Assembly (NCBI GenBank): GCA_019359505.1
Contig: JAHHHD010000018.1
Span: 53,091-117,090 of the forward strand
Length of the DNA stretch: 64,000 bases
Source of the DNA: Drouetiella hepatica Uher 2000/2452
Lineage (GTDB): Bacteria; Cyanobacteriota; Cyanobacteriia; Elainellales; Elainellaceae
Reading direction: 5' to 3'
The position numbers and the translations under genes are program-made. A model generated the notes under the pieces. The model was not told the DNA's origin. It was given only the letters and a program-made list of their open reading frames with translations, and made no database searches. Each line of letters opens with the position of its first letter. Position 1 is the first letter of the stretch. Below, in pieces: positions 1-64,000 of this stretch.

Positions 1-66
1 CTCAAATCCCACAATTCTGGGAGACTTTGAACTCCGGCTTCTCCAGAATTGGGGGTTGGGGGGCGG
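1..66. repeat. Palindromic intergenic repeat, family E (partial, at window edge)
   Basis: Two inverted segments built around CAATTCTGGGAG and CTCCAGAATTGGGGG, ending in GGTTGGGGGGCG. The same arrangement occurs at 44041-44124 and 44136-44166, so this is a dispersed element rather than part of a gene. It may extend beyond the left edge of the window. Confidence 0.7.
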
Positions 67-150
67 ATTTCGCTTCAATTTGTGCAAGTCCTGTTGAAAA
101 TAATGCTGAAAAATCAACCTTATATTTAAATGGACTAATCTTCGCGCCCT

Positions 151-187
151 GCCCTAGATGTCCTAACCGCCTTGGCGGTTGCCATAC
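151..187. repeat. Solo end of the ~95-bp palindromic element, family A
   Basis: The segment TCCTAACCGCCTTGGCGGTTGCC matches one end of the full family A copies (for example 52167-52260) but lacks the central hairpin and the other end. Together with the family E repeat it fills most of the gene-free stretch 1-409. The rest of that stretch shows nothing recognisable apart from the ribosome-binding site of the next gene. Confidence 0.6.
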
Positions 188-409
188 GTATGACTTTAAA
201 CGCTGACTTTAGCTAAAAACCTTTCTTCTAATTACGGGTGCATCATCCAAGAGAAGTCTTTATGTACCCGTGAATCTCTATCAGACGGGTGACGGCTACC
301 CCGGATGAAATCATTTACCTTTGAATCAAGTAAACAAATGTGAAGTTTTGCACCGCACATTGTGCAGCCTCATGCGACTTCATTTTTGGACTTTAGTTAG
401 GAGAATGCA

Positions 410-1030
410 ATGATCAGAAGAAACTCAATTTCAAGTAAGCTGCTGGTTGGACTAGCAGGGCTAGGCTTGACCGCAGCACTCGGAGCCTGTACTGCCGGAA
501 CAGACTCCGCTTCCACAACCGCCACCGAATCGCCGATCGCGGAAGCAACACAAAGTCCCATGGCGGATAGCCCTATGGCAGGCACTTCAGCAACAGGGCA
601 GGGTTCTACCAATACTCTGAACCAAGTTGTTGCCGACGACAGTTCTTTTAGCACCTTGAGGGCTGCCATTCAAGCAGCAGGCTTAGAGGCAACCTTAAGC
701 GGAACTGAGCCGTACACGATCTTTGCTCCTACCAACGAGGCATTTGCTGCTCTTCCTGCTGGAACCCTTGATCAGCTTTTGCTGCCTGAGAACAAAGCCA
801 AGCTTCAGCAAGTGCTGAGCTATCACGTTGTACCGGGCACCGTCACCTCTGCGGACATCACACCGGGAGAAGTTACGACTGTAGAGGGCGCACCTGTGAA
901 TGTCACCACCAACGCGGGTGAAGTTACGGTAGGAGATGCTAAGGTCACCAAAGCAGACATCACTGCCAGCAATGGTGTTATTCACGCGATCGATAAGGTG
1001 CTTTTGCCTCCTACTCTGCAAGCTCAGTAG
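410..1030 (+). CDS. Fasciclin (FAS1) domain lipoprotein
   Basis: Predicted 206-residue surface or periplasmic lipoprotein. The N-terminus has a short basic segment, a hydrophobic stretch and a lipobox LGAC with the acylated Cys at residue 27. A low-complexity Ser/Thr/Ala/Pro linker (about 28-65) leads to a single FAS1 domain (about 66-202). Its two conserved blocks are visible: YTIFAPTNEAF and NGVIHAIDKVLLP. FAS1 domains mediate adhesion or protein-protein contacts; no enzymatic role is expected. An AGGAGA ribosome-binding site precedes the ATG. The gene stands alone, followed by a hairpin terminator at 1124-1152. Family assignment is secure; the ligand is unknown. Confidence 0.92.
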   Translation: MIRRNSISSKLLVGLAGLGLTAALGACTAGTDSASTTATESPIAEATQSPMADSPMAGTSATGQGSTNTLNQVVADDSSFSTLRAAIQAAGLEATLSGTEPYTIFAPTNEAFAALPAGTLDQLLLPENKAKLQQVLSYHVVPGTVTSADITPGEVTTVEGAPVNVTTNAGEVTVGDAKVTKADITASNGVIHAIDKVLLPPTLQAQ

Positions 1031-1123
1031 CTGCATTCATCCATCGCAAAGTATCAAGAGCGAGTATCTAGAGCATTCATTCTCTGCGGCTAATGTTTCG
1101 GGAACGGCTGGGTAGATGAAAAA

Positions 1124-1152
1124 AGCGGTCAGAATCATCGATTCTGACCGCT
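1124..1152. terminator. Hairpin terminator between fasciclin and catalase genes
   Basis: Inverted repeat AGCGGTCAGAAT / ATTCTGACCGCT (12-bp stem, 5-nt loop) preceded by AAAAA and followed by TAATAGTT. It lies between the convergent genes at 410 and 2762, so it may serve both strands. Confidence 0.65.
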
Positions 1153-1172
1153 TAATAGTTGGAGCTGATTTC

Positions 1173-1270
1173 AGCTATGGCAACCGCCTTGGTGGTTAGG
1201 ATGAAGACATTTAGGGTGGGGCGCGAAGCGCCCCACCCTAAATGCCATAGGCAGACTGGCGACAGCTATA
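1173..1270. repeat. Palindromic element family A, copy 1
   Basis: About 95 bp. The outer ends are imperfect inverted repeats (CTATGGCAACCGCC and GGCGACAGCTATA). The centre is a long hairpin with arms TTTAGGGTGGGGCGC and GCGCCCCACCCTAAA around a GAA loop. The element lies 13 bp beyond the stop codon of the catalase gene. Four more full copies are at 18538, 32182, 33666 and 52167. Confidence 0.85.
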
Positions 1271-1283
1271 AAGGAACGACTCC

Positions 1284-2762
1284 CTAGGCATGAACAGTCT
1301 GAGGCTCCAGCATAGCTGGATCGATTTCAATGCCCAATGCCTTGGCAACTCGCTGACCGTAATCCCTATCTGCCCGAAAGAAATGACAGAGTTGGCGCAT
1401 TTGCAGATCCTGTCTTGCGCCGCCCAATGCCGTTGCGATCGCCTTTGCCGTGCGATCTTTCTGACCCTCGTCTAGAATCCGCCACAGCATCCCAGCTTGG
1501 GTATAGTTGTCGTCATCTTGGGTGTTGTAGCGATCGGCAACGACATCTCCCAGAGGCAGTCCCGGATCTCTGTACTCCGGCGCTTCTTTAGGCGCATTGT
1601 CATCACTGTTGGGAAAATAGTTGGGGCTGCTGCCGCCGTAGCCGACCGACATTGCGCCATCGCGCTGGTAATGCATCACGGGGCAGCGCGGCTTATTGAC
1701 CGGAAGCTGCTTGTGGTTAGTCCCCACACGGTGAAGATGGGCATCGGCATAGGACATCAAGCGAGCTTGCAACACTTTGTCAGGGCTAGCAGAAATGCCT
1801 GGAACGAAAGCTGAGGGGCTAAAGGTTGCTTCTTCTACTTCAGCAAAGTAGTTTTCAGGATTGCGATTTAGCTCTAAAACGCCGACCTCCATCAGCGGAT
1901 ACTCGCTGTGGGGCCAGATTTTGGTCAGATCAAACGGATTCCATCGGAAGGTTTTTGCCTGTTCTTCCGTCATGATCTGCACCTTCACCGTCCACTTGGG
2001 ATAGTCGCCCCGATCGATCGCCTCAAACAAATCCCGCTGGTGCGATTCTCGGTCTGTGCCGATGAGCTGGGCAGATTCTTCGCTCGTCATGCATTGGATT
2101 CCCTGGTGGGTTTTGAAGTGAAACTTGCACCAGACGCGTTCTCCCTGAGCGTTGATAAACGAAAAGGTGTGGCTACCAAACCCATCCATGTGACGGTAGC
2201 TGAGAGGGATACCGCGATCGCTAAACAAAATCGTCACTTGGTGCAGCGATTCTGGATTGAGCGACCAGAAATCCCACTGCATATTAGGATCGCGCAGGTT
2301 TGTCTGTGGGTGACGCTTTTGAGTATGAATAAACTGCTGAAACTTGTAAGGATCGCGCACAAAGAAAACAGGGGTGTTGTTTCCCACCAAATCCCAGTTG
2401 CCTTCTTCGGTGTAAAACTTCACGGCAAAACCGCGCACATCTCGCTCTGCATCCGCTGCACCCCGCTCTCCAGCAACGGTGGAAAAGCGGAGAAACACTT
2501 CGGTCTGTTTGCCGACTTCCGAGAGAAATTTTGCTTTGGTATACTCAGGAATGGCATGAGTCACGGTGAAGGTGCCGTAGGCTCCAGAACCTTTGGCATG
2601 AACCACTCGCTCTGGGGTGCGCTCCCGATTAAAGTGCTGCATCTGCTCTAGAAGCTGCACATCCTGCATCAGCAGCGGGCCGCGCTCACCTGCCGTCAGC
2701 GAATTTCTGTTGTCTGCGATCGGGCAGCCGTCTGCGGTGGTCAAGATTTTCCGTTCGCTCAT
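1284..2762 (-). CDS. katA: Monofunctional haem catalase
   Basis: Dismutates H2O2 to water and oxygen in the cytoplasm. At 492 residues it has the length of small-subunit (clade 3) catalases. Visible landmarks: the active-site region [12 protein letters not shown] with catalytic His55; [17 protein letters not shown] with the catalytic Asn near 128; and the proximal haem-ligand helix [14 protein letters not shown] near residue 340. The N-terminal [22 protein letters not shown] is also typical. The start codon is preceded by AAGGA. The divergent intergenic region upstream carries two copies of a palindromic sequence (2826-2875), suggesting specific control. Monofunctional catalases are patchily distributed in cyanobacteria, where KatG is more usual. 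Confidence 0.96.
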
Positions 2763-2825
2763 AGGGATTAGTCCTTAATAATATCTAGTGATATCTGAGT
2801 GATATTTGAATCGGCTAGCTCAATT

Positions 2826-2875
2826 CATACTCATTATGAGTACGTGAGGCTTGTCATACTCATAACGAGTGTGAT
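2826..2875. promoter_or_regulatory. Tandem palindromic operator between katA and the flavin-barrel gene
   Basis: Two related dyads, TCATACTCATTATGAGTACG (from 2826) and TCATACTCATAACGAGTGTG (from 2854), each followed by TGA or GA. The cores ACTCATTATGAGT (2829-2841) and ACTCATAACGAGT (2858-2870) are 29 bp apart. They sit about 65-110 bp upstream of katA and 155-200 bp upstream of the gene at 3032. The binding regulator is not identified; the motif does not look like a classical Fur/PerR box. Confidence 0.5.
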
Positions 2876-3031
2876 TTACAAGGGCTGTTTTCTAATATTG
2901 CAATCTTTTGAAGGTCAAAACATGAGATCTACTTTGGCTCTCTTGCAAATTAGCTCTTAAACTGAAATTTACTCGTTTATCCACCCGTTTATAGTCCGCA
3001 GTCTTGTAGCCCACATCACAAATTGACTTTT

Positions 3032-3589
3032 ATGGCTAAAGTCTTTGACCACATCACCGACGAGCTTCAGAAATTTATTGCTGCGCAGCAGGTCTTTTTT
3101 GTCGCCACCTCACCCCTGAGCGCCACCGGGCACATCAACCTTTCTCCCAAGGGACTAGATAGCTTTCGTATCTTTTCGCCCCACCAAGTCGCCTATCTGG
3201 ATCTAACAGGCAGCGGCAACGAAACCTCTGCCCATCTTCAGGAAAATGGGCGCATCACCTTCATGTTTTGCGCCTTTCACGGTAAGCCGATGATTTTGCG
3301 CCTTTTTGGGCAAGGACACACGGTTCTCCCTGGTTCCCCCGATTGGGAAACATTTTACGCTCTATTCCCAAACCTACCGGGAACGCGACAGATTTTTGTG
3401 GCGACGATCGATCGCATTCAAACCTCCTGCGGGACGGGTGTGCCCTTATTTGAATATCAGCAGCAGCGCGATGAAATGGTGCAATGGGCGGCTAAAAAAG
3501 GTGAAGCTGGAATTCACACCTATCAACAACAGAAAAACTGCATCAGTATTGACGGACTGCCTACACCGCTGGGGTTGAATCTAAAATAA
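3032..3589 (+). CDS. Pyridoxamine 5'-phosphate oxidase-like FMN split-barrel protein
   Basis: About 185 residues. The sequence fits the FMN-binding split-barrel superfamily in its PNPOx-related branch: QQVFFVATSPLSATGHINLSPKG at 20-45, the segment YLDLTGSGNETSAHLQENGR, then ITFMFCAFHGKPMILRLFGQG. These proteins bind flavin and reduce or oxidise small molecules; the substrate here is unknown. ATG at 3032 is preferred. A TTG nine bases upstream is in frame but has no better ribosome-binding site. It is divergent from katA and shares an intergenic region with tandem operators, so an oxidative-stress link is plausible but unproven. Confidence 0.85.
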   Translation: MAKVFDHITDELQKFIAAQQVFFVATSPLSATGHINLSPKGLDSFRIFSPHQVAYLDLTGSGNETSAHLQENGRITFMFCAFHGKPMILRLFGQGHTVLPGSPDWETFYALFPNLPGTRQIFVATIDRIQTSCGTGVPLFEYQQQRDEMVQWAAKKGEAGIHTYQQQKNCISIDGLPTPLGLNLK

Positions 3590-3657
3590 TTGATTTCATT
3601 CAAAGCGGTAAGCTCGGAATAGGCAACCGAGCGACACTTTAGGTTTGGATTAGCGCT

Positions 3658-4506
3658 ATGAAACCACAAACATCAGATGCGATAGACCTGGATTCTTATT
3701 TTCAACGCATTGGCTACGGGGGCGATCGCCGTCCAACACTCGATACTTTACGAGCCATTCATCAACAGCACGCCCAGACCATTCCGTTTGAAAACCTTAG
3801 CCCATTGCTCAAACAACCTGTGTTCCTTGATTTAGCTACGTTGCAGCAAAAATTGGTTCATGAGGGTCGTGGGGGCTATTGTTTCGAGCAAAACTTGCTG
3901 CTGCGATCGGTTTTACTGGCTCTCGGCTTTAAGGTTACAAATTTGGCGGCTAGAGTGCTGTGGAATCTTCCAGAAGGGACAATCACGCCTCGGAGTCATA
4001 TGTTGCTCTGCGTGAAAATTGACAAAGAGCCGCATATTGTGGACGTTGGATTTGGAGGAATAACGCTGACTGCGCCGCTAGCTTTGATACCAGACATTGA
4101 GCAAAATACGCCCCATGAACAGTTTCGCTTGATAGCTGCGAACAATACCTACACCATGCAGGTCATGATGGCTCATGTCTGGAAACCCCTTTATTACTTC
4201 GATCTTCAGGAGCAAAAGCTGCCTGACTATGAGGCAAGTAATTGGTATGTCTCAACCCATCCGAACTCGCTTTTCGTGACAAACCTCATAGCGGCAAGAC
4301 CTGATTCAGATTGTCGTTATGCACTGCGCAACAATCAGTTGAGGACACATTATTTGAGTGGTCGCACCGAACAACGTAGTCTTTCAACGGTTGCAGAATT
4401 GCGTGCTGTGCTTGAGGATGTTTTTGGTGTCAACTTGAGAGCGATCGCTAATCTCGATCCTGCGCTCAGACAGGTCATCGAGCAGGTCATCGAGCAAACC
4501 CAATGA
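3658..4506 (+). CDS. nat: Arylamine N-acetyltransferase
   Basis: Transfers an acetyl group from acetyl-CoA to arylamines, hydrazines or hydroxylamines. The 282-residue length is normal for bacterial NATs. The catalytic triad is visible: Cys in GRGGYCFEQN (about residue 75), His in PRSHMLL (about 115) and Asp in IVDVGFGG (about 130). The N-terminal IPFENLSPLL is also characteristic. It lies 68 bp after the flavin-barrel gene in the same direction. Physiological substrate not deducible; in bacteria it may act in secondary metabolism or detoxification. Confidence 0.93.
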   Translation: MKPQTSDAIDLDSYFQRIGYGGDRRPTLDTLRAIHQQHAQTIPFENLSPLLKQPVFLDLATLQQKLVHEGRGGYCFEQNLLLRSVLLALGFKVTNLAARVLWNLPEGTITPRSHMLLCVKIDKEPHIVDVGFGGITLTAPLALIPDIEQNTPHEQFRLIAANNTYTMQVMMAHVWKPLYYFDLQEQKLPDYEASNWYVSTHPNSLFVTNLIAARPDSDCRYALRNNQLRTHYLSGRTEQRSLSTVAELRAVLEDVFGVNLRAIANLDPALRQVIEQVIEQTQ

Positions 4507-4532
4507 CTTCCGCCCCCAAGCACAATCCTGCG

Positions 4533-5051
4533 CTAGAAGGACAGCCCAAAAATCAAGATGTAGATGAGCAAACCGGAAATAATGCCGTAAGCGCAGCCTA
4601 CTAGAGATTTAAAGGGAATCTGCCCGGAAATCCAGATGAAAGCGCTGAGGGTGATAGATAGCGCAACTTCTCCCAGAGGAATTCCTCGGTTGAAGTAGAG
4701 AACGGTATAGCGTGTGAACAACATCAGGAAAATAATCCAGATTCCAGACAGCACAAAAGGAATGACATTGAGCATTCCATGGGGCAAACTGAGATTATTC
4801 TTAGGCTTATCCGGCGATCGATTAGAAAAAGAGATAAACCCCGTGATCAATAGCGGTAGCGCCGTTGCCGCTAAGCTCTTAACCCCCGCTTCTGAACTAA
4901 GGCTAAAAGCTTGAATAATTAAGTTGAGCAATAGTCCTGCAAGGATAAGTTGCGCGACCATCACCAGAATCCGATTTAGTGTATATCTCAGCGACTGAGC
5001 ATGACCCCTAATATATTCCGTTTTTTGAGCAGGTTCAGTATCTTGAGGCAT
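4533..5051 (-). CDS. Uncharacterised membrane protein
   Basis: About 172 residues with four to five hydrophobic segments: VMVAQLILAGLLLNLII, SLAATALPLLITGFISF, VIPFVLSGIWIIFLMLF, VALSITLSAFIWISG and YGIISGLLIYILIFGLSF. The N-terminal 30 residues are polar and probably cytoplasmic. No family recognised. The ATG at 5051 is chosen; a GTG nine bases upstream is in frame. It is convergent with the NAT gene and has no evident operon partner. Confidence 0.6.
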   Translation of the reverse strand: MPQDTEPAQKTEYIRGHAQSLRYTLNRILVMVAQLILAGLLLNLIIQAFSLSSEAGVKSLAATALPLLITGFISFSNRSPDKPKNNLSLPHGMLNVIPFVLSGIWIIFLMLFTRYTVLYFNRGIPLGEVALSITLSAFIWISGQIPFKSLVGCAYGIISGLLIYILIFGLSF

Positions 5052-5249
5052 GGTAATCACCGCGTTTGAATCGAGTTGAAAATCTATATTTATCGGCAGA
5101 CCCTTAACCCTAAATTCATAACATTAGTTGTCGATCGCTGTCGCTACCCTAAGGCATAGATAGAAGCCAAACGTTACCAATTTTAGGAATGAATTTTTGT
5201 GAAAGGGATGCTCCGTAACCTATCCAGGGATCTCAGAGCTGGAAAGAGA

Positions 5250-6908
5250 TCATCTGTACGGTACTTCAGGTTCTTTGGATTCTTCGATCGCTAATAGGAG
5301 TTGAGAGGGGCGATCGCCTCCCGCATACACCGTCACGGTAATGACCTGTGCATTGATTAACTTACGCTCAGCGGGCATTTCTGCGCCTGGGTTTATGGGG
5401 TAGGCAGGGAAAGAGGCGGCACTGATGCTGAGACGAATGCGACTGCCTGAGGGAATGCAGATGCAGGTGGGTTGAAGAGTAATGAGATAGGAGGCAGGCA
5501 GGGCAGAGGATGTGGGAATATGCAGATAGCCTTGGGTAAAGTTGAAAACGCTGCTGTTGAACTTGACCTCAGAGAGAATAGCGCAGAGGTCAAAGCTAGG
5601 AGTGTCAGCGGTACAGTAGATTTGAACCCTCGATTCTCCAGCGATGTGTAAATCTGCCTCTAGGGGTTCTGAGGTGTAGGTGAGGATATCAGTGCGGCAG
5701 TCTAAAGCAGCGCGATCGAATGCTCCAGCAGGCAGAGTGGCATGTCCACCGAGAGAGGGGACAGGTCGCCAAGGGTCATGGATGAGTAGATCAGGGAAGG
5801 TGGGACGTGGAACGTGAGGGGTAAGGGAGCCTTCGCGATCGCCCAGTGCCGAAAGCCCAGTGCTGGAGAGAAAGTAAGCTTCTGAGGGGTGAGCCGGAAG
5901 GTGTTTAAATTTGCGCCAGCGGTTTGTCCCCATTTCAAAGAGGCTGACGGGGAGTTCTTCTAGCGCTCCTACACCTTTGAGAAAGTAATCAAACCACTGA
6001 ATTTGTAGGCGATCGATCGCGCTATTGGCGTTAGCGCCGTAGTCGATCGCTCCTGTTCTGCGACCCCAAGGCAAATGCGCCCAGGGTGCCACCATGAGAT
6101 GCTGTGGGAACTGGCTACGGGCTGCCATTGCTCTATAGAGCCGCATTGTGCCCCGTAGATAGGGGTCAAACCAGCCGCCAATATGCAGCATGGGCAGATC
6201 AACCTTCTGCATATGAAAATGGGGCGAGATCTGCCAATAATCATCACTGGGGTCAGCATGACTGAGCCAAGCATGATAATGAGAATCAGGCGCAAGCTGC
6301 CGCAAAATTCCTGACTGCGGGCAGACCGGATCATGTAAGGGCGGATTGCGAGCAGCAGAGTAGAGCGTTTGGTAAGCTTCTGCGTCTCCTTTGCGTCGTG
6401 CTGTCTCTGCGGCAAGCTGCATTGCCCAGCCTAAATTGAGCTGATAGCAGAAAGCGCCGCCTTCGTATGCCCAGTCGTGATACAAGTCGTAGCCCACCAT
6501 GCTAGGGGCAAGCACCTTGAGGGCAGAGGGTTGGGCGATCGCGGCATAAAGTTGTGTCATGCCTTGGTAAGAAAAACCGTACATACCCACTTGTCCATTG
6601 CTTTGGGGTAAACTTGCTGCCCATTGCACGGTGTCAAAACCATCCTCAACTTCGTGAGCAAACAGTTCAAACTCACCCTGCGATGAGCCTCGACCCCGCA
6701 CGTCTTGAATCACAACAATATATCCCTGTGCCGCATACCAAATAGGATGGGCATAGACAACGGTGGAGGCGATCGCTCTGCCGTAAGGCTGTCGCATGAG
6801 CAGCACCGGGAATTCGTCCTCGCGATCGGGGTAATAGACGTCAGCATCAAGCCGTACGCCATCACGAGTCTGCATGGACAGGGTTTGCTTAGGGCGAACA
6901 GGAAGCAT
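5250..6908 (-). CDS. CocE/NonD-family hydrolase (X-Pro dipeptidyl-peptidase S15 type)
   Basis: Predicted serine hydrolase of 552 residues. The alpha/beta-hydrolase domain occupies about 1-310, with the nucleophile Ser in MYGFSYQGMTQ (near 115), an upstream oxyanion segment DVRGRGSSQG and the catalytic His in VAPWAHLPWG. A C-terminal jelly-roll domain (about 330-545, ending in the segment SRIRLSISAASFPAYPINPG) is typical of CocE and glutaryl-7-ACA acylases. Such enzymes cleave acyl esters or amides, or Pro dipeptides; the substrate cannot be read off. No signal peptide, so cytoplasmic. It is a single gene divergent from the exported protein at 7305. Confidence 0.9.
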   Translation of the reverse strand: MLPVRPKQTLSMQTRDGVRLDADVYYPDREDEFPVLLMRQPYGRAIASTVVYAHPIWYAAQGYIVVIQDVRGRGSSQGEFELFAHEVEDGFDTVQWAASLPQSNGQVGMYGFSYQGMTQLYAAIAQPSALKVLAPSMVGYDLYHDWAYEGGAFCYQLNLGWAMQLAAETARRKGDAEAYQTLYSAARNPPLHDPVCPQSGILRQLAPDSHYHAWLSHADPSDDYWQISPHFHMQKVDLPMLHIGGWFDPYLRGTMRLYRAMAARSQFPQHLMVAPWAHLPWGRRTGAIDYGANANSAIDRLQIQWFDYFLKGVGALEELPVSLFEMGTNRWRKFKHLPAHPSEAYFLSSTGLSALGDREGSLTPHVPRPTFPDLLIHDPWRPVPSLGGHATLPAGAFDRAALDCRTDILTYTSEPLEADLHIAGESRVQIYCTADTPSFDLCAILSEVKFNSSVFNFTQGYLHIPTSSALPASYLITLQPTCICIPSGSRIRLSISAASFPAYPINPGAEMPAERKLINAQVITVTVYAGGDRPSQLLLAIEESKEPEVPYR

Positions 6909-6990
6909 GGGAAACGATAAGGAAAGGCTTTGAAGATGATCTTAATGCCTCTTGAGTTTCTCCAGATCCAGCAGATTGAAAAATTAGGTG

Positions 6991-7084
6991 TATGGCACTA
7001 CCTACCTGAGTGAGGACGCATTGTTTTTGAGAGCCGCGCGGCTCTTAAAAATAACGGATTGGATCTCAGCGTGTAGCGTTATGG
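6991..7084. repeat. Palindromic element family B, copy 1
   Basis: Starts TATGGCACTACCTACCTGAG. Its centre GAGAGCCGCGCGGCTCTTAA is a short palindrome, followed by AACGGATTGGATCTCAGCG. It aligns along its length with the element at 14871-14974. It fills the middle of the gene-free stretch 6909-7304; the remainder holds only the promoter region and AGGAGG ribosome-binding site of the next gene. Confidence 0.6.
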
Positions 7085-7304
7085 AAGGTAGCGATCGCTC
7101 CTAGTTTAAGAGCCAAATTTTCGGTATTTACGGAACTTTTTGATCAGGCTGAATTTACTGGAACTAATTGACCAACCTTGTGTCAATAGATTCAACTGTC
7201 ACATAGCAAACATAGAGCAACCCTGCAGGAATTGGGATTACGCCCACCTGGTTTGCTCAAGTTTGCTTGGCTTACAAACTGGCTTAGGTATCAGGAGGAT
7301 CAAT

Positions 7305-8882
7305 ATGTCGCAAGATTTCGTAGCTGTAGGGCAATCCCGCACATTGCAAACTCAGCCTCAACTACGACTACAGGCAAATCAGGGGCATTTCCAGAATCCG
7401 CTCAAAAAATCTAATCAAAATCTCTCGACCCGCATCTCATCTGCCGCATCTAAATCCGCCAAATCCACCAAGGGCAACTTTCAATTTCTACGCCTCGGCA
7501 ATTCAGGATCGTCTCTAGACACCCAGATTCAGTCTCTTAACGGTTCGTCCAACTTTATCAAGAACACGCTGAATAGCGCTCACAACATTGGGGATTTTAG
7601 CGGCAAAACCAGCTATGGCTGGAGCGATGCGCTGAACTCTAACAACCCAGATGACTTCTTTAAGTTCAGTCTGTCTAACGGGCAGCGAGTAGCGCTTTCA
7701 CTGGATAATTTGCAGGGTAGCGCTAATCTGCGGTTGCTCAAAGCCAACGGTACGCAAATCAAGCAGTCAGTTGGGAGCAGCATTAGCAGCAGCTTGCGAT
7801 CGGGCACCTACTATGTGCAGGTTTCTTCAAACGATGCCACCTATTCTCTGAACATGAAGGGAACAGGGCAGGCAAATGATGCGGGTAACGCAACGCGATC
7901 GGCGCTAGATGCAGGTAATTTGACCCGAACGAATCGCACGTTTCGGCGGATAATTGGGGGCAAGGATTCAGTAGATGTCTATCGCTTTGATCTGAGTGAA
8001 AAAAGCAATGTAGAGCTAGCGTTGGGCAGCCTCAAAAATGATGCAAGTCTGCAACTTCTAGATGGCAGAGGCAATGAGATTGACCTGTCTGATTCTGACG
8101 GCAATGCAGGTGAATCAATCACCAAACAACTAGGAGTAGGCACTTACTACGTCAAAATTGCAACTGCATCTAGGAGCAGTATGCGCTATGCCTTGGAAAT
8201 GAATACTGGAGTCGTTAGCCCAGCTAATTCCGGCTCTAACTCCAGCTCTAACAATGGCTCTAATTCCGGATCTGGCTCAAGTTCAAACAATGGCTCTAGT
8301 TCTTCCGGATCTAATTCTTCTGGCTCCGGTTCTTCTGGATCTAGCTCTAGCTCTACTTCTGGATCTAGTAGTGGATCTAGTAGTGGCAGTAGTTCAAGTA
8401 GCACAACCCCCTATTTACGCCTTTCTAAAACCAACCGCGTCAATGCTAATGGTTTGGTAGAACTCCAGTTAGAGCTGATGAAAGGTAACAAGTCAGTTGA
8501 TAAAGTCGTGACAATTTCAGGTCAGCCCGGAAAGCAAGCCTTCAAGTTGCCCAATCAAAGCAAGTCAGGGTCTATGGAGCCTTTGCCAGAAGGGAAGTGG
8601 ACGCTGGGTTCGCCCGAATGGGCAGGCGGAAAGGGCAACTATAGCTCTAGCTGGGGAGAAGGGCTAGGCTCTGTTTGGATGGGTATGGAACCCACTATGA
8701 GTACGTCGCGATCGGCGATTGGGATTCACCTTGACAGCAACGCTAGCTACTCGCCGGGAACCGCTGGGTGTATTGGTGTAACCAGTAAAAGTGATTTACA
8801 GAAGGTTGTAAGCTGGTTTGATAACTCCTTTGCGCCAAAAACGGTAGTCGTCGATTGGGGACTAGGCAGCGTCATCGCTTAA
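7305..8882 (+). CDS. PPC-domain protein with Ser-rich linker and L,D-transpeptidase-like C-terminus
   Basis: 525 residues from the ATG preceded by TCAGGAGGATCAAT; an in-frame reading extends to 7140 but lacks a ribosome-binding site. Two bacterial pre-peptidase (PPC-like) beta domains are visible. One runs about 75-185 (DDFFKFSLSNGQRVALSLDN, then GTYYVQVSS); the other about 190-300 (DVYRFDLSEKSNVELALG, then GTYYVKIAT). A Ser/Gly/Asn linker of about 65 residues follows. The C-terminal domain ends with GIHLDSNASYSPGTAGCIGV, resembling the His...(S/T)xGC active site of YkuD-type transpeptidases and related cysteine amidases. No classical signal peptide is evident although PPC domains are normally extracytoplasmic. 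The wall-modifying role is inference. Confidence 0.65.
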   Translation: MSQDFVAVGQSRTLQTQPQLRLQANQGHFQNPLKKSNQNLSTRISSAASKSAKSTKGNFQFLRLGNSGSSLDTQIQSLNGSSNFIKNTLNSAHNIGDFSGKTSYGWSDALNSNNPDDFFKFSLSNGQRVALSLDNLQGSANLRLLKANGTQIKQSVGSSISSSLRSGTYYVQVSSNDATYSLNMKGTGQANDAGNATRSALDAGNLTRTNRTFRRIIGGKDSVDVYRFDLSEKSNVELALGSLKNDASLQLLDGRGNEIDLSDSDGNAGESITKQLGVGTYYVKIATASRSSMRYALEMNTGVVSPANSGSNSSSNNGSNSGSGSSSNNGSSSSGSNSSGSGSSGSSSSSTSGSSSGSSSGSSSSSTTPYLRLSKTNRVNANGLVELQLELMKGNKSVDKVVTISGQPGKQAFKLPNQSKSGSMEPLPEGKWTLGSPEWAGGKGNYSSSWGEGLGSVWMGMEPTMSTSRSAIGIHLDSNASYSPGTAGCIGVTSKSDLQKVVSWFDNSFAPKTVVVDWGLGSVIA

Positions 8883-8920
8883 GAGATTAAGAAGCAACTG
8901 CAATATCACTTGAGATTGTT

Positions 8921-8951
8921 CTTAGCAGCATTCCGTAGGAATGCTGCTAAG
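8921..8951. terminator. Bidirectional hairpin terminator
   Basis: Perfect 14-bp stem CTTAGCAGCATTCC / GGAATGCTGCTAAG with a GTA loop. It lies between the convergent genes ending at 8882 and 8967. No long T-run follows on either strand, so termination efficiency is uncertain. Confidence 0.6.
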
Positions 8952-8966
8952 AATTCTCGCGTACAT

Positions 8967-10151
8967 TCACTCCATCGGTTTTGGCTGTAAAGCCGATCGT
9001 CGTTGCCCCAAATACAGGACTGCAACTAAAGCGACTCCGATCAGGGCAAGTGCTGTGTAGTTAACGACTGTCCACCCCCAATCATTCAGCAACCGACCCG
9101 ATAGAAATGTGGTGAACGCCACAAAGCTAAGCATGAGAAAGTCGTGAGCTGCCTGGGTTTTGGCCCGTTCAGCAGGTGTATAGGTTTGAGTTAGCAATGT
9201 GGTAGAGCCAATAAACATAAAGTTCCAGCCAATCCCCAATAGCAGTAAAGCTCCAAAAAAGTGGGGTGCACTTGTGCCCGCAAGATTGACAGCGATACAT
9301 AGCCCGTTGAGAAAGATACCCGTTGAGATAATGGTTAGCACTCCAAATCGAGCAATCAAATAGCCTGTAAACAGCGATGGAGTAAACATGCCCAATACAT
9401 GCCACTGAATCACTGAAGCAGCGGTGTGAAAAGGATGGTGAACTGCAACCATCGCCAAGGGTGTTGCCGTCATCAACAGCGCCATCACACCATAGCCGAT
9501 CATACTGCCCAGCACTGCGACGATAAACACAGGCTGTTGCATGATTGATCCCAATTCACGTCCATGCTCTTGATATTTTTGCTGTAAAAGCGGTGGCAGA
9601 TTGAGTGCGCTCAAGACTAGCAGCGTCAGAAGCTGGAGAAGGGCGATCGCCACGAAGCCCCCTGCAAAGGTGACTGGCAGCCAGTCCTTTGTCCAGGTAG
9701 CGAGTTCAGGCCCAATCAGGGCAGCTAGGATGCCGCCTGCAATCACGAAAGAAATGGCGCGCGAACGGAACGCTTCTGTTGCTACATCCGCAGCAGTAAA
9801 GCGGTAATAGCCAACAAATCCGTTAGAGATGCCATAGAGGATCGTCGAGAGGCTAAACAGAGCAAAATTTCCCATAAGGACGGCATAGATGCCCAAGCAT
9901 GATCCCATCAGCCCGATTAACGCCCCTGTCATGAAGCCGAGCTTACGTCCTCGCTTCAGAATGAATGCAGCTGGAATAGTAGTCAGCATCGTTGCCAATT
10001 GCAAGAGTGCCAAGGGCAAGGTGGCAAGAGATTTATCTGCGGCAATTGTCGAACCGATCAGTGCCGCAATAGTAAACAGAATGATACTGCCAGCCATGGC
10101 GAGCGCCTGACAAAGGGCAAGCAGGAAAACGATTCTTTTATCAGGATTCAT
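8967..10151 (-). CDS. Major facilitator superfamily transporter
   Basis: 394 residues with about twelve hydrophobic helices, ending in a basic tail (LGQRRSALQPKP). The cytoplasmic loop between helices 2 and 3 carries KRGRKLGF, matching the Gx3(R/K)xGRR/K-type MFS motif. A long central loop (LPPLLQQKYQEHGRELGSI) separates the halves. Overall it resembles the YceL/drug-efflux-like MFS proteins of cyanobacteria. The substrate is unknown. ATG at 10151 is chosen; a TTG at 10163 is the only longer start. Divergent neighbour none; the upstream 180 bp hold no gene. Confidence 0.85.
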   Translation of the reverse strand: MNPDKRIVFLLALCQALAMAGSIILFTIAALIGSTIAADKSLATLPLALLQLATMLTTIPAAFILKRGRKLGFMTGALIGLMGSCLGIYAVLMGNFALFSLSTILYGISNGFVGYYRFTAADVATEAFRSRAISFVIAGGILAALIGPELATWTKDWLPVTFAGGFVAIALLQLLTLLVLSALNLPPLLQQKYQEHGRELGSIMQQPVFIVAVLGSMIGYGVMALLMTATPLAMVAVHHPFHTAASVIQWHVLGMFTPSLFTGYLIARFGVLTIISTGIFLNGLCIAVNLAGTSAPHFFGALLLLGIGWNFMFIGSTTLLTQTYTPAERAKTQAAHDFLMLSFVAFTTFLSGRLLNDWGWTVVNYTALALIGVALVAVLYLGQRRSALQPKPME

Positions 10152-10347
10152 GAGTGGGTGCAATCTAAATTGAAAAGCTTGAGATGCCCGTTATCCTGCC
10201 AGAGTTTACTGGATTCGTACAGGGATAGTTCTCTCTACTTTTACTAGATACAGTTACTAGATACAGTTGCACTTTATTCACTTTCAGAGAGGGGTAGTGG
10301 TATTTAGGTAAGGACTCCCCTCATTTTCAGCCTTTGCAGATTGCACT

Positions 10348-11949
10348 CTAACCAAACTCACTGGGCGGCGAGAGAGGTAGCTCAACGATGAAGCGGTTCT
10401 GTCCAGCAGTGCTTTCAGCCCGAATAGTTCCCCCCAAGTAGGCAGACTGTTTTTTGATCAAGGCTAAGCCTAATCCGGTTCCGCCATGCTTCCAGCGATC
10501 GCTCGTCGGCATTCGATAGAACTTGTCAAAAATGCGCGTTAGCTCATCAGCCGGAATTTCGTTTCCACTGTTGCAAACCACGATCTGCATCCGATTTTCA
10601 GGCTGAAGGTGAACAGTCACTGCAATTTCTCCACCCGAAGGCGTGTATTTACAGGCATTCGTCAGTAATTCTGTGAGAATGTGGGTCAGAATCGATCGAT
10701 CAGAAACCAGCACTGGAAGATCCGCTGGCGTAACGACTGGCGTAACGACCCGTAACTGTTGCTGACGGCTTTGAGCACGTTCCTGAAAAGTAGCGACGAC
10801 TTGAAAAACCCACTCGCTGAGGGGAATAGAGACCCATTCCACTAGATGCTCGCCTGCCTCAAGCTGCAATAGTTCTAGCAAGTTGTTGACCAAAGCCAAT
10901 TCCTGATTGCACTGGTCGCGCAGGATATTCATGTAGCGAGTCAGGCGATTGGGTTCAGGATTCGTTTCTGTGTCGAGTCCGCCTTGCTGTTGATCGAGCG
11001 TCACTTCTAACATCCGAATCGCCATTTTGATATTGTTTAACGGCGATCGCAGTTCATGGGAAACCGTACTCAGAAAATCATCTTTAAGTTGGTTTAGACG
11101 CTGAAGTTCTTCCTTTTGCAGCATCACAAGTTGGGCATATTCAAGCGTCTGATTATACGCTTCCTGGAGGCTGCGTTGGGTATCATCTCGAAAAATCAAC
11201 ACGGCTCCAGTGGTCAATCCTTTAGAGTTCTGGATGGGCGCAATACTCTCTGTAATGGGCAGGGATGTCCCCGCTTTGGTGATCAGCAGGACGCGATCGC
11301 CTAGGGAAATGATGGCGTTTTGCTGAACGGCAGTCACAGCCACATTGCCGATCGGCAGATGGGTCTCTTCATCTACCACATTGAACACTTCGGTCAATTC
11401 CCGATCGATCGCTTCCGCTTGCTGCCAACCCGTCAGCAACTCGGCGGCGCGGTTGAGAGACAGAATTTGACCTTGGGTATTGGTGACAATCATGCCATCA
11501 CCGATACTTCTGAAGGCGGTCGTCATCATCTCATCGCGTTTGTAGCGGCTCAGCGCAGTTTCGATCGCTACATACAGTTCCTTGCCTTTGACGGGCTTGA
11601 GGATGTAGCCAAAGGGAAAGGTGACTTTTGCCCGATCTAGGGTGCTTTTGTCAGAATGTCCGGTCACGTAAATTACAGGGATTTGCAGTTGGTTCCAGAT
11701 CTGTTCTGCCGCCTGAATTCCGTCCATTTCGCCTCTTAGCTGAATATCCATCAGCACCAAGTCTGGGCGTAGTTCCGCCGCTTTTTCAACGGCTTCCACC
11801 GCCGAGCTAGCGATATCTGCAACGCCATAGCCTAAAGTCTCCAGATTTTCCTGTAAATTGGCAGCAATGACGTACTCATCCTCAGCAATCAGAATTTGAA
11901 TCGTTTCGGAGGGGATGGTGCCTGAAAAGTCTGTGCTAATTGCGTTCAC
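10348..11949 (-). CDS. Receiver-PAS-histidine kinase (hybrid sensor)
   Basis: 533 residues, cytoplasmic. Domain order: a receiver at about 18-135 with phosphoacceptor Asp68 in LVLMDIQLRG and the conserved Thr and Lys in YVTGHSD and ILKPVKG; a PAS domain at about 145-255; HisKA with the phosphorylated His in STVSHELRSPLNN (near 300); and HATPase_c to the end (NACKYTPSGG, GGTGLGLALIKK). Its GTG start overlaps the stop of the ethylene-receptor-like kinase by one base (TAGTG), so the two are translationally coupled. The receiver is at the N-terminus, so it probably accepts phosphate from a partner kinase, most simply the upstream one (inference). Confidence 0.93.
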   Translation of the reverse strand: MNAISTDFSGTIPSETIQILIAEDEYVIAANLQENLETLGYGVADIASSAVEAVEKAAELRPDLVLMDIQLRGEMDGIQAAEQIWNQLQIPVIYVTGHSDKSTLDRAKVTFPFGYILKPVKGKELYVAIETALSRYKRDEMMTTAFRSIGDGMIVTNTQGQILSLNRAAELLTGWQQAEAIDRELTEVFNVVDEETHLPIGNVAVTAVQQNAIISLGDRVLLITKAGTSLPITESIAPIQNSKGLTTGAVLIFRDDTQRSLQEAYNQTLEYAQLVMLQKEELQRLNQLKDDFLSTVSHELRSPLNNIKMAIRMLEVTLDQQQGGLDTETNPEPNRLTRYMNILRDQCNQELALVNNLLELLQLEAGEHLVEWVSIPLSEWVFQVVATFQERAQSRQQQLRVVTPVVTPADLPVLVSDRSILTHILTELLTNACKYTPSGGEIAVTVHLQPENRMQIVVCNSGNEIPADELTRIFDKFYRMPTSDRWKHGGTGLGLALIKKQSAYLGGTIRAESTAGQNRFIVELPLSPPSEFG

Positions 11950-14849
11950 TATTTACCTCTTGCAAATCTTAGTGTAACCGTAGTTCCCGAACCACCACTA
12001 ATCTCTAATGTGCCCTGAATCTGCTTTACCAAGCCTCGAATTAAAGACATTCCGAGAGTTTTTGTTTGCTTGAGGTTGAAGCCTGAAGGGAGACCAATTC
12101 CATTATCTCGCACCGTTAGGGATATCAATTGATCCTCATGTTGACGAAATGTAACGTGGATTTCACCCTGAGCCTTGGGGAAGGCATACTTCAGGGCATT
12201 GGACACCAGTTCATTGATGATTAAGCCACAGGGAATCGCGGTGTCAATATCGAGCGGAATGTCATCAATTTGAGTGATTAGCTTAATCTGGCTGGAATGC
12301 GTGTTGTAAGAGTCAAACAGGTGGGCAGTCAGATCGGCAATATATTGAGCAAAGTCAATATTTGCCAGATCTTTAGAGCCATAAAGCTTTTCGTGCACTA
12401 GGGCGATCGAGGCAATCCGGTTCTGGCTTTCTTTCAGAGTTTCGACCACTTGAGGATGGGGCGATCGCCGCGCCTGCATTTGCAGCAGTCCATCCACCAC
12501 ACCCAGATTATTCTTCACCCGGTGATGAATTTCTTTGAGCAGCACTTCTTTTTCTTTCAGAGAGGCTTGAACCATACTTTCTGCCTGCTTGCGCTCGGTA
12601 ATGTCCTGTTGCACCACAACAAAGACGGCACCGTGATTGGGATGCTCAAAGACAGTGGCGGTGGCTTGACACCAGAAGGAAGTTCCATCTTTTCTGACAT
12701 TGCGAATTTCATAGATGGCTTCGCCCTGAGCCAGAATGACTTTGGCGAGTTTTTCATAAAGCGCTGTGGTGTGGGTGTTTTTGTCTTCGTAATTGACGAT
12801 CGCCACATGTTGACCGATGAGTTCGTCAGTCTCATAACCAAACATCCGCTCAAATTTGGGATTGGTGTAAACAAACAGCCCATCGCTTACTTTGACCATG
12901 CAAACACCCTCAGCCATGTTCCTGACTATGATGCTTTGCAGCTCTATCTCCACTTCTGCCCGACGGCGATCGGTGATATCGCGCACCATAATCAATACTT
13001 CTTGCTCGCTAATGGGTGAAATTCGAGCTTCCTCGCAGTAAACTTCTCCTTCAACTGCAAACTCATAGTCATAAATTTGCAGTTTTCTGGTTTCTAGTGC
13101 GCGTTCGACGTAACCCATGCGCTCTTGAGCTTTGTCGAATGGCAGAACGTCATAAATATTCACCCCTGGCACCATATCTCCTACACAGAGTCCTGGGACG
13201 TGGTTTGTGTTGATCAGATGCAGATAGTTGCCGTCTCGATTTAGCTGAAACAGAAAATCTGGAATGGCGCTGATAATGGCTCGATTGGTCGCTTCGCTGT
13301 AGCGTAAGGCTGCTTCAGTCCGTTTGCGATCGCTGATATCGCGTCCTTCAGGAATGAGTAGCACCACCTGACCTGCCTCATCTCGGATGGGTTTCAACGA
13401 AAAATCGATGGTAATAACCGTATCTCCTATCCCTAACACATCCACTTCATAGCGAATAAATTGTCCGGTTGCAGCTTGGGCGATCGCGTCTTGAAGCTGG
13501 GCTTGCGTGGCGGCTGAAATTGTCCACCAGCGGATTTCCCAAAACGGTCGGCCGACCACATCTTCAGGCATTAATCCAGCGAACTCCAGCGCCGCCTGAT
13601 TGGCTTCTAGGAGAATGCCTTCAGGGGTGAGCAGTCCCATAAATTGGAACATAGTGTTGAAGATGGCTCGAAAGCGATGATCGCTCTCTCTTAAGGCTTC
13701 TTCAGCCTGTTTGCGATCGCTAATATCGATTAGCAAGCCATCCCAAACTAATCCATCCGAGGTAGTTTGCGGCCGAGAATTCCCTTGAATCCATTTGAGC
13801 TGTCCCGATGGAGTAGTCAATTGACCTTCCCAGTGCCAATGGGCACGGTTCTGAACGGCAGTGGCAACAGAGGTTTGCAAAGATAATAGATCCTCTGGAT
13901 GGATCAAAGTCCAGACAGAGTTTGCATTTTGGAGAATTTGATCGGGTTCTAGCTCCAGTAACTCGTAAGCTCCAAGACTGACATAGGTAAACTTCCCAGC
14001 CCCATCTTCGCCAGGGAAGTATCGATAAATCATTCCTGCCATATTCGTCACGATAGACTGGAAACGAGCTTCGCTTTCCTGGAGCGCCGCTTCAGCCTGT
14101 TTGCGAGGGGTAATGTCATGGGCAATCTTCGCTGCACCTATGACCCGTCCGGCTGCATCTTTAATCGGCGAAATTGTTGCCGCAATATCAATACGCTGTC
14201 CATCTTTTCGTACCCGCACGGCTTCATAACTTTCGATGGTTTCGCCCTGTTTGATCTGCTCTAAAACTTGCGACAATTCATCTACATGGTCTGGCGGAAA
14301 GAGGATAGCGATCGGTTGTCCGATTGCCTCCGCTGCGGTGTAGCCAAAAAGCCTCTCAGCACTCGCATTCCAGCTTGTAATCACACCTTCTAAAGACTTG
14401 CCGATAATGGCATCACCCGATGATTCTACGATCGCTGCCAATCGAGATAATGACTGGTTTGCGGCTTCTAGCTGCGCTGGACTGGGCAACGCCAGCGCTT
14501 TGGGCACAATCAGTACCAGCACCACTGCTGTTGCCAGCGAAATTGCCGCTGTGATCAGCTTCACGACACCAGACAGCCAGTAGGTCGGATACCATAGCGT
14601 CCAGATCTCCAGCAGATGCGTGGTGCCACAGGCAACAATGAAGGCGCTAAACAGCAGAAAAACCCAGGTAAAGGGAAGATCTTGCCGTCTACGGACAAAA
14701 TAAAATAGCGTTAGCGGAATGGAGTAGTAGGCAAGACCAATCAGCCCATCAGACAGAATATGCAGTCCCACAAGCTCTGGCTTCCAGAGGTAGCAATGCC
14801 CGTGGGGAATAAACAACGTCGATCCCAAGAGTGTCGTCTGATTTAGCAT
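11949..14849 (-). CDS. Ethylene-receptor-like multi-PAS sensor histidine kinase
   Basis: 966 residues. The N-terminus (about 25-130) has three membrane helices matching the plant ETR1 ethylene-binding domain, with the key residues in register: Asp34 and Tyr41 in SDGLIGLAYYSIP, and Ile71, Cys74 and His78 in AFIVACGTTHLLEIW. In ETR1 the Cys and His bind the Cu(I) cofactor. About five PAS/PAC domains follow (roughly 140-760), then a HisKA_2 dimerisation domain (KEIHHRVKNNLGVVDGLLQM) and HATPase_c (INELVSNALKYAFP, RDNGIGLPSG). This resembles Synechocystis Slr1212 (SynEtr1) in its sensor domain. The downstream hybrid kinase is coupled by a one-base overlap. Ethylene binding is strongly implied by residues but not shown; output unknown. 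Confidence 0.92.
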   Translation of the reverse strand: MLNQTTLLGSTLFIPHGHCYLWKPELVGLHILSDGLIGLAYYSIPLTLFYFVRRRQDLPFTWVFLLFSAFIVACGTTHLLEIWTLWYPTYWLSGVVKLITAAISLATAVVLVLIVPKALALPSPAQLEAANQSLSRLAAIVESSGDAIIGKSLEGVITSWNASAERLFGYTAAEAIGQPIAILFPPDHVDELSQVLEQIKQGETIESYEAVRVRKDGQRIDIAATISPIKDAAGRVIGAAKIAHDITPRKQAEAALQESEARFQSIVTNMAGMIYRYFPGEDGAGKFTYVSLGAYELLELEPDQILQNANSVWTLIHPEDLLSLQTSVATAVQNRAHWHWEGQLTTPSGQLKWIQGNSRPQTTSDGLVWDGLLIDISDRKQAEEALRESDHRFRAIFNTMFQFMGLLTPEGILLEANQAALEFAGLMPEDVVGRPFWEIRWWTISAATQAQLQDAIAQAATGQFIRYEVDVLGIGDTVITIDFSLKPIRDEAGQVVLLIPEGRDISDRKRTEAALRYSEATNRAIISAIPDFLFQLNRDGNYLHLINTNHVPGLCVGDMVPGVNIYDVLPFDKAQERMGYVERALETRKLQIYDYEFAVEGEVYCEEARISPISEQEVLIMVRDITDRRRAEVEIELQSIIVRNMAEGVCMVKVSDGLFVYTNPKFERMFGYETDELIGQHVAIVNYEDKNTHTTALYEKLAKVILAQGEAIYEIRNVRKDGTSFWCQATATVFEHPNHGAVFVVVQQDITERKQAESMVQASLKEKEVLLKEIHHRVKNNLGVVDGLLQMQARRSPHPQVVETLKESQNRIASIALVHEKLYGSKDLANIDFAQYIADLTAHLFDSYNTHSSQIKLITQIDDIPLDIDTAIPCGLIINELVSNALKYAFPKAQGEIHVTFRQHEDQLISLTVRDNGIGLPSGFNLKQTKTLGMSLIRGLVKQIQGTLEISGGSGTTVTLRFARGK

Positions 14850-14870
14850 AATTCTGTCCTAGCTGACGGG

Positions 14871-14974
14871 TATAGCACTATGTAATCGAGTTAGGACAAG
14901 TTATTTTTTGAGAGCTGCGCGGAGCGCAGCTCTCAAAAAATAACTTATTGGATCTAAGCGCTTAGCGCCATAAC
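14871..14974. repeat. Palindromic element family B, copy 2
   Basis: Contains a perfect 23-bp hairpin (14898-14920 pairing with 14924-14946) with a GGA loop and apex GCGC-GGA-GCGC. Flanks TATAGCACTA and TTGGATCTAAGCG match the copy at 6991. It lies immediately upstream of the receptor kinase start. The gene-free stretch 14850-15414 otherwise shows only a weak hairpin (GGTAAG/CTTACC near 15270-15293), possibly the terminator of the gene ending at 15415. Confidence 0.75.
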
Positions 14975-15414
14975 AGCACTATCACTTTTGTACCCTCAAA
15001 ATAAGATTTCAGCGGGTTGATGCCAAATTTATGAGAGGCTGCACATTATCGATCGTAGTCAGCACGATGGCTACCCTACGTTTTATGTCGCTTTACACCA
15101 ATAAATTGGTATAAGTTCTTGTCACTTTATCCAGAGCTTCTGCCCTTTGGCTGGGGTTCTTTGGCTGGGGTTTCTGAAGCGACTGGTTCACTGTTTCTGA
15201 GCAGAGGTAGCTCATCATAGCTTCACCATCCTCTGCCCAATGTAAATGATTAGCAAGCATAAAAAAGCGGGGTAAGCATTACTACTTACCTCGCCATCCA
15301 AGGAGCTATCTCATCAACTCAAATCTTTTGACTCATGCTTCAAGCAAAGATCGATCGGAGATATTTCTCCTAACGACGATACTTGAGGCTAAGGGTTCCA
15401 ATATTCAGCCAAAG

Positions 15415-15954
15415 CTAGTTATTCCAAGCGTCAGCAGAAACATCGCTACTCGCTGAAGTGCTGCTATCCGAAGTTTCTGGGGCAGGGCTATCAACAGAGG
15501 GCTTAGAGTCATCTACTGAATGCAACTCAGCCAAGTTGATCTTGACCACTTTGTTAAGAACTTCAGTCACCTTTGGCAATGTTAAGTTGAGAATACCATC
15601 TTTGTACTCAGCTTGCACCCGATCGTTCTGAACGGCAGCAGGTAAAGACACTACGCGATGAAACTTGCCATAGCGAAATTCCGATCGATACTGTCCATTT
15701 TCCTGATTTTGCGGTTCATAACGGTGCTCACCTGAGATGGAAACCGCTGCCTTCGTCACTTCTACGTTGACATCTTTAGCATCTACGCCTGGGATCTGAG
15801 CGCGTAATACGAAGGTATCGCCAGTATCCTTAAGCTCGATCGCTGGAGTCCATGTGGGGCGATCGCTATTCTCGACTAAATCATCAAACAGGCGATCGAC
15901 TTGTTGACGTAGGGTTTCCATTTCACGCCAGGGTTGCCAGTAACGAATAATCAT
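15415..15954 (-). CDS. Small heat-shock protein (Hsp20/alpha-crystallin)
   Basis: ATP-independent holdase that traps unfolding proteins. 179 residues from the ATG preceded by AAGGGAGAGACGCA; the open frame extends 38 codons further but without support. The N-terminal arm (REMETLRQQVDRLFDDL) precedes the alpha-crystallin domain at about 45-135: PAIELKDTGDTFVLRAQIPG, then VSISGEHRYE, and DGILNLTLPK with the conserved (V/I)L(N/T)(L)xLPK element. The Ser/Asp-rich tail is probably disordered. Single gene. No CIRCE palindrome was found upstream. The 570-bp stretch 15955-16524 contains no other gene or repeat that I can support. Confidence 0.93.
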   Translation of the reverse strand: MIIRYWQPWREMETLRQQVDRLFDDLVENSDRPTWTPAIELKDTGDTFVLRAQIPGVDAKDVNVEVTKAAVSISGEHRYEPQNQENGQYRSEFRYGKFHRVVSLPAAVQNDRVQAEYKDGILNLTLPKVTEVLNKVVKINLAELHSVDDSKPSVDSPAPETSDSSTSASSDVSADAWNN

Positions 15955-16524
15955 TGCGTCTCTCCCTTTCGACTGTTGTCTGTGGTTCATGTTCATGTTT
16001 TTATGGTGCCGCAGCCATAGCAGAGAGACAGTGAGGGGAACTGTACCTCTTTTGGTGAGGTTTCCCAACCCGTGCCGTTTTGGGTCTTAGACTTTAGATT
16101 TGAACGACGACTCTTTCACATCATTACTTCAGAAAATGTTGCTCAGGAGGAGAGATCGCCCGATCGATTCAGACTGAAGGTGGAGGCAGAGTAGTGATGA
16201 CTTTACCTAGAATATGCAGATAAGTTGATTTAGCAAGCTGCATCTACCTCTTCACCCCAACAGCTCGACCCTGTTGAAAGTTCCAGCCTATTTGAAGAGA
16301 GTCGAATCTTTTTCTGGAATCTCACCTGCGTTCAGTGTAGTTACATAAAGCCAAGGGAAGAATAAACTGGCTTCCCCTTATCGATTGAGTTTCATCAATT
16401 GAAACGGCATGTAACGGTCTTTGTGAAGTCTTTTAAGCAGATGTGCTAGGGGATACAGTCTCCCCAGTAAAGTGAACTTATTCACTTGTTTTAGTTGTTT
16501 CTGATACCAACGGAGGAAACTGCG

Positions 16525-17094
16525 GTGCTTCATCCATCTATCAACCCTTCCAGAGCCTCGCACACCCCAGCAGGGCGATTCAAACAATCAGCAGCGCAGC
16601 TAATCAAGCGATCGGTGGCTAGTTTAGTTTTGGGCGCAGGATTTGCGATCGCCGGGTTGAGCGCCTTTCCTGCCAACGCTAATACTCCGGCAACTCAAGA
16701 CGGAGCAGTCCCCCTCCAGTCTTCTCATGCTCTTGCAGATGGTACATATTTGTATGGTCAGGCGCAAGCTACTGAGCAGCTCGGCTCGGCATACATGGTA
16801 TTTGAAGTGAACCAAGGCAAGCTGCTGGGTGCTTTCTACATGCCTCGCTCTTCGTTCGACTGTTTCTATGGCAACTTGGAAGCCGATCGCATGGCGCTGA
16901 CGGTAGTAGATAGCTATGCGCAAAGTCCGCACCCTTACGCTGTGGCGTTAGAATCTGGCGAGCCGATTGCTATGGCGGGTGGCGAGATCGCATCTCCCGT
17001 TACCCTAGAGGGATTTCATCGGCTAGAAAACCTTAGCAGTAACGATCAACGCATTCTGTCTACCTGTAAGGCAAATTATCAAAACCGTATTTAG
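16525..17094 (+). CDS. Conserved exported protein, function unknown
   Basis: 189 residues starting at a GTG preceded by CGGAGGAAACTGCG, the best ribosome-binding site in the region; a longer reading from TTG 16495 is less likely. A hydrophobic segment, SVASLVLGAGFAIAGLSAFP, followed by ANANT resembles a signal peptide cut after an A-x-A motif, so the mature part (about 130 residues) is probably periplasmic. The mature region contains ADGTYLYGQA and FYMPRSSFDCFYGN, with two Cys that could form a disulfide. I recognise the style as a cyanobacterial exported protein but no named family. A hairpin at 17136-17168 follows. Confidence 0.72.
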   Translation: MLHPSINPSRASHTPAGRFKQSAAQLIKRSVASLVLGAGFAIAGLSAFPANANTPATQDGAVPLQSSHALADGTYLYGQAQATEQLGSAYMVFEVNQGKLLGAFYMPRSSFDCFYGNLEADRMALTVVDSYAQSPHPYAVALESGEPIAMAGGEIASPVTLEGFHRLENLSSNDQRILSTCKANYQNRI

Positions 17095-17135
17095 CAGCGT
17101 GATTTAACTTCTAGCGCCTCGCTTGTGAGCGAGTG

Positions 17136-17168
17136 GAGAATGCCGTACTCAGAGAGTGCGGCATTCTC
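17136..17168 (+). terminator. Hairpin terminator after the exported protein gene
   Basis: Stem GAGAATGCCG-T-ACT / AGT-G-CGGCATTCTC with a five-base loop. A T-run is not obvious, so a role in RNA stability is an alternative. Confidence 0.5.
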
Positions 17169-17230
17169 AGTGTCTAAAGGGTTGAGCCATTGTCTAAGAT
17201 TGAGAGGCTAAGATCGAGAAGCTGCTTGGG

Positions 17231-17695
17231 ATGTGGAGAATAGGCAAGAGTGTGGAGAATAGGGTGAGCAATTGTGTACAGGTTGTTTCGTTCTCAGAGG
17301 CAAAGGCGGCTATCCAGACAATTCGCCATCAGGTATTTCAGCAGGAGCAAAACGTTGAACCAGACTTGGACTTTGACGGGCTAGATGATATCGTGCCTCA
17401 TCTCATTGCCTATTACCAGAATGAACCCGTGGGGACAGCTCGGATTCGTAGCCTTGAGCTCCACAAAGTCAAGCTAGAGCGAATGGCGGTTCTGTCAGCT
17501 TACCGAGGTCAGGGGATTGGCAAAGCGCTAGTACAGGCCGCGATCGCTTTTGCCAAAGCTCAAAACATTTCTGAGATTCACTTAAACGCCCAAGTCCATG
17601 CTAAGGAGTTCTATAGAAAGCTGGGATTTGAACCCTATGGTGAAGAATTTGACGAAGCTGGGATAACTCATGTAGCAATGAAAAAAGTGAATTGA
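17231..17695 (+). CDS. GNAT-family N-acetyltransferase
   Basis: 154 residues. The GNAT fold is shown by VGTARIR (motif C/D strand), the acetyl-CoA pyrophosphate loop YRGQGIGKALVQAAI (motif A), and NAQVHAKEFYRKLGFEPYGEEF (motif B). The C-terminal EAGITHVAMKK closes the fold as in ElaA/YitI-type acetyltransferases. Substrate unknown. The ATG at 17231 is used; an in-frame GTG at 17264 would remove a Trp/Arg-rich tail and cannot be excluded. No operon partner. Confidence 0.88.
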   Translation: MWRIGKSVENRVSNCVQVVSFSEAKAAIQTIRHQVFQQEQNVEPDLDFDGLDDIVPHLIAYYQNEPVGTARIRSLELHKVKLERMAVLSAYRGQGIGKALVQAAIAFAKAQNISEIHLNAQVHAKEFYRKLGFEPYGEEFDEAGITHVAMKKVN

Positions 17696-18213
17696 AGCTT
17701 GTGAAAATTAGAAGTGTTAGAAAACTTTATTTGACTTAGCAAAACTTGTTTTTAATTGTTCAAAAGTAATCTTAAACACTTAAATAAAAGCATTTCAAAA
17801 CAATTGTTAAAAATGAATTTTCTCTGATCGCTAGTAATTTTTTGTTTTCTAAACTGTGAACATTGAAACAGTTATTTAGGGATCAAGTTGGAGAATCGAG
17901 CTACAGAGATTTACCTATGGAGATCAATCCTTGGATGGATAAAAGTCTATTTGTACTGTTTTAGGATTATTTTAGGATTGAGAGGAGATAAGGAAAACTG
18001 CGGCTTCCGCTGTTTTAAAAAGTTTAGATTTACAGGTGCAATTTTGAATCATTCATAACCTTGATGCAAATATAATTCTCTGGATTTACAACAGATTTGC
18101 AATTTTGGCTCTGTGGTCGGACTCCTCAAACCTCATTTCCGACGCATAATTTTTGTTGTTTAAATACTCTACTCGCAAAACTTTTTCATAATTTATTTGG
18201 TGCAACAAAGCAT
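17696..18213. other. AT-rich gene-free stretch
   Basis: About 500 bp of markedly AT-rich sequence with many A/T runs and no supportable gene, hairpin or repeat. It may contain the promoter of the small zinc-ribbon gene that follows. Confidence 0.5.
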
Positions 18214-18399
18214 ATGAATACTCTAGATGTCTGTCCCTGCTGTTCTGATATGCTGCTTCGTCACGCGCGCCATGGACATATTTACTGGTTTTGCTCTCAT
18301 TGCCATCGAGAGATGCCTAACTTGAGATCGGCGATCGCTCATGCCCGCTCTAAAGCCAAACAGCTAGACAGTTTGACAGAATTACTCGATCGGGTATGA
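18214..18399 (+). CDS. Small zinc-ribbon protein
   Basis: 61 residues. Two Cys pairs, CPCC near the N-terminus and CSHC about 20 residues later, form a likely zinc ribbon. A basic helical tail (HARSKAKQLDSLTELLDRV) follows. The ATG at 18214 is chosen because the reading further upstream runs through the AT-rich non-coding stretch. Small proteins of this form are common in cyanobacteria, but I cannot give a function. A strong terminator lies 75 bp downstream. Confidence 0.68.
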   Translation: MNTLDVCPCCSDMLLRHARHGHIYWFCSHCHREMPNLRSAIAHARSKAKQLDSLTELLDRV

Positions 18400-18473
18400 C
18401 CTTAAATGGGATGGAATTAGATCGCGTGTCAGCGAATTCTGGTTCATTCTTCCCACGCAAGCGCTACAAAATC

Positions 18474-18508
18474 AAAAAAAATCCTCCTAAACTAGGGGGA
18501 TTTTTTTT
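18474..18508 (+). terminator. Rho-independent terminator
   Basis: Hairpin ATCCTCC / GGGGGAT with flanking A8 and T8 runs, the canonical form. It ends the transcript of the zinc-ribbon gene. Confidence 0.88.
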
Positions 18509-18537
18509 GATTGAGCTATCTTTGTACTCGTAGGATA

Positions 18538-18634
18538 TTTATAGCAACCGCCAAGGCGGCTAGGACAGGGACATTTATGGTGGGGCGCTTCGCGCCCCAC
18601 CATAAATGTCCTAAGCAAACTGGTGACAGCTACA
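18538..18634. repeat. Palindromic element family A, copy 2
   Basis: Ends TATAGCAACCGCC and GGTGACAGCTACA. The central arms TTTATGGTGGGGCGC and GCGCCCCACCATAAA are perfectly complementary around a TTC loop. Compared with copy 1, the arm change (AGGG to ATGG) is matched by the complementary change on the other arm. Confidence 0.87.
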
Positions 18635-18700
18635 TAACATTGCCTAGGTCGGTAATATTATGGACTTGCTGCTTATTTTTGGGTAGTCCTTGAGGGGTAA

Positions 18701-18743
18701 GGCTTTTTTGTTGCGTGGGTGTTGCCTATGCAACAAAAAAGCC
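18701..18743. repeat. Hairpin upstream of the membrane protein gene
   Basis: Perfect 14-bp arms GGCTTTTTTGTTGC (18701-18714) and GCAACAAAAAAGCC (18730-18743), extended imperfectly on both sides. It could be a transcription terminator or a degraded palindromic element. It lies 50 bp before the next start codon, in the gene-free stretch 18400-18792 that also holds the terminator and family A copy 2. Confidence 0.6.
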
Positions 18744-18792
18744 CTACCTAAGTATCACTACCATTTTTTGAAGCTGAGGAGCTTGTTGAAGG

Positions 18793-20295
18793 ATGAATCT
18801 GCCTGTGGTAATTGAGATTGCGATCGGTTTAGTATTTATCTATCTCACCCTCAGTTTATTAACATCAGAAATTCAAGAACTGATTGCTATCTTGCTTCAG
18901 TGGCGAGCCGAACATCTCAGAAAATCAGTTGAGAATTTACTAACAGGAGAAAATATTGATGATCCGCTCCATCAAAAATTTGTAGATGAGCTGTACGATA
19001 GCCCACTACTGCGATCGCTTAATCAAGAGGCAAAAGGGCTTTTCGCAAACGCTTTTCGCCAAATAACCTATAGCCTGAGCCGTCTCTATCACTCAACTAC
19101 AGGCACTCGAAACATATTTGGTCAACAGAAAAGTGCCCCCTCTTATATCCCCGCAGAGACTTTTTCAGTAGCGCTTTTGCAAAAGCTAAATATTGAACAA
19201 CTTAGCCAGAAAGTAAGTGAGCTAACAGCCCGAAAATTTAGTGAAGAACGGCTGCTACTGCTAAGAAATATCTTGAACGATCTGAGAAATAGCCTGGGCG
19301 ATAATGCGCTTTTAGAAAATGAGTTCAGACACTTGCAGAACTGCCTCCAAGAAAGTATGGATGATTTCATCAGCGGCAGAGCCACGCTGTCTAGCAATAT
19401 CGAGCAGGTTTCAGAACAATTAATTCAATTTATTAACAATACTGAAACCTTGCTAGAGCAGGATCATCCTTGTCAAGAAATTATTCGTAAGCGTCTGCCT
19501 TACGTAAAGCAAATGATTTTGCGGCGGCAACCGGAGCCAACAGTAACAGAAGTTCTTCGCCTCATATTCGACAAAAATATGAGCGAGAAAAGTATGGGCG
19601 CAAGCAGAAGCTCCCTCAAAGCATCTCCTTGTCTAAACAAAATTATCGATAGTTTAGACCGAGAATCGCCTGAACTGATCAAGCAGGTGAGCGATTTGCC
19701 CGAACATTTGAAGCAAAATCTGTTGTCTCTGGCAGAGCAATCTCGGCTAAAGGCAGAAAGTCTTGAAGCTGAGGTGCGGCAGCTAGAAACTGAGGTAGCA
19801 AATTGGTTCGATCAGTCCATGGAACGTGCTTCTGGCGTTTATAAGCGCAATGCCAAAGGGGTGGCTCTGCTCATTGGTCTGCTGGTGGCTCTGCTGATCA
19901 ATGCCGACACTCTGCACATGATGAGTCGTCTATCTAAAGACAGCCTGTTGCGTGAAACCATTGCTCAAGCAGCAAACCAAACCGTTCAAACCGCTACGGT
20001 ACCAAACAACTTACCGCCTGAGCAAGCTGCGGATGCAAGCGGAGCTAAATTAGAAAGCGTCAAGAATTCCGTAAACAAAGCTCTGGATGAAATCCCGCTA
20101 CCGATCGGCTGGGATACTGTCAATACCCAACAACAAGAAATTGCCGATCGCCAATGGTCAATTCCATTCCTGCAGCGGGCGATCGGCTGGGGTGTCACCG
20201 GAGTTGCGCTATCTATGGGTGCCTCTTTCTGGTATGACCTGCTGCAACGGGTGATTCAAGTCCGTGGGACAGGTGGCAGACCAAACGACAGATAG
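18793..20295 (+). CDS. Uncharacterised membrane-anchored coiled-coil protein
   Basis: 500 residues. Three hydrophobic stretches: N-terminal IEIAIGLVFIYLTLSLLTS, a central GVALLIGLLVALLINADTL (about 355-375) and a C-terminal AIGWGVTGVALSMGASFWYDLL. Between the first two lies a long charged helical region with a probable coiled coil (LSLAEQSRLKAESLEAEVRQ, about 310-345). The C-terminus VIQVRGTGGRPNDR is basic. I recognise no named family; the layout (TM, large cytoplasmic helical domain, TM, periplasmic loop, TM) suggests a scaffold or envelope-associated protein. Single gene, convergent with glgA. Confidence 0.75.
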   Translation: MNLPVVIEIAIGLVFIYLTLSLLTSEIQELIAILLQWRAEHLRKSVENLLTGENIDDPLHQKFVDELYDSPLLRSLNQEAKGLFANAFRQITYSLSRLYHSTTGTRNIFGQQKSAPSYIPAETFSVALLQKLNIEQLSQKVSELTARKFSEERLLLLRNILNDLRNSLGDNALLENEFRHLQNCLQESMDDFISGRATLSSNIEQVSEQLIQFINNTETLLEQDHPCQEIIRKRLPYVKQMILRRQPEPTVTEVLRLIFDKNMSEKSMGASRSSLKASPCLNKIIDSLDRESPELIKQVSDLPEHLKQNLLSLAEQSRLKAESLEAEVRQLETEVANWFDQSMERASGVYKRNAKGVALLIGLLVALLINADTLHMMSRLSKDSLLRETIAQAANQTVQTATVPNNLPPEQAADASGAKLESVKNSVNKALDEIPLPIGWDTVNTQQQEIADRQWSIPFLQRAIGWGVTGVALSMGASFWYDLLQRVIQVRGTGGRPNDR

Positions 20296-20309
20296 CGGCA
20301 TAGGTGCGC

Positions 20310-21764
20310 TTAAACTAATTCAGGAAATTTGCTGCCCGTATCGGCGATCCCTTGCTCTCCAGCGTCCTGAGATGGTATAGCGACTTCGGGCAAACCCAAG
20401 AGCCGTCGATAGGTTTTGACATACTCTGCTGCCGACTGATCCCAACCAAAGTTTTTAGCCATGCCGCGCTGCTGGAGCTTACGCCAGTCTGCCTTAAACT
20501 GGAACCCTTCCCAAGCTCGTACCATGCAGGTATACAAATCTAGCGGCTCATAGCGATCGAAGCAGTAACCCGTGCCGCTATCGGTAACAGGAACAAAGTG
20601 CTTAACGGTATCCACCAGACCGCCCGTTCGCCGCACAATGGGCACACAGCCATAGCGCAACGCCAAAAGCTGGCTAATGCCGCAAGGTTCAAACCGAGAA
20701 GGCATCAAGAAGGCATCTGTCCCGGCGTAGATGCGGCGGGCAAGTGTATCGTTGTGCAGCAGGTAGGCTGACACTCGACCTGGATAGCGAGATGCCAACT
20801 GCCACAATTCGGTTTCGTAGTAACGATCGCCTGTACCCAGCACCACAAACTGAGCGTCTGTGTAGGCAATGAAGCGATCGATCATCTGGAGTACGAGGTC
20901 TAAACCCTTTTGCTCGACCAACCGCGACACCATGCCAATTAAGAAAGCGCCGGAGTTTACCTCCAGCCCCAGCTCTTCTTGAAGAGCGATTTTATTGTTG
21001 GCCCTGATATCCAGAGTCTCTGCGGTGTAGTTGTAAGGGATGCCGCGATCGGTTGCGGGATCATACAGATCGCGATCGATACCATTCAGAATACCCACCG
21101 TTTTGCCGCTGATGAAAGACAGCAAGCCATCTAAATTTTCACCATAGGCGGGGGTGCGAATCTGCTCGGCATAGGTAGGCGATACGGTCGTTACCAGATC
21201 GGCAAACTGCACGGCAGCCGCCATTGTGTTATGTCCCTGCATATACCAGGGGCACCAGGTGATCTGTTCCAGTCGCCACCGCCAAGGACCTTGATACGCT
21301 AGGTTATGGATCGTAAAGACCGTAGCAATATCCGGTGTTTCGTGCATCCAGACTGGAATCATGCCCGTGTGCCAATCGTGGCAATGTACAATCTCAGGCC
21401 GCCAGGAATAGGTACGGCAAAACTCAGTTGCGCCATTAGCAAATAGCGTGAACCGCCAATCTTCACCTTCTCCAGAATAGACACGTCGAGGTGCAAAGGA
21501 AGGATGGCTGAATAAGTAGAGAGGAACATCGGTTCCAGGCAGAACGCCTTCAAAGACGCTAATCTCTTGAAACATTGCCGAGCCTTCCCAGACAGGCAGC
21601 TTGGGGATCTTCATCTTGTCTGGCAGAAAGCCATAGTAGGGCATGAAGATCCGGACATCATGTCCCATGGCTCGCAGCACTTTGGGTAAAGCGCCAACCA
21701 CATCTCCCATACCGCCTACTTTGGCGACAGGAACTGCTTCTGCCGCAACAAACAGAATTCGCAT
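20310..21764 (-). CDS. glgA: Glycogen synthase (ADP-glucose type, GT5)
   Basis: Elongates alpha-1,4-glucan from ADP-glucose. 484 residues, normal for bacterial GlgA. The N-terminal FVAAEAVPVAKVGGMGDVVG carries the K-V-G-G-M/L nucleotide-sugar loop. Also visible are HCHDWHTGMIPVWM and TIHNLAYQG (GT-B N-lobe), and the C-lobe EPCGISQLLALRYGCVPIVR containing the catalytic E-x7-E region. It is preceded by a single-gene promoter region and lies convergent with the membrane protein gene. The C-terminal 15 residues are variable and unremarkable. Confidence 0.97.
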   Translation of the reverse strand: MRILFVAAEAVPVAKVGGMGDVVGALPKVLRAMGHDVRIFMPYYGFLPDKMKIPKLPVWEGSAMFQEISVFEGVLPGTDVPLYLFSHPSFAPRRVYSGEGEDWRFTLFANGATEFCRTYSWRPEIVHCHDWHTGMIPVWMHETPDIATVFTIHNLAYQGPWRWRLEQITWCPWYMQGHNTMAAAVQFADLVTTVSPTYAEQIRTPAYGENLDGLLSFISGKTVGILNGIDRDLYDPATDRGIPYNYTAETLDIRANNKIALQEELGLEVNSGAFLIGMVSRLVEQKGLDLVLQMIDRFIAYTDAQFVVLGTGDRYYETELWQLASRYPGRVSAYLLHNDTLARRIYAGTDAFLMPSRFEPCGISQLLALRYGCVPIVRRTGGLVDTVKHFVPVTDSGTGYCFDRYEPLDLYTCMVRAWEGFQFKADWRKLQQRGMAKNFGWDQSAAEYVKTYRRLLGLPEVAIPSQDAGEQGIADTGSKFPELV

Positions 21765-21929
21765 ACTAATCTCTCCGTGCCCCGCAATGGATCAAGCCTG
21801 AACGATTAACCTTGCCTAGAGCTGAGGTTCCTGTCCAATCTTTAATCAATCTACAGCAAAGTTGGAACAAAAGTTGACGTTCTCTACTGCTTGATCGAAC
21901 TATTACGACTCGGAATCCGACGATCGCCC

Positions 21930-22886
21930 CTAGCGCTGAACTTCGGTAAAAATTTGCTCCAGAATTTCGGTAGCTCCCTCAGCTCGAAGCTGCTGGGCAA
22001 GCTGAATGCCGATCGCCTCAGCATTGACAGCCAGCCCGGTGAGCGTACCTTTCACAAACTTCTGACCATCCACACTAGAAACCATGCCTACTAAGGTCAG
22101 TGAATCACCCTCTAGGGTTGTATTCACGCCGATTGGCACCTGACAGCCGCCTTCTAGCTCCCGCAAGAACGATCGCTCGGCATAGCAGCGTTGCGCCGTA
22201 GGCTGATGTTCCAAGACCTTCAGCAACGCCAGAATTTCGGGATCTTCGGTGCGACACTCGATTCCCAATGCACCCTGACCTACCGCATGCAGCGAAATCT
22301 CTGGGGAGATGATCTGGTGGATGCGATCGCTCATCTCTAGCCGATGCAAACCCGCTGCCGCTAAAATAATCGCGTCATATTCGCCAGAATCCAGCTTTTG
22401 CAGCCGCGTGTTCAAATTGCCGCGAATATCTTTGAAGCTGAAATGGGGAAAATGGTGCCGAAGCTGCGCCAGTCGCCGTAGAGAGGAGGTGCCAATCACG
22501 GCTCCCTCTGGCAGTGTTTCAAGCTGCTTGTCCTGATGTTTGGCATGGACTACTAAGGCATCCGCCGGATCTTCTCGCTCGGTCACACAGCCCAGCATCA
22601 GTCCTTCAGGCAGGTGGGTGGGCAAATCCTTAAGAGAGTGAACGGCAAAATCTGTTTCACCCTTCAGCATTCCTGTTTCTAGCTCTTTGGTAAATAGACC
22701 CTTGTCGCCAATTTTGGCTAGCGCCACGTCCAGAATCTTGTCGCCCTGCGTGCTCATAGCATGGACTTCAAAGGTGCGATCGGCAAAATGTTTTTGCAGC
22801 TGTGCTTGCACCCAATGGGTTTGTACTAGGGCAAGCTGGCTTTTGCGAGAACCAATGCGAATGGGGCGGGGAGGACTAGCAACCAT
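21930..22886 (-). CDS. hemC: Porphobilinogen deaminase (hydroxymethylbilane synthase)
   Basis: Condenses four porphobilinogen units into hydroxymethylbilane for haem and chlorophyll synthesis. 318 residues. The N-terminal [24 protein letters not shown] and [11 protein letters not shown] are signature blocks. GTSSLRR and [10 protein letters not shown] follow, and [10 protein letters not shown] carries the Cys that anchors the dipyrromethane cofactor. The Asp catalytic residue lies in VHSLKD. Single gene, co-oriented with glgA. Confidence 0.98.
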
Positions 22887-23023
22887 TTGTGAAGCGATGT
22901 TTAGAAAAACGTCGAAATGTTGAGTGGGAGGCAGATCTATCTGCTTAATTAGCTTAGCGCAGCAGGGGACAGTCGAGAAATTGCTTCCCAGATATATTCA
23001 AGATGTATTTAGTAGATCACCGA

Positions 23024-23110
23024 TTAGGGTTTTGTGGCGCGCGGAGCGCGCCACAAAACCCTAAAAGCTGGATTTCAAAGGCGCTCTGCGCCTTTGAAAT
23101 CCAGCTTTTA
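23024..23110. repeat. Double perfect hairpin element
   Basis: Two abutting perfect stem-loops. The first has 19-bp arms (23024-23042 and 23046-23064) with a GGA loop; the second has 23-bp arms (23062-23084 and 23088-23110) with a TCT loop. They share the trinucleotide TAA. Both apices read GCGC-N3-GCGC. It sits between hemC and the glycosyltransferase gene, which are co-directional. Confidence 0.85.
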
Positions 23111-23143
23111 GAAAAAATTAGGAGGACTTTGCAATCTCTGATA

Positions 23144-24070
23144 TTAGCTAATCTGCTGCTCAGCATATGCCGCATACACGCCCTTGACGTTGTACCAGTT
23201 GAGAAAAATGCGGGCAATTTCTAGTGCCAGCTGAGGCTTGCCTTGGTCAATTAGCCATTGCAGCAGGGGCGCTAGCGATCGCTCATTCAGCAGACCTCCC
23301 AGAGACAATACGCCCCACAGAATCCGGTGCAGCCAGGTCATCTGGATCATCAGGCGCACGTTCCAGGTCGGATGTTTTTGGTAAAACAGCACTCCCATCC
23401 GACCTCGCTGGATCTCTTGGTCAATCAGGCGATCGATCTGATTCAGAGCAAACGGCGGATGCCAATGATAGCCAACCGCTTCAGGGCATTTGATCAGCTT
23501 TAGCCCCAGCTTTTTCAGACGCACGCCCAGCTCCAGATCTTCCCAGCCGTAGAGCTGAAAGCCCGTGTCAAACAGCCCGGCTTGCTCTAGCCACTTACGG
23601 GCGATCGCCACATTGCCCGTGGCAAAATATGCCCGCGAGTAGTCGGTAATTTTGAATGGCTCTGAAGTGGGATCGTCAAAATTGCAGGTGTTAATGACGC
23701 TGCCGTAGGTAAAAAGGCGATCGCTTCCCCATTCTTTCTCGCCAGCAAGCAGCGCATTGGCGTGGGCTTGCAGAAAAACCTCTGTCACCACCAGATCGCT
23801 ATCTATAAAAATAATCAGGTCGCCCTTGGCTTTTTCCACACCCAGGTTCCTAGCTGCTGCCGCGCCCTGATGATCTTGCCGGAAAAGCTGGAGATGGGGA
23901 AATGCAGGATTATCCTGAAGCCATGCTACCGTGCCGTCCGTAGAGCCATCATCGACTACTACAATTTCGTAGTCGATCGGACTTGCCAACTCCTGCTTTT
24001 CTAGTGCCTTTAGACACTTTTCCAGAATAGGCTGGCGATTGTAAGTAGGAATCACAATACTGAAAAACAT
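23144..24070 (-). CDS. Family 2 glycosyltransferase
   Basis: 308 residues. GT-A fold with FSIVIPTYNR at the N-terminus, YEIVVVDDGSTDGTV and the metal-binding DxD-type FIDSDLVV (about 92-96). The acceptor-site region GWEDLELGVRLKKLG carries the ED motif of inverting GT2 enzymes. Substrate sugar and acceptor are unknown; such genes generally act in cell-surface polysaccharide or glycolipid synthesis. No transmembrane helix is obvious. The 3' end lies 34 bp from the double hairpin element. Confidence 0.92.
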   Translation of the reverse strand: MFFSIVIPTYNRQPILEKCLKALEKQELASPIDYEIVVVDDGSTDGTVAWLQDNPAFPHLQLFRQDHQGAAAARNLGVEKAKGDLIIFIDSDLVVTEVFLQAHANALLAGEKEWGSDRLFTYGSVINTCNFDDPTSEPFKITDYSRAYFATGNVAIARKWLEQAGLFDTGFQLYGWEDLELGVRLKKLGLKLIKCPEAVGYHWHPPFALNQIDRLIDQEIQRGRMGVLFYQKHPTWNVRLMIQMTWLHRILWGVLSLGGLLNERSLAPLLQWLIDQGKPQLALEIARIFLNWYNVKGVYAAYAEQQIS

Positions 24071-24163
24071 ATTGAAACGCTGGGAGAAATAAGTTTGCTC
24101 ACCGCAATCCTAGCGCTGGGTGTGGGGATTTAATGCTGGGTGTGGGGATCTAGTCAGGAGGAA

Positions 24164-24613
24164 TTAGCTGGCGATCGTTAATTCACCCACCATGCCCGCC
24201 TCAGTATGTCCGGGAATTGGACAGCGTAGCTGATAGGTTCCAGGCTTCATGGGAATAAACACCCATTCAGCGGTCGTTCCCGGCCTTAGCTCCAATTCGC
24301 TAATGGCTCCCTTAATTTCAACATTGCCTGCATCGACTTTCTGGCTCCAGATGACGCTGGCGAAATCCTTTGCCGTGAAGTAGTGCTTCATAGAGCTGGG
24401 ATTACTCAAAATGAGCTTGTAGCGTTTGCCTGCCTCAAAAGTCATTTGGTTTGGCTCAAACACAAGCTGATCGTTTGCGTTGCTCAAATGCACCTGAACT
24501 TCGATCGGAAGCTGCTGACTAGGGGCAAGGGCAGCGATCGCCTCTCCTCCACCGACCATGAATCCCATTAGCATCACAAACACAAAACCGAGCCAAGCCC
24601 AACGCCACAACAT
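24164..24613 (-). CDS. Exported cupredoxin (plastocyanin/azurin-like)
   Basis: 149 residues with an N-terminal signal segment (WLGFVFVMLMGFMVGGGEAIA). A cupredoxin fold is shown by MTFEAGKRYKLILSNPS, then MKHYFTAKDF with the first Cu-ligand His. The C-terminal loop LRCPIPGHTEAGMVG holds the Cys, His and Met of a type 1 copper site. It is probably a periplasmic or lumenal electron carrier, distinct from PetE by its long insertion between strands. Single gene. Confidence 0.87.
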   Translation of the reverse strand: MLWRWAWLGFVFVMLMGFMVGGGEAIAALAPSQQLPIEVQVHLSNANDQLVFEPNQMTFEAGKRYKLILSNPSSMKHYFTAKDFASVIWSQKVDAGNVEIKGAISELELRPGTTAEWVFIPMKPGTYQLRCPIPGHTEAGMVGELTIAS

Positions 24614-24658
24614 AGTAGTTCTACATAAAACTTCTCACCTATCAGATTAGATCTAGAT

Positions 24659-24739
24659 TAGACCTCTTGCAAACTAGGTTTAGTGGGGGCGCAGCCCCCG
24701 CTAAACCTGATCCCAAAACTTTAATCTGCAAGAGGTCTA
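24659..24739. mobile_element. 81-bp MITE-like element
   Basis: Perfect 13-bp terminal inverted repeats TAGACCTCTTGCA / TGCAAGAGGTCTA. An internal palindrome has arms AGGTTTAG and CTAAACCT around GGGGGC-GCA-GCCCCC (one mismatch). TA occurs at both ends, the usual target of mariner/IS630-type MITEs. It encodes nothing. Only one copy is seen in this window. Confidence 0.65.
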
Positions 24740-24800
24740 TTGGTGCAGAAATAGAGGTTGGTAAAAGAGATGGATATATTACAGCCTCAAGTTCTCTGCC

Positions 24801-25613
24801 CTAACCTCTAGACCTAATCTCTCCTAATGTTGCCGGATGGGGGCGATCGCTCGGTCGATCTGCCACCAGACAATAGGGCTTACGGTAGCTCAAAGGCATC
24901 TCTAGAGCGTGTTTCTCCAAAAAGGCAGAGTCATTCATCACGGCTGAAGTCTCGCCATCATAGACAATTTGCCCGTGGCTGAGGACAATGGTGCGGCTGC
25001 ACAGCTCTAGCGCCAGATCTAAATCATGAGTAGCAATGAGTTGAGTCAGGGGCAGGTTAGCCAGCAGGCTAATCAACTGCCGTCGCGATCGCGGATCGAG
25101 CTGGGCTGAGGGTTCGTCCAAAACTAGCACCTGCGGCTGCATTGCCAAGACCCCGGCGATCGCCACCCGTTTTTTCTCACCGCCCGACAGATTTCCGGCA
25201 ATGCGATCAGCATATAGCTCTGGCTCCAGCCCCACGGCATACATGGCGTGCCGCGCTCGGTGAGTTAAATCAGACTTGCTTAACCCCTGATTCATCAGCC
25301 CGAATGTAATGTCTTCCCAAACCGTTGGCATGAAAATCTGGTCATCTGGATTCTGGAAGACAATGCCGACAAAATTGCGCACATCCCTTAAGTTTTTTTG
25401 CACGACGGGCAATTCGCCAATGACGACCTCCCCAATCTGAGGCAGCAAAATTCCGTTGAGATGAAGCAAAAAGGTTGACTTTCCAGAGCCGTTTGCGCCG
25501 ACGATCGCCACTTTTTCAGTTGCGGCAATAGAGAGGTGAATGTTTCTCAGCGCCTCATGCCCATCAGGGTAGGCATAGCTAAGCTGGCGAATGAAAATGG
25601 GGTTGTGATGCAT
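24801..25613 (-). CDS. cbiO: Cobalt/nickel importer ATP-binding subunit
   Basis: ATPase of an energy-coupling-factor importer for Co2+ or Ni2+. 270 residues. Walker A is GANGSGKSTFLLHLNG, the Q-loop is in VFQNPDDQIF, the signature is NLSGGEKKRVAIAG, and Walker B plus catalytic Glu are in VLVLDEPSAQLDP; the switch His is in IATHDLDL. The gene is the last of a co-directional cluster starting at 27633 (M, N-like, Q, O). Confidence 0.95.
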   Translation of the reverse strand: MHHNPIFIRQLSYAYPDGHEALRNIHLSIAATEKVAIVGANGSGKSTFLLHLNGILLPQIGEVVIGELPVVQKNLRDVRNFVGIVFQNPDDQIFMPTVWEDITFGLMNQGLSKSDLTHRARHAMYAVGLEPELYADRIAGNLSGGEKKRVAIAGVLAMQPQVLVLDEPSAQLDPRSRRQLISLLANLPLTQLIATHDLDLALELCSRTIVLSHGQIVYDGETSAVMNDSAFLEKHALEMPLSYRKPYCLVADRPSDRPHPATLGEIRSRG

Positions 25614-25638
25614 CTATGGGGCAATCTGGCGATAAATC

Positions 25639-26412
25639 TTATAAAAAGTATACAACCTGACCCAAGAGCAGCAATATAACCCAAGTTACGATCGCCCAAC
25701 GGTCTTGCAATCGCCCTTGAGGGCATTCGATGGTAGGAGGCAGCCCCGTGTAGCCGCGCGACAGCATAGCATGATGCACCCGTTCTCCTCGCTCATAGGT
25801 GCGAATAAACAGGGAGCCAATCATGTTACCTGTCACCAACCGTTTTCCTCTAGCGGTGCTTAGAAGGTTGCGGGAAGCCGCCGCCCGACGCATGGTGGCA
25901 AACTCTTCTATCAGTACGCCAATGTAACGATACATCGACGCAAGAATGGCAACCAGTAAGGAGGGCATCTTTAATTCTGCTAAGGCATGGAGCAATGCCG
26001 GAATTGAGGTAGTCAGCACCAGCAAATTCAGCATCAGCAAACAAAGCAGCGCTTTGGTCGTCACGCTGCCCAAAACTGCCAGCCCTACACTGGTGATCTG
26101 GAGCCAGCCCCACTGCCACAGCACTGTTCCGCCGCCGCGAAACAGAGTGCCCAACAGCACAACGCTGATAAAGCTCGACTCCACGGCAACCCGTTTCAGC
26201 AAAACTGACAGCGCGGCGCGACTGAGGATAATCAAACCCATCAACCCTACAGCATAGATTAGCCAGGTTCCCCAACGTTCATTGGGCGTGAGAGCCGTTG
26301 CAAAAACGAATAGAAGGGCGAAAAGTACTCGCGTTCGAGGAGCCAGCCCATGCCAGGGAGTATTGCCCTGACTGTTGACATCAAGCTGGAACGCCCCGAT
26401 GTGTAGCAGCAT
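25639..26412 (-). CDS. cbiQ: Cobalt/nickel importer transmembrane coupling subunit
   Basis: 257 residues with five or so membrane helices. The coupling-helix motifs typical of EcfT/CbiQ are present: MRRAAASRNLL (A-R-G-like motif 1) and YERGERVHHAMLSRGYTG (motif 2, ending in ARG-type MxxRGY). ATG at 26412 is preferred over TTG at 26427. The 5' end is 29 bp after the CbiN-like gene and the 3' end 25 bp before cbiO, consistent with one operon. Confidence 0.93.
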   Translation of the reverse strand: MLLHIGAFQLDVNSQGNTPWHGLAPRTRVLFALLFVFATALTPNERWGTWLIYAVGLMGLIILSRAALSVLLKRVAVESSFISVVLLGTLFRGGGTVLWQWGWLQITSVGLAVLGSVTTKALLCLLMLNLLVLTTSIPALLHALAELKMPSLLVAILASMYRYIGVLIEEFATMRRAAASRNLLSTARGKRLVTGNMIGSLFIRTYERGERVHHAMLSRGYTGLPPTIECPQGRLQDRWAIVTWVILLLLGQVVYFL

Positions 26413-26441
26413 GAATGACTTCGCCAATGAGTGGAGCAGGA

Positions 26442-26810
26442 TTAGTGAGAATGGCGATCGGGAAAATCTGGGTCTACAGCCTTATTGGATGAACCCTTCA
26501 CCAGCAACTTCCCGGCTCCCCAAGCCAGCCCAAATGCCGCCAATGTTCCAATTAAACCTGCGAGGGGTGTGGCTACCGCTTCAGGGACACCTCGCAATGC
26601 GTACTCTTCAAAGATTCCATAGAACGGCAGCTTTTTTGCCGGGGTGTCCGTCTGTGCCTGGTTATCAAATCCGAGATCTTGAGAGACTCGATCGAGTCCA
26701 TCGGGGTCACTACTGGCAAAGGGTGAGAAAAACACGGCGATCGCCAGAGCTGCACCTAGCCCCACCAGCACAAAAGCGCCGTTTCGCGCTTGATTAGGAT
26801 GATCAGTCAT
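26442..26810 (-). CDS. CbiN-like (PDGLE-domain) subunit
   Basis: 122 residues with two membrane helices (FVLVGLGAALAIAVFFSPFA and ATPLAGLIGTLAAFGLAWGA). Between them is SSDPDGLDRVSQDLGF, the PDGLE-type motif of the CbiN/NikN accessory subunit that supports metal loading of CbiM. Position between cbiM and cbiQ supports this. Metal specificity (Co versus Ni) is not decided by the sequence. Confidence 0.85.
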   Translation of the reverse strand: MTDHPNQARNGAFVLVGLGAALAIAVFFSPFASSDPDGLDRVSQDLGFDNQAQTDTPAKKLPFYGIFEEYALRGVPEAVATPLAGLIGTLAAFGLAWGAGKLLVKGSSNKAVDPDFPDRHSH

Positions 26811-26892
26811 CAGCTTTACTCCTTGCTAGCGTACTGTTAATTTTCTACATACCAGATGCTTTTTCGCTGTGCCATTCAATCTCTGCACCACT

Positions 26893-27633
26893 CTATCTCT
26901 GCACCAAAGAGCGAGGCAAGGGCGATCGCTGCGGCGGGTCATACAGCAAATCTGGGCGAACCTTCCATACGTAGCTTGTCGCCATCAGCGTAATGATCGC
27001 TTCACCGATGCCAATCAAAATATGCCAACCCAGCATTGCTGTTAAAGCCACTGCAAGCGGAACGGTGCCGGAGAGGGCAAGCTGAATTGCAGTTGCGACA
27101 GAGGCGATCACTACACTTGTCCAGGAAGCGATCGTCACTCCAAAGCTCATGCCTCGCCAACTGTTAAACCCAAGCGATGAACGCAGGACTTTATACAAGT
27201 AGTAGCCGCCGAAGGTGCCAATGAGTCCCATGTTAAAAACATTGGCTCCCAGTACAGTCAGTCCTCCATCTTGAAACAAGGCTGCCTGGACGATAAATAC
27301 CACTGTCATGACGAGTGTGCCAGCCCAAGGTCCCAACAACACACCAGCCAGGGTGCCGCCTAGCAAGTGACCTGATGTACCTCCTGGAATGGGGAAATTA
27401 ATCATCTGAGCGGCAAAGATAAAGGCAGCGCAGACCCCCATCAAAGGAACAGTTTGATCTTGACGTTCGCCTTTGACTCTATCTAGCGCTGTCGCAATCA
27501 AGGCGATCGCGATCCCCCATGTCACCAAACTTACAGGCAAACTTAAAAAACCATCTGGAATATGCAGCGCTAGCTGTGGAAACAGCATCTCATGCAGCGA
27601 ACCTCTAAAAATTGAACCTGCAAAATTACTCAT
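26893..27633 (-). CDS. cbiM: Cobalt/nickel importer substrate-binding membrane subunit
   Basis: 246 residues, six or seven membrane helices. The hallmark HIPDGFLSLPVSLVTWGIA lies at about residue 24, and FPIPGGTSGHLLGGTLAGVL is the second conserved block. In known CbiM/NikM the metal is bound by the amino-terminal Met-His, so a His at position 24 preceded by ALAL-type residues implies N-terminal processing or a different arrangement. The ATG at 27633 has a GGAG six bases upstream; ATG at 27588 is an alternative. First gene of the M-N-Q-O cluster. No cobalamin riboswitch was recognised in the 249-bp upstream gap. Confidence 0.93.
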   Translation of the reverse strand: MSNFAGSIFRGSLHEMLFPQLALHIPDGFLSLPVSLVTWGIAIALIATALDRVKGERQDQTVPLMGVCAAFIFAAQMINFPIPGGTSGHLLGGTLAGVLLGPWAGTLVMTVVFIVQAALFQDGGLTVLGANVFNMGLIGTFGGYYLYKVLRSSLGFNSWRGMSFGVTIASWTSVVIASVATAIQLALSGTVPLAVALTAMLGWHILIGIGEAIITLMATSYVWKVRPDLLYDPPQRSPLPRSLVQR

Positions 27634-27882
27634 ATTGCTCCATATTGCTTCAGACGCCCTATTTTAGACAGGAGCATAGCTAGAGAGGGTATTTAAACTC
27701 ACGCTCAGACACAATCTCAGGTATTCCCGTCGAATTCAATCCCCTTGGGGGGGATATTTGGACGACATTTTTAAGAAGGGGTGCGAAACATTTAGAGGGC
27801 ATATCATAAAAATATTGTTTTGGAGTGGACTATCTGTGTTCTAGTGAGCTACCATAAGCGATTGTGAGTTTTAAAAGATCCC

Positions 27883-28245
27883 ATGAAGGCGCAGGAAATA
27901 ATCCGTTCGATTGAACAGGAATATCTAAAATCAGATCTGCCGATCATCCATGTGGGTGACACGATTAAGGTTGGGGTTCGGATTCAGGAAGGCGGTAAAG
28001 AGCGAGTTCAGCCCTATGAGGGGACTGTTATTGCTATGCGTAATGGTGGCATTAATGAAACCATTACCGTGCGACGCATCTTCCAGGGCGTTGGAGTAGA
28101 GCGGGTGTTCCTGCTGCACTCTCCTCGCGTTGCCAGCATTCAGGTGCTGCGCCGAGGAAAAGCCCGTCGAGCTAAGCTGTATTACCTCCGCGATCGCGTG
28201 GGCAAGGCAACTCGCTTGAAGCAACGATTCGATCGCCCTCTCTAA
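27883..28245 (+). CDS. rplS: 50S ribosomal protein L19
   Basis: 120 residues. Signature blocks [39 protein letters not shown] and [13 protein letters not shown] are intact. It lies at the subunit interface near bridge B6/B8. The start follows a purine-poor leader, as often in cyanobacteria. It precedes tRNA-Trp, secE and nusG, the usual cyanobacterial order. Confidence 0.98.
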
Positions 28246-28392
28246 GGCATGGCTGCTTGCTAAACCTCAACTTTACCAATTTATTAGTTAGGTTGCGGGA
28301 TAGATGTCTAGAAGAATGTTGAGAGTGTCATTCTCACTCTGACCTTCGCCTGTTAGACTAGGAAAGGCATTAGCCAGAATGTGCCAGTTTGT

Positions 28393-28465
28393 GCGTCCTT
28401 AGTTCAGTTGGTAGAACGCAGGTCTCCAAAACCTGATGTCGGGGGTTCGAGTCCTCCAGGGCGCG
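28393..28465 (+). tRNA. trnW: tRNA-Trp (CCA)
   Basis: Cloverleaf: acceptor GCGTCCT/AGGGCGC (with G-T pair), D-arm GTTC...GAAC, anticodon stem CAGGT/ACCTG around CTCCAAA with anticodon CCA, T-arm GGGGG-TTCGAGT-CCTCC, discriminator G. The 3' CCA is not encoded. It lies in the rplS-secE gap; the rest of 28246-28616 holds no gene. Confidence 0.96.
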
Positions 28466-28616
28466 CTGGGTCACTCATTCAGGCTAGTTGCACTCTAGCT
28501 TAACTAACCTGTCCAACTCGCAGTTCTTTAACTTGATAGTTCGATAACTCGATAGTTCGATGGATTTTAGTTAGGTAAATCGATCAGGTAGCTTTTTGGC
28601 AAGGCGGCTAAAGACT

Positions 28617-28940
28617 GTGGCAAAGAAAGACGAAGCGGAAATAAAGGGGCAGAAGGACGCTAAAGCATCTAAGAATGCAAGTGAGTCCAAAGTTGGTGAG
28701 TCCAAGACTGGGCAAGCCAAGGCTGGACAACCTAAGCAGGCGGAAACTGCACCTAGCTCTAACAAAGTAGCCGCTTTTTTCCAAGGCACTAGGGAAGAGC
28801 TTGGAAAAGTTGTTTGGCCTGGCCGACAGCAGCTCATTAGTGAGTCTCTAGCCGTAATTTTGATGGTCACTCTTTCCGCAGGGATAATTTACTTTGTAGA
28901 TAACTTCTTTAGTTGGGCTGCTACGCAGGTGTTTAGATGA
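28617..28940 (+). CDS. secE: Preprotein translocase subunit SecE
   Basis: 107 residues from GTG 28617; TTG 28596 would add seven residues and cannot be excluded. The N-terminal half is a lysine/serine/alanine-rich low-complexity tail. The conserved part starts at FFQGTREELGKVVWPGRQQL, followed by one membrane helix (ESLAVILMVTLSAGIIYFV). It clamps SecY in the translocon. The stop overlaps nusG by four bases (ATGA). Confidence 0.94.
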   Translation: MAKKDEAEIKGQKDAKASKNASESKVGESKTGQAKAGQPKQAETAPSSNKVAAFFQGTREELGKVVWPGRQQLISESLAVILMVTLSAGIIYFVDNFFSWAATQVFR

Positions 28941-29581
28941 TCGCATCAGATGAATCGGAAAGCTACGTTGAATCGGATGGCTATGCCCCGACAGAGGACG
29001 GCAAGGAATCTGCAAAGCTGGGTGCACGTTGGTATGCGGTTCAGGTAGCTTCAGGCTGTGAGAACCGCGTCAAGATGAATCTGGAGCAGCGGACGGAGAC
29101 TCTGGACGTTGCGACTCGCATTGTCCAGATTGAAATCCCTCAAACGCCGATCATCAAGCCAAGCAAGAGCGGCAAACAGAAGGAAAGCGCTGAGAAAGTG
29201 TTCCCTGGCTATGTGCTTGTGAAGATGGTGATGGACGACGAAACTTGGCAGGTTGTCAAGAATACGCCCAACGTCATCAACTTCGTGGGAGCTGAGCAAA
29301 AGCGGCGATACGGTAGAGGTCGGGGGCATGTAAAGCCTTTGCCTCTAGGTATGGCTGAAGTTGAGCGGATCTTTAAGCAGGCGCAGGAACAGAAGGCGAT
29401 CGTCAAGATCGACATGGCAACAGGCGACAAGATTATGGTGCTTTCGGGTCCCTTCAAGGATTTTGAGGGTGAGGTGATCGAAGTCAGCCCAGAGCGCAGC
29501 AAGCTGAAAGCGCTACTTTCCATTTTTGGAAGAGACACGCCCGTCGAGTTGGAATTTAATCAGGTTCAGAAGCAGAGCTAG
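28937..29581 (+). CDS. nusG: Transcription termination/antitermination protein NusG
   Basis: 214 residues. NGN domain: [21 protein letters not shown], then [20 protein letters not shown]. The C-terminal KOW domain is in [20 protein letters not shown]. An acidic N-terminal extension of about 25 residues and an insertion ([14 protein letters not shown]) are normal in cyanobacteria. It joins RNA polymerase to the ribosome and Rho. Overlaps secE by ATGA and precedes rplK by four bases. Confidence 0.97.
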
Positions 29582-29585
29582 ATCA

Positions 29586-30011
29586 ATGGCAAAGAAGGTT
29601 GTAGCAGTTATTAAGTTGGCGATTAATGCAGGGAAGGCAAACCCTGCTCCCCCGATTGGTCCAGCGCTGGGTCAGCACGGGGTCAACATCATGATGTTTT
29701 GCAAGGAGTACAACGCCAGAACGTCCGATCAAGTCGGTCTGGTGATTCCTGTAGAGATCTCGGTTTTTGAAGACCGCAGCTTCACGTTTGTTCTTAAAAC
29801 GCCGCCCGCCTCTGTTTTAATCTGTAAGGCGGCCGGGGTTGAACGGGGTTCGGGTGAACCCAACAAAAAGAAGGTAGGTTCGATTACCAAAGCTCAGCTT
29901 CAGGAAATTGCCCAAACAAAATTGCCTGACCTCAATGCAAATGACATTGATGCAGCAATGAGAATTGTGGAAGGCACTGCTCGAAACATGGGCATTACTG
30001 TTGCAGGATAG
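29586..30011 (+). CDS. rplK: 50S ribosomal protein L11
   Basis: 141 residues. Signature [20 protein letters not shown] and [16 protein letters not shown] at the N-terminus; C-terminal rRNA-binding domain with [20 protein letters not shown]. It forms the GTPase-associated stalk base. An ATG at 29586 fits the family start. Confidence 0.98.
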
Positions 30012-30095
30012 TCGAATGTTCGCATTCGCTTTTAAGTTCTAGATTCTTTATCAGGGGGAGAAGCTCAGCTTCGCCACTACCCCAGGAGTTTGAAT

Positions 30096-30812
30096 ATGGC
30101 AAAAGTATCGCGTCGATTGCAAGAGCTACAAAAGAAAGTTGAGCAGCGTGCCTATGAGCCGCTAGAAGCCCTGAGCTTGTTGAAAGAAACGGCAACGGCA
30201 AAGTTTGAGGAATCTGCTGAAGCGCATATTCGGCTGGGGATTGATCCTAAGTACACCGACCAGCAGCTTCGAACCACGGTGGCACTGCCTAAAGGGACGG
30301 GGCAGCTGATTCGAGTTGCCGTGATTGCGCGGGGCGAGAAGGTGAACGAAGCCTCTAGTGCTGGAGCAGATCTGTCCGGCTCGGAAGAGCTAATTGAAGA
30401 AATTCAGAAAGGCATGATGGAGTTTGATGTCTTGGTGGCAACGCCTGACATGATGCCCCAGGTAGCAAAGCTGGGTCGGTTGCTAGGTCCACGAGGCTTG
30501 ATGCCCTCTCCCAAGGGCGGTACCGTAACTTTTGATGTGGCTCAAGCCATTTCAGAGTTTAAGGCAGGTAAGCTTGAGTTCCGAGCCGACAAAACGGGCA
30601 TTGTGCATGTTATGTTTGGCAAGGCAACTTTTTCTGCGGAAGATTTGCTGGTTAATCTAAAAGCCCTACAGGACACGATCGATCGCAATCGTCCTTCTGG
30701 AGCTAAGGGTCGCTACTGGCGATCGATGTACATTGCCGCAACGATGGGTCCTTCGATCGAAATTGACATCAGCACTTTGCGGGATGTCAAATTAGACGCT
30801 GCTTCAGCTTAG
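30096..30812 (+). CDS. rplA: 50S ribosomal protein L1
   Basis: 238 residues. L1 stalk protein; blocks [41 protein letters not shown] and [14 protein letters not shown] are intact. ATG at 30096 preceded by CCAGGAGTTTGAAT. In many bacteria L1 also represses its own operon translationally; no mimic site was verified here. Confidence 0.98.
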
Positions 30813-30845
30813 AGGAGATTTGCTGATCTAAAAACTTTCCCAAAC

Positions 30846-30990
30846 TAAATAGCCAAGCCGGAGACAGCAGGAGCCTTGTGCTTAATACCCTGCCGAGGTT
30901 TGATTCTGTTAGCGGCGGCTTGCGTTATGCGAGCTAGCCAGACAGTTGAGAACTGTGAAACTCCGGCTTTAAAGCTCGGAGTTTTTTAAT
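30846..30990 (+). promoter_or_regulatory. Ribosomal L10 leader with attenuator hairpin
   Basis: The rplA-rplJ gap contains CCGGAGACAGCAGGAGCC, which matches the conserved core of the L10 leader, where L10(L12)4 binds. It ends in a hairpin AACTCCGGCTTT / AAAGCTCGGAGTT followed by T6 (30959-30987). This looks like transcription attenuation controlling rplJ-rplL. A covariance-model search would confirm the leader. Confidence 0.8.
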
Positions 30991-31065
30991 GGGCAGTTTT
31001 TTGTAGGCAATAGGCGCGGTTCCAGATTTGACAACTTTCCCAGTTTTTTAAGGAGGTGAGAATGT

Positions 31066-31614
31066 ATGGGTAGAACGCTAGAGGACAAGAAAGAAATTGT
31101 CGCAGAACTCAAGGAAAGCTTGAGTAAGGCTCAGCTAGCAGTCGTGATTGACTATAAAGGTTTAACCGTTACTGAAATCACCGATCTGCGAAATCGCTTG
31201 CGTCCAAAGGGTGGAGACTGCAAAGTCACCAAAAACACCTTGATGAAGCTGGCGATTCAAGAAGATGCCAACTGGCAGCCTATGGCTGAGATTTGCAAAG
31301 AATCTTCTGCGTTTCTGTTGATTCAAGAAGATCTGGGCGGTGCGCTCAAGGCTTATCAAGAGTTCCAGAAGGCTTCTAAAAAGTCTGTGATTCGTGGCGG
31401 CGCGATGGAAGGTCGCTTGCTGACCGAAGCGGATGTTAAGGCGATCGCCGATCTGCCTTCCAAAGAGCAACTCATGGCGCAAATTGCGGGTGCCATCAAT
31501 GGTGTTGCCACTAAATTGGCGCTTGGTGTTAAAGAAGTACCAAGCTCTTTGGCGCGCGCTCTGCAAGCCTACGTCGATAAAGACAACGATAAAGACGGCG
31601 ATGCCGCTGCTTAA
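31066..31614 (+). CDS. rplJ: 50S ribosomal protein L10
   Basis: 182 residues. N-terminal rRNA-binding domain: KKEIVAELKESLSKAQLAVV, DYKGLTVTEITDLRNRLR, and CKVTKNTLMKLAI. The C-terminal helix binds L7/L12 dimers. An AAGGAGGTGAGA ribosome-binding site precedes ATG. It is preceded by the L10 leader and followed 86 bp later by rplL. Confidence 0.98.
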   Translation: MGRTLEDKKEIVAELKESLSKAQLAVVIDYKGLTVTEITDLRNRLRPKGGDCKVTKNTLMKLAIQEDANWQPMAEICKESSAFLLIQEDLGGALKAYQEFQKASKKSVIRGGAMEGRLLTEADVKAIADLPSKEQLMAQIAGAINGVATKLALGVKEVPSSLARALQAYVDKDNDKDGDAAA

Positions 31615-31700
31615 CGAGGGCTTTGCATTAGGTTTTCAACTGTTCACATGTTTAGGGTTTTCAACCTTAAATTCAAATCTATCTATTTTAGGAGTTCACT

Positions 31701-32087
31701 ATGTCTGCAAAAACAGATTCAATTCTCGAAGAGCTAAAGACACTATCTTTGCTGGAAGCTTCTGAGCTGGTCAAGCAAATTGAAGAAGCCTTTGGCGTTA
31801 GTGCTGCTGCTCCGGCAGGTGGCATGATGATGATGGCTGCTGCTGCTGCTCCAGCCGAAGAAGTTGAAGAGAAGACTGAATTTGACGTTGTCTTGGAAGA
31901 AGTGCCTGCTGATAAGAAGATTTCAGTTCTTAAGGCAGTGCGTGAATTGACGGGTCTGGGTCTGAAAGAAGCCAAGGATTTGGTGGAATCTACCCCTAAA
32001 GCCGTTAAAGAAGGCATTGCCAAGGGACCTGCCGAAGAAGCTCAAAAAGCGCTTGAAGCCGCAGGTGGTAAGGTCAGCATTAAGTAA
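31701..32087 (+). CDS. rplL: 50S ribosomal protein L7/L12
   Basis: 128 residues. N-terminal dimerisation domain ([20 protein letters not shown]), an Ala/Met-rich hinge, and the factor-binding C-terminal domain ([39 protein letters not shown]). It recruits translational GTPases. An AGGAG precedes ATG, and a strong terminator follows. Confidence 0.98.
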
Positions 32088-32119
32088 GAGTCTTGAGATA
32101 TCTTCAAGCTTAGTTTTGT

Positions 32120-32153
32120 GAGGGCGCGATATCGATCGCGCCCTCATTTTTTA
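32120..32153 (+). terminator. Rho-independent terminator of the ribosomal operon
   Basis: Perfect 11-bp stem GAGGGCGCGAT / ATCGCGCCCTC with an ATCG loop and a following ATTTTTTAG. It lies 33 bp after rplL. Confidence 0.92.
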
Positions 32154-32181
32154 GCGGTTTTTTTAGTCTCATAAATATCTT

Positions 32182-32276
32182 TATAGCTGTTTGCTTAGGA
32201 CGGGGATATTTAGGGTGGGGCGCTTTGCGCCCCACCCTAAATATCCCCGTCCTAACTGCCTTGGCAGTTGTTATGA
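32182..32276. repeat. Palindromic element family A, copy 3
   Basis: Opposite orientation to copies 1 and 2: starts TATAGCTGTTTGCTTAGGAC and ends CTGCCTTGGCAGTTGTTATG. The central arms around GCGC-TTT-GCGC extend to GGGGATATTTAGGGTGGGGC on the left and are perfectly complementary on the right. It lies at the 3' ends of the convergent rplL and padR. Confidence 0.87.
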
Positions 32277-32303
32277 GGCAAGCAAACAAGAAGATTTTTA
32301 GGG

Positions 32304-32834
32304 CTACTGTAAAAACTCGATCGCCTCTTGGCACCAGTTTAGCCACTCCGTTTCATAGCGGATGCCTTGCCGTAGCGTTATGTAGTGAAATTGCTGTTTT
32401 CGGGAAAAAGTGTCGGAATTCTGAAAGTATTGCTGCTCGATCGCCTGATATACGGCAAGCTGCTGCAAGTGCTGCTGGCGATGTTGTTCTAGCTCTGCCA
32501 GGATTGTATCCTGTGGCACTAGATACCCGGCAAATAATTTGACCAACAAATCATCCTTCAAGGGACTGACCTCAGAAGGTTGAGCAATCCATTGGCTCAA
32601 GTATTGCTGACCTGCTTCTGTTACTGAATAAATTTTTTTGTCAGGGCGACTCTCCTGATGAATCGCCTGAGCCTGTAGCAAACCCTGCTCTTCCAGCTTA
32701 GTCAGCTCCCGATAAATCTGCTGAAAGCTGGCTCTCCAAAAGAAGCCGACTGAGCCTTCAAACTTTTTTCTCAAGTCATACCCACTGCAGGGCTGCTCGA
32801 CTAAGACGGTCAAAATTGCATGTACTAAAGCCAT
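32304..32834 (-). CDS. PadR-family transcriptional regulator
   Basis: 176 residues. PadR winged helix at the N-terminus (ILTVLVEQPCSGYDLRKKFE; REL...TKLEEQGLLQAQ; DKKIYSVTEAGQQYLSQWI) and a C-terminal helical dimerisation domain (Vir_C-like, about 95-175). It usually represses neighbouring genes and is released by small aromatic or other ligands. It is divergent from a coq4-like gene, and the shared 133-bp gap carries a near-perfect 47-bp dyad (32852-32898), the likely operator. Confidence 0.92.
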   Translation of the reverse strand: MALVHAILTVLVEQPCSGYDLRKKFEGSVGFFWRASFQQIYRELTKLEEQGLLQAQAIHQESRPDKKIYSVTEAGQQYLSQWIAQPSEVSPLKDDLLVKLFAGYLVPQDTILAELEQHRQQHLQQLAVYQAIEQQYFQNSDTFSRKQQFHYITLRQGIRYETEWLNWCQEAIEFLQ

Positions 32835-32851
32835 AGATTTCCGCTTGACAT

Positions 32852-32898
32852 ATTCACTTTGTTGAATATAAACTATTTGTATATTTAATAAAGTGAAT
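32852..32898. promoter_or_regulatory. Putative PadR operator (47-bp dyad)
   Basis: Left arm ATTCACTTTGTTGAATATA (32852-32870) and right arm TATATTTAATAAAGTGAAT (32880-32898) match at 17 of 19 paired positions across a 9-bp spacer. It starts 18 bp upstream of padR and ends 70 bp upstream of the coq4-like gene, so it can control both. Confidence 0.7.
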
Positions 32899-32967
32899 GA
32901 TCGCTAAGTTGATTATTTGATTTGCTGACTGCTCTCATTCAATCATTAATTTTGCAGGAGAATCTTG

Positions 32968-33636
32968 ATGATAAGCACAACTCCTTCCATTTCTCGCCTA
33001 TCTTGGACGCGAAGAATCAATCCTCTAGTGGCGCTGAGGCTGAATGGTTCAGAGTTCAGCCAAGCCTACCGCTGCTTCTTTAACGATCCAGCAGCTGGAA
33101 TCCACCATATTATTGCGGCTGGACGGGGCAGCCGTTGGGAAAATTGGGTTAATGCTCGATTGGCACGTCAGGCGATCGCTCTCCAAGAAACCAATCTCAC
33201 CATCAACTTGGCTGATTTGCTGCAACTGCCTGAAAATACGCTGGGAGGTGCTTATGCTCGGCACATGATCCGTCAAGGTTTTGATCCGCAGGAGTTTGTT
33301 ACTGACGACTTGCAGGAAACCTGGGTAAACCGCCGTGCCGCGATCGCCCATGATGTTCATCACCTGATCACGGGATTTGATGCTACTCCAGTGGGAGAGT
33401 ATGGCTTGGCTGCATTTAGTCTGGTGCAGTATTGGAATTTATTAAACGTGTTTGTGTTGTCCTTTCTGCCGCTTTCGGTACTCTCTGACCTCAAGACAGC
33501 GCCCCGGCTGCTGGCTGCAACGCTCAAGGGCTTTTGGATGGGGCTGATTTGCCGTCCTATCTTTGCTTACCCCTTTGAAGCTAACTGGAGCAAGTCGCTA
33601 GTCGAGGTTCGTCAAGAGCTGAGAATCAATGTCTAA
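32968..33636 (+). CDS. Coq4-family protein
   Basis: 222 residues. The Coq4 metal-binding motif HDxxH-x11-E is visible in AHDVHHLITGFDATPVGEYGL. Coq4 is involved in ubiquinone biosynthesis in proteobacteria and mitochondria, where it decarboxylates and hydroxylates the C1 of the ring. Cyanobacteria make plastoquinone and not ubiquinone, so this homologue probably acts on another substrate. AGGAG precedes the start region (TTGATG); the ATG is used. Probably regulated by PadR and possibly linked with the DUF4188 gene after it. Confidence 0.85.
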   Translation: MISTTPSISRLSWTRRINPLVALRLNGSEFSQAYRCFFNDPAAGIHHIIAAGRGSRWENWVNARLARQAIALQETNLTINLADLLQLPENTLGGAYARHMIRQGFDPQEFVTDDLQETWVNRRAAIAHDVHHLITGFDATPVGEYGLAAFSLVQYWNLLNVFVLSFLPLSVLSDLKTAPRLLAATLKGFWMGLICRPIFAYPFEANWSKSLVEVRQELRINV

Positions 33637-33665
33637 TAGAGCGATGTCTATTTCACAATTTAATG

Positions 33666-33757
33666 TGTGGCAACCGCCAAGGCGGGGCGGAGATATTTTT
33701 GGTGGGGTGCTTAGCGCCCCACCAAAAATATCCTAAGCAAACTGGCGACAGCCATAC
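33666..33757. repeat. Palindromic element family A, copy 4
   Basis: GTGGCAACCGCCAAGGCGG at one end and GGCGACAGCCATAC at the other. The central arms read ATATTTTTGGTGGGG and CCCCACCAAAAATAT: a base pattern different from copies 1-3 but still fully complementary. The loop GTGC-TTA-GCGC has one G-T. Confidence 0.85.
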
Positions 33758-33777
33758 CTCATCATCCGGAGTAGTTT

Positions 33778-34260
33778 ATGACAACCGTTATTCCAGGACG
33801 CTTCACCGCTCAAGTTAATCATCCCTTTGTCGTGTTCTTAATTGGGATGCGAGTCAATCGGCTGACCGCCTTCTCCAAATGGATGCCTGTCGCTCAAGCC
33901 ATGCAGCCCATGCTGAAGACGCTGCATCAGCATCCAGAAAAGGGATTTTTGGGGGGAGAAACTTTTTACCGCTTCTTTCCCCTCGCCACATTGATGGTGT
34001 CTTACTGGCGATCGTTTGAAGATCTAGAGCAGTTTGCCCGAAACCCCTCTGAGCCTCATCTACAATCCTGGCAAAAGTTCTCTCGCTTTGTCGGTAACGA
34101 TGGCACAGTGGGAATCTGGCACGAAACCTATCTGGTGCAAACCGGGCAATTCGAGGCGGTGTATGGCAATATGCCAATTTTTGGTCTTGCCGCTGCCACT
34201 CAGCATGTGCCAGCTACCGGGAAACGCGAAACTGCGGCAGGGCGAATCGATCGCCAATAG
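33778..34260 (+). CDS. DUF4188-family protein
   Basis: 160 residues. Sequence fits the DUF4188 (monooxygenase-like, dimeric alpha-beta barrel) family: PGRFTAQVNHPFVVFLIGMR, then FYRFFPLATLMVSYWRSFED and GTVGIWHETYLVQTGQFEAV, YGNMPIFGLA. Members are often found next to PadR regulators or haloalkane-type enzymes; reaction unknown. It follows the coq4-like gene in the same direction with a family A element between. The C-terminal tail GKRETAAGRIDRQ is poorly conserved. Confidence 0.82.
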   Translation: MTTVIPGRFTAQVNHPFVVFLIGMRVNRLTAFSKWMPVAQAMQPMLKTLHQHPEKGFLGGETFYRFFPLATLMVSYWRSFEDLEQFARNPSEPHLQSWQKFSRFVGNDGTVGIWHETYLVQTGQFEAVYGNMPIFGLAAATQHVPATGKRETAAGRIDRQ

Positions 34261-34330
34261 TTCTCTTGCATGGGATTTTCAGATTGAACCGGGTGGGACA
34301 ATGCCTCACCCAATCCAATTTGTAAGAAGT

Positions 34331-35122
34331 TTAATAGTCATAAGGGCTTGCGGGTTCAGGGATTGCCTTGAGGCTCGTTGCCTGAATCACAAGCTGGCGT
34401 TTGCCATTCAACGTTTCGGTTGCCATGGTTCCCTCTACCTGAAACCACTGATCGGGAGGATAGGAGGATCGATCGCCTCCTGGCAACTTCACGGGCAATC
34501 CTATCGGATAGGCATCTGCGGCGCAACAGGTGATGACGAATCGGGCGATCGCCAAATAATCCTTAGGCGTTTCGGGCGGATGAATTGCAAATCCGCTGAG
34601 GTTCACCTTTTGTCCCGCATAGGCATCTGGCTCTGGGTAAATGTTCAGCGTCCGAATCCATTCCACCAACGATCGCGTTTCGGGCAGACTTGCCGCCCGG
34701 AATGCCTGGGGTTGCGATCGAGTTAGGGCAAGCGTATCCGTTACGCCGCGATCGAGCGCCACCTGGCTAGAGAAAGGTTGAGGCGTAAATTGCAGCCCAA
34801 ACAGCCCGACTGCCAGCAGCAAAGCGCTACCCCAGCCCGGTGGAAACAGAGAAAAATGGGGTGGGGCAATCGGAGTTTTGGCACGGTTTTTTGACTGAGT
34901 GACCTGCACAACAAACTGCACTAGCTTGACGATCGCCAGTCCCACCAGAAAAAAACCTGCTGAATAGGCAAGCCAAATATAGTCAGGATGCAGCAAGATT
35001 CTCATCTTGCCCGTCAGCCAGAATTTCAGTAGCAGAACTCCCCAAACCAGCAGAGCCGCAATGTCTAGAAGCGGCTGGAGTCGCATGGAATTTCGGGGAC
35101 GACGTTGGGTTGCAGTAGCCAT
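34331..35122 (-). CDS. TIGR03943/YcgQ-like membrane protein (permease partner)
   Basis: 263 residues. Four or so membrane helices in the N-terminal half (DIAALLVWGVLLLKFWLTGK, IWLAYSAGFFLVGLAIVKLV, SALLLAVGLFGLQFTP). A C-terminal soluble OB-like domain (about 150-260) carries VNLSGFAIHPPETPKDYLAI and ITCCAADAYPIGLPV, the CCAAD block characteristic of this family. It pairs with the permease at 35142 (19 bp apart). The pair resembles YcgR/YcgQ; substrate not established, and zinc has been suggested for related operons. Confidence 0.85.
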   Translation of the reverse strand: MATATQRRPRNSMRLQPLLDIAALLVWGVLLLKFWLTGKMRILLHPDYIWLAYSAGFFLVGLAIVKLVQFVVQVTQSKNRAKTPIAPPHFSLFPPGWGSALLLAVGLFGLQFTPQPFSSQVALDRGVTDTLALTRSQPQAFRAASLPETRSLVEWIRTLNIYPEPDAYAGQKVNLSGFAIHPPETPKDYLAIARFVITCCAADAYPIGLPVKLPGGDRSSYPPDQWFQVEGTMATETLNGKRQLVIQATSLKAIPEPASPYDY

Positions 35123-35141
35123 AAAGATCCGGTAAGGGAGC

Positions 35142-36164
35142 CTAACTGAAATAGATATTGATTAGCAACGTGAACAGAAAAGTGAGTAAAGCCGCCAAAG
35201 CAAAAAGATAGATGATCGGCTTAGGACGAAAAACAGAGGCCAGAAGCGCAATGTTCTTCAGGTCAAACATGGGGCCAAACACCAGAAACGCCAGCAAGGC
35301 ACCGCTCGTGAAGCTACTGGCGAACGAGAGGGCAAAAAAGGCATCTACCGTCGAGCAGATGGACACCACGCAAGCCAAGATCATCATTGCCACAACGGAT
35401 GTGACTGGACTTTGCCCCAGGCTCAAAATCATCTCGCGCGGGAAAGTCGTCTGAACGATCGCCGCAATGGCAGTCCCAATCACCAGTACGCCGCCCAATT
35501 CGCGTAGCTCTTGCACCACGTTGTCTAACATGAGCCGCAATTTTTCGGGTAGGGGTCGCGCCGAACTCATAGAGGCTGTTCCAGAGAAGGCATCAAGTCG
35601 CAAAGGCTGCCCGACTTCTCCCAAAATAAATGTGCCCGACTGGAGCAGAGTCGGTTTTCCAGCCCCAGAATTTTGAAATGAAACGCGATCGCCCTTCTCC
35701 CCTGGACGGACAGCCCTAGCCACGGCAGGTTGCAGCAATGGACGGATATCCTTTTGGGTGCTGAACACCCAGCCAATAATGGTGGTAATGAGCAGCGTTA
35801 GACCTACCCGCAGAAACACGATTTCTGGCTGATCTCGAAAAGCTGTCCAGGTTGCCCAAAAGACGATCGGATTCACCGTCGGAGCCGCCAGCAGAAAACC
35901 GATCGCCATAGCAGAAGGCGCACCCTGGACAATCAGCCGTCGAGCAACAGGCACATTACCGCACTCGCATACGGGAAACAAACAGCCGATTAGGCTACCC
36001 ATCAGCGCCGCCAGCAGCGGGTTGCGCGGTACGGCAGCAATCAGCCGCCGCTCATCGACAAATAACAGCAAGGCACTGGAAAACAGTACGCCCAAAATTA
36101 AAAAAGGGAATGCTTCCACCAGCAAGCTGAAAAACAGTGTCAGGGTGTTGTTGAGCTGATTCAC
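35142..36164 (-). CDS. UPF0718-type permease
   Basis: 340 residues, eight or more membrane helices in two repeats. The signature CLFPVCECGNVPVARRL followed by FLLAAPTVNPIVFWATW is typical of this DUF318/UPF0718 family, and the second half carries VVSICSTVDAFFALSFA. The Cys-Glu-Cys in the first motif may bind a metal. Central cytoplasmic loop about 140-200. The YcgQ-like gene follows at 19 bp. Confidence 0.88.
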   Translation of the reverse strand: MNQLNNTLTLFFSLLVEAFPFLILGVLFSSALLLFVDERRLIAAVPRNPLLAALMGSLIGCLFPVCECGNVPVARRLIVQGAPSAMAIGFLLAAPTVNPIVFWATWTAFRDQPEIVFLRVGLTLLITTIIGWVFSTQKDIRPLLQPAVARAVRPGEKGDRVSFQNSGAGKPTLLQSGTFILGEVGQPLRLDAFSGTASMSSARPLPEKLRLMLDNVVQELRELGGVLVIGTAIAAIVQTTFPREMILSLGQSPVTSVVAMMILACVVSICSTVDAFFALSFASSFTSGALLAFLVFGPMFDLKNIALLASVFRPKPIIYLFALAALLTFLFTLLINIYFS

Positions 36165-36273
36165 AAGGTTTTAGTTCGGCAAAAAAGTTTAGCCTGGAAA
36201 GCTATTTTAACGGATCAGGGCTTGCGTTACTCCAGTTGCAAACCCTAAATTGAATGCCGCTGAATGCTACAAA

Positions 36274-37746
36274 TTACCCAGCGTACTGTTCAACCGCCAG
36301 CACTAAACTATCCGTCCAGTGTTGAGTTAGCTCAGCGCTAGCAGCTTCCACCATGACGCGGATTACAGGCTCAGTCCCCGATGCTCGCACCAAGATCCTG
36401 CCCTGTTCGCCCATGGCGGCTTCGGCTTGCGCAATCGCCTGCTGTAACAGATCGCTTTCTTGCCAGTTGAGACGGCGATCGCGGTCTTCCACCCGAATGT
36501 TGCGCAGAATTTGCGGATAGGTCTGGAAGCTGTGGCTCACCAGTTCAGCTAGAGAGGTGTCTGCCTGTTTTACTAATGCCGCAATGTGCAGCGCAGTCAG
36601 CAAGCCATCCCCTGATACGCCGTAGTGTGGACAGAGAATATGCCCCGACTGTTCGCCTCCCAGCTTAGCTCCACGCTTCACCATTTCGGCATGGACATGC
36701 TGATCGCCGACATCGGTACGAATCAGGCTGCCCCCCTGCTGCTGCCAAGCCCGCTCGAAGCCAAGGTTTGCCATAACGGTAGAAACAATCAGGCTATCGG
36801 GGAGCTGATTCGCTTGGCGTAGAGCCTGTCCCCAGAGATACAAAATATAGTCGCCATCCACAACCCGCCCCTGAGCGTCGATCGCCATCACCCGATCGGC
36901 ATCACCATCAAACGCAAAGCCCAAGTCGGCTCTGTGATTGAGCACAGCCGCTCTGAGAGGCTCCAGATGCGTCGAGCCGCAGTTGACGTTAATGCGATCG
37001 CCGTCTGCTCGGTTATGTAAGCAAATTACCTCTGCGCCCATCTGGGTGAAAGCGATGGGAGCCACGTGAACTGCCGCTCCCCAAGCTAAATCTAGGACAA
37101 TCTTGACGCCCTCAAGACTAACAGGCAACAGAGGACGCTGTACGGCCTCTAGATAATGGCTAACTAGCTCAGGGCGGTGGTGGTTGTGACCCCATTGCAG
37201 CGTGGGGGCAAAATCAGCTTCTCCCCTCAGAGCGGACTCAATGCGACTCTGTAGAGCTGTGGATAGCTTGGTGCCATTTGCGCCAAAAAACTTGATGCCG
37301 TTATCCTCTGGAGGATTGTGGCTGGCAGAGATCATCACGCCGCCGATCGCCTCTGTCGTATGAGCCAGGTAAGCAACAGTCGGGGTCGGACACAACCCAA
37401 TGTTCCAGACTTCTAGTCCAGCGGCAGTCAACCCCGCAGCCAGCGCCATTGCCAGCATATCGCTAGAGTTTCGTGAGTCTTGCCCAATGACAACGATGCC
37501 CCTACCCAGATTAGGATAAGTCGTGGCGTTCTGACCCGACTGAAGAATCTGTCCTGCCCAAAAGCCAACTTGCATCGCAAGAGGAGCAGTCAATAGATCT
37601 CCAACCTTACCTCGAATGCCATCTGTACCAAACAGGCGGGTCTGAGGCAACTTCACAGTGCCCCAGTCATGATGTCCTAAATGTTCTAAAGGCACCGAGG
37701 GCTTGCTTGAAGAGGCAGAATTTAAAGGTGCAGAAGATAACCCCAT
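36274..37746 (-). CDS. glmM: Phosphoglucosamine mutase
   Basis: Interconverts glucosamine-6-P and glucosamine-1-P for UDP-GlcNAc synthesis. 490 residues. [13 protein letters not shown] at about 38; phosphoserine loop [13 protein letters not shown] with the catalytic Ser; metal loop [14 protein letters not shown]; sugar loop LGGEQSGH; and phosphate loop [15 protein letters not shown]. The N-terminus carries about 35 extra residues before the first family block, as in other cyanobacteria. Single gene. Confidence 0.97.
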
Positions 37747-37978
37747 ACTGAACTTAATACTCCATCACATCACACGCTCGGAGCATATCATAGACCCTAG
37801 AAAAAGGATGAGTTCTCTGGTGCAGATTTTTGAGCAATCTTACGCCAGATGTTTCAGATTAGCTCCTATGTAAATACACAGAAGCCGCATGACTTATTTT
37901 ACTGATGACACGGAGAGATTGCGTTCGTATAGAGGGATCTTTACAGAGTCTTTAGGGCAATTTGCGCAGCTGAATCTG

Positions 37979-39112
37979 CTAGAGCGAAACAATCAAATAA
38001 CCTTCGTGAAACTTGGCTCCTGTCACTTGTCTACCCCTCAGCTCTGGAGGTAGGAAAATGTTGCGTCGCTGATCGCCAGCCTCTACCGTCACCTCAGGTC
38101 CGTACTGAGTTAACTTCACCTGCTTTTTGTCAAATCCCGGTAAGAAGAGATAAACCTTGCGTTCTGCAACGTCAATCCGGATAGGTTGAGGGGCTTGAGA
38201 TGCTTGGCTGAAGTCCGGTAGAGACTGCATTAGCGGCTGCCAGTCTTCAGCAATTTTTCCTGGAACCAAGCTAATTTTGAGCGGTTCAAATTCAGTCCCG
38301 ATCGCCCCACTCGGCTCTCCTGCCACTGAGTTAACTGCCACTGAGTTAACCAACACCCCTCCTACGGTTAGACCGACCTGTTGGGCACTGCCCCAAAGAT
38401 ATTTGGCGGTGGCGATCGCCTCTGGCTTGGCACTCGTCACTAGGTAGGCTGCCACTCGGCTGGGATTGGCGATAGCAGCTCTACCCTGATCGAGCAAGTT
38501 TGTTGCTTGGTTAGCTGCGGGTTGGTTAAACACGTCACCTCCTGTCCAGCTCACGTTGAGCACAGAAGCAGCGATCGGTTGCAGGAAGGGGGAAAGAGTT
38601 TTTCCCAAATCTGATTCAGCAAACACCTGGCGGAACCGACGCATATACCAGCTAAAAATCTCTGGTGCCCCTAGCATCCGTAGCGTGGACTGATTGCCGT
38701 CGCCGTCATAGATGATGACATCATATTGGCTGCTGGCATCGTACTCACGGATGGCGTTGAGCGCTAGAGAATGATCCATACCCGGTAAAAGACCCAACTC
38801 TTGCCCGTAGACCGCCTTGAAAAAAGGAGTTCGGAGATACTGCGCTTCCTGCTTTTTAAGTTCTTCCCAAACTTTCTCCAGCAACGCAGCTGTCTGTAGC
38901 TGCATTACCTGCAAGTTGGGTGCCAGGGCTTGCGGCTCCAAACGTGGCTCTAAACCTTGCGAAATACCAACCTGTAGACTCCAGGCAGGGCTTGAGTCTT
39001 GTCCCAGCAAGAGAACTCGCTTGCCTTGAGCTGCCAACTGTCTAGCAGCCGCGATCGCCATCGTAGTGCGACCAATGCCGCCCTTGCCCAAAAACGTTAA
39101 CACTAGCGCCAT
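37979..39112 (-). CDS. Get3d-type ArsA-like ATPase with C-terminal alpha-crystallin domain
   Basis: 377 residues. Deviant Walker A FLGKGGIGRTTMAIAAAR; switch I-like YDVIIYDGDGNQSTLRML. ATPase core about 1-280. The C-terminal 90 residues (PIRIDVAERKVYLFLPGF, QVKLTQYGPEVTVEAGDQ, then FHEGYLIVSL) form an alpha-crystallin-like domain. This fusion is characteristic of the Get3d lineage of photosynthetic organisms; it lacks the CxxC of classical Get3. Role in protein targeting or chaperoning is suggested by family, client unknown. petP follows 58 bp downstream on the same strand order (petP is upstream at 39171). Confidence 0.88.
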   Translation of the reverse strand: MALVLTFLGKGGIGRTTMAIAAARQLAAQGKRVLLLGQDSSPAWSLQVGISQGLEPRLEPQALAPNLQVMQLQTAALLEKVWEELKKQEAQYLRTPFFKAVYGQELGLLPGMDHSLALNAIREYDASSQYDVIIYDGDGNQSTLRMLGAPEIFSWYMRRFRQVFAESDLGKTLSPFLQPIAASVLNVSWTGGDVFNQPAANQATNLLDQGRAAIANPSRVAAYLVTSAKPEAIATAKYLWGSAQQVGLTVGGVLVNSVAVNSVAGEPSGAIGTEFEPLKISLVPGKIAEDWQPLMQSLPDFSQASQAPQPIRIDVAERKVYLFLPGFDKKQVKLTQYGPEVTVEAGDQRRNIFLPPELRGRQVTGAKFHEGYLIVSL

Positions 39113-39170
39113 GCTCTAATTTCCTACCCCGGTCAACCTAGCAATCATAGCCTGAGATATTTTTGCGGCC

Positions 39171-39365
39171 CTAGCCCATTGGTTCGATCTCGTCTTCAAA
39201 AAACCAGGTGGTGAAATTATCGTCAAACTTGACTACTACGCCAACGCCCTGACCGTCGGTGACTTTGTAGCCTTGCACCCGACCAATTTTTCCCAGATGG
39301 GCAACGACTTCCTTGCTGGAGCGATCGCGCAAACGCTGAACCCGTACTCTTTGACCTATTTCCAT
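39171..39365 (-). CDS. petP: Cytochrome b6f-associated PetP-type protein (DUF2862)
   Basis: 64 residues. MEIGQRVRVQRLRDR is the family's N-terminus, followed by an SH3-like fold: GKIGRVQGYKVTDGQGVG and VKFDDNFTTWFFEDEIEP. PetP is a peripheral cyanobacterial subunit of cytochrome b6f that affects cyclic electron flow. ATG at 39365; two in-frame GTG codons precede it. It shares orientation with the get3d gene, 58 bp ahead. Confidence 0.85.
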   Translation of the reverse strand: MEIGQRVRVQRLRDRSSKEVVAHLGKIGRVQGYKVTDGQGVGVVVKFDDNFTTWFFEDEIEPMG

Positions 39366-39508
39366 CACCACTCCAGGATCGACTAATCATGAATTAGTTT
39401 ATCAGTGTATTGCGGCTGTGTTGCAATCGATTAAGCTATTCTGAAAGCTTAAATTCAGGAAATTTGACGGTGTCAGGCGGGCAATTAGCGGCGGAGTTTT
39501 AAGAACCT

Positions 39509-40282
39509 ATGTTAGCCAAGCGAATTCTGCCCTGTTTAGATGTCAAAGCAGGACGGGTGGTAAAGGGCGTTAATTTTGTCAATCTGCGGGATGCGGGAGA
39601 TCCGGTGGAGCTAGCGCAGATCTATAACGAGGCGGGCGCGGATGAGCTGGTGTTTCTGGACATTACTGCCACCCACGAAGATCGAGATGTGATCTATGAC
39701 GTGGTTTACCGCACGGCAGAGCAAGTGTTTATTCCGCTAACCGTCGGTGGCGGAATCAATACGCTGGAAACCATCAAAAGGCTCCTGCGGGCTGGAGCAG
39801 ATAAAATTAGCATCAACTCTGCTGCTGTGCGCGAGCCAGACTTTATTAACCGTGCGAGCGATCGCTTCGGCAACCAGTGCATTGTGGTGGCGATCGATGC
39901 CCGTCGTCGTCCTGATCCGACAAATCCGGGCTGGGATGTCTATGTGCGGGGCGGACGCGAAAATACGGGGCTAGACGCGATCGCTTGGGCAAAAGAGGTG
40001 GCTCAGCGCGGTGCAGGAGAGCTATTAGTGACCAGCATGGATGCAGATGGCACCTACGCGGGCTATGACTTGGAACTCACTCGGACGATCGCTGAACAGG
40101 TGCAAATTCCGGTGATTGCGTCAGGCGGCGCGGGCAACTGTCAGCATATTCATGCGGCGCTAACGGAGGGCAGAGCCGAAGCAGCGCTGTTGGCTTCTCT
40201 GCTGCACTTTGGTGAACTCACGGTTGCCGAAATTAAGCAATATTTGGCAGAGCGATCGGTGAGGGTGCGATCGCTGAGTTGA
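39509..40282 (+). CDS. hisF: Imidazole glycerol phosphate synthase, cyclase subunit
   Basis: Makes IGP and AICAR from PRFAR and ammonia supplied by HisH. 257 residues. [19 protein letters not shown] with catalytic Asp11; second Asp in [15 protein letters not shown] (Asp130 equivalent); phosphate loops TVGGGI and ASGGAGN. Single gene here; hisH is not adjacent. Confidence 0.98.
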
Positions 40283-40428
40283 AGGGGCGATCGCCCTTGG
40301 CACAGTCAGAATCGCTATTCTCTGAATGGGTATGGTCAGAATTGCACTCGTTGGGATATTGGGTGTTCAAACAGAAGCCGCTGCTATTGCCAGCAGATTG
40401 CTAGCAGACAGCACACCGTTGGTATTGC

Positions 40429-40592
40429 TGAATAGAAAAGCGAATCTCTGAAATTGATTTTGAGAATTGCAGTACAGATTAGCGGTTAGGATAATCTGAT
40501 TTCGTAAGGCGATCGATGACTTTCGCTTAAGCAAAATCTGATTTCCCTTCAGCATCAATTGATTTTGAGTTCTGATCGTTTAGATCTGGGAA
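40429..40592. repeat. ~160-bp dispersed intergenic repeat R, copy 1
   Basis: Begins TGAATAGAAAAGCGAATCTC, contains GAAATTGATTTTGAGAA and CAAAATCTGATTTCCCTTCA, and ends ATTGATTTTGAGTTCTGATC plus GTTTAGAT. Two more copies are at 45047-45232 and 45828-45984. It accounts for most of the gene-free stretch 40283-40707; the remainder has only HIP1 octamers. Confidence 0.75.
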
Positions 40593-40707
40593 CAGCAAAC
40601 AGCATTACTCTTAAGCGATCGCTTTTGAAGAGATCTTTGCCTTTAGAGATACGATCGCCTTTGACCTTTTGCGCCTCTCTTCGGGCGCGATCTTACCCAT
40701 TGCACAA

Positions 40708-40923
40708 CTAAATGTGACCTGTGAGAGCGGCAACAATTTCTTTGGCTAAGGCGGTGCCGAGCTGAGAGCTGAATTGCCGCTCGAATGGGCATTGTAGGGC
40801 GGTCGCGTTGGCGAGAAAGTCGATCGCTTCTTCAAATTCGCGGATTGAGTAGTTTTCGCCCTGAACTACGGCATTCATTAGCCGCAGTAGTAAGGTGATT
40901 TGCTCATCTAAGAGGATGATCAT
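40708..40923 (-). CDS. Small hypothetical protein
   Basis: 71 residues from ATG 40923, preceded by GGAGCAAAACCCC; a TTG at 40938 is a longer alternative. Acidic helical N-terminus (LDEQITLLLRLMNAVVQG, YSIREFEEAIDFLANATA) and an amphipathic rest. No family recognised. Codon use and HIP1 in the frame are consistent with a real gene. Confidence 0.5.
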   Translation of the reverse strand: MIILLDEQITLLLRLMNAVVQGENYSIREFEEAIDFLANATALQCPFERQFSSQLGTALAKEIVAALTGHI

Positions 40924-41023
40924 GGGGTTTTGCTCCAAATTGTGTTGTTAGAGAAGTTTCTAAAACAATAGAGCCTCCTTGAGTAGAAGGCAATAAAATA
41001 AGTAGTTTTTTCACTACTATGAC

Positions 41024-41395
41024 TTATGAATTTAAGTTTCCTGCCACTTCTAGAATTCGATACCACTTGTCGAGAATCGCTAGAAAAGGGGGAATGTAGA
41101 AGGGAGATTTCTCAAAGCTTTTGCCCCAACCTTTATCAATGGTGACATCCTTAAGATCGGGAAAATAGAGTTTAATTTCCCAGATACAGGCTTGCCTGTA
41201 AGTCAAAGGTCTATCAACGCCCTGTACCCAGGTAGCAGTCTTTTGTCCGTAAGGGATGCCGTACTTTTTGGGTATCCATTCTTTGAAGAAGTCATCAGGA
41301 TTCAAAGCCTCTTCCTCTGCAAGCTTGCTTGTTAGGATCAATTCAAGCAAATGACGCGCTAATAGCCGGACTTGCAGAGTAGTTTGTGTTGACAT
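41024..41395 (-). CDS. Hypothetical protein
   Basis: 123 residues, soluble, Trp- and Lys-rich (GWGKSFEKSPFYIPPFLAIL, LDKWYRILEVAG). N-terminal helix LLARHLLELILTSK. No known domain recognised. It lies between repeat R copy 1 and the conflict-system cassette, divergent from the latter. Codon use looks genuine, and the product is too ordered for a random reading. Confidence 0.55.
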   Translation of the reverse strand: MSTQTTLQVRLLARHLLELILTSKLAEEEALNPDDFFKEWIPKKYGIPYGQKTATWVQGVDRPLTYRQACIWEIKLYFPDLKDVTIDKGWGKSFEKSPFYIPPFLAILDKWYRILEVAGNLNS

Positions 41396-41549
41396 ACAGA
41401 AGTAGTTCTATAGCTACTATTAGCATACCAAAATGTTGAAAGGCTACAGGAATGCAAAAGCTGATGGAAATGCGAGGCTTGAGGGTAAGCCTTAGAAGAA
41501 GTAAACTTTGGGTAAAGGTAAATCTCTTTCCTAATCAGGCTTGAATCCA

Positions 41550-41933
41550 ATGGCAGATACATCTGAGCTATCCATCCTGATTGATATTAGTCAGGTTGAC
41601 CTGGATCTTGAGCCGGAAGAGTTGGAGGCTTTGACCAGCAGCCTCAAGGATGAGATCTCGGAGATTGTAGAGGATGCTGAATTGGTGCGGGAGTCTGAGA
41701 TTCCGGAGGGAGGTAAGCCCGCGCTGGCAGGATTTGTGCTGGGGTTCTTGAAAGCCATCGTCAACGTCAAGAATATTCAGGCGCTCATGGGCGTTTTGCA
41801 GGAGCGGTTTAGCGGCAAGCCGATCGAGCTGACGGTGGAAAAGAATGGCAGCAAGTATAGCCTCAAAGTCGGCAGACCTGAAGATTTGGATAAGACGATC
41901 GCCGCCATTCAGAAACTGGCTGAGATAGAGTAA
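41550..41933 (+). CDS. EACC1-like small protein (effector-associated constant component)
   Basis: 127 residues. Layout matches the EACC1 family: an N-terminal beta strand (LSILIDISQVDLDLEPEE) with an LxxELT-type helix (EALTSSLKDEISEIVEDAEL); a linker ending GGKPA; a hydrophobic helix LAGFVLGFLKAIVNVKN; then a strand pair PIELTVEKNGSKYSLKVG and terminal helix DLDKTIAAIQKLAEIE. EACC1 proteins accompany caspase or trypsin effectors in NTP-dependent conflict systems of multicellular bacteria. The start ATG follows a weak ribosome-binding site. It is 15 bp upstream of the caspase gene, so co-transcribed. Function beyond this context is unknown. Confidence 0.72.
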   Translation: MADTSELSILIDISQVDLDLEPEELEALTSSLKDEISEIVEDAELVRESEIPEGGKPALAGFVLGFLKAIVNVKNIQALMGVLQERFSGKPIELTVEKNGSKYSLKVGRPEDLDKTIAAIQKLAEIE

Positions 41934-41948
41934 GCCTGAAATAAATCT

Positions 41949-42653
41949 ATGGCAAAAGTAGCGCTCTTGGTCGGGGTTAGTGATTACCAAATAGCAGGGA
42001 GCGATCAAGGCTTTACCAATCTACCCAGCGCCAAGCTGGATGTGGAAGGGATGAGGAGAATTCTGGAAAACCCTGAGCTAGGGGCTTTTGACTATGTGAA
42101 AGACAGGATTAATCCTACGCGTCAGGAAATGAGTGAAGCGATCGAAGAATTCTTGATGGGGGACGATCGCCAAAAAGATGATCTGGTTTTGCTGTACTTT
42201 TCGGGTCATGGCGCAAAGGATAAGAATCGCAAGCTACATTTTGCCGCCAAGGGCACCCGGAAAAATGCTAAAGACGATCTGTTTACTTCAACGGCTCTCT
42301 CAGCTCAGACTGTGCGCGATTGGTTAGCCGAGTGCAAAGCCACGAAAAAGATCATGATTTTGGATTGCTGCTTTAGTGGGGCGATCGATCCCAATGCCAA
42401 AGGAGATAATTCGTTAGAGGTGCTGGAAACGTCGCTATCCGCCGTCAAAGGCAGCATTATTCTGACTTCCTCTAGTGCCACCGAGATTTCCTATGGCGAC
42501 CCAACTCAGATGTCTTTTTACACGCGCTACTTTGTTCAAGGCGTTGAGAGCGGAGAAGCCGATCGAGATTTCAATGGATACCTTTCGATTAAAGAATTGC
42601 ATAGCTATGTGAGGGCAAAACTTCTAGCCGAAAGAAAAGAGATGACTCCTTAG
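41949..42653 (+). CDS. Caspase-like (metacaspase) protease, separated from its C-terminal tail by TAG
   Basis: 234 residues ending in a TAG. Peptidase C14 p20-type fold: KVALLVGVSDY (strand 1), LVLLYFSGHGAKD with catalytic His87, and IMILDCCFSGAID with catalytic Cys at 141. LFTSTALSAQTVRDWLAECK and TSSSATEISYGD complete the fold. The frame continues uninterrupted after the single TAG (42651-42653) into the FGE-like tail, which would give a 631-residue protein. Related cyanobacterial proteins are commonly caspase-FGE fusions, so a Gln-to-stop change (CAG to TAG) is the simplest explanation. Probably a suicide effector or signalling protease (inference). Confidence 0.9.
   Translation: MAKVALLVGVSDYQIAGSDQGFTNLPSAKLDVEGMRRILENPELGAFDYVKDRINPTRQEMSEAIEEFLMGDDRQKDDLVLLYFSGHGAKDKNRKLHFAAKGTRKNAKDDLFTSTALSAQTVRDWLAECKATKKIMILDCCFSGAIDPNAKGDNSLEVLETSLSAVKGSIILTSSSATEISYGDPTQMSFYTRYFVQGVESGEADRDFNGYLSIKELHSYVRAKLLAERKEMTP
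42651..42653 (+). other. In-frame amber codon between caspase and FGE/lectin-like tail
   Basis: TAG at the junction EMTP-stop-NIFIKEDGFFDAPLIK. The sixteen codons after the stop are in the caspase frame and remain coding in style; the only start candidate, GTG at 42702, lacks a ribosome-binding site. A mutation of one glutamine codon, a sequencing error, or readthrough are the alternatives. Confidence 0.8.
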
Positions 42654-42701
42654 AACATCTTTATTAAAGAAGATGGATTCTTTGATGCGCCTCTGATTAA
42701 A

Positions 42702-43844
42702 GTGCCGATCGCCGATCCAGCCCAGGCGTATCGCAAGAAGGTGAGATCTTATATAGATCGGGGGTTTGCCAAGACTGGAGAATTCGATCGCTACATCAAA
42801 GCAGCACTAGAACAAGATCGAATTCAGATTAATCAGTTAAGCAAAAGCGAACTTTCGACGAATGTTGCTGAAACAACGGTAAACAGCCTTTTACAGCCTA
42901 TTAGACAACGCCTAGAGAATCTCAAAAGCTACAGACAGGCATTTCGTGAACACCTAGAAGAAGAAACTTTAGAGGAGAGCCGCGACAGTTTGAAGGTCTG
43001 GCGAGAAATTGTCTTAAAGTTGACTGATGCAGATGTGGAGGATATTGAACGAGAGGGGCAACAGCAGTCAGGAACCAGAAAGACAAGGGAGAACAAACTT
43101 CATAGAGAAAACTTGGGTAATGATGTCTCTCTAGATTTGGTTGCTATCCCTGCTGGCTCTTTCCAAATGGGTTCAACTGAATATGGTGATGAACAGCCTG
43201 TGCATCAAGTGACGATCGCTCCCTTCTTCTTGGGTAAATATCCAGTCACTCAAGCACAGTGGGAAGCTGTTGCGGCTTTCCCAAAAGTCAATCTTGATCT
43301 AAATCCTGAGCCTTCTTATTTTGAGGGAAACGATCGCCCGGTTGAAACTGTCTCTTGGTGGGATGTGATGGAGTTTTGCGATCGCCTCACTCGTAAGACC
43401 AAGCACACCTACCGTCTGCCCAGCGAAGCCGAATGGGAATATGCTTGCCGTGCCGGAACTACGACTCCGTTTCACTTTGGTGAGACGATCGCCACTGATT
43501 TAGCAAACTACGACGGCAACTTTACCTATGGCTCAGGTGTCAAAGGTGAGTATCGGAAACAAACAACACCAGTGGGTAGTTTTAATGTGGCAAATGTCTT
43601 CGGGCTTTATGATATGCACGGCAATGTTCGGGAATGGTGCGCCGATCATTGGCATAAAAATTATGAAGGAGCGCCGATCGATGGAAGTGCTTGGCTAACG
43701 GATAATAAAGATGCTAAAAGGCTGATGCGCGGCGGTTCGTGGGGCGACAATCCTGTGGTCTGTCGGTCTGCTTTTCGCTACTACTACGATCCTGGCGTTC
43801 GGGACCTCGATCTCGGTTTTCGGGTGGTTTGCGTTCTAGCGTGA
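42702..43844 (+). CDS. FGE-sulfatase/C-type-lectin-like tail, DGR variable protein
   Basis: 380 codons, in frame with the caspase. About 1-130 is a charged helical linker. From about 145 to the end runs an FGE-sulfatase (SUMF1-type) domain: LVAIPAGSFQMGSTEYGDEQ, FFLGKYPVTQAQWEAVAA, RPVETVSWWDVMEFCDRLTR, TYRLPSEAEWEYACRAGTTT, DMHGNVREWCADHW and RLMRGGSW...GFRVVC. In DGR-target proteins this fold is a C-type-lectin-like ligand-binding domain rather than an enzyme. The last 41 codons fall in the variable repeat: nine of ten template asparagine codons are changed here. Probably the sensor part of a caspase effector (inference). Confidence 0.88.
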   Translation: MPIADPAQAYRKKVRSYIDRGFAKTGEFDRYIKAALEQDRIQINQLSKSELSTNVAETTVNSLLQPIRQRLENLKSYRQAFREHLEEETLEESRDSLKVWREIVLKLTDADVEDIEREGQQQSGTRKTRENKLHRENLGNDVSLDLVAIPAGSFQMGSTEYGDEQPVHQVTIAPFFLGKYPVTQAQWEAVAAFPKVNLDLNPEPSYFEGNDRPVETVSWWDVMEFCDRLTRKTKHTYRLPSEAEWEYACRAGTTTPFHFGETIATDLANYDGNFTYGSGVKGEYRKQTTPVGSFNVANVFGLYDMHGNVREWCADHWHKNYEGAPIDGSAWLTDNKDAKRLMRGGSWGDNPVVCRSAFRYYYDPGVRDLDLGFRVVCVLA

Positions 43845-43845
43845 G
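43721..43845 (+). repeat. DGR variable repeat (VR)
   Basis: 125 bp covering the last 41 codons of the FGE-like gene and its stop. It aligns without gaps to 44287-44411 (offset 566). There are 13 differences, all at template A: AAC to GGC, AAC to GAC, AAC to GTC, two AAC to TAC, AAT to GTT, AAC to GAC, AAC to CTC and AAT to GAT. The 3'-most 32 bases (from TCTCGGTTTTCGGG) are identical in both copies, as expected for the initiation-of-homing end. Confidence 0.96.
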
Positions 43846-43906
43846 GACTTCTTTGCCCTTTACCCTTTTCCTCTTTTGCCCTCTACACTATTTCCTTTAC
43901 TCTCTT

Positions 43907-43922
43907 TCGCGCGTTAGCGCGA
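43907..43922. repeat. Short hairpin downstream of VR
   Basis: TCGCGC / GCGCGA with a GTTA loop, 62 bp after the VR. In characterised DGRs a hairpin or cruciform lies a few bases beyond the VR and aids target recognition. The spacing here is much larger, so this is a weak candidate. Confidence 0.3.
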
Positions 43923-44040
43923 TCAAATTTTTTTCAGAATGAGCATGGATTTATCACTGCAAAGGATGCGAAGAAGCAAGATTAGGCATTGCTGAATCGA
44001 AGTGTAGGAGGATATCTGAAAAGTATAAATCGTTACCCGA

Positions 44041-44166
44041 ACCGCCCCCTAAATCCCCCAATTCTGGGGGACTTTGAAACAGAATCGGAGCGAACGTCCC
44101 CCAGAATTGGGGGTTGGGGGGCGATTGAGTTCGGAAGTCCCCCAGAATTGGGGGGTTGGGGGGCGA
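44041..44166. repeat. Palindromic element family E (one full and one half copy) between VR and TR
   Basis: 44041-44124 has inverted ends CGCCCCCTAAATCCCCCAAT and ATTGGGGGTTGGGGGGCG, each also locally palindromic (CCCCCAATTCTGGGGG). A half copy (GTCCCCCAGAATTGGGGGG to GGGGGGCG) follows at 44140-44166. Matches 1-66 of the window. It fills most of the VR-TR gap (43846-44286); the rest of that gap has no gene. Confidence 0.8.
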
Positions 44167-44286
44167 ATGCAGAACATTTGATACGTTTCCAGCATCCTCT
44201 GGGACAAGCAGGAGAAGTTTTATGGTATAACCTGAGTGTTCAGATGCTTGTTTGTACAGGCAGGCTGAACTGGGGCAGATCCCGTA

Positions 44287-44411
44287 GCTGATGCGCGGCG
44301 GTTCGTGGAACAACAATCCTGTGAACTGTCGGTCTGCTTTTCGCAACTACAACGATCCTGGCAATCGGAACAACAATCTCGGTTTTCGGGTGGTTTGCGT
44401 TCTAGCGTGAG
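44287..44411 (+). repeat. DGR template repeat (TR)
   Basis: 125 bp non-coding copy of the VR. If read in the VR frame it would give [20 protein letters not shown] and [18 protein letters not shown]: a row of ten AAY (Asn) codons, the classical template design in which A-mutagenesis reaches many residues but no stop codon. It holds 25 adenines; 13 differ in the VR. No reverse transcriptase gene is found in the flanking DNA. Confidence 0.96.
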
Positions 44412-44515
44412 TACTCCTACCTTGTTAGAACTGGTCGAAGGGATTCGATTGGGCGTACACTCAGGAGTCCAGTCTGTTCCTGTGATGGGGGCAACCCTTT
44501 CCGAAAATAAAACAG

Positions 44516-44604
44516 AACCGGATGGTTTGGTAGGTTCGCCGAAGACCCGTCCGGTTCATCCCCTTTAACAAGACTTCCGAGGTTTTCAAAACCTCGGAAG
44601 TCTT
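44516..44604 (+). promoter_or_regulatory. Two hairpins downstream of TR (possible TR-RNA structure or terminator)
   Basis: First AACCGGA / TCCGGTT (44516-44522 with 44550-44556). Second a perfect 17-bp stem AAGACTTCCGAGGTTTT / AAAACCTCGGAAGTCTT with a one-base loop (44570-44604). In studied DGRs the RNA 3' of the TR binds the reverse transcriptase complex; these hairpins could be its remnant or simply a terminator. Confidence 0.45.
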
Positions 44605-44643
44605 GAGGTAAGCTAGGTCAGCAACCCTAGAAAAAGTTGTCCT

Positions 44644-45024
44644 ATGTCCTTGCAAGAACTCATAGAGCAAGCTTCCAGGTTATCTCCGGTCGATCGCCTC
44701 ACCCTGGTCAGCGCCATTATTCGATCGCTGCAAACCTCAGCATCCGATCAGGATTGGCAATACTTGGTTGCCCGTCCTCACGCATGGCGGCGACAACTTT
44801 ACATCAAAGGTCGCACTCTGCTGGCATCTGTTGTGTGGCAAGACATGATGACAAATCATATGTCTCTAGAGCAAGCCGCAGAAAATTGGGACTTGCCGAT
44901 CTCTGCCATTGAAGAGGTGATTCACTACTGTGAAAGTCACCAAGAACTCCTGAAGTTAGAAGCAGATGAAGAACGCCACCGTTTAGAAAACCAGGGAGTT
45001 TCCCTTGAGCTTGTACGCAGATAG
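44644..45024 (+). CDS. DUF433-type antitoxin-like protein (orphan)
   Basis: 126 residues. N-terminal helix SRLSPVDRLTLVSAIIRSLQ resembles small cyanobacterial addiction-module antitoxins. The remainder (about 38-105) fits DUF433: YLVARPHAWRRQLYIKGRTL, LASVVWQDMMTNHMSLEQAA and a helix-turn-helix-like PISAIEEVIHYCESH. DUF433 antitoxins are normally followed by a DUF5615/PIN-like toxin, but here repeat R copy 2 starts 22 bp after the stop. It may therefore be an orphan left after loss of the toxin. The start ATG lacks a clear ribosome-binding site. Confidence 0.65.
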   Translation: MSLQELIEQASRLSPVDRLTLVSAIIRSLQTSASDQDWQYLVARPHAWRRQLYIKGRTLLASVVWQDMMTNHMSLEQAAENWDLPISAIEEVIHYCESHQELLKLEADEERHRLENQGVSLELVRR

Positions 45025-45046
45025 GAGACGCTTTAGTTAGCAGTAA

Positions 45047-45232
45047 TGAATAGAAGAGCGACTCTCTGAAATTGATTTTGAGAACTGCAATATTAATTTG
45101 CTGTCACGATTGCTTAATTCCGTAAGGCGATCGCCCTCTTCCCCCTAAGCAAAATCTGATTTCCCTTCAGCACAAATTGAGTTTGAGTTAGGCTTTGTTA
45201 ATTTTGAGTTCTGATCTTTTAGATTAGAGAAC
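45047..45232. repeat. Dispersed intergenic repeat R, copy 2
   Basis: Begins TGAATAGAAGAGCGACTCTC, shares TGAAATTGATTTTGAGAA, CTAAGCAAAATCTGATTTCC and AATTTTGAGTTCTGATCTTT with copy 1 but has an insertion of about 20 bp near the end. It directly follows the orphan antitoxin. Confidence 0.75.
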
Positions 45233-45310
45233 CCGCAGGGCGATCGCGCCGATCGGATAAGCTTGAGGAAACGCTTGCCCTAGGCATCCAATTACCCATT
45301 CGATCGATTT

Positions 45311-45673
45311 ATGGTGGAGCAAAAATACATTGACTACTGGCGCGATCGTCAGGCTCAGCAAGCGGTTGAATCTGAAGCGCTGGCAAAACAGGCGTGGGCA
45401 GATCTTCAGCAAATTGCTCAATTGCTCAGGTTTGAGTTTGGTGCAACCCAGATCATTGTCTTTGGTTCTTTGGTGCAAGGCGATCGGTTTGATGCTGAAT
45501 CAGATATTGATCTGGCGGTTAAAGGCATTTCACCCGAAGATTTCTTTGCGGCAATGGCAGCAGCCAACCGGATAAGCCATCAATGGGTTGATCTTAAGCC
45601 TATAGAATCTCTAGATTCGCACTTTTTGCAAAAAGTCCTTAAAACCGGGAAAAGCATCGATGCGGAAGATTAG
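45311..45673 (+). CDS. MNT-type nucleotidyltransferase (MntA-like antitoxin)
   Basis: 120 residues. The minimal nucleotidyltransferase fold: QIIVFGSLVQGDRFDAESDIDLAVKG, with the GSx10-13(S)DxD active-site motif (metal-binding Asp pair in SDIDLAV). The N-terminal helix (YWRDRQAQQAVESEALAKQA) is typical of this subfamily. In MntA/HepT modules it neutralises the HEPN RNase HepT by AMPylation. The partner gene overlaps by 14 bp but is truncated (45660-45821). Confidence 0.88.
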   Translation: MVEQKYIDYWRDRQAQQAVESEALAKQAWADLQQIAQLLRFEFGATQIIVFGSLVQGDRFDAESDIDLAVKGISPEDFFAAMAAANRISHQWVDLKPIESLDSHFLQKVLKTGKSIDAED

Positions 45674-45821
45674 CTCGGTAGAAGTTAGGGCTTTGACTGC
45701 GGATCTGTTGGCAGAATTGACAAAAATGCAGCAGCTTAAAGCGCAAATTCAGCGAGTCCAGACTGAGTTAGCCAACTATCCCGATCGAGCTGGCTTGTTG
45801 TATGAGAATTTTGCAGTTTAG
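45660..45821 (+). pseudogene. Truncated HepT-like HEPN toxin
   Basis: 53 codons from the ATG overlapping the end of the MNT gene: RKISSVEVRALTADLLAELT, then KMQQLKAQIQRVQTELANYP and DRAGLLYENFAV followed by TAG. The block ELANYPDRAGLLYENFA is the N-terminus of HEPN/DUF86-type HepT proteins, which continue for about 90 more residues with the RxxxxH active site. Everything after FA is missing, and repeat R copy 3 starts about seven bases later. The toxin is therefore probably inactive. Confidence 0.75.
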
Positions 45822-45827
45822 ACGATC

Positions 45828-45984
45828 AACAAAGCGATTTTCTAAACTAAATTGTGAGAACCCCAACAGAGATTAGCGATCGCGATCGCTTGATTTCGTG
45901 AGGCGATCGCTTGGTTTCGCTCAAGCAAAATCTAATTATCCTTCAGCATGAATTGATTTTGAGTTCTGATCTTTTGAGTTAAGG
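45828..45984. repeat. Dispersed intergenic repeat R, copy 3
   Basis: Most diverged copy. Shares GCTCAAGCAAAATCTAATTA, TCCTTCAGCATGAATTGATT and TTGAGTTCTGATCTTTTGAG with the others; its 5' part carries repeated HIP1 octamers. It begins immediately after the truncated HepT gene. Together with the family D element it occupies most of the gene-free stretch 45822-46322. Confidence 0.7.
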
Positions 45985-46051
45985 AAAGGCAAATTTAGAT
46001 CAGCTGTAAGAAAGTTTAGAGAGCTTCTAGCTGTGAGGGTTGACATCTGTT

Positions 46052-46129
46052 GATCCCCCTTAGCCCCCCTTGAAAAACGGGGGAACCCGATTTCAAAGCC
46101 CCCCTTAAAAAGGAGAATTTAGGGGGATC
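46052..46129. repeat. GATCCCCC-bounded element, family D, copy 1
   Basis: 78 bp. Ends GATCCCCCTTAG and TTTAGGGGGATC (inverted). Internal CCCCTTGAAAAACGGGGG and GCCCCCCTTAAAAAGG. Copy 2 is at 51026-51119. Non-coding. Confidence 0.75.
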
Positions 46130-46322
46130 TTAGAGACTTCCCCGCTCCCCAAAAAGCTCCATTTTATATCCCTACTCCTACCCCAAAACGCTCAGAACAA
46201 ATACTGAATCGATCGCCCCTTTTCTCAAAATTGGTTTCAATCTCATGGAGATCACGGTTACTGCCCAGAGGACGGTTTAATTACCTTAAAGCAAACCAAT
46301 TATACTCTCAGGAAACCGATCG

Positions 46323-46706
46323 ATGTCTCGCAAAAAGAAGTACAATTCTGTCACCCTCGAAAAAGCTCAGACCCGTTTAGCGGCACTGAAGTCTATTAAC
46401 ACTGCACTCGATCTAGGTAACGGGCTAACGGTGAAGGCTTACAGCCAGATGATTGAAGATGCCCGTCAGAAATTAGAGAATTACAACACCGCACTATCTG
46501 TTGTCGATCAGTCCTACACGGCTGCGATCGATGCCGAAAAGATGATTGGCGAATGGACAGAGCGAATGCTGATCGCGGTTGCCTATCAGTATGGCAAAAA
46601 CAGCGATGAATATCAGATGGCAGGGGGCACACGCCGCAGCGATCGCAAACGCCCCAAACGCCGAGAAGCGCAGACTACCGCAGATCCAGTTTCATCGGTA
46701 GCTTAG
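46323..46706 (+). CDS. Hypothetical protein (helical, basic C-terminus)
   Basis: 127 residues. Predicted two or three long helices (VTLEKAQTRLAALKSINTAL, YSQMIEDARQKLENYNTALS, AAIDAEKMIGEWTERMLIAV) followed by a motif YGKNSDEYQMAGGTRRSDRK and a basic tail RPKRREAQ. Proteins with this C-terminal block are widespread in cyanobacteria but unnamed to my knowledge. The length and helical bundle vaguely recall the DGR accessory protein Avd, but no Avd signature is seen. Confidence 0.65.
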   Translation: MSRKKKYNSVTLEKAQTRLAALKSINTALDLGNGLTVKAYSQMIEDARQKLENYNTALSVVDQSYTAAIDAEKMIGEWTERMLIAVAYQYGKNSDEYQMAGGTRRSDRKRPKRREAQTTADPVSSVA

Positions 46707-46812
46707 TGATTACCTTAGACAAGCGATCGCCTTCTCCTGAACTCAGGATGGGAACAGGGAACACAGGATAGGATAGAGCTACAGCAATCTTGGCTTTTAC
46801 CCTCCTGCAACC

Positions 46813-47394
46813 ATGAAACCTTCTACCCCTATCCCGCTTACCGAATCTGATCATTGGCAAGCCCCTTGGCAAAATCTGGCTCAAAGTCGCTTTTGGTTTC
46901 TGATGCTCACCGTGATGGGTAGCGCCAGCAGCGTTACCTACGCTCACCCGCCTCTCGTTGCCTTTGCCGCGATCGCGGGAGCCACCCTCAGACCCAAACT
47001 CGCCCTACTGTCAGCCATGACGGTCTGGCTGGCGAGTCAGCTCTATGGCTATGTTTTGCGCGACTATCCCTACACCTCAGAATCTCTGATTTGGGGATTG
47101 GTGATGGGCTTCGGGACGCTGTTTGTGGCGCTGATTGCGACCCTGCGCCCTAGCTTCAGCCGCCAAGGTCTTTCAGGACATATAGCCTGGGTGGCGATCG
47201 CCCTTGGCACTGGCTTTCTGCTGTTTGAAGGCTTAGTCATGTTTTGCGGCTTCCTGCTCACCGGAACCCATGTTTTCACCCTCACCACCCTGGGTCTACT
47301 GCTGTTCAAAGAGACCGTTTGGACGATCGCGCTGGCAACCCTGCATGGATTTCTGATCTGGCGCAAGACTGGAGCTTTGGCGATCAGCCGATAG
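46813..47394 (+). CDS. Uncharacterised integral membrane protein
   Basis: 193 residues with about six helices (FWFLMLTVMGSASSVTY, AFAAIAGATLRPKLALLSAM, SESLIWGLVMGFGTLFVAL, IAWVAIALGTGFLLFEGLVM and VFTLTTLGLLLFKETVWTIA). No transporter motif recognised. It ends 25 bp before the flavin monooxygenase gene, with which it may be co-transcribed. Confidence 0.65.
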   Translation: MKPSTPIPLTESDHWQAPWQNLAQSRFWFLMLTVMGSASSVTYAHPPLVAFAAIAGATLRPKLALLSAMTVWLASQLYGYVLRDYPYTSESLIWGLVMGFGTLFVALIATLRPSFSRQGLSGHIAWVAIALGTGFLLFEGLVMFCGFLLTGTHVFTLTTLGLLLFKETVWTIALATLHGFLIWRKTGALAISR

Positions 47395-47419
47395 GCAAAC
47401 TCGCGAGAGACTCTACAAA

Positions 47420-48703
47420 ATGGTGCATATTGTAATCGCTGGAGCAGGAGGCACAGGGCTAACGCTGGCTTACTTACTGGCACGGCACGGCATTGAAGTC
47501 ACGCTGATTGAGGCAGCAACTAGATTCGATCGCGTCTTTCGCGGTGAAGGATTGATGCCGGGAGGTATTCAGGCGCTAGAGCAAATGGGCTTGCTAGAGC
47601 TGCTGCAAACGCTGCCCACGCAGCAGATTCACACCTGGAAGTTTGTCGTCAACGATCGCCCCTTCCTCCAGGCAAATGAGCCAGAGGATTTGGGAGTTTA
47701 TCGCCCCACCCTCATTTCCCAGCCGTTGTTTCTGGAAGCTTTGCTAAAACGGGCGCAGGCTTTCCCCTGCTTTCACTTCATTCAGGGCACTGTCCAAGGT
47801 TTGAGCCATGAGGGCGATCGCTCCGATGCGCGAGTCTCTGGCGTGGTGGTGCGGCAGGCAGGACAAGAGGTTGCCATCCCTGCCGATTTGGTAATTGGTG
47901 CAGATGGTCGCAAATCCGCAGTGCGGCGATTGGCAAACTTGCCCCTGGAAAAGCTGGACTATGATGCAGATGTGCTCTGGCTACGCATGGCGGCTCCTTT
48001 ACCGGAAAGCGATCGCCATACCTTCTATGGATTCATTCGGGATGCTGAGAGCTTTGGGGCATACACCGCCTGGGATAATAGCCTCAAAATGGCGTATGTT
48101 TTATCTCACGAACAGCCGCCGCGCGAACGGGTTTCTAAAGAATCAGCCCTTCCCCAAGAGCAGCGACAAGACTGGAAGGCGATCGACTGGGCAGATCGGA
48201 TTGCCAAAATTGCGCCTCCTGCTTTCGCTCACCACATTCGCGCTAATGCCGATACGTTAGATCCGCCTGTCTTACTCAACGTCATGCTGGCACAATGTCC
48301 GCAGTGGCACCAACCCGGCGTTTTGCTGTTGGGCGATGCGGCACATCCCATGGCACCGATTCGCGCTCAGGGCATTAATGTGGCTTTGCGGGACGTGATT
48401 GTAGCGGTGAATCATTTGCTGCCCGTTTTGCAAACTGCAACTGAAGTGAGTTTAGAAGCGATCGACGCTATCCTACCGAACATTCAATCAGAACGTCAGC
48501 CGGAAATCCTTCGCTGTCAAGAGCTGCAACGCCAAGAACAAGCTCATGCGACTCAGATTTGTCGATCGCCCCTCCTGCGACAGACGTTGATGCTGACGTC
48601 TCCTCTGATCCGACCCTTCAGCGGCAAAGTCTGGATGGCACGTCAGCAGCAGTTACGATTTGGTATACAGCCCGTCCTGTTGAACTCCCCTCTGTTGAAC
48701 TGA
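47420..48703 (+). CDS. FAD-dependent aromatic-type monooxygenase (UbiH/PHBH-like)
   Basis: 427 residues. The FAD/NAD(P)H group A fold shows GAGGTGLTLAYLLARHGIEV (Rossmann, residues 6-25), IPADLVIGADGRKSAVRRLA (DG motif) and LLLGDAAHPMAPIRAQGINV (GD motif). Hydroxylates or oxidises an aromatic or isoprenoid-like substrate using NAD(P)H; substrate unknown. The C-terminus is a helical cap region. No Tat or signal sequence; soluble. Confidence 0.9.
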   Translation: MVHIVIAGAGGTGLTLAYLLARHGIEVTLIEAATRFDRVFRGEGLMPGGIQALEQMGLLELLQTLPTQQIHTWKFVVNDRPFLQANEPEDLGVYRPTLISQPLFLEALLKRAQAFPCFHFIQGTVQGLSHEGDRSDARVSGVVVRQAGQEVAIPADLVIGADGRKSAVRRLANLPLEKLDYDADVLWLRMAAPLPESDRHTFYGFIRDAESFGAYTAWDNSLKMAYVLSHEQPPRERVSKESALPQEQRQDWKAIDWADRIAKIAPPAFAHHIRANADTLDPPVLLNVMLAQCPQWHQPGVLLLGDAAHPMAPIRAQGINVALRDVIVAVNHLLPVLQTATEVSLEAIDAILPNIQSERQPEILRCQELQRQEQAHATQICRSPLLRQTLMLTSPLIRPFSGKVWMARQQQLRFGIQPVLLNSPLLN

Positions 48704-48798
48704 ATTAATTAAAATCATTAAGAGCTTCCTGCTGCTATCTATTTTCAATAAACCAGTGATAGGTTTTAGGGGTAGGATTAAAATCTTTCTCAATAAGT

Positions 48799-49809
48799 AT
48801 GCCGATCGAGTCGAATAAATTCATTAAGCCTCTCAATCGACGGCAGTTGCTCAAGCTGGGTTTAGCGGGGGTGGGCGTGGCTGGCGCAACGTTAGCGGTG
48901 CAACAGCTTAGGCAAGCCTCTGGAAATGCTGCCGTGCAAATTCCGCCTATTCCAGAGGGCACGCCTACCTATGGCAACGGCATCAATCCGATGAAGGTCT
49001 GCCGAGAATTTGATTACGGCACTTTAAAACAAGAAAATGGGCGCACCATCCGAGAATTTCAAATCACGGCTCAAAACACCATATTGCAGCTTAATCAAGC
49101 TATCTCCTACGTTACGTGGAACTACAACGGACGAGTGCCAGGGCCGACGCTGAGAGCCAGAGAAGGCGATCGCATTCGGGTGGTTTTCCTCAACAAAGGC
49201 GGACATGCCCACACGATGCATTTTCACGGCATTCATCCCTCTGAAGTTGACGGTATCAAACCTGTGCGCAACGACACGGCATTCATTTACGAGTTCGATG
49301 CGGTTCCTTATGGTCTGCATCTTTACCACTGCCACATTGCCCCAGTGACTCGTCACATCAGCAAAGGGCTACATGGCATGTTCATCATTGATCCCAAGGA
49401 AGGTAGACCTCCGGCTGACGAAATCGTGCTGGTGATGCAGGGCTATGACGTAAATGAAAAGAACGAAAACGAGCTGTATGCCTTCAACGGACTGCCTGAT
49501 TACTATATGCAGCATCCTATTCCCATCTATCAAAATCAGCTCGTTCGCCTGTATGTGCTGAATCTGATAGAGTTCGACCCGGTTGCCACCTTCCATTTGC
49601 ACGCCAACTTCTTCAAACTATTTCCCACAGGCATGACCCTTGCTCCCACAATGGAGACTGACGTTGTAACCATGGGCACCGCTGAGCGGCACATTCTGGA
49701 ATTTGCCTACCCGTTTCCTGGAAAGTATATGTTTCACCCGCATCAAGATGCGATCGCTGAAGCAGGCTGTATGGGAGTTTTCGACGTCATTCCACGTTCT
49801 AATGCTTAG
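48799..49809 (+). CDS. Two-domain multicopper oxidase / CuNiR-like cupredoxin
   Basis: 336 residues with a probable Tat-type leader (NRRQLLKLGLAGVGVAGATL). Domain 1 has TMHFHGIHPSEVDG and LYHCHIAPVTRHISKGLHGM, carrying the type 1 Cys, His and Met. Domain 2 has FHLHANFFKLF and YMFHPHQDAIAEAGCMG with the His pairs of a type 2/3 or NiR-type site. Reaction could be laccase/ferroxidase-like or nitrite reduction. The following lipoprotein and FTR1 permease make an iron role plausible (inference). Confidence 0.85.
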   Translation: MPIESNKFIKPLNRRQLLKLGLAGVGVAGATLAVQQLRQASGNAAVQIPPIPEGTPTYGNGINPMKVCREFDYGTLKQENGRTIREFQITAQNTILQLNQAISYVTWNYNGRVPGPTLRAREGDRIRVVFLNKGGHAHTMHFHGIHPSEVDGIKPVRNDTAFIYEFDAVPYGLHLYHCHIAPVTRHISKGLHGMFIIDPKEGRPPADEIVLVMQGYDVNEKNENELYAFNGLPDYYMQHPIPIYQNQLVRLYVLNLIEFDPVATFHLHANFFKLFPTGMTLAPTMETDVVTMGTAERHILEFAYPFPGKYMFHPHQDAIAEAGCMGVFDVIPRSNA

Positions 49810-50007
49810 CTGAATATTGGATGTAGATTTTCTTTCGGTTGAGTTTCCTTACCAGACTGATGAAAATATTTTGATTAAGTAGTTGACAGTAATTCCTATG
49901 TGGAGTGAAGATTAAGCCTTAAGCAACTATGACGGCTCGTCACACTCCTCCGCAAGGGTCTATACCTTGTGAGCTTTTGTGAGGAGCCATTAGCCAGGAT
50001 TTTAAAT

Positions 50008-51027
50008 ATGTTTACCCTTCGCTCAATCCTTAGACCTTTGCTGATGGCAGTCGCCATGACTTGCCTGGTGATTGGTCTAAACAACTGCACCCAAGCGCCT
50101 TCATCTTCTAATGCACCCTCTGCCAGCCCTGCGGCAACTAGCGCTATGACAAGCGCTACAGGCGATCGCAAAATCAATATCAATACTTCTATCCTGTCAG
50201 AACTAGATAAGCTGGAAGCACAGCTGGGCATTCCGGCGTTATCGAATCAGATTCAGGCGAGTCGTCCCTACGGCAGCATTGACGACTTGGTTAGCAAAGG
50301 CGTACTTAAACAAGATCAGTTTGATCAGATTAAAGATCAAGTCACGGTAGAAGACATCGTGCTGACTGGGGAAGCCAAAGATGTTGATTATTTGACTAAG
50401 CTGGGATTAATGAAAGGACATATGCTGATTGCAGATCAGCTCTTGAAGCTGAACTTACCCGATCAGGCAGAGCCGCACTTGGGACACCCTGTAGAAGAAA
50501 TCTATGTGGACATTCAGGAGCAGCTCCCAGAACGTAAAGTCCCAGAGTTTAGCGCTTCTTTGACAGCCGTCCAGGATTTGGTCAAGTCCAAGCCTAACGA
50601 TCCAAAAGTTGCAACGGAATTCAGTTCGGCAATGAGCGGAATCGATAAAGCGATCGCCGTTCTCCCTGCCACCCAGATGCAATCGCCTGAGTTTGTGCTG
50701 CAAGCCATGACCGAGATGCTGGATACCGCTGCGGCAGAGTACATAGCATCCATTAGCGGGGGCAAAATCACTGCCGCGATCGAGTACCAAGATTCTATGG
50801 GCTTTGTGAACTATGTGAAGGACACGATGTTCAAGAGCATTGAAGCCAAGCTAACTCAGCAAGATGCCCCGCTTGCCAAAGACCTGCGATCGAAGCTCGA
50901 TAACTTAGCCAAAGCTTGGACTCAGCCAGTGCCACCCACAGCACCAGTTGTCTCTGCTGACGAGGTTGCCAATCAGGTCAAAGCCATTGAACAAGCAGTT
51001 GCTTCGTTGAAGAAGACGGCAGCTTGA
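50008..51027 (+). CDS. Helix-hairpin-helix lipoprotein associated with FTR1
   Basis: 339 residues from ATG 50008. Lipobox LNNC near residue 27 followed by a Ser/Ala/Pro linker. A helix-hairpin-helix domain, ININTSILSELDKLEAQLGI (about 54-110), precedes a helical domain containing LGLMKGHMLIADQLL and EPHLGHPVEEIYVDIQ. The conserved KGH and HPVEE could bind metal. The rest is helical with FVNYVKDTMFKSIEAKL. Periplasmic side. The stop TGA lies within the terminal repeat of a family D element (51026). It precedes the FTR1 gene, suggesting a periplasmic iron-handling partner. Confidence 0.72.
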   Translation: MFTLRSILRPLLMAVAMTCLVIGLNNCTQAPSSSNAPSASPAATSAMTSATGDRKININTSILSELDKLEAQLGIPALSNQIQASRPYGSIDDLVSKGVLKQDQFDQIKDQVTVEDIVLTGEAKDVDYLTKLGLMKGHMLIADQLLKLNLPDQAEPHLGHPVEEIYVDIQEQLPERKVPEFSASLTAVQDLVKSKPNDPKVATEFSSAMSGIDKAIAVLPATQMQSPEFVLQAMTEMLDTAAAEYIASISGGKITAAIEYQDSMGFVNYVKDTMFKSIEAKLTQQDAPLAKDLRSKLDNLAKAWTQPVPPTAPVVSADEVANQVKAIEQAVASLKKTAA

Positions 51028-51119
51028 TCCCCCAACCCGCTTGAAAAGGGGGCTTCAGAATTCAAAGTCCCCCTTTTTTCTAGCGCAGCGGCGCGATAGC
51101 GCGGGGATTTAGGGGGATC
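51026..51119. repeat. GATCCCCC-bounded element, family D, copy 2
   Basis: 94 bp. Ends GATCCCCCAACC and TTTAGGGGGATC. Internal CTTGAAAAGGGGGCTTCA and AGTCCCCCTTTTTT, then TAGCGCAGCGGCGCGATAGC. The last two bases of the lipoprotein stop codon are the first two of the element. Confidence 0.75.
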
Positions 51120-51207
51120 GACCCAAGTATTTTCAGTCAAAGCTTTGATTGTTGATCGACTGAACTTTTCTGAAACACGCCTTCCATTTACCCAAAGCAA
51201 AAAATTA

Positions 51208-52158
51208 ATGGACTTTAGCTCTGTTTTACCCACCTTTGTGATCACATTACGCGAAGGAGTCGAGGCGGCTCTGGTGGTCGGCATTGTGCTTGCCTGTCTG
51301 CGAAAAGCCAATCGATCGCAACTCAATGGCTGGGTTTATCTAGGCGTGCTCGGCGGAATTGCAGCAAGTGTTTTAGTCGGAGTGCTGTTTAGCTGGATTC
51401 TTCAGTCGTTGGGCGCTTTGAGTCCGGCGGCTGAATTTTTGATGGAAGGCATTTTTAGCGTTGTGGCGATCGCTCTCCTCAGCTGGATGCTGATTTGGAT
51501 GACGCAACAGTCGCGATCGATGAAGGGCTTGGTTGAAGGAGAACTATCAGCAGCCTTGAAGCGCGATACCGGGGCAGGCTGGGGCGTGTTTAGCCTAATC
51601 TTTTTCGCAGTCCTGCGAGAAGGCTTTGAAACAGTTGTCTTTGTAGCGGCCAAGTTTCAGCAAGGGCTTTTTCCCGCAATGGGGGCGCTAGCTGGCTTGC
51701 TGGTTTCAGCATCGGTGGGGGTACTGCTGTTTAAGTGGGGTATAAAGCTTAATCTGCGACAGTTTTTTAAAGTCATGGGTATCCTGCTACTGCTGATTGT
51801 TGCTGGATTAGTGGTGACAGCATTAGGGCACTTTGATAACGTGATGCAAACTTTGGCAGGTCAAAACCGTGCCTCGGAATCGCTGTGTTTCTATTACGAG
51901 CATTTCACCAGAGTTCACTCTTGCGTCCTAGGGCCTATCGTCTGGGATTTATCCAAAGTTCTACCAGAAGATAAGTTTCCAGGATTGCTGCTGAGTGCGC
52001 TGTTCGGCTACACCCATCAGCTTTATCAGGTGCAGGCGATCGCCTACCTTCTCTTTCTAATTACGATCGGCTCAGTCTATCTTCAGAGCCTTTCAGGGAA
52101 AATGTTCTTTGGTAAACCCAGCCGTAAGCTGAGCATTCGCAAACAGCGTCTAGATTAA
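51208..52158 (+). CDS. FTR1-family iron permease
   Basis: 316 residues from ATG 51208. Seven-helix permease. Two Fe-binding REGxE motifs: ITLREGVEAALVVGIV (helix 1) and AVLREGFETVVFVAAKF (helix 4). Fe3+ import in yeast Ftr1 and bacterial EfeU. Upstream are a multicopper oxidase and an HHH lipoprotein, so the three may form an oxidase-permease iron import route. Ferric specificity is by family inference. Confidence 0.92.
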   Translation: MDFSSVLPTFVITLREGVEAALVVGIVLACLRKANRSQLNGWVYLGVLGGIAASVLVGVLFSWILQSLGALSPAAEFLMEGIFSVVAIALLSWMLIWMTQQSRSMKGLVEGELSAALKRDTGAGWGVFSLIFFAVLREGFETVVFVAAKFQQGLFPAMGALAGLLVSASVGVLLFKWGIKLNLRQFFKVMGILLLLIVAGLVVTALGHFDNVMQTLAGQNRASESLCFYYEHFTRVHSCVLGPIVWDLSKVLPEDKFPGLLLSALFGYTHQLYQVQAIAYLLFLITIGSVYLQSLSGKMFFGKPSRKLSIRKQRLD

Positions 52159-52166
52159 TATCTTTA

Positions 52167-52260
52167 TGTAGCTGTCGCCAGTTTGCTTAGGACATTTAGG
52201 GTGAGGCGCGAAGCCCCACCCTAAATGTCCCTATTCTAATCACCGTGGCGGTTGCTATAC
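52167..52260. repeat. Palindromic element family A, copy 5
   Basis: Orientation as copy 3: TGTAGCTGTCGCCAGTTTGC at one end, GGCGGTTGCTATAC at the other. The central arms ACATTTAGGGTG and CACCCTAAATGT are intact but the apex has decayed (GAGGCGCGAAGCCC). It lies 8 bp after ftr1 and 2 bp before the DUF411 stop. Confidence 0.85.
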
Positions 52261-52262
52261 GC

Positions 52263-52751
52263 TCAATACTGATTAAAAACTTGGGTATTTCCCTGTTGGT
52301 CGAATGAAATGACGCTGAAGGCATCATGGATCTCGCCAGATTCCATTCCCGGTGTACCGATCGGCATACCGGGTACTGCAATACCTTTAATCTGGGGATG
52401 TTCTACCAATAGACGTTTAATATCCTCAGCTGGGACATGACCTTCAATCACATAGTCATCAATGACCGCCGTGTGGCATGAGGTTAAGTCGTTAGGTACG
52501 CCCTGCTGCTGTTTCAGGGTTTCCATGTCAGCAGTCATGACGATCGTAGGACTGAATCCTTGAGTCGTCAGATAGTCAATCCAGCCCCCGCAGCAGCTAC
52601 AGTCTGGGTCACGATATACCGTGATGTCCAGACTCTCTGCCGCTTCTGCATTTGCTGCAACTGATGAGAGGGCGATCGCAATTGCCATCAACCCGATCGC
52701 CAGAATGTGAATATATCGATCGACGCGAGAATTGAATACCTTAAATTTCAT
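52263..52751 (-). CDS. DUF411 metal-binding protein
   Basis: 162 residues with signal segment (LAIGLMAIAIALSSVAANAE) and mature DUF411 domain. The metal-binding YRDPDCSCCGGWIDYL carries three Cys near residue 50; a Met-rich loop VPGMPIGTPGME follows. DUF411 proteins are linked with copper handling and oxidase maturation. It is the last gene of the run beginning at 58869, 23 bp after the GMC gene. Confidence 0.88.
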   Translation of the reverse strand: MKFKVFNSRVDRYIHILAIGLMAIAIALSSVAANAEAAESLDITVYRDPDCSCCGGWIDYLTTQGFSPTIVMTADMETLKQQQGVPNDLTSCHTAVIDDYVIEGHVPAEDIKRLLVEHPQIKGIAVPGMPIGTPGMESGEIHDAFSVISFDQQGNTQVFNQY

Positions 52752-52774
52752 GCTGCCTCGTTCGTAACCGTCAT

Positions 52775-54343
52775 CTATTTAAGTCGCTCAGCTAAATGAT
52801 CGCCAACCCGTAAAGCATTCGCCATAATGGTCAAAGCAGGACTAACTGCCGCATTAGCAGGGAAAAAGCTGCCATCTACGACATAGAGATTGTCCACATC
52901 ATGGGTACGGCAATTTAGATCTAGCACAGAAGTTGTCGGATCTTCGCCAAAACGACAGGTGCCACACTGGTTTGCCACGACCTGAATGGGAGTATCGCTA
53001 CGGGGATAAATGCCGCGACGCAGGACAGAATGTTCTGCGGCTTGATCGACTGCCTTCAGCACTTCAGTCCAGCGGTAAATGAGGCGATCATGTGCCTCCT
53101 CATTGTTGGATACATAGTCCAAATGCAGCTTGGCTCCAGTCACGCGCACTCGGTTGTTAGCATGGGGCAAATCCTCAGACTGAAGCCACCAGCCGATCGA
53201 ATGGGTTGCCAACTGCCGCAGACCAAATCCGGGAATTAGGCGAGATAGGAGAGAGATCAGCGGCGGTGCTTCAGCCGGAATCATCTCCTGAAGCACGTTT
53301 CCAGTATTTTGAATGTGCCCCATTGGATAGGGAAATTCTGGCTCTCCCCAATAAAAGTCGTTGACAGCAATAGTTTTTTGAAACACAGCAGAATTCGGCG
53401 TGGGGCTAAGCTGCACCATGGCCGTAATGGTATGCTTCATGAAGTTGCGCCCCACCTGGTCAGAGCTATTAGCGAGTCCGGCAGGATGCTGATCGTTAAC
53501 CGATCGCAGCAATAATGCCGCCGAGTTAACCGCCCCACAGGATAGCACCACGATATGACCAAAAAACAGGTAGGACTGTCCGCCAATCTCTGCTTCAACC
53601 GCCTTAACCTCGCGTCCTGACGGGCTAGTGTGCAGACACAAAACCTTGGCTTCTGTCTTCAGAGTGACATTGGGATGCTTGAGCGCTGGGGCGATCGCAT
53701 CCACTTCAGCATCCGCTTTAGCGTGGAGCTTGCAGGGAAAGCCGTCGCAGGTGTTACACCGAATGCAGGTGCTATCTTTTCCTTCAGTGAGCTTCAGACC
53801 CAGAGGCAAATGCGACGGGTGTAACCCTCTGCCAGAAATGGCATCACAGACTTCCTGCATCCGCGCCTCATGGCTGACCGCAGGATAGGGAAATTCTTCA
53901 CTACGAGGCGGATCAGTCGGATCATCACCCTGTTTACCGTGAACGTCGTAGAGCTTCTCAGCTTCGGTATAGTAAGGTTCAAAATCTTTGTACTTTAGAG
54001 GCCACTCTGGAGAGATTCCTTCCTGATGTTTTACTTCCTCAAAGTCTCTCTCCCGCATTCTCAACAGAGCCGCACCGTATACTTTTGTATTACCCCCTAC
54101 CCAGTAGTTAGTCTGGGGACGAAACGGTTCTCCAGAAATGTCGTACCACTGCTCATGGGTGTGGTAACGCTCTTTCTTAAATACTTCAGTAGCATTCCAG
54201 TTTTCATCCTCCTGCGGCAGAAAGCCGCCCCGCTCCAGAATCAAAATCCTCTTTCCGGTAGGAGCTAGCTTATGCGCCAGGGTACCGCCTCCGGCTCCTG
54301 TGCCGACAATAATCAGATCATATTGCTGGTCATCAATAATCAT
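52775..54343 (-). CDS. GMC-family oxidoreductase
   Basis: 522 residues, FAD-dependent. LIIVGTGAGGGTLAHKLAPT at 10-30; VLSCGAVNSAALLLRS near 270; C-terminal DGSFFPANAAVSPALTIMAN (GMC signature). A cysteine-rich stretch CIRCNTCDGFPCKLHAKADA lies near 195, found in membrane-linked gluconate-type dehydrogenases. Substrate unknown. Its place between cytochrome oxidase and DUF411 suggests it reduces quinone or cytochrome feeding that oxidase (inference). The gap to ctaE is 64 bp. Confidence 0.88.
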   Translation of the reverse strand: MIIDDQQYDLIIVGTGAGGGTLAHKLAPTGKRILILERGGFLPQEDENWNATEVFKKERYHTHEQWYDISGEPFRPQTNYWVGGNTKVYGAALLRMRERDFEEVKHQEGISPEWPLKYKDFEPYYTEAEKLYDVHGKQGDDPTDPPRSEEFPYPAVSHEARMQEVCDAISGRGLHPSHLPLGLKLTEGKDSTCIRCNTCDGFPCKLHAKADAEVDAIAPALKHPNVTLKTEAKVLCLHTSPSGREVKAVEAEIGGQSYLFFGHIVVLSCGAVNSAALLLRSVNDQHPAGLANSSDQVGRNFMKHTITAMVQLSPTPNSAVFQKTIAVNDFYWGEPEFPYPMGHIQNTGNVLQEMIPAEAPPLISLLSRLIPGFGLRQLATHSIGWWLQSEDLPHANNRVRVTGAKLHLDYVSNNEEAHDRLIYRWTEVLKAVDQAAEHSVLRRGIYPRSDTPIQVVANQCGTCRFGEDPTTSVLDLNCRTHDVDNLYVVDGSFFPANAAVSPALTIMANALRVGDHLAERLK

Positions 54344-54407
54344 TGGTGTTCTCCTTGCGATCGCGCCTCGTTACAGGTGAATGCTGTAGTCCAGCTTGTA
54401 GTCCAAC

Positions 54408-55007
54408 TTACTGCCAGATATAGATTAGAAGAAACAAAACAATCCAGATCACGTCCACAAAGTGCCAGAAGAGAGACGTTGCATTGATACCAAAGTGACC
54501 GCCCTCGTAATTTCCGGGGATAAAGGAACGAGCTAGCATAATTCCCTGCAACAGAACGCCCGTCAGCACATGCAGACCATGAAAACCCGTCAGCAAATAG
54601 AACAGACCGCCGTAGGTGCCTGTGGTCACGCCAAAGGAAAGACCGCGCCATTCCGTCGCCTGACCCCAGAGGAAATAGCTGCCCATTGCCGCAGTCGCCA
54701 GCAGCAGAATCCGAAAGCCCCAAAGATTTTGGCGATCGAGCGCTTTCTCAGCAAAGTAAATTACGAAACTGCTGGAGACTAGGACAATTGTGTTAATCGC
54801 AGGTTCTCTAACCTCTAGCCCAGAAACTCCTGGGGGAAGCCAGTCTGTGGCAGTTAGCTTCAGCGCAATGTAGCCTGCAAAAAAGCTGAGAAAGATAATG
54901 CTTTCTGACAGCAGGAATACGATGAAGCCAAACATGCTATTGCCTTCTTCATCATGCACATGTTCGGTGGCACTGTGCTGTAGCTCAGATGAGATAGAAC
55001 TTTCCAT
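54408..55007 (-). CDS. ctaE: Haem-copper oxidase subunit III
   Basis: 199 residues, five helices. MFGFIVFLLSESIIFLSFFA, the conserved TGFHGLHVLTGVLLQG and SLFWHFVDVIWIVLFLLIYI are intact. No cofactors. Follows ctaD by 71 bp in the same operon. Confidence 0.95.
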   Translation of the reverse strand: MESSISSELQHSATEHVHDEEGNSMFGFIVFLLSESIIFLSFFAGYIALKLTATDWLPPGVSGLEVREPAINTIVLVSSSFVIYFAEKALDRQNLWGFRILLLATAAMGSYFLWGQATEWRGLSFGVTTGTYGGLFYLLTGFHGLHVLTGVLLQGIMLARSFIPGNYEGGHFGINATSLFWHFVDVIWIVLFLLIYIWQ

Positions 55008-55078
55008 GGCAAATTCTCTGAAGATTTTCTAGAGGGTCAAGACCTGTGTAGAACGAGTATCGGCTGGCGCTGCAAAAA

Positions 55079-56749
55079 CTATGCTTCTTGAGTCATAGCA
55101 GCGGCATTGGATACCAGAGGCTCAGATTTGCCGTAGCCATAAGGCTCTGCAATCACGACTGGAATCTCTTCAAAGTTTTCGACAGGCGGCGGTGAAGACA
55201 CCAGCCATTCCAGACCGATCGCTCTCCAAGGATTCGCGGGCGCTTTCTTACCCTGCACCCAGGAACTCACCATGTTCAAAATAAAGGGCAGTGTAGACAT
55301 CCCCAGCAGAAACCCGCCTAGACTTGCCAAGACATTCCAGAAGGCATATTCCGGGTCGTAGGAAGATACGCGGCGCGGCATCCCCATCAATCCAGCGGGG
55401 TGCATTGGGAAGAAATTGAGGTTAGTGCCAATGAAGGCTAACCAGAAATGAAGTTTGCCCAAACCCTCGTAATACATGCGTCCCGTAATTTTGGGGAACC
55501 AATGATAGAGAGCAGCAAACATCCCCATTGTGATGGTGCCGTAAACAATGTAGTGGAAATGACCCACCACAAAATAAGTATTGTTGACGTGAATATCAAA
55601 GGGAACAGAACCCAGCATGACTCCGGTAATCCCCGCAAACAGGAACATCAGGATTGCCCCCAATGCAAATAGCATTGGCGTATCCATCCGCAGTTTCCCT
55701 CGCCAGATTGTCGCCGTCCAGGCAAAGATCTTCACGCCTGTCGGCACAGCTACACACATCGTCGTCGCCATGAAGAACATCCGCATCCAGCCGGGAGTAC
55801 CGCTAGCGAACATATGGTGAACCCAGACCAGGAGACTCACCACCGAAATGGTAATGGAAGAAATGGCGACTACCCTATAACCAAAAAGTGGTTTACGGGC
55901 GTATACGGGCAGAATCTCGGAGAAGACCCCGAAGATTGGTAGCACCATTACATAGACGGCAGGATGGGAATAGAACCAGAAAAAGTGCTGATAGAGCAGC
56001 GGATTACCGCCTTTCTCAGGATTGAAGAAGCTGGTTCCTAGAGTTAGGTCAAGCAACAGCATCACGGCTCCTGCCGTCAGAGCAGGCAGACCCACGAGCT
56101 GAATTAACTGGGCGCTCAGCACTGTCCAGACAAAAATCGGCATCCGAAAAAACGTCATGCCGGGAGCACGCATCTTAAAGATCGTCGTCACAAAGTTGAC
56201 GGCACCCATGATGGAAGCTACTCCAGAGATCGCTACTGCCAGCAGCCACATCACCTGACCGTTGATCAAATCGCCCGACGGATTCTGTAAACTCACTGGA
56301 GGATAAGCCCACCAGCCCGACTGGGAGGCACCGCTGGGTAGGAAAAAGCTTGACATTAGCAAAATGCCAAACACGGGCACCATCCAAAAGGCGACAGCAT
56401 TCAGCCGAGGAAACGCCATATCGCGCGCCCCAATCATCAGCGGCACCAGGAAATTTGCCAAACCCAGCAGGGAGGGAAAGATCCACAGAAAGATCATAAT
56501 CGTGCCGTGCATGGTGAACATGCTGTTGTAGAGAGAGCGATCGACCAGATCAGATTCTGGTGTGATCAGCTCTGCCCGCATCACCATAGACAGTAGTCCG
56601 CCAATCAAAAAGAAAACAAAGGAGGTAACAAGATATTGAACGCCAATTACCTTATGGTCAGTACTAAAGCTAAAATATTTTCGCCACGCAGGGGGGAGCG
56701 GGTTCTTGCCCAGAACGGGAATACTTTCGATCGGGATATTAGTCATCAA
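55079..56749 (-). CDS. ctaD: Haem-copper oxidase subunit I
   Basis: 556 residues, twelve helices. FTMHGTIMIFLW has a low-spin haem His. FFWFYSHPAVYVMVLPIFG carries CuB His and the cross-linked Tyr; YSHP in place of the D-channel Glu marks an A2-type oxidase. VHHMFASGTPG has the CuB His pair. VGHFHYIVYGTITMG has the haem ligands, and FFPMHPAGLMGMPRR the propionate Arg pair. With the subunit II lacking CuA this is probably the alternative respiratory terminal oxidase. Confidence 0.96.
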   Translation of the reverse strand: MMTNIPIESIPVLGKNPLPPAWRKYFSFSTDHKVIGVQYLVTSFVFFLIGGLLSMVMRAELITPESDLVDRSLYNSMFTMHGTIMIFLWIFPSLLGLANFLVPLMIGARDMAFPRLNAVAFWMVPVFGILLMSSFFLPSGASQSGWWAYPPVSLQNPSGDLINGQVMWLLAVAISGVASIMGAVNFVTTIFKMRAPGMTFFRMPIFVWTVLSAQLIQLVGLPALTAGAVMLLLDLTLGTSFFNPEKGGNPLLYQHFFWFYSHPAVYVMVLPIFGVFSEILPVYARKPLFGYRVVAISSITISVVSLLVWVHHMFASGTPGWMRMFFMATTMCVAVPTGVKIFAWTATIWRGKLRMDTPMLFALGAILMFLFAGITGVMLGSVPFDIHVNNTYFVVGHFHYIVYGTITMGMFAALYHWFPKITGRMYYEGLGKLHFWLAFIGTNLNFFPMHPAGLMGMPRRVSSYDPEYAFWNVLASLGGFLLGMSTLPFILNMVSSWVQGKKAPANPWRAIGLEWLVSSPPPVENFEEIPVVIAEPYGYGKSEPLVSNAAAMTQEA

Positions 56750-56770
56750 TAGCTACCTTACTGACTGAAC

Positions 56771-57748
56771 TTACTGACTATAGGTTTTTAGAGATGTGGC
56801 ACCCGGCTGATTCACTAGGGGCGCAGGAGCAGGTACGATCGTTGGCCATCCCGGCTTAATTGCTTTGTCAGAAAAACGACTGTACTCAGAAGCCGCCTGA
56901 TTGTAAGCTGCTGAAGGTTCACGATTTGCGGCTTGAGCCAGCCACTGCTTGTAGTCATCTGGCGATTCCACCAGCACGTCGGCCTGCATGACGGCAAAGT
57001 AGGTGCCACTAAACTGAGAGTCTTCTAATCGGTATTTACCGATGCGAATCGGCGTAAATTCAAAATCGATCGTCCGGTTAGGAATAATGTCCTGCTTCAG
57101 CCGAAATGCGGGAATATAGAATCCATGCAGCACGTCTTCTGTCTGGAGTGCTAAACGCACTCGGCGATCGACTGGTAAATGTAGCTCGGTACTCGTGACG
57201 TTCTGTTCAGGGTAGCGAAACTCCCAAACCCACTGGCGAGAATGCACCTCAATTTCCTCAGGCGGCAAGACAACCGCGCTTTCGGGCGCGCCCTTAGTGA
57301 CATTTTCTTGAGTGTCAAGATTTTTCTCAGGCGCAGCGTATGCCGACTCCATTTCCATCGGATTGTGCAAATGCACGATTTCCATGGGTTCTCGAATCGC
57401 CATCTGACTGTAGACGTGATAGCTATAGCCAGCAATCCAAATCACCAGGAAAACCGGAATTATCGTCCAAACCACCTCTAACGTCACATTACCTTCGATC
57501 GGCGGGCCATCGCTAAAGTCATACTTTCCTGCCCGGTAGAAGATAATTGAGTAGATAATGGTGCCGCCCACGCCCAAAAAGATGAACGTGCCCAATATCA
57601 CCAGAAAGCTAAATAGATCATCAATCAGCTTCGATTCGGCGGAAGCCTGGGGTGGCATCCAAGAGTAGGCTTGCTGACCCATCCACAGGCTAATGAGCGT
57701 AATGGGAATGGCGATCGCAGCCAGCGTTAAAACAGTCCGAAGTTTCAT
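56771..57748 (-). CDS. ctaC: Haem-copper oxidase subunit II lacking the CuA site
   Basis: 325 residues, two N-terminal helices (VLTLAAIAIPITLISLWMG; FLVILGTFIFLGVGGTIIYS) and a cupredoxin-like C-domain. TEDVLHGFYIPAFRLKQDII retains the upstream CuA-type His. In the loop normally reading CxxxCxxxH the sequence is LEDSQFSGTYFAVMQADVLVE, with no cysteine. It thus resembles quinol-type or ARTO subunits (CtaCII). An extra acidic insertion at 120-150 (APEKNLDTQENVTKGAPES) is unusual. The C-terminal tail is Pro-rich. First gene of oxidase trio after two DUF2231 genes. Confidence 0.93.
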   Translation of the reverse strand: MKLRTVLTLAAIAIPITLISLWMGQQAYSWMPPQASAESKLIDDLFSFLVILGTFIFLGVGGTIIYSIIFYRAGKYDFSDGPPIEGNVTLEVVWTIIPVFLVIWIAGYSYHVYSQMAIREPMEIVHLHNPMEMESAYAAPEKNLDTQENVTKGAPESAVVLPPEEIEVHSRQWVWEFRYPEQNVTSTELHLPVDRRVRLALQTEDVLHGFYIPAFRLKQDIIPNRTIDFEFTPIRIGKYRLEDSQFSGTYFAVMQADVLVESPDDYKQWLAQAANREPSAAYNQAASEYSRFSDKAIKPGWPTIVPAPAPLVNQPGATSLKTYSQ

Positions 57749-57766
57749 AACATTTTGTCCTGATGG

Positions 57767-58372
57767 CTACTTCAAAAAAGCATTAGGATTTTCGCCATAT
57801 TGCAGCAAACCCACAGCCGTATTGTGGACTCCAAATTCGCCAGCCAGGTGCGCACCCAGCGTTCCATGCACAAACATCAGAAACAGGATTGCCATGCCGC
57901 TTGCCAAATAGCTCCATTGCACTTGTCTCGCCACGTCGTTGCGCCAGACAAACCGCTGAAAGCCTCGCCAAATGGTCATACCCACAATCAGAAACAGCAG
58001 CAGAACGCCACCGACTCCATGCCAGAGCATGGTTTCCATTGCCTGTAACCCCCAGGCACTTTTGATATCTGTAAGGGGGGATGCCAGCATGATTTCATAG
58101 AAGCCTGCCGCCACCGTAAAAAACGTAATGACCGCCGAAGCCAGCACGTTGTACCAACCCACATCAAAAAAGTTGGAACGAACGACCGTAAGCGACAGAA
58201 ACTTCAGGATCTGCTTCTCTAGCGGAAACAGCGCCCCAGCAATATCAAAGGCAATGCCGATAATGAACAAGCCAAGCGTCAGATGAACCAAGTTAGGGTG
58301 AATCGGAATAGCGTAGGGCAGACCGTTAGCGCCCAGTTGCGATCCTAGCTGATCGATTAGTTCAGAGTTCAT
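57767..58372 (-). CDS. DUF2231 membrane protein (2 of 2)
   Basis: 201 residues, four or five helices. VHLTLGLFIIGIAFDIAGAL, MLWHGVGGVLLLFLIVGMTIW and VHGTLGAHLAGEFGVHN; conserved His residues near helix ends suggest haem or metal binding. ATG overlaps the upstream DUF2231 gene by 4 bp; ends 18 bp before ctaC. Function unknown, but its operon position supports a role with the oxidase. Confidence 0.82.
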   Translation of the reverse strand: MNSELIDQLGSQLGANGLPYAIPIHPNLVHLTLGLFIIGIAFDIAGALFPLEKQILKFLSLTVVRSNFFDVGWYNVLASAVITFFTVAAGFYEIMLASPLTDIKSAWGLQAMETMLWHGVGGVLLLFLIVGMTIWRGFQRFVWRNDVARQVQWSYLASGMAILFLMFVHGTLGAHLAGEFGVHNTAVGLLQYGENPNAFLK

Positions 58373-58869
58373 TGCAAAACGCCCTCTCTAATGGCTTCAA
58401 CGACGGGCACAGTATGCAGTCCGTAGACCCAAACCAGTTCATCGCCTAGATAAACCTGGTAGCAAACCAAAAGGGTCAGCAGTAGTCCTGCACCCAAGAA
58501 AGGCAGCGGTACCTTCAGCGGGTCTTTGGCTCGGAGAATATAGCGCCATGCCGTGATCGCGGTAATCACCGCCGACAGCGTCCAGCCGAGTAAAGTATGT
58601 AAGTTCAGCACCGACTCAACGGCATCGTAGGGTTCTGACAATCCCGCTTCAACCTGACCAAACAGAACGGCAATAAAAATAGAAATTGTGGCAAAGAATA
58701 GATTCCACCAAGCCACCTCATGGAGGCGAGCATTTTTGGTGAAGTAGCCGATCGCATCACAGACAAAAGCAAACAGCACCATCGCAATCACAAAGTGAAC
58801 GACGATCGGGTGAATTGTATCCGGGTAAGGCAGATTGTGATCGTTGAGGGAGGGAAGATAGTCAAGCAT
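58369..58869 (-). CDS. DUF2231 membrane protein (1 of 2)
   Basis: 166 residues from ATG 58869 (preceded by AAGGAGAATCTG; a longer reading to 58920 would have no such site). Four helices; HPIVVHFVIAMVLFAFVCDA and LNLHTLLGWTLSAVITAITA. Paralogous to its neighbour. First gene of the seven-gene run ending at 52263. A 20-bp palindrome lies 53 bp upstream. Confidence 0.82.
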   Translation of the reverse strand: MLDYLPSLNDHNLPYPDTIHPIVVHFVIAMVLFAFVCDAIGYFTKNARLHEVAWWNLFFATISIFIAVLFGQVEAGLSEPYDAVESVLNLHTLLGWTLSAVITAITAWRYILRAKDPLKVPLPFLGAGLLLTLLVCYQVYLGDELVWVYGLHTVPVVEAIREGVLQ

Positions 58870-58921
58870 CAGATTCTCCTTGCCATACCTTCTGAATGCG
58901 TTATGTTCAATAGGATTCAAA

Positions 58922-58941
58922 GTTACACTGCGAAGTGTAAC
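58922..58941. promoter_or_regulatory. Palindromic operator upstream of the oxidase operon
   Basis: Perfect 8-bp arms GTTACACT / AGTGTAAC with a GCGA spacer, 53-72 bp upstream of the first DUF2231 start. Probable repressor site; regulator unknown. Confidence 0.55.
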
Positions 58942-59080
58942 ATTTCTCGACGGAGTAGGATTTATTCCTTAAGCCGACCTACGGATTTGCCACGTCAGCG
59001 TGAATGATGGGCTACAGAATTTGTAATGCTCTGGTGCAAATTCCTCAGCGAATTCTCCAGCGCGATCGCTCCTGGCTTTA

Positions 59081-59126
59081 CACACTTAAAACCTCTCACA
59101 CTCAAAACCTCTCACACTCAAAACCC
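59081..59126. repeat. Three 16-bp tandem repeats upstream of carB
   Basis: CACACTTAAAACCTCT, CACACTCAAAACCTCT and CACACTCAAAACCC in tandem. It lies 108 bp before carB, in the gene-free stretch 58870-59234 that also contains the oxidase operator; nothing else is seen there. Confidence 0.8.
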
Positions 59127-59234
59127 TTTATTGTTGCAGAAGGTTGACCCCAAACTTGAATCAGTTGATTCAAAACGATCGCCCCAATGCCTTTACAATA
59201 AGTGGGATTTAAATCAGTGAGTTGGGTCTGACCT

Positions 59235-62200
59235 ATGCCGCGCCGCGATGATCTTCACAAAATTTTGCTGATTGGCTCTGGCCCGATTGTGATTGGGCAA
59301 GCCTGTGAGTTTGACTATTCAGGCACCCAAGCCTGCAAAGCCCTACGAGATGAAGGCTATGAGGTGGTGTTGGTCAACTCCAACCCTGCGACGATTATGA
59401 CCGATCCCGAAACCGCCGATCGCACCTACATTGAGCCACTAACCCCAGAAATTGTTGCCAAGATTATTGAGAGAGAGCGCCCCGACGCTCTGCTGCCCAC
59501 CATGGGCGGACAGACGGCGCTGAACTTGGCGGTGTCTCTGGCGAAAAACGGCACCTTAGAAAAATATGAGGTGGAGCTGATTGGGGCAAAGCTTCCGGCG
59601 ATCGAGATGGCGGAAGACCGCAAGCTATTTAAAGAAGCCATGGCGCGAATCGGTGTGGGCGTTTGTCCATCGGGTCTTGCCGAAACTATGGATGAAGCCA
59701 TGGCAGTGGGGATTGAGATTGGCTCTTATCCGCTGATCATCCGTCCAGCGTTTACCATGGGCGGCACGGGCGGCGGCATTGCCTACAACCAGGAAGAATT
59801 TGAGGAAATTTCCCAGTCGGGTCTAGATGCCAGTCCGGTGTCGCAAATCCTGATCGAGAAGTCTCTGCTGGGCTGGAAGGAATACGAGCTAGAGGTGATG
59901 CGCGATCTCGCCGATAACGTCGTGATTATTTGCTCGATCGAAAACCTCGACCCTATGGGCATTCACACGGGCGACTCGATCACCGTCGCCCCGGCGCAAA
60001 CCCTGACGGATAAAGAATATCAGCGGCTGCGGGATGCCTCGATCAAAATCATTCGCGAGATCGGCGTAGAAACAGGCGGCTCTAACATTCAGTTTGCCGT
60101 CAATCCCGAAACGGGCGAAGTGGTGGTGATCGAGATGAATCCGCGGGTGTCTCGCAGCTCGGCGCTTGCCTCTAAAGCGACTGGCTTCCCGATCGCCAAA
60201 ATTGCGGCAAAGCTGGCGGTCGGCTACACCCTGGACGAGATTCCTAACGACATTACTAAGAAGACTCCGGCAAGCTTTGAGCCGACGATCGATTATGTGG
60301 TGACAAAGATTCCTCGGTTTGCCTTTGAGAAATTCCCTGGCTCTACGCCAACCTTGACCACCCAAATGAAGTCGGTGGGCGAAGCGATGGCGATCGGTCG
60401 TACCTTCCAGGAGTCCTTTCAAAAGGCATTACGCTCCCTAGAAACAGGTCGAGCGGGTTGGGGCTGCGATCGCGTCGAAAAGCTGCCCAGCCTGGAACAA
60501 ATTCGCTCAGGACTGCGCATCCCCAACCCGGAACGGATCTTTACTGTGCGGCAGGCGATGCTGCTGGGCATGACGGTGGAAGAAATCTATGAGCTGACGG
60601 CGATCGATCTGTGGTTTTTGGACAAGCTGCGGGATTTGCTGGAAACCGAGAAATATCTGAAGAAAACGCCGCTGAATAAGCTGACGCGGGAGGTGCTGTA
60701 TGGCATGAAGCAGCAAGGATTTAGCGATCGCCAGATTGCCTACGCCACCAAAACCCACGAAGACGAGGTGCGCACCTATCGTAAGAGCCTAGGCATCACT
60801 CCGGTCTACAAAACCGTGGACACCTGCGCGGCAGAATTTGAGGCGCTCACCCCCTACTATTACTCCACCTACGAATCGGAGGTCATGTCTCTGAGCGAAG
60901 CAGGAGATGAAAGCGCCGCCGTGGAAACGGAAGTGCTGCCCTCCGATCGCCGTAAGGTGATGATTTTGGGCGGGGGGCCTAACCGAATTGGGCAGGGCAT
61001 TGAGTTTGACTACTGCTGCTGTCACGCCTCTTTTGCCTTACAGGATGACGGCTTTGAGACGATCATGGTTAACTCCAATCCTGAAACGGTGTCTACGGAC
61101 TACGACACGAGCGATCGCCTCTACTTTGAGCCGCTGACCAAAGAGGATGTCCTGAATATCCTGGAGGCAGAGCAGCCAGAGGGCGTGATCATCCAATTTG
61201 GCGGTCAGACTCCGCTGAAGCTGGCGATTCCTCTTCAAAGATATCTTGACACCCACCCTGAAATTATCACCAAAATCTGGGGCACTTCGCCCGACTCGAT
61301 CGACGTTGCCGAAGACCGGGAGCGGTTTGAGAAAATCCTGCGCCAGCTCGACATTCGCCAACCCGCCAACGGTCTTGCCCGCAGCTTCGAGGAATCTCGA
61401 CAGGTGGCACAACGGATCAACTACCCCGTGGTCGTGCGACCCAGCTACGTTTTGGGCGGACGCGGCATGGAAATTGTCTACTCCGACACTGACTTGGAGC
61501 GCTACATGACCTACGCCGTGCTGGTGGAACCCGATCACCCGATTCTGATTGATCAGTTTTTGGAAAACGCGATCGAGGTAGATGTAGATGCGATCGCTGA
61601 CCAGAGCGGCAATGTCGTCATCGGCGGCATCATGGAGCATATCGAACAGGCGGGTATCCACTCCGGCGACTCGGCTTGCTCGATTCCCACCGTTACCCTG
61701 TCGGAGAACGTTCTGGAAACTATCCGCACCTGGACGATCGAGTTGGCGAAAGCCCTGAACGTGATTGGGTTAATGAATATTCAGTTTGCCGTACAGGGAG
61801 AGCAGGTCTACATTCTGGAGGCAAATCCCCGCGCCTCGCGTACCGTTCCCTTTGTCTCGAAGGCGATCGGCGTGCCGCTGGCAAAAATGGCAGTGCGCGT
61901 CATGTCGGGCAAGTCGCTAGAGTCTTTGAGCTACACCCACGAAGTGATTCCTACCCACATCTCAGTGAAAGAGGCGGTTCTGCCCTTCGCCAAATTCCCC
62001 GGTACGGACATCATTCTCGGTCCCGAAATGCGATCGACGGGCGAGGTCATGGGCATCGACAACGACTTCGGCAAGGCGTTTGCTAAAGCAGAGCTAGGAG
62101 CATCGCAGGTATTGCCACAGTCGGGCACCGTGTTTGTCTCGATGAACGATCGCGATAAAGCCTCTGCTATTCCAGTCGTCAAAGATCTGATTAGCCTAGG

Positions 62201-62519
62201 TTTCAGCGTGGTTGCCACTGCCGGAACTCGTAAGGCGCTGCAAGAGCAGGGGCTAGAGGTGGATCTGGTGCTAAAGCTGCACGAAGGCAGACCCAACATT
62301 CTTGACTCGATCAAGAACAAGCAGATTCAGCTCATCATCAACACGCCGATCGGGGCCACCGCCCAAATTGATGATCGCTCCATCCGCCAAACGGCGCTCT
62401 TGCAAAAGATCCCGATTGTGACGACGATCGCCGGAGCCAACGCAACAGCCGCAGCTATTCGATCGCTGCAATCACAGCCGCTGGAGGTGAAGTCGTTGCA
62501 AGAGTATCTCGGTCTTTAG
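59235..62519 (+). CDS. carB: Carbamoyl-phosphate synthase, large subunit
   Basis: 1094 residues. Makes carbamoyl phosphate from bicarbonate, glutamine-derived ammonia and two ATP for arginine and pyrimidines. Two ATP-grasp halves: [20 protein letters not shown] at the N-terminus and [20 protein letters not shown] near 577, each with [19 protein letters not shown] or [19 protein letters not shown]. The C-terminal allosteric (MGS-like) domain runs about 950-1094 ([20 protein letters not shown]). The start follows a weak site. The last 249 bp are duplicated at 63326-63574. Confidence 0.98.
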
Positions 62520-62561
62520 GCAGCGGGCTATGTAACGGATGAAGCATAGGTTACTCGCTAC

Positions 62562-62590
62562 GATGGCATTGCAGCCTCGGCAATGCCATC
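62562..62590 (+). terminator. Hairpin after carB
   Basis: Perfect 11-bp stem GATGGCATTGC / GCAATGCCATC with an AGCCTCG loop. No T-run. A related hairpin follows the duplicated carB end (63609-63634). Confidence 0.6.
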
Positions 62591-62663
62591 GCATAGCTGA
62601 GAGAAAGGGGCGATCGTGCCTGAATTCAAATAGCATAGAGTCAGATAACCACGAGGTTGCCCT

Positions 62664-62882
62664 ATGACTCCGCAATTTGAAGCCGCGATCGCTGCCGTCC
62701 AAATGCTTTCGTCCACAGAGCGCCAACAGCTATTGCAACTTCTTACCCAAATCCCAAGGACTACGGAACCTGAAACTACTCCTCAATCATTCTTTGAGGT
62801 TGCTCAAGCTGCAATTGGAGCCGGGGAAGGTCCGGGAGATCTTTCAACAAATTCAGACTATATGCAGAGTTACGGTCAGTAA
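62664..62882 (+). CDS. Antitoxin of a VapBC-type module (putative)
   Basis: 72 residues. N-terminal helix AAIAAVQMLSSTERQQLLQLLTQI is typical of cyanobacterial VapB-like antitoxins; the C-terminus is flexible and acidic. Its TAA overlaps the PIN gene start by one base. Assigned by position and length; no DNA-binding domain is clearly visible. Confidence 0.7.
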   Translation: MTPQFEAAIAAVQMLSSTERQQLLQLLTQIPRTTEPETTPQSFFEVAQAAIGAGEGPGDLSTNSDYMQSYGQ

Positions 62883-63298
62883 TGCTCGACCAAGTGATTG
62901 CTGACACGGGTGTTTTAGTCGCTTTGATTGACCGACGCGATCGCCATCACGCTTGGGTAACACAGCAGTTGACTCAAATTGCACCCCCTTTGCTGACCTG
63001 TGAAGCTGTGGTTTCAGAAACCTGGTTTCTGTTGCAACGGGTGAAGAATGGTTGGGAAGCGCTGCTTCAGCTTCTGGAGCGGCGGCAAGTGGTGATTCAG
63101 TTTGATCTGGATGCGGAGTTGGCGACAGTAGTAGCGCTGCTAACTTGCTATCAATCAGTGCCCGTCTCTTTGGCAGATGCAGAATTAGTGCGGATGGCTG
63201 AGCTTTACTCCAATAGTTTCGTTTTCACTCTGGATAGTGATTTTCAGATTTATCGCAAAAACCGTAATCACCCAATTCCACTGCTCAGCCCTCAGTAA
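62882..63298 (+). CDS. PIN-domain ribonuclease toxin (VapC-like)
   Basis: 138 residues. PIN acidic residues: Asp in VIADTGVLVALID (residue 8), Glu in VVSETWFLLQ, Asp in VSLADAELVRMAEL and Asp in TLDSDFQIYR. Cleaves RNA in other VapCs (tRNA or rRNA). The pair lies between the genuine carB 3' end and its duplicate. Confidence 0.9.
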   Translation: MLDQVIADTGVLVALIDRRDRHHAWVTQQLTQIAPPLLTCEAVVSETWFLLQRVKNGWEALLQLLERRQVVIQFDLDAELATVVALLTCYQSVPVSLADAELVRMAELYSNSFVFTLDSDFQIYRKNRNHPIPLLSPQ

Positions 63299-63325
63299 GT
63301 AGCTCATGGACGGGAGGAGCGATCG

Positions 63326-63574
63326 CTGAAATTGCACGAGGACAGACCCAACATTCCCGACTCCATCAAGAACAAGCAGATCCAGTTGATTATCAACACG
63401 CCGATCTGGGCAACGGCTCAAATCGACGATCGCTCGATTCGCCAAACGGCGCTCTTGCAAAAAATCCCGATTGTGACGACGATCGCCGGAGCCAATGCCA
63501 CGGCTGCCGCGATTCGATCGCTGCAATCACAGCCGCTAGAGGTGAAGTCGTTGCAAGAGTACCTTGGTCTCTAA
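63326..63574 (+). pseudogene. Duplicated 3' end of carB
   Basis: 249 bp aligning without gaps to 62271-62519 (from CTGAAATTGC to the stop). I count 32 differences (about 87% identity), yet only three amino-acid changes: HEG to HED, NIL to NIP and PIG to PIW. It has no promoter or intact gene before it, so it is not a functional CPSase. It probably marks insertion or recombination around the vapBC module. Confidence 0.9.
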
Positions 63575-63608
63575 GCGACAGATACAGCAGATACTTCACT
63601 CCCTGCAT

Positions 63609-63634
63609 TGCCATTGCGATCGGTTGCAATGGCA
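63609..63634 (+). terminator. Hairpin after the duplicated carB end
   Basis: TGCCATTGC / GCAATGGCA with an 8-base loop. It resembles the hairpin following genuine carB, suggesting the duplicated segment included the terminator. Confidence 0.55.
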
Positions 63635-63675
63635 TTGTAAAACGCTGCAATGCCAATGTCAGCCACTGTATAGCG

Positions 63676-63888
63676 CTACGCACATACGTTAGGACACTCT
63701 TTAAAGGCAGCATCAACGCAATCTCGAAAGGTATCAAACTCATCCCATCGCTGTCGCATCCAATTCTTTAGCACGCTCCACCAGTGTTCAATCTTGTTCA
63801 AATCTGGAGAATAAGGCGGCAGATACCAAATCTCACATCCGGCTTGAGCGACAATCTCCTCAATGCTCTGAGAATTGTGAAATGTCAA
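63676..63888 (-). pseudogene. IS630-family transposase fragment (C-terminal part)
   Basis: 70 codons: FHNSQSIEEIVAQAGCEIWY, then LPPYSPDLNKIEHWWSVLKN and WMRQRWDEFDTFRDCVDAAF. PPYSPDLNKIEHWW carries the catalytic Glu of the DDE transposase. The N-terminal DDE portion is absent: a stop precedes TFHNS and the sequence to 64000 has no transposase coding. The 3' boundary shows TATAGCGCTACGCACATACG, the likely IS end near 63670. The final 110 bp of the window hold nothing else recognisable. Confidence 0.88.
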
Positions 63889-64000
63889 TTACATAGGCGT
63901 GTGAATTTAAAGGCACTTTCTTCTCTTATTGAGCTGCTGAGATCGGTTGAGAGATCAAAAACAGAAGAGATCGCGGCTGACTCAAAACGACAATTATCAG

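Follow-up and report, generated by a model that had tools for sequence, protein, structure and literature searches.

A VR/TR cassette with its own template RNA in Drouetiella hepatica: a probable diversity-generating retroelement cassette lacking a reverse transcriptase gene and likely served in trans

A diversity-generating retroelement (DGR) is defined by a reverse transcriptase (RT) in addition to a pair of variable repeat (VR) and template repeat (TR). The stretch of 64,000 nucleotides from the cyanobacterium Drouetiella hepatica Uher 2000/2452 that we analysed (contig JAHHHD010000018.1; referred to below as the window) contains such a pair, and no match to an RT or to Avd was found anywhere in it. 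How, then, has the VR been diversified? A sequence-only reading of the window had described the locus as a textbook DGR. The VR/TR pair and its adenine-only pattern proved to be real, but neither RT nor Avd could be matched in the assembled genome. Hence, the assignment as a complete DGR was rejected.

Realignment reproduced the gapless 125-bp pairing of VR and TR at the positions given by the sequence-only reading, with all 13 mismatches at adenines of the TR. Thirteen of the 25 A are changed in the VR, whereas the remaining 100 positions, at which a mismatch was to count against a DGR, are all identical (0/36 G, 0/34 T and 0/30 C). At the changed sites the VR carries 7 G, 5 T and 1 C, and the first mismatches beyond the alignment follow at VR positions 43846 and 43850. 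The claimed non-random preference for A is borne out by an exact hypergeometric P of 3.4e-11 for all 13 mismatches falling on adenines. Codon comparison likewise confirmed that nine of the ten AAY codons of the TR are altered in the VR, resulting in Gly, Asp, Val, Tyr, Tyr, Val, Asp, Leu and Asp. The view that the first copy is the end of a C-type-lectin-like coding domain and that the second is non-coding also held, the former by its PF03781 match and the latter by a stop codon that precedes the TR in frame. A second isolate of the species for comparison of the VR was not found among the best 120 matches listed, none of which, the contig itself set aside, exceeded 71% identity. The features of the locus are collected in Table 1.

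Table 1. Features of the cassette and its surroundings, in positions of the window.
Feature	Position	Strand	Evidence
Small ORF, EACC1-like at best, 5' of the caspase gene	41541..41933	+	no Pfam match
Caspase (Peptidase_C14) ORF, 234 aa, in frame with the lectin ORF	41949..42653	+	PF00656, E 4e-24
FGE-sulfatase / C-type-lectin-like (SUMF1-type) ORF, 380 aa, ending in the VR	42702..43844	+	PF03781, E 7.4e-57
VR, variable repeat: 3' end of the target gene (final 40 codons with the stop codon)	43721..43845	+	alignment with 44287-44411
Candidate IMH-like flank on the VR side: GGACT and pyrimidine tract (CCCTTT...)	43845..43895	+	flank comparison
GC-rich hairpin and T-run 3' of the target gene	43907..43922	+	terminator scan
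MITE-like inverted repeat (I1, I3) in the VR-TR spacer	44046..44163		repeat scan; similar stretch in L138
Predicted 5' leader of the template RNA with small hairpin TTCAG/CTGAA (44239-44243 with 44265-44269)	44235..44286	+	conserved in four solo cassettes
TR, template repeat; 10 AAY codons in the VR frame; in-frame stop ahead of it	44287..44411	+	alignment, frame
Conserved predicted structured RNA, five helices / three domains in the model; divergent relative of RF02921	44408..44563	+	model R1, 149 bits

Judged from its sequence, the target has a C-type-lectin fold with the VR at the C-terminus, since the PF03781 match reaches residue 376 of 380. An in-frame TAG at 42651-42653 ends the caspase ORF and separates the caspase part of the target from the lectin part. 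In related loci both parts form a single ORF, of 683 aa in genome G298 (locus L160) and of 759 aa in G013 (L075), and by comparison the target gene of the window looks interrupted. The combination of a caspase with a variable lectin-like domain suggests, by analogy, a sensor for a conflict or cell-death response. This agrees with the view of DGR targets put forward in PMC10907252. Since the stop codon splits the caspase and lectin parts, as would fit a locus in decay, the present function of the target is doubtful here and the cassette is possibly dormant. Similarly placed counterparts of the small upstream ORF exist in G013 and G298, with EACC1 scores of 16.5 and 13.7 bits, below the cut-off of 23.6. 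FGE-type genes are repeated in these genomes, and on contig C77 of the window's own genome (G000) the caspase-lectin combination is found once more, in a gene whose end is rich in Asn. This gene was considered as a remote target of the TR and rejected, since the two disagree at 40 of the 100 non-A sites and the gene is thus no copy of the TR.

The sequence that follows the VR is typical of VRs: CCCTTT occurs within at most 55 bases after 90 of 117 VRs, in contrast to 0 of 117 TR entries, in which TRs with several VRs are entered repeatedly. Other DGRs have a hairpin downstream of the IMH. The hairpin of the window is presumably either terminator-like or a counterpart of this element; terminator-like sites were found twice, with 1.3 expected. 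The MITE-like repeat may explain the longer distance between VR and TR in the window, which is 566 as compared to 314-372 in the closest pairs.

On the other side of the cassette, the sequence 3' of the TR is common to the TRs of complete cyanobacterial DGRs. RNAalifold predicted 42 pairs from eight sequences, 24 of them showing compensatory changes. When the 388 genomes of the class were scanned with the covariance model R1, 105 gave a match at E<=1e-3 (99 reach E<=1e-13). In the alignment of 81 matches (78 distinct), which was fitted to the model and contains the model's building sequences, paired cells amount to 94.0%, as against 77.5% after shuffling and 30-50% with the partners slid; the 78 distinct sequences show changes on both sides in 37 of the 42 pairs. 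In another set, of 61 loci, the paired share was 93.0%, with both-side changes in 33 of 42 pairs. With no match at the gathering threshold, the RNA had appeared to be new to Rfam. This was rejected after a lenient scan, in which RF02921 (RT-14) matched positions 44412-44557 at full length with 38.7 bits and E 7e-4, below the gathering score of 48.1. The homologous RNA of G290 exceeds this score (48.8), as the only one of the 20 stretches given (18 places, all of them R1 matches). Thus, the full-length match assigns the RNA to a described family whose Rfam model is narrow, whereas R1 detects it throughout the 105 genomes. RT-14 RNA has been described beside RT genes. Conservation upstream of the TR starts at 44222-44238. 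A promoter scan found no sigma-70 promoter ahead of the TR; a TATAAC box at 44226-44231, just 5' of the leader, was spotted by eye only.

The search for the missing enzyme was extended to the entire assembly, which comprises 6.42 Mb in 87 contigs with a completeness of 99.78%. The PF00078 (RVT_1) profile had no match in this genome and matched 3 of 14 control genomes. A cyanobacterial DGR-type RT query, taken from L072, where the DGR RT of a relative adjoins a bAvd gene, gave no match in it at E<=1e-3 either, and in relatives the same query recovers DGR RTs over their full length, with 54-72% identity. The bAvd profile (PF22296) did not match the genome. In the control all five RT-positive genomes scored above its cut-off, and the 35 genomes that are RT-less or have RT fragments all stayed below it, 12 of them with weaker matches of 22-39 bits. 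Since the assembly is a draft of 87 contigs, loss of a plasmid is possible despite the high completeness.

The same absence is found well beyond this strain. All 105 RNA-bearing genomes were searched for a DGR RT in batches of 12, 80 and 13. Every genome of the first batch had a match, G017 in pieces. In the second, 31 were RT-less: 28 without any match and three (G014, G228, G273) whose matches are only 28-29% identical and which were therefore scored as carrying other RT types. Six of the third batch had no DGR-type RT match. In total, a DGR-type RT match is lacking in 37 of 105 genomes, or in 31 of 99 when six genomes with weak RNA matches are removed (G010, G194, G329, G337, G340 and G357, E 3e-6 to 7.5e-4, all counted as RT-less); these calls rest on drafts that may lack plasmids, and G298 is titled a MAG. 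Mere pieces of RT occur, for example, in G089, G094, G179 and G207, a broken RT in G320 and G349, and remnants in G075 (47 residues of RT) and G228 (Avd).

At the level of loci, 140 RNA places were compared, 83 with RT sequence in the stretch and 57 without; the flanks vary from 117 bases to >5 kb, so that the absence of RT weighs less near contig ends. The 140 places come from the R1 matches listed, ten listed places being left out: one strong match, G154:C1:4422868 (109 bits), as well as nine that score <=82 bits, in G091, G226, G252, G285, G307, G316 and G372. Among the 81 R1 matches mentioned above L097/L161 and L124/L166 are the same places, so 79 were used. In 71 loci the RT is nearly whole; its position relative to the TR RNA is upstream in 65 of them and downstream in 6. 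A pair was called clean if at least 5 and at least 25% of the A are changed, with at most 3.5% changes at non-A positions. By this definition 68 of the 83 RT-bearing and 18 of the 57 RT-less loci have a clean pair. The 18 solo pairs are divided equally between genomes that have an RT elsewhere (9) and RT-less genomes (9: G000, G014, G019, G045, G112, G149, G290, G298 and G364, with VR-TR distances of 306-566). No RVT_1 match whatsoever was found in G000, G045 and G298; other RTs are present in G014, G019, G112, G149 and G290, and G364 was searched with the protein query. The RT-less genomes contain 33 solo loci altogether, of which 24 are fused, decayed or without a nearby VR; decayed pairs were seen in G204, G228 and G270. 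Mismatches at non-A positions of clean pairs number 12/892 in RT-less genomes, 12/882 in solo loci of genomes that carry an RT in another place and 45/5731 in loci that have a full RT in cis. Clean pairs in RT-less genomes are thus about as clean as elsewhere, within the limit that a threshold was used to pick them. As far as the sequences indicate, the RT-less arrangement is a recurring layout.

The cassette of the window belongs to a lineage in which this layout prevails. In a tree of 140 TR and RNA sequences it was grouped with G298, G019, G014 and G020 (100/100), and none of these five genomes has a DGR-type RT match. The next set of ten rows is all solo (84/94), and a set of 14 rows (97/90) includes a single RT-bearing row, G013.C50. 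Labels for cis and solo loci require 26 changes on this tree, as compared to a mean of 44.3 for shuffled labels, none of 500 shuffles being as low. A purely solo group around the window, seen with 13 rows in a tree of 79, was rejected, since the larger tree adds G013.C50 and places G021 elsewhere. In the window, G298, G014 and G019, the VR carries the base of its own TR at 57 of 57 positions at which the TRs differ at non-A sites (six genome pairs that overlap and are not independent). Because the VRs follow their own TR in four genomes, copying from TR to VR continued after these RT-unlinked cassettes had diverged. The unit of TR and RNA in the window is 88, 85 and 84% identical to that of G298, G014 and G019, respectively, whereas the alignable parts of the target gene reach 72-74% and the spacer did not align at E<=1e-8. 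The better conservation of a non-coding unit than of the gene argues for its use over much of the divergence time.

Action in trans was examined in the nine clean solo cassettes whose genomes have an RT elsewhere. For each, the VR was set against the solo TR as well as against the RT-linked TRs that were fetched from the same genome. Between solo and RT-linked TRs there are 12-42 non-A differences, and in all nine cassettes 92-100% of these sites show the solo base in the VR. The counts of solo versus RT-linked bases are 20/20 versus 0 in G126, 17/17 versus 0 in G118 and 33, 27 and 25 versus 0 in G013; the lowest case is G041.C13 against G041.C20 with 11 of 12 versus 1. The agreement of the VR with the solo TR is partly a matter of construction, and the informative part is the distance of the RT-linked TRs. 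In G126, which is a single contig, the solo TR is located at 3.48 Mb and the sole DGR RT match 1.4 Mb away from it, at 4.88 Mb; in G118 the RT and the solo TR are on separate contigs. Since the RT-linked templates differ, they cannot be the source of the clean solo VRs, and the RT of these genomes likely acts in trans. The simplest reading of these sequences is that a distant RT copies the solo template's own RNA. Potential carriers of such an RT exist: DGR RTs of 63-67% identity were found on six cyanobacterial plasmids, five near full length and one with 69% query coverage. Avd is annotated beside the RT in all three plasmid regions inspected, and the Acaryochloris marina plasmid pREC1, which has a DGR RT, is typed as conjugative. 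Phages as helpers were rejected, since all 39 matching phage records are below 60% identity.

Taken together, the locus probably is an RT-less, non-autonomous DGR cassette whose VR was copied by RT and Avd acting in trans. The opposite view, that no retroelement is involved and that paralogous gene ends differ by chance, gene conversion or A-directed editing, has a starting point in the repeated FGE-type genes and the second caspase-lectin gene on C77. It is nevertheless extremely improbable given the P value for A-only mismatches, the RNA of full-DGR TRs behind this TR, the VR-typical flank behind the VR and the many non-A differences between TR and C77. More serious is the view that RT and Avd were once encoded here and that a recent deletion in this lineage removed them, leaving the VR/TR pair behind as an inactive remnant. 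The genome without RT and Avd matches and the TAG in the target gene would be expected from such a loss. The 24 of 33 solo loci in RT-less genomes without a clean pair, the broken or partial RTs in G094, G179, G207, G089, G320 and G349 and the decayed pairs in G204, G228 and G270 point in the same direction. However, the window and its three closest paired relatives are all RT-less in cis, and each is clean and tracks its own TR, which would require several separate and very recent losses. In addition, the RNA is conserved better than the gene, and the clean solo cassettes in RT-bearing genomes were not copied from the fetched RT-linked TRs. We therefore regard a recent deletion in cis as rather unlikely.

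An RT that is present in the cell could also be missing from the assembly, on an unassembled contig or on a plasmid lost from the bin or culture. Drafts and MAGs often lose plasmids, and the six plasmid-borne DGR RTs, including that of conjugative pREC1, show where such a gene might reside. The completeness of 99.78% and the same absence in all nine RT-less genomes that have a clean pair, of which G290 consists of 2 contigs, make this explanation improbable; such an RT would also be unlinked to this TR, so that the explanation is itself a variant of action in trans. For copying in trans we propose a template transcript of about 330 nt that would start near 44238 and the 3' domain of which would be bound by an RT-Avd complex encoded elsewhere, in another DGR that is perhaps plasmid-borne. 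The A-mutated cDNA would then replace the VR next to the IMH-like flank. We infer transcription, binding and homing in trans as well as the present lack of a helper in this strain. A more far-reaching interpretation, which we put forward tentatively, is that of satellite DGRs. Stand-alone cyanobacterial TR/VR cassettes without RT might persist and spread independently and be switched on by an arriving helper RT-Avd, for example on a conjugative plasmid, with many hosts waiting helperless.

The DGR of Bordetella phage BPP-1 comprises VR, TR, an IMH-type target flank and RT and Avd in cis. The present locus resembles it in VR, TR, predicted structured trailing RNA and a candidate IMH-type flank, but RT and Avd in cis are found only in BPP-1. 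For the Bordetella DGR a structured trailing RNA was predicted by Paul and Eren 2022 (PMC8867640). The survey of cyanobacterial DGRs by Vallota-Eastman et al. 2020 (PMC7517822) required an RT gene for each DGR. It also notes that Nostoc PCC 7120, whose genome has two DGRs, contains one paralogue, all3226, in which remnants of the homology between TR and VR are left and near which there is no RT. In common with the surveyed elements, the window has an A-only VR that ends a lectin-like domain and a partner domain of the caspase/TIR/CHAT kind. In contrast to them, no RT could be matched in the draft genome here, and cassettes of the RT-less kind occur repeatedly in clustered lineages that have template RNAs of their own. 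For Nostoc punctiforme, mutation specific to A is reported in mBio 2025 (PMC12691664).

Also close to the present case are the degenerate DGR loci of Thiohalocapsa PB-PSB1, for which Dore et al. 2024 (PMC10907252) inferred diversification in trans. Similarities are the absence of RT at the locus, the inferred action in trans and MITE-like repeats. In Thiohalocapsa, however, RTs are located elsewhere in the genome and it is the TR of DGR 2 that the VRs of DGR 4 and 5 correspond to, whereas the solo VRs described here match their own solo TR and the genome of the window has no RT match. Among the titles listed from the openly licensed literature (20 of 70), none beyond Dore et al. 2024 dealt with RT-less DGRs, and neither a term search of PMC6642488 nor passages of PMC8144416 yielded anything on RT-less loci. 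Hence, we found no description in open papers of a recurrent lineage of stand-alone cassettes that have their own template RNA and reside in genomes without a DGR RT match.

Surveys that start from the RT, such as PMC7517822, are blind to RT-less cassettes, and the 37 of 105 RNA-bearing genomes mentioned above indicate how many hosts this may concern. The R1 RNA model offers a route to DGRs that is independent of an RT search. If an RT indeed acts in trans on any RNA with the 3' domain, the potential for diversification and its helper could be inherited and transferred separately. The counting of DGRs and the view of their spread would then change, and a simple genetic test would follow.

The genome of the window encodes a second caspase-lectin protein (table). 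The terminal stretch of this protein is rich in Asn and resembles an undiversified template, and the template RNA is absent 3' of the gene. Around the RT-less cassette itself, a repeat occurs in three copies, the second and third of which are 73 and 75% identical to the first. No T-run is present at the inverted repeat that adjoins the template RNA. The small nucleotidyltransferase was also matched by PADLOC PDC-S09 models.

Features of the window, the second caspase-lectin gene and loci with fused layout
Feature	Position	Remarks
Second caspase-lectin gene, genome of the window	L081 2717-4711 (G000:C77)	664 aa, single ORF
163-nt repeat, three copies flanking the cassette	window 40437-40599, 45055-45217, 45831-45993	
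Perfect 18-bp inverted repeat, 1-base loop	window 44569-44605	immediately 3' of template RNA
Small nucleotidyltransferase	window 45311-45673	Polbeta, PF18765 match
Fused gene-RNA loci, examples	L161, L158, L168, L137, L150, L162	

Matches to the template RNA were also found in two apparently non-cyanobacterial records, namely L215 (89 bits; titled Bacterium UASB270) and L222 (86 bits), a MAG carrying the doubtful-looking name Dichelobacter nodosus.

At six loci (L142, L163, L165, L166, L318 and L105) the RT genes adjoining the template RNA are broken or in pieces. These are snapshots of RT loss.

In 24 of the 140 RNA loci compared, a lectin-like gene runs directly into the template RNA and a separate TR is absent. 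Few AAY codons remain in such loci, 18 of which belong to RT-less genomes, and one of the 24 stretches contains an RT sequence. The fused layout looks like the result of recombination that collapsed the VR onto the TR, a process comparable to the formation of a solo LTR. The mRNA of these loci may serve as its own template. If VR and TR collapse in a VR-Avd-RT-TR order, RT and Avd would both be lost in a single step.
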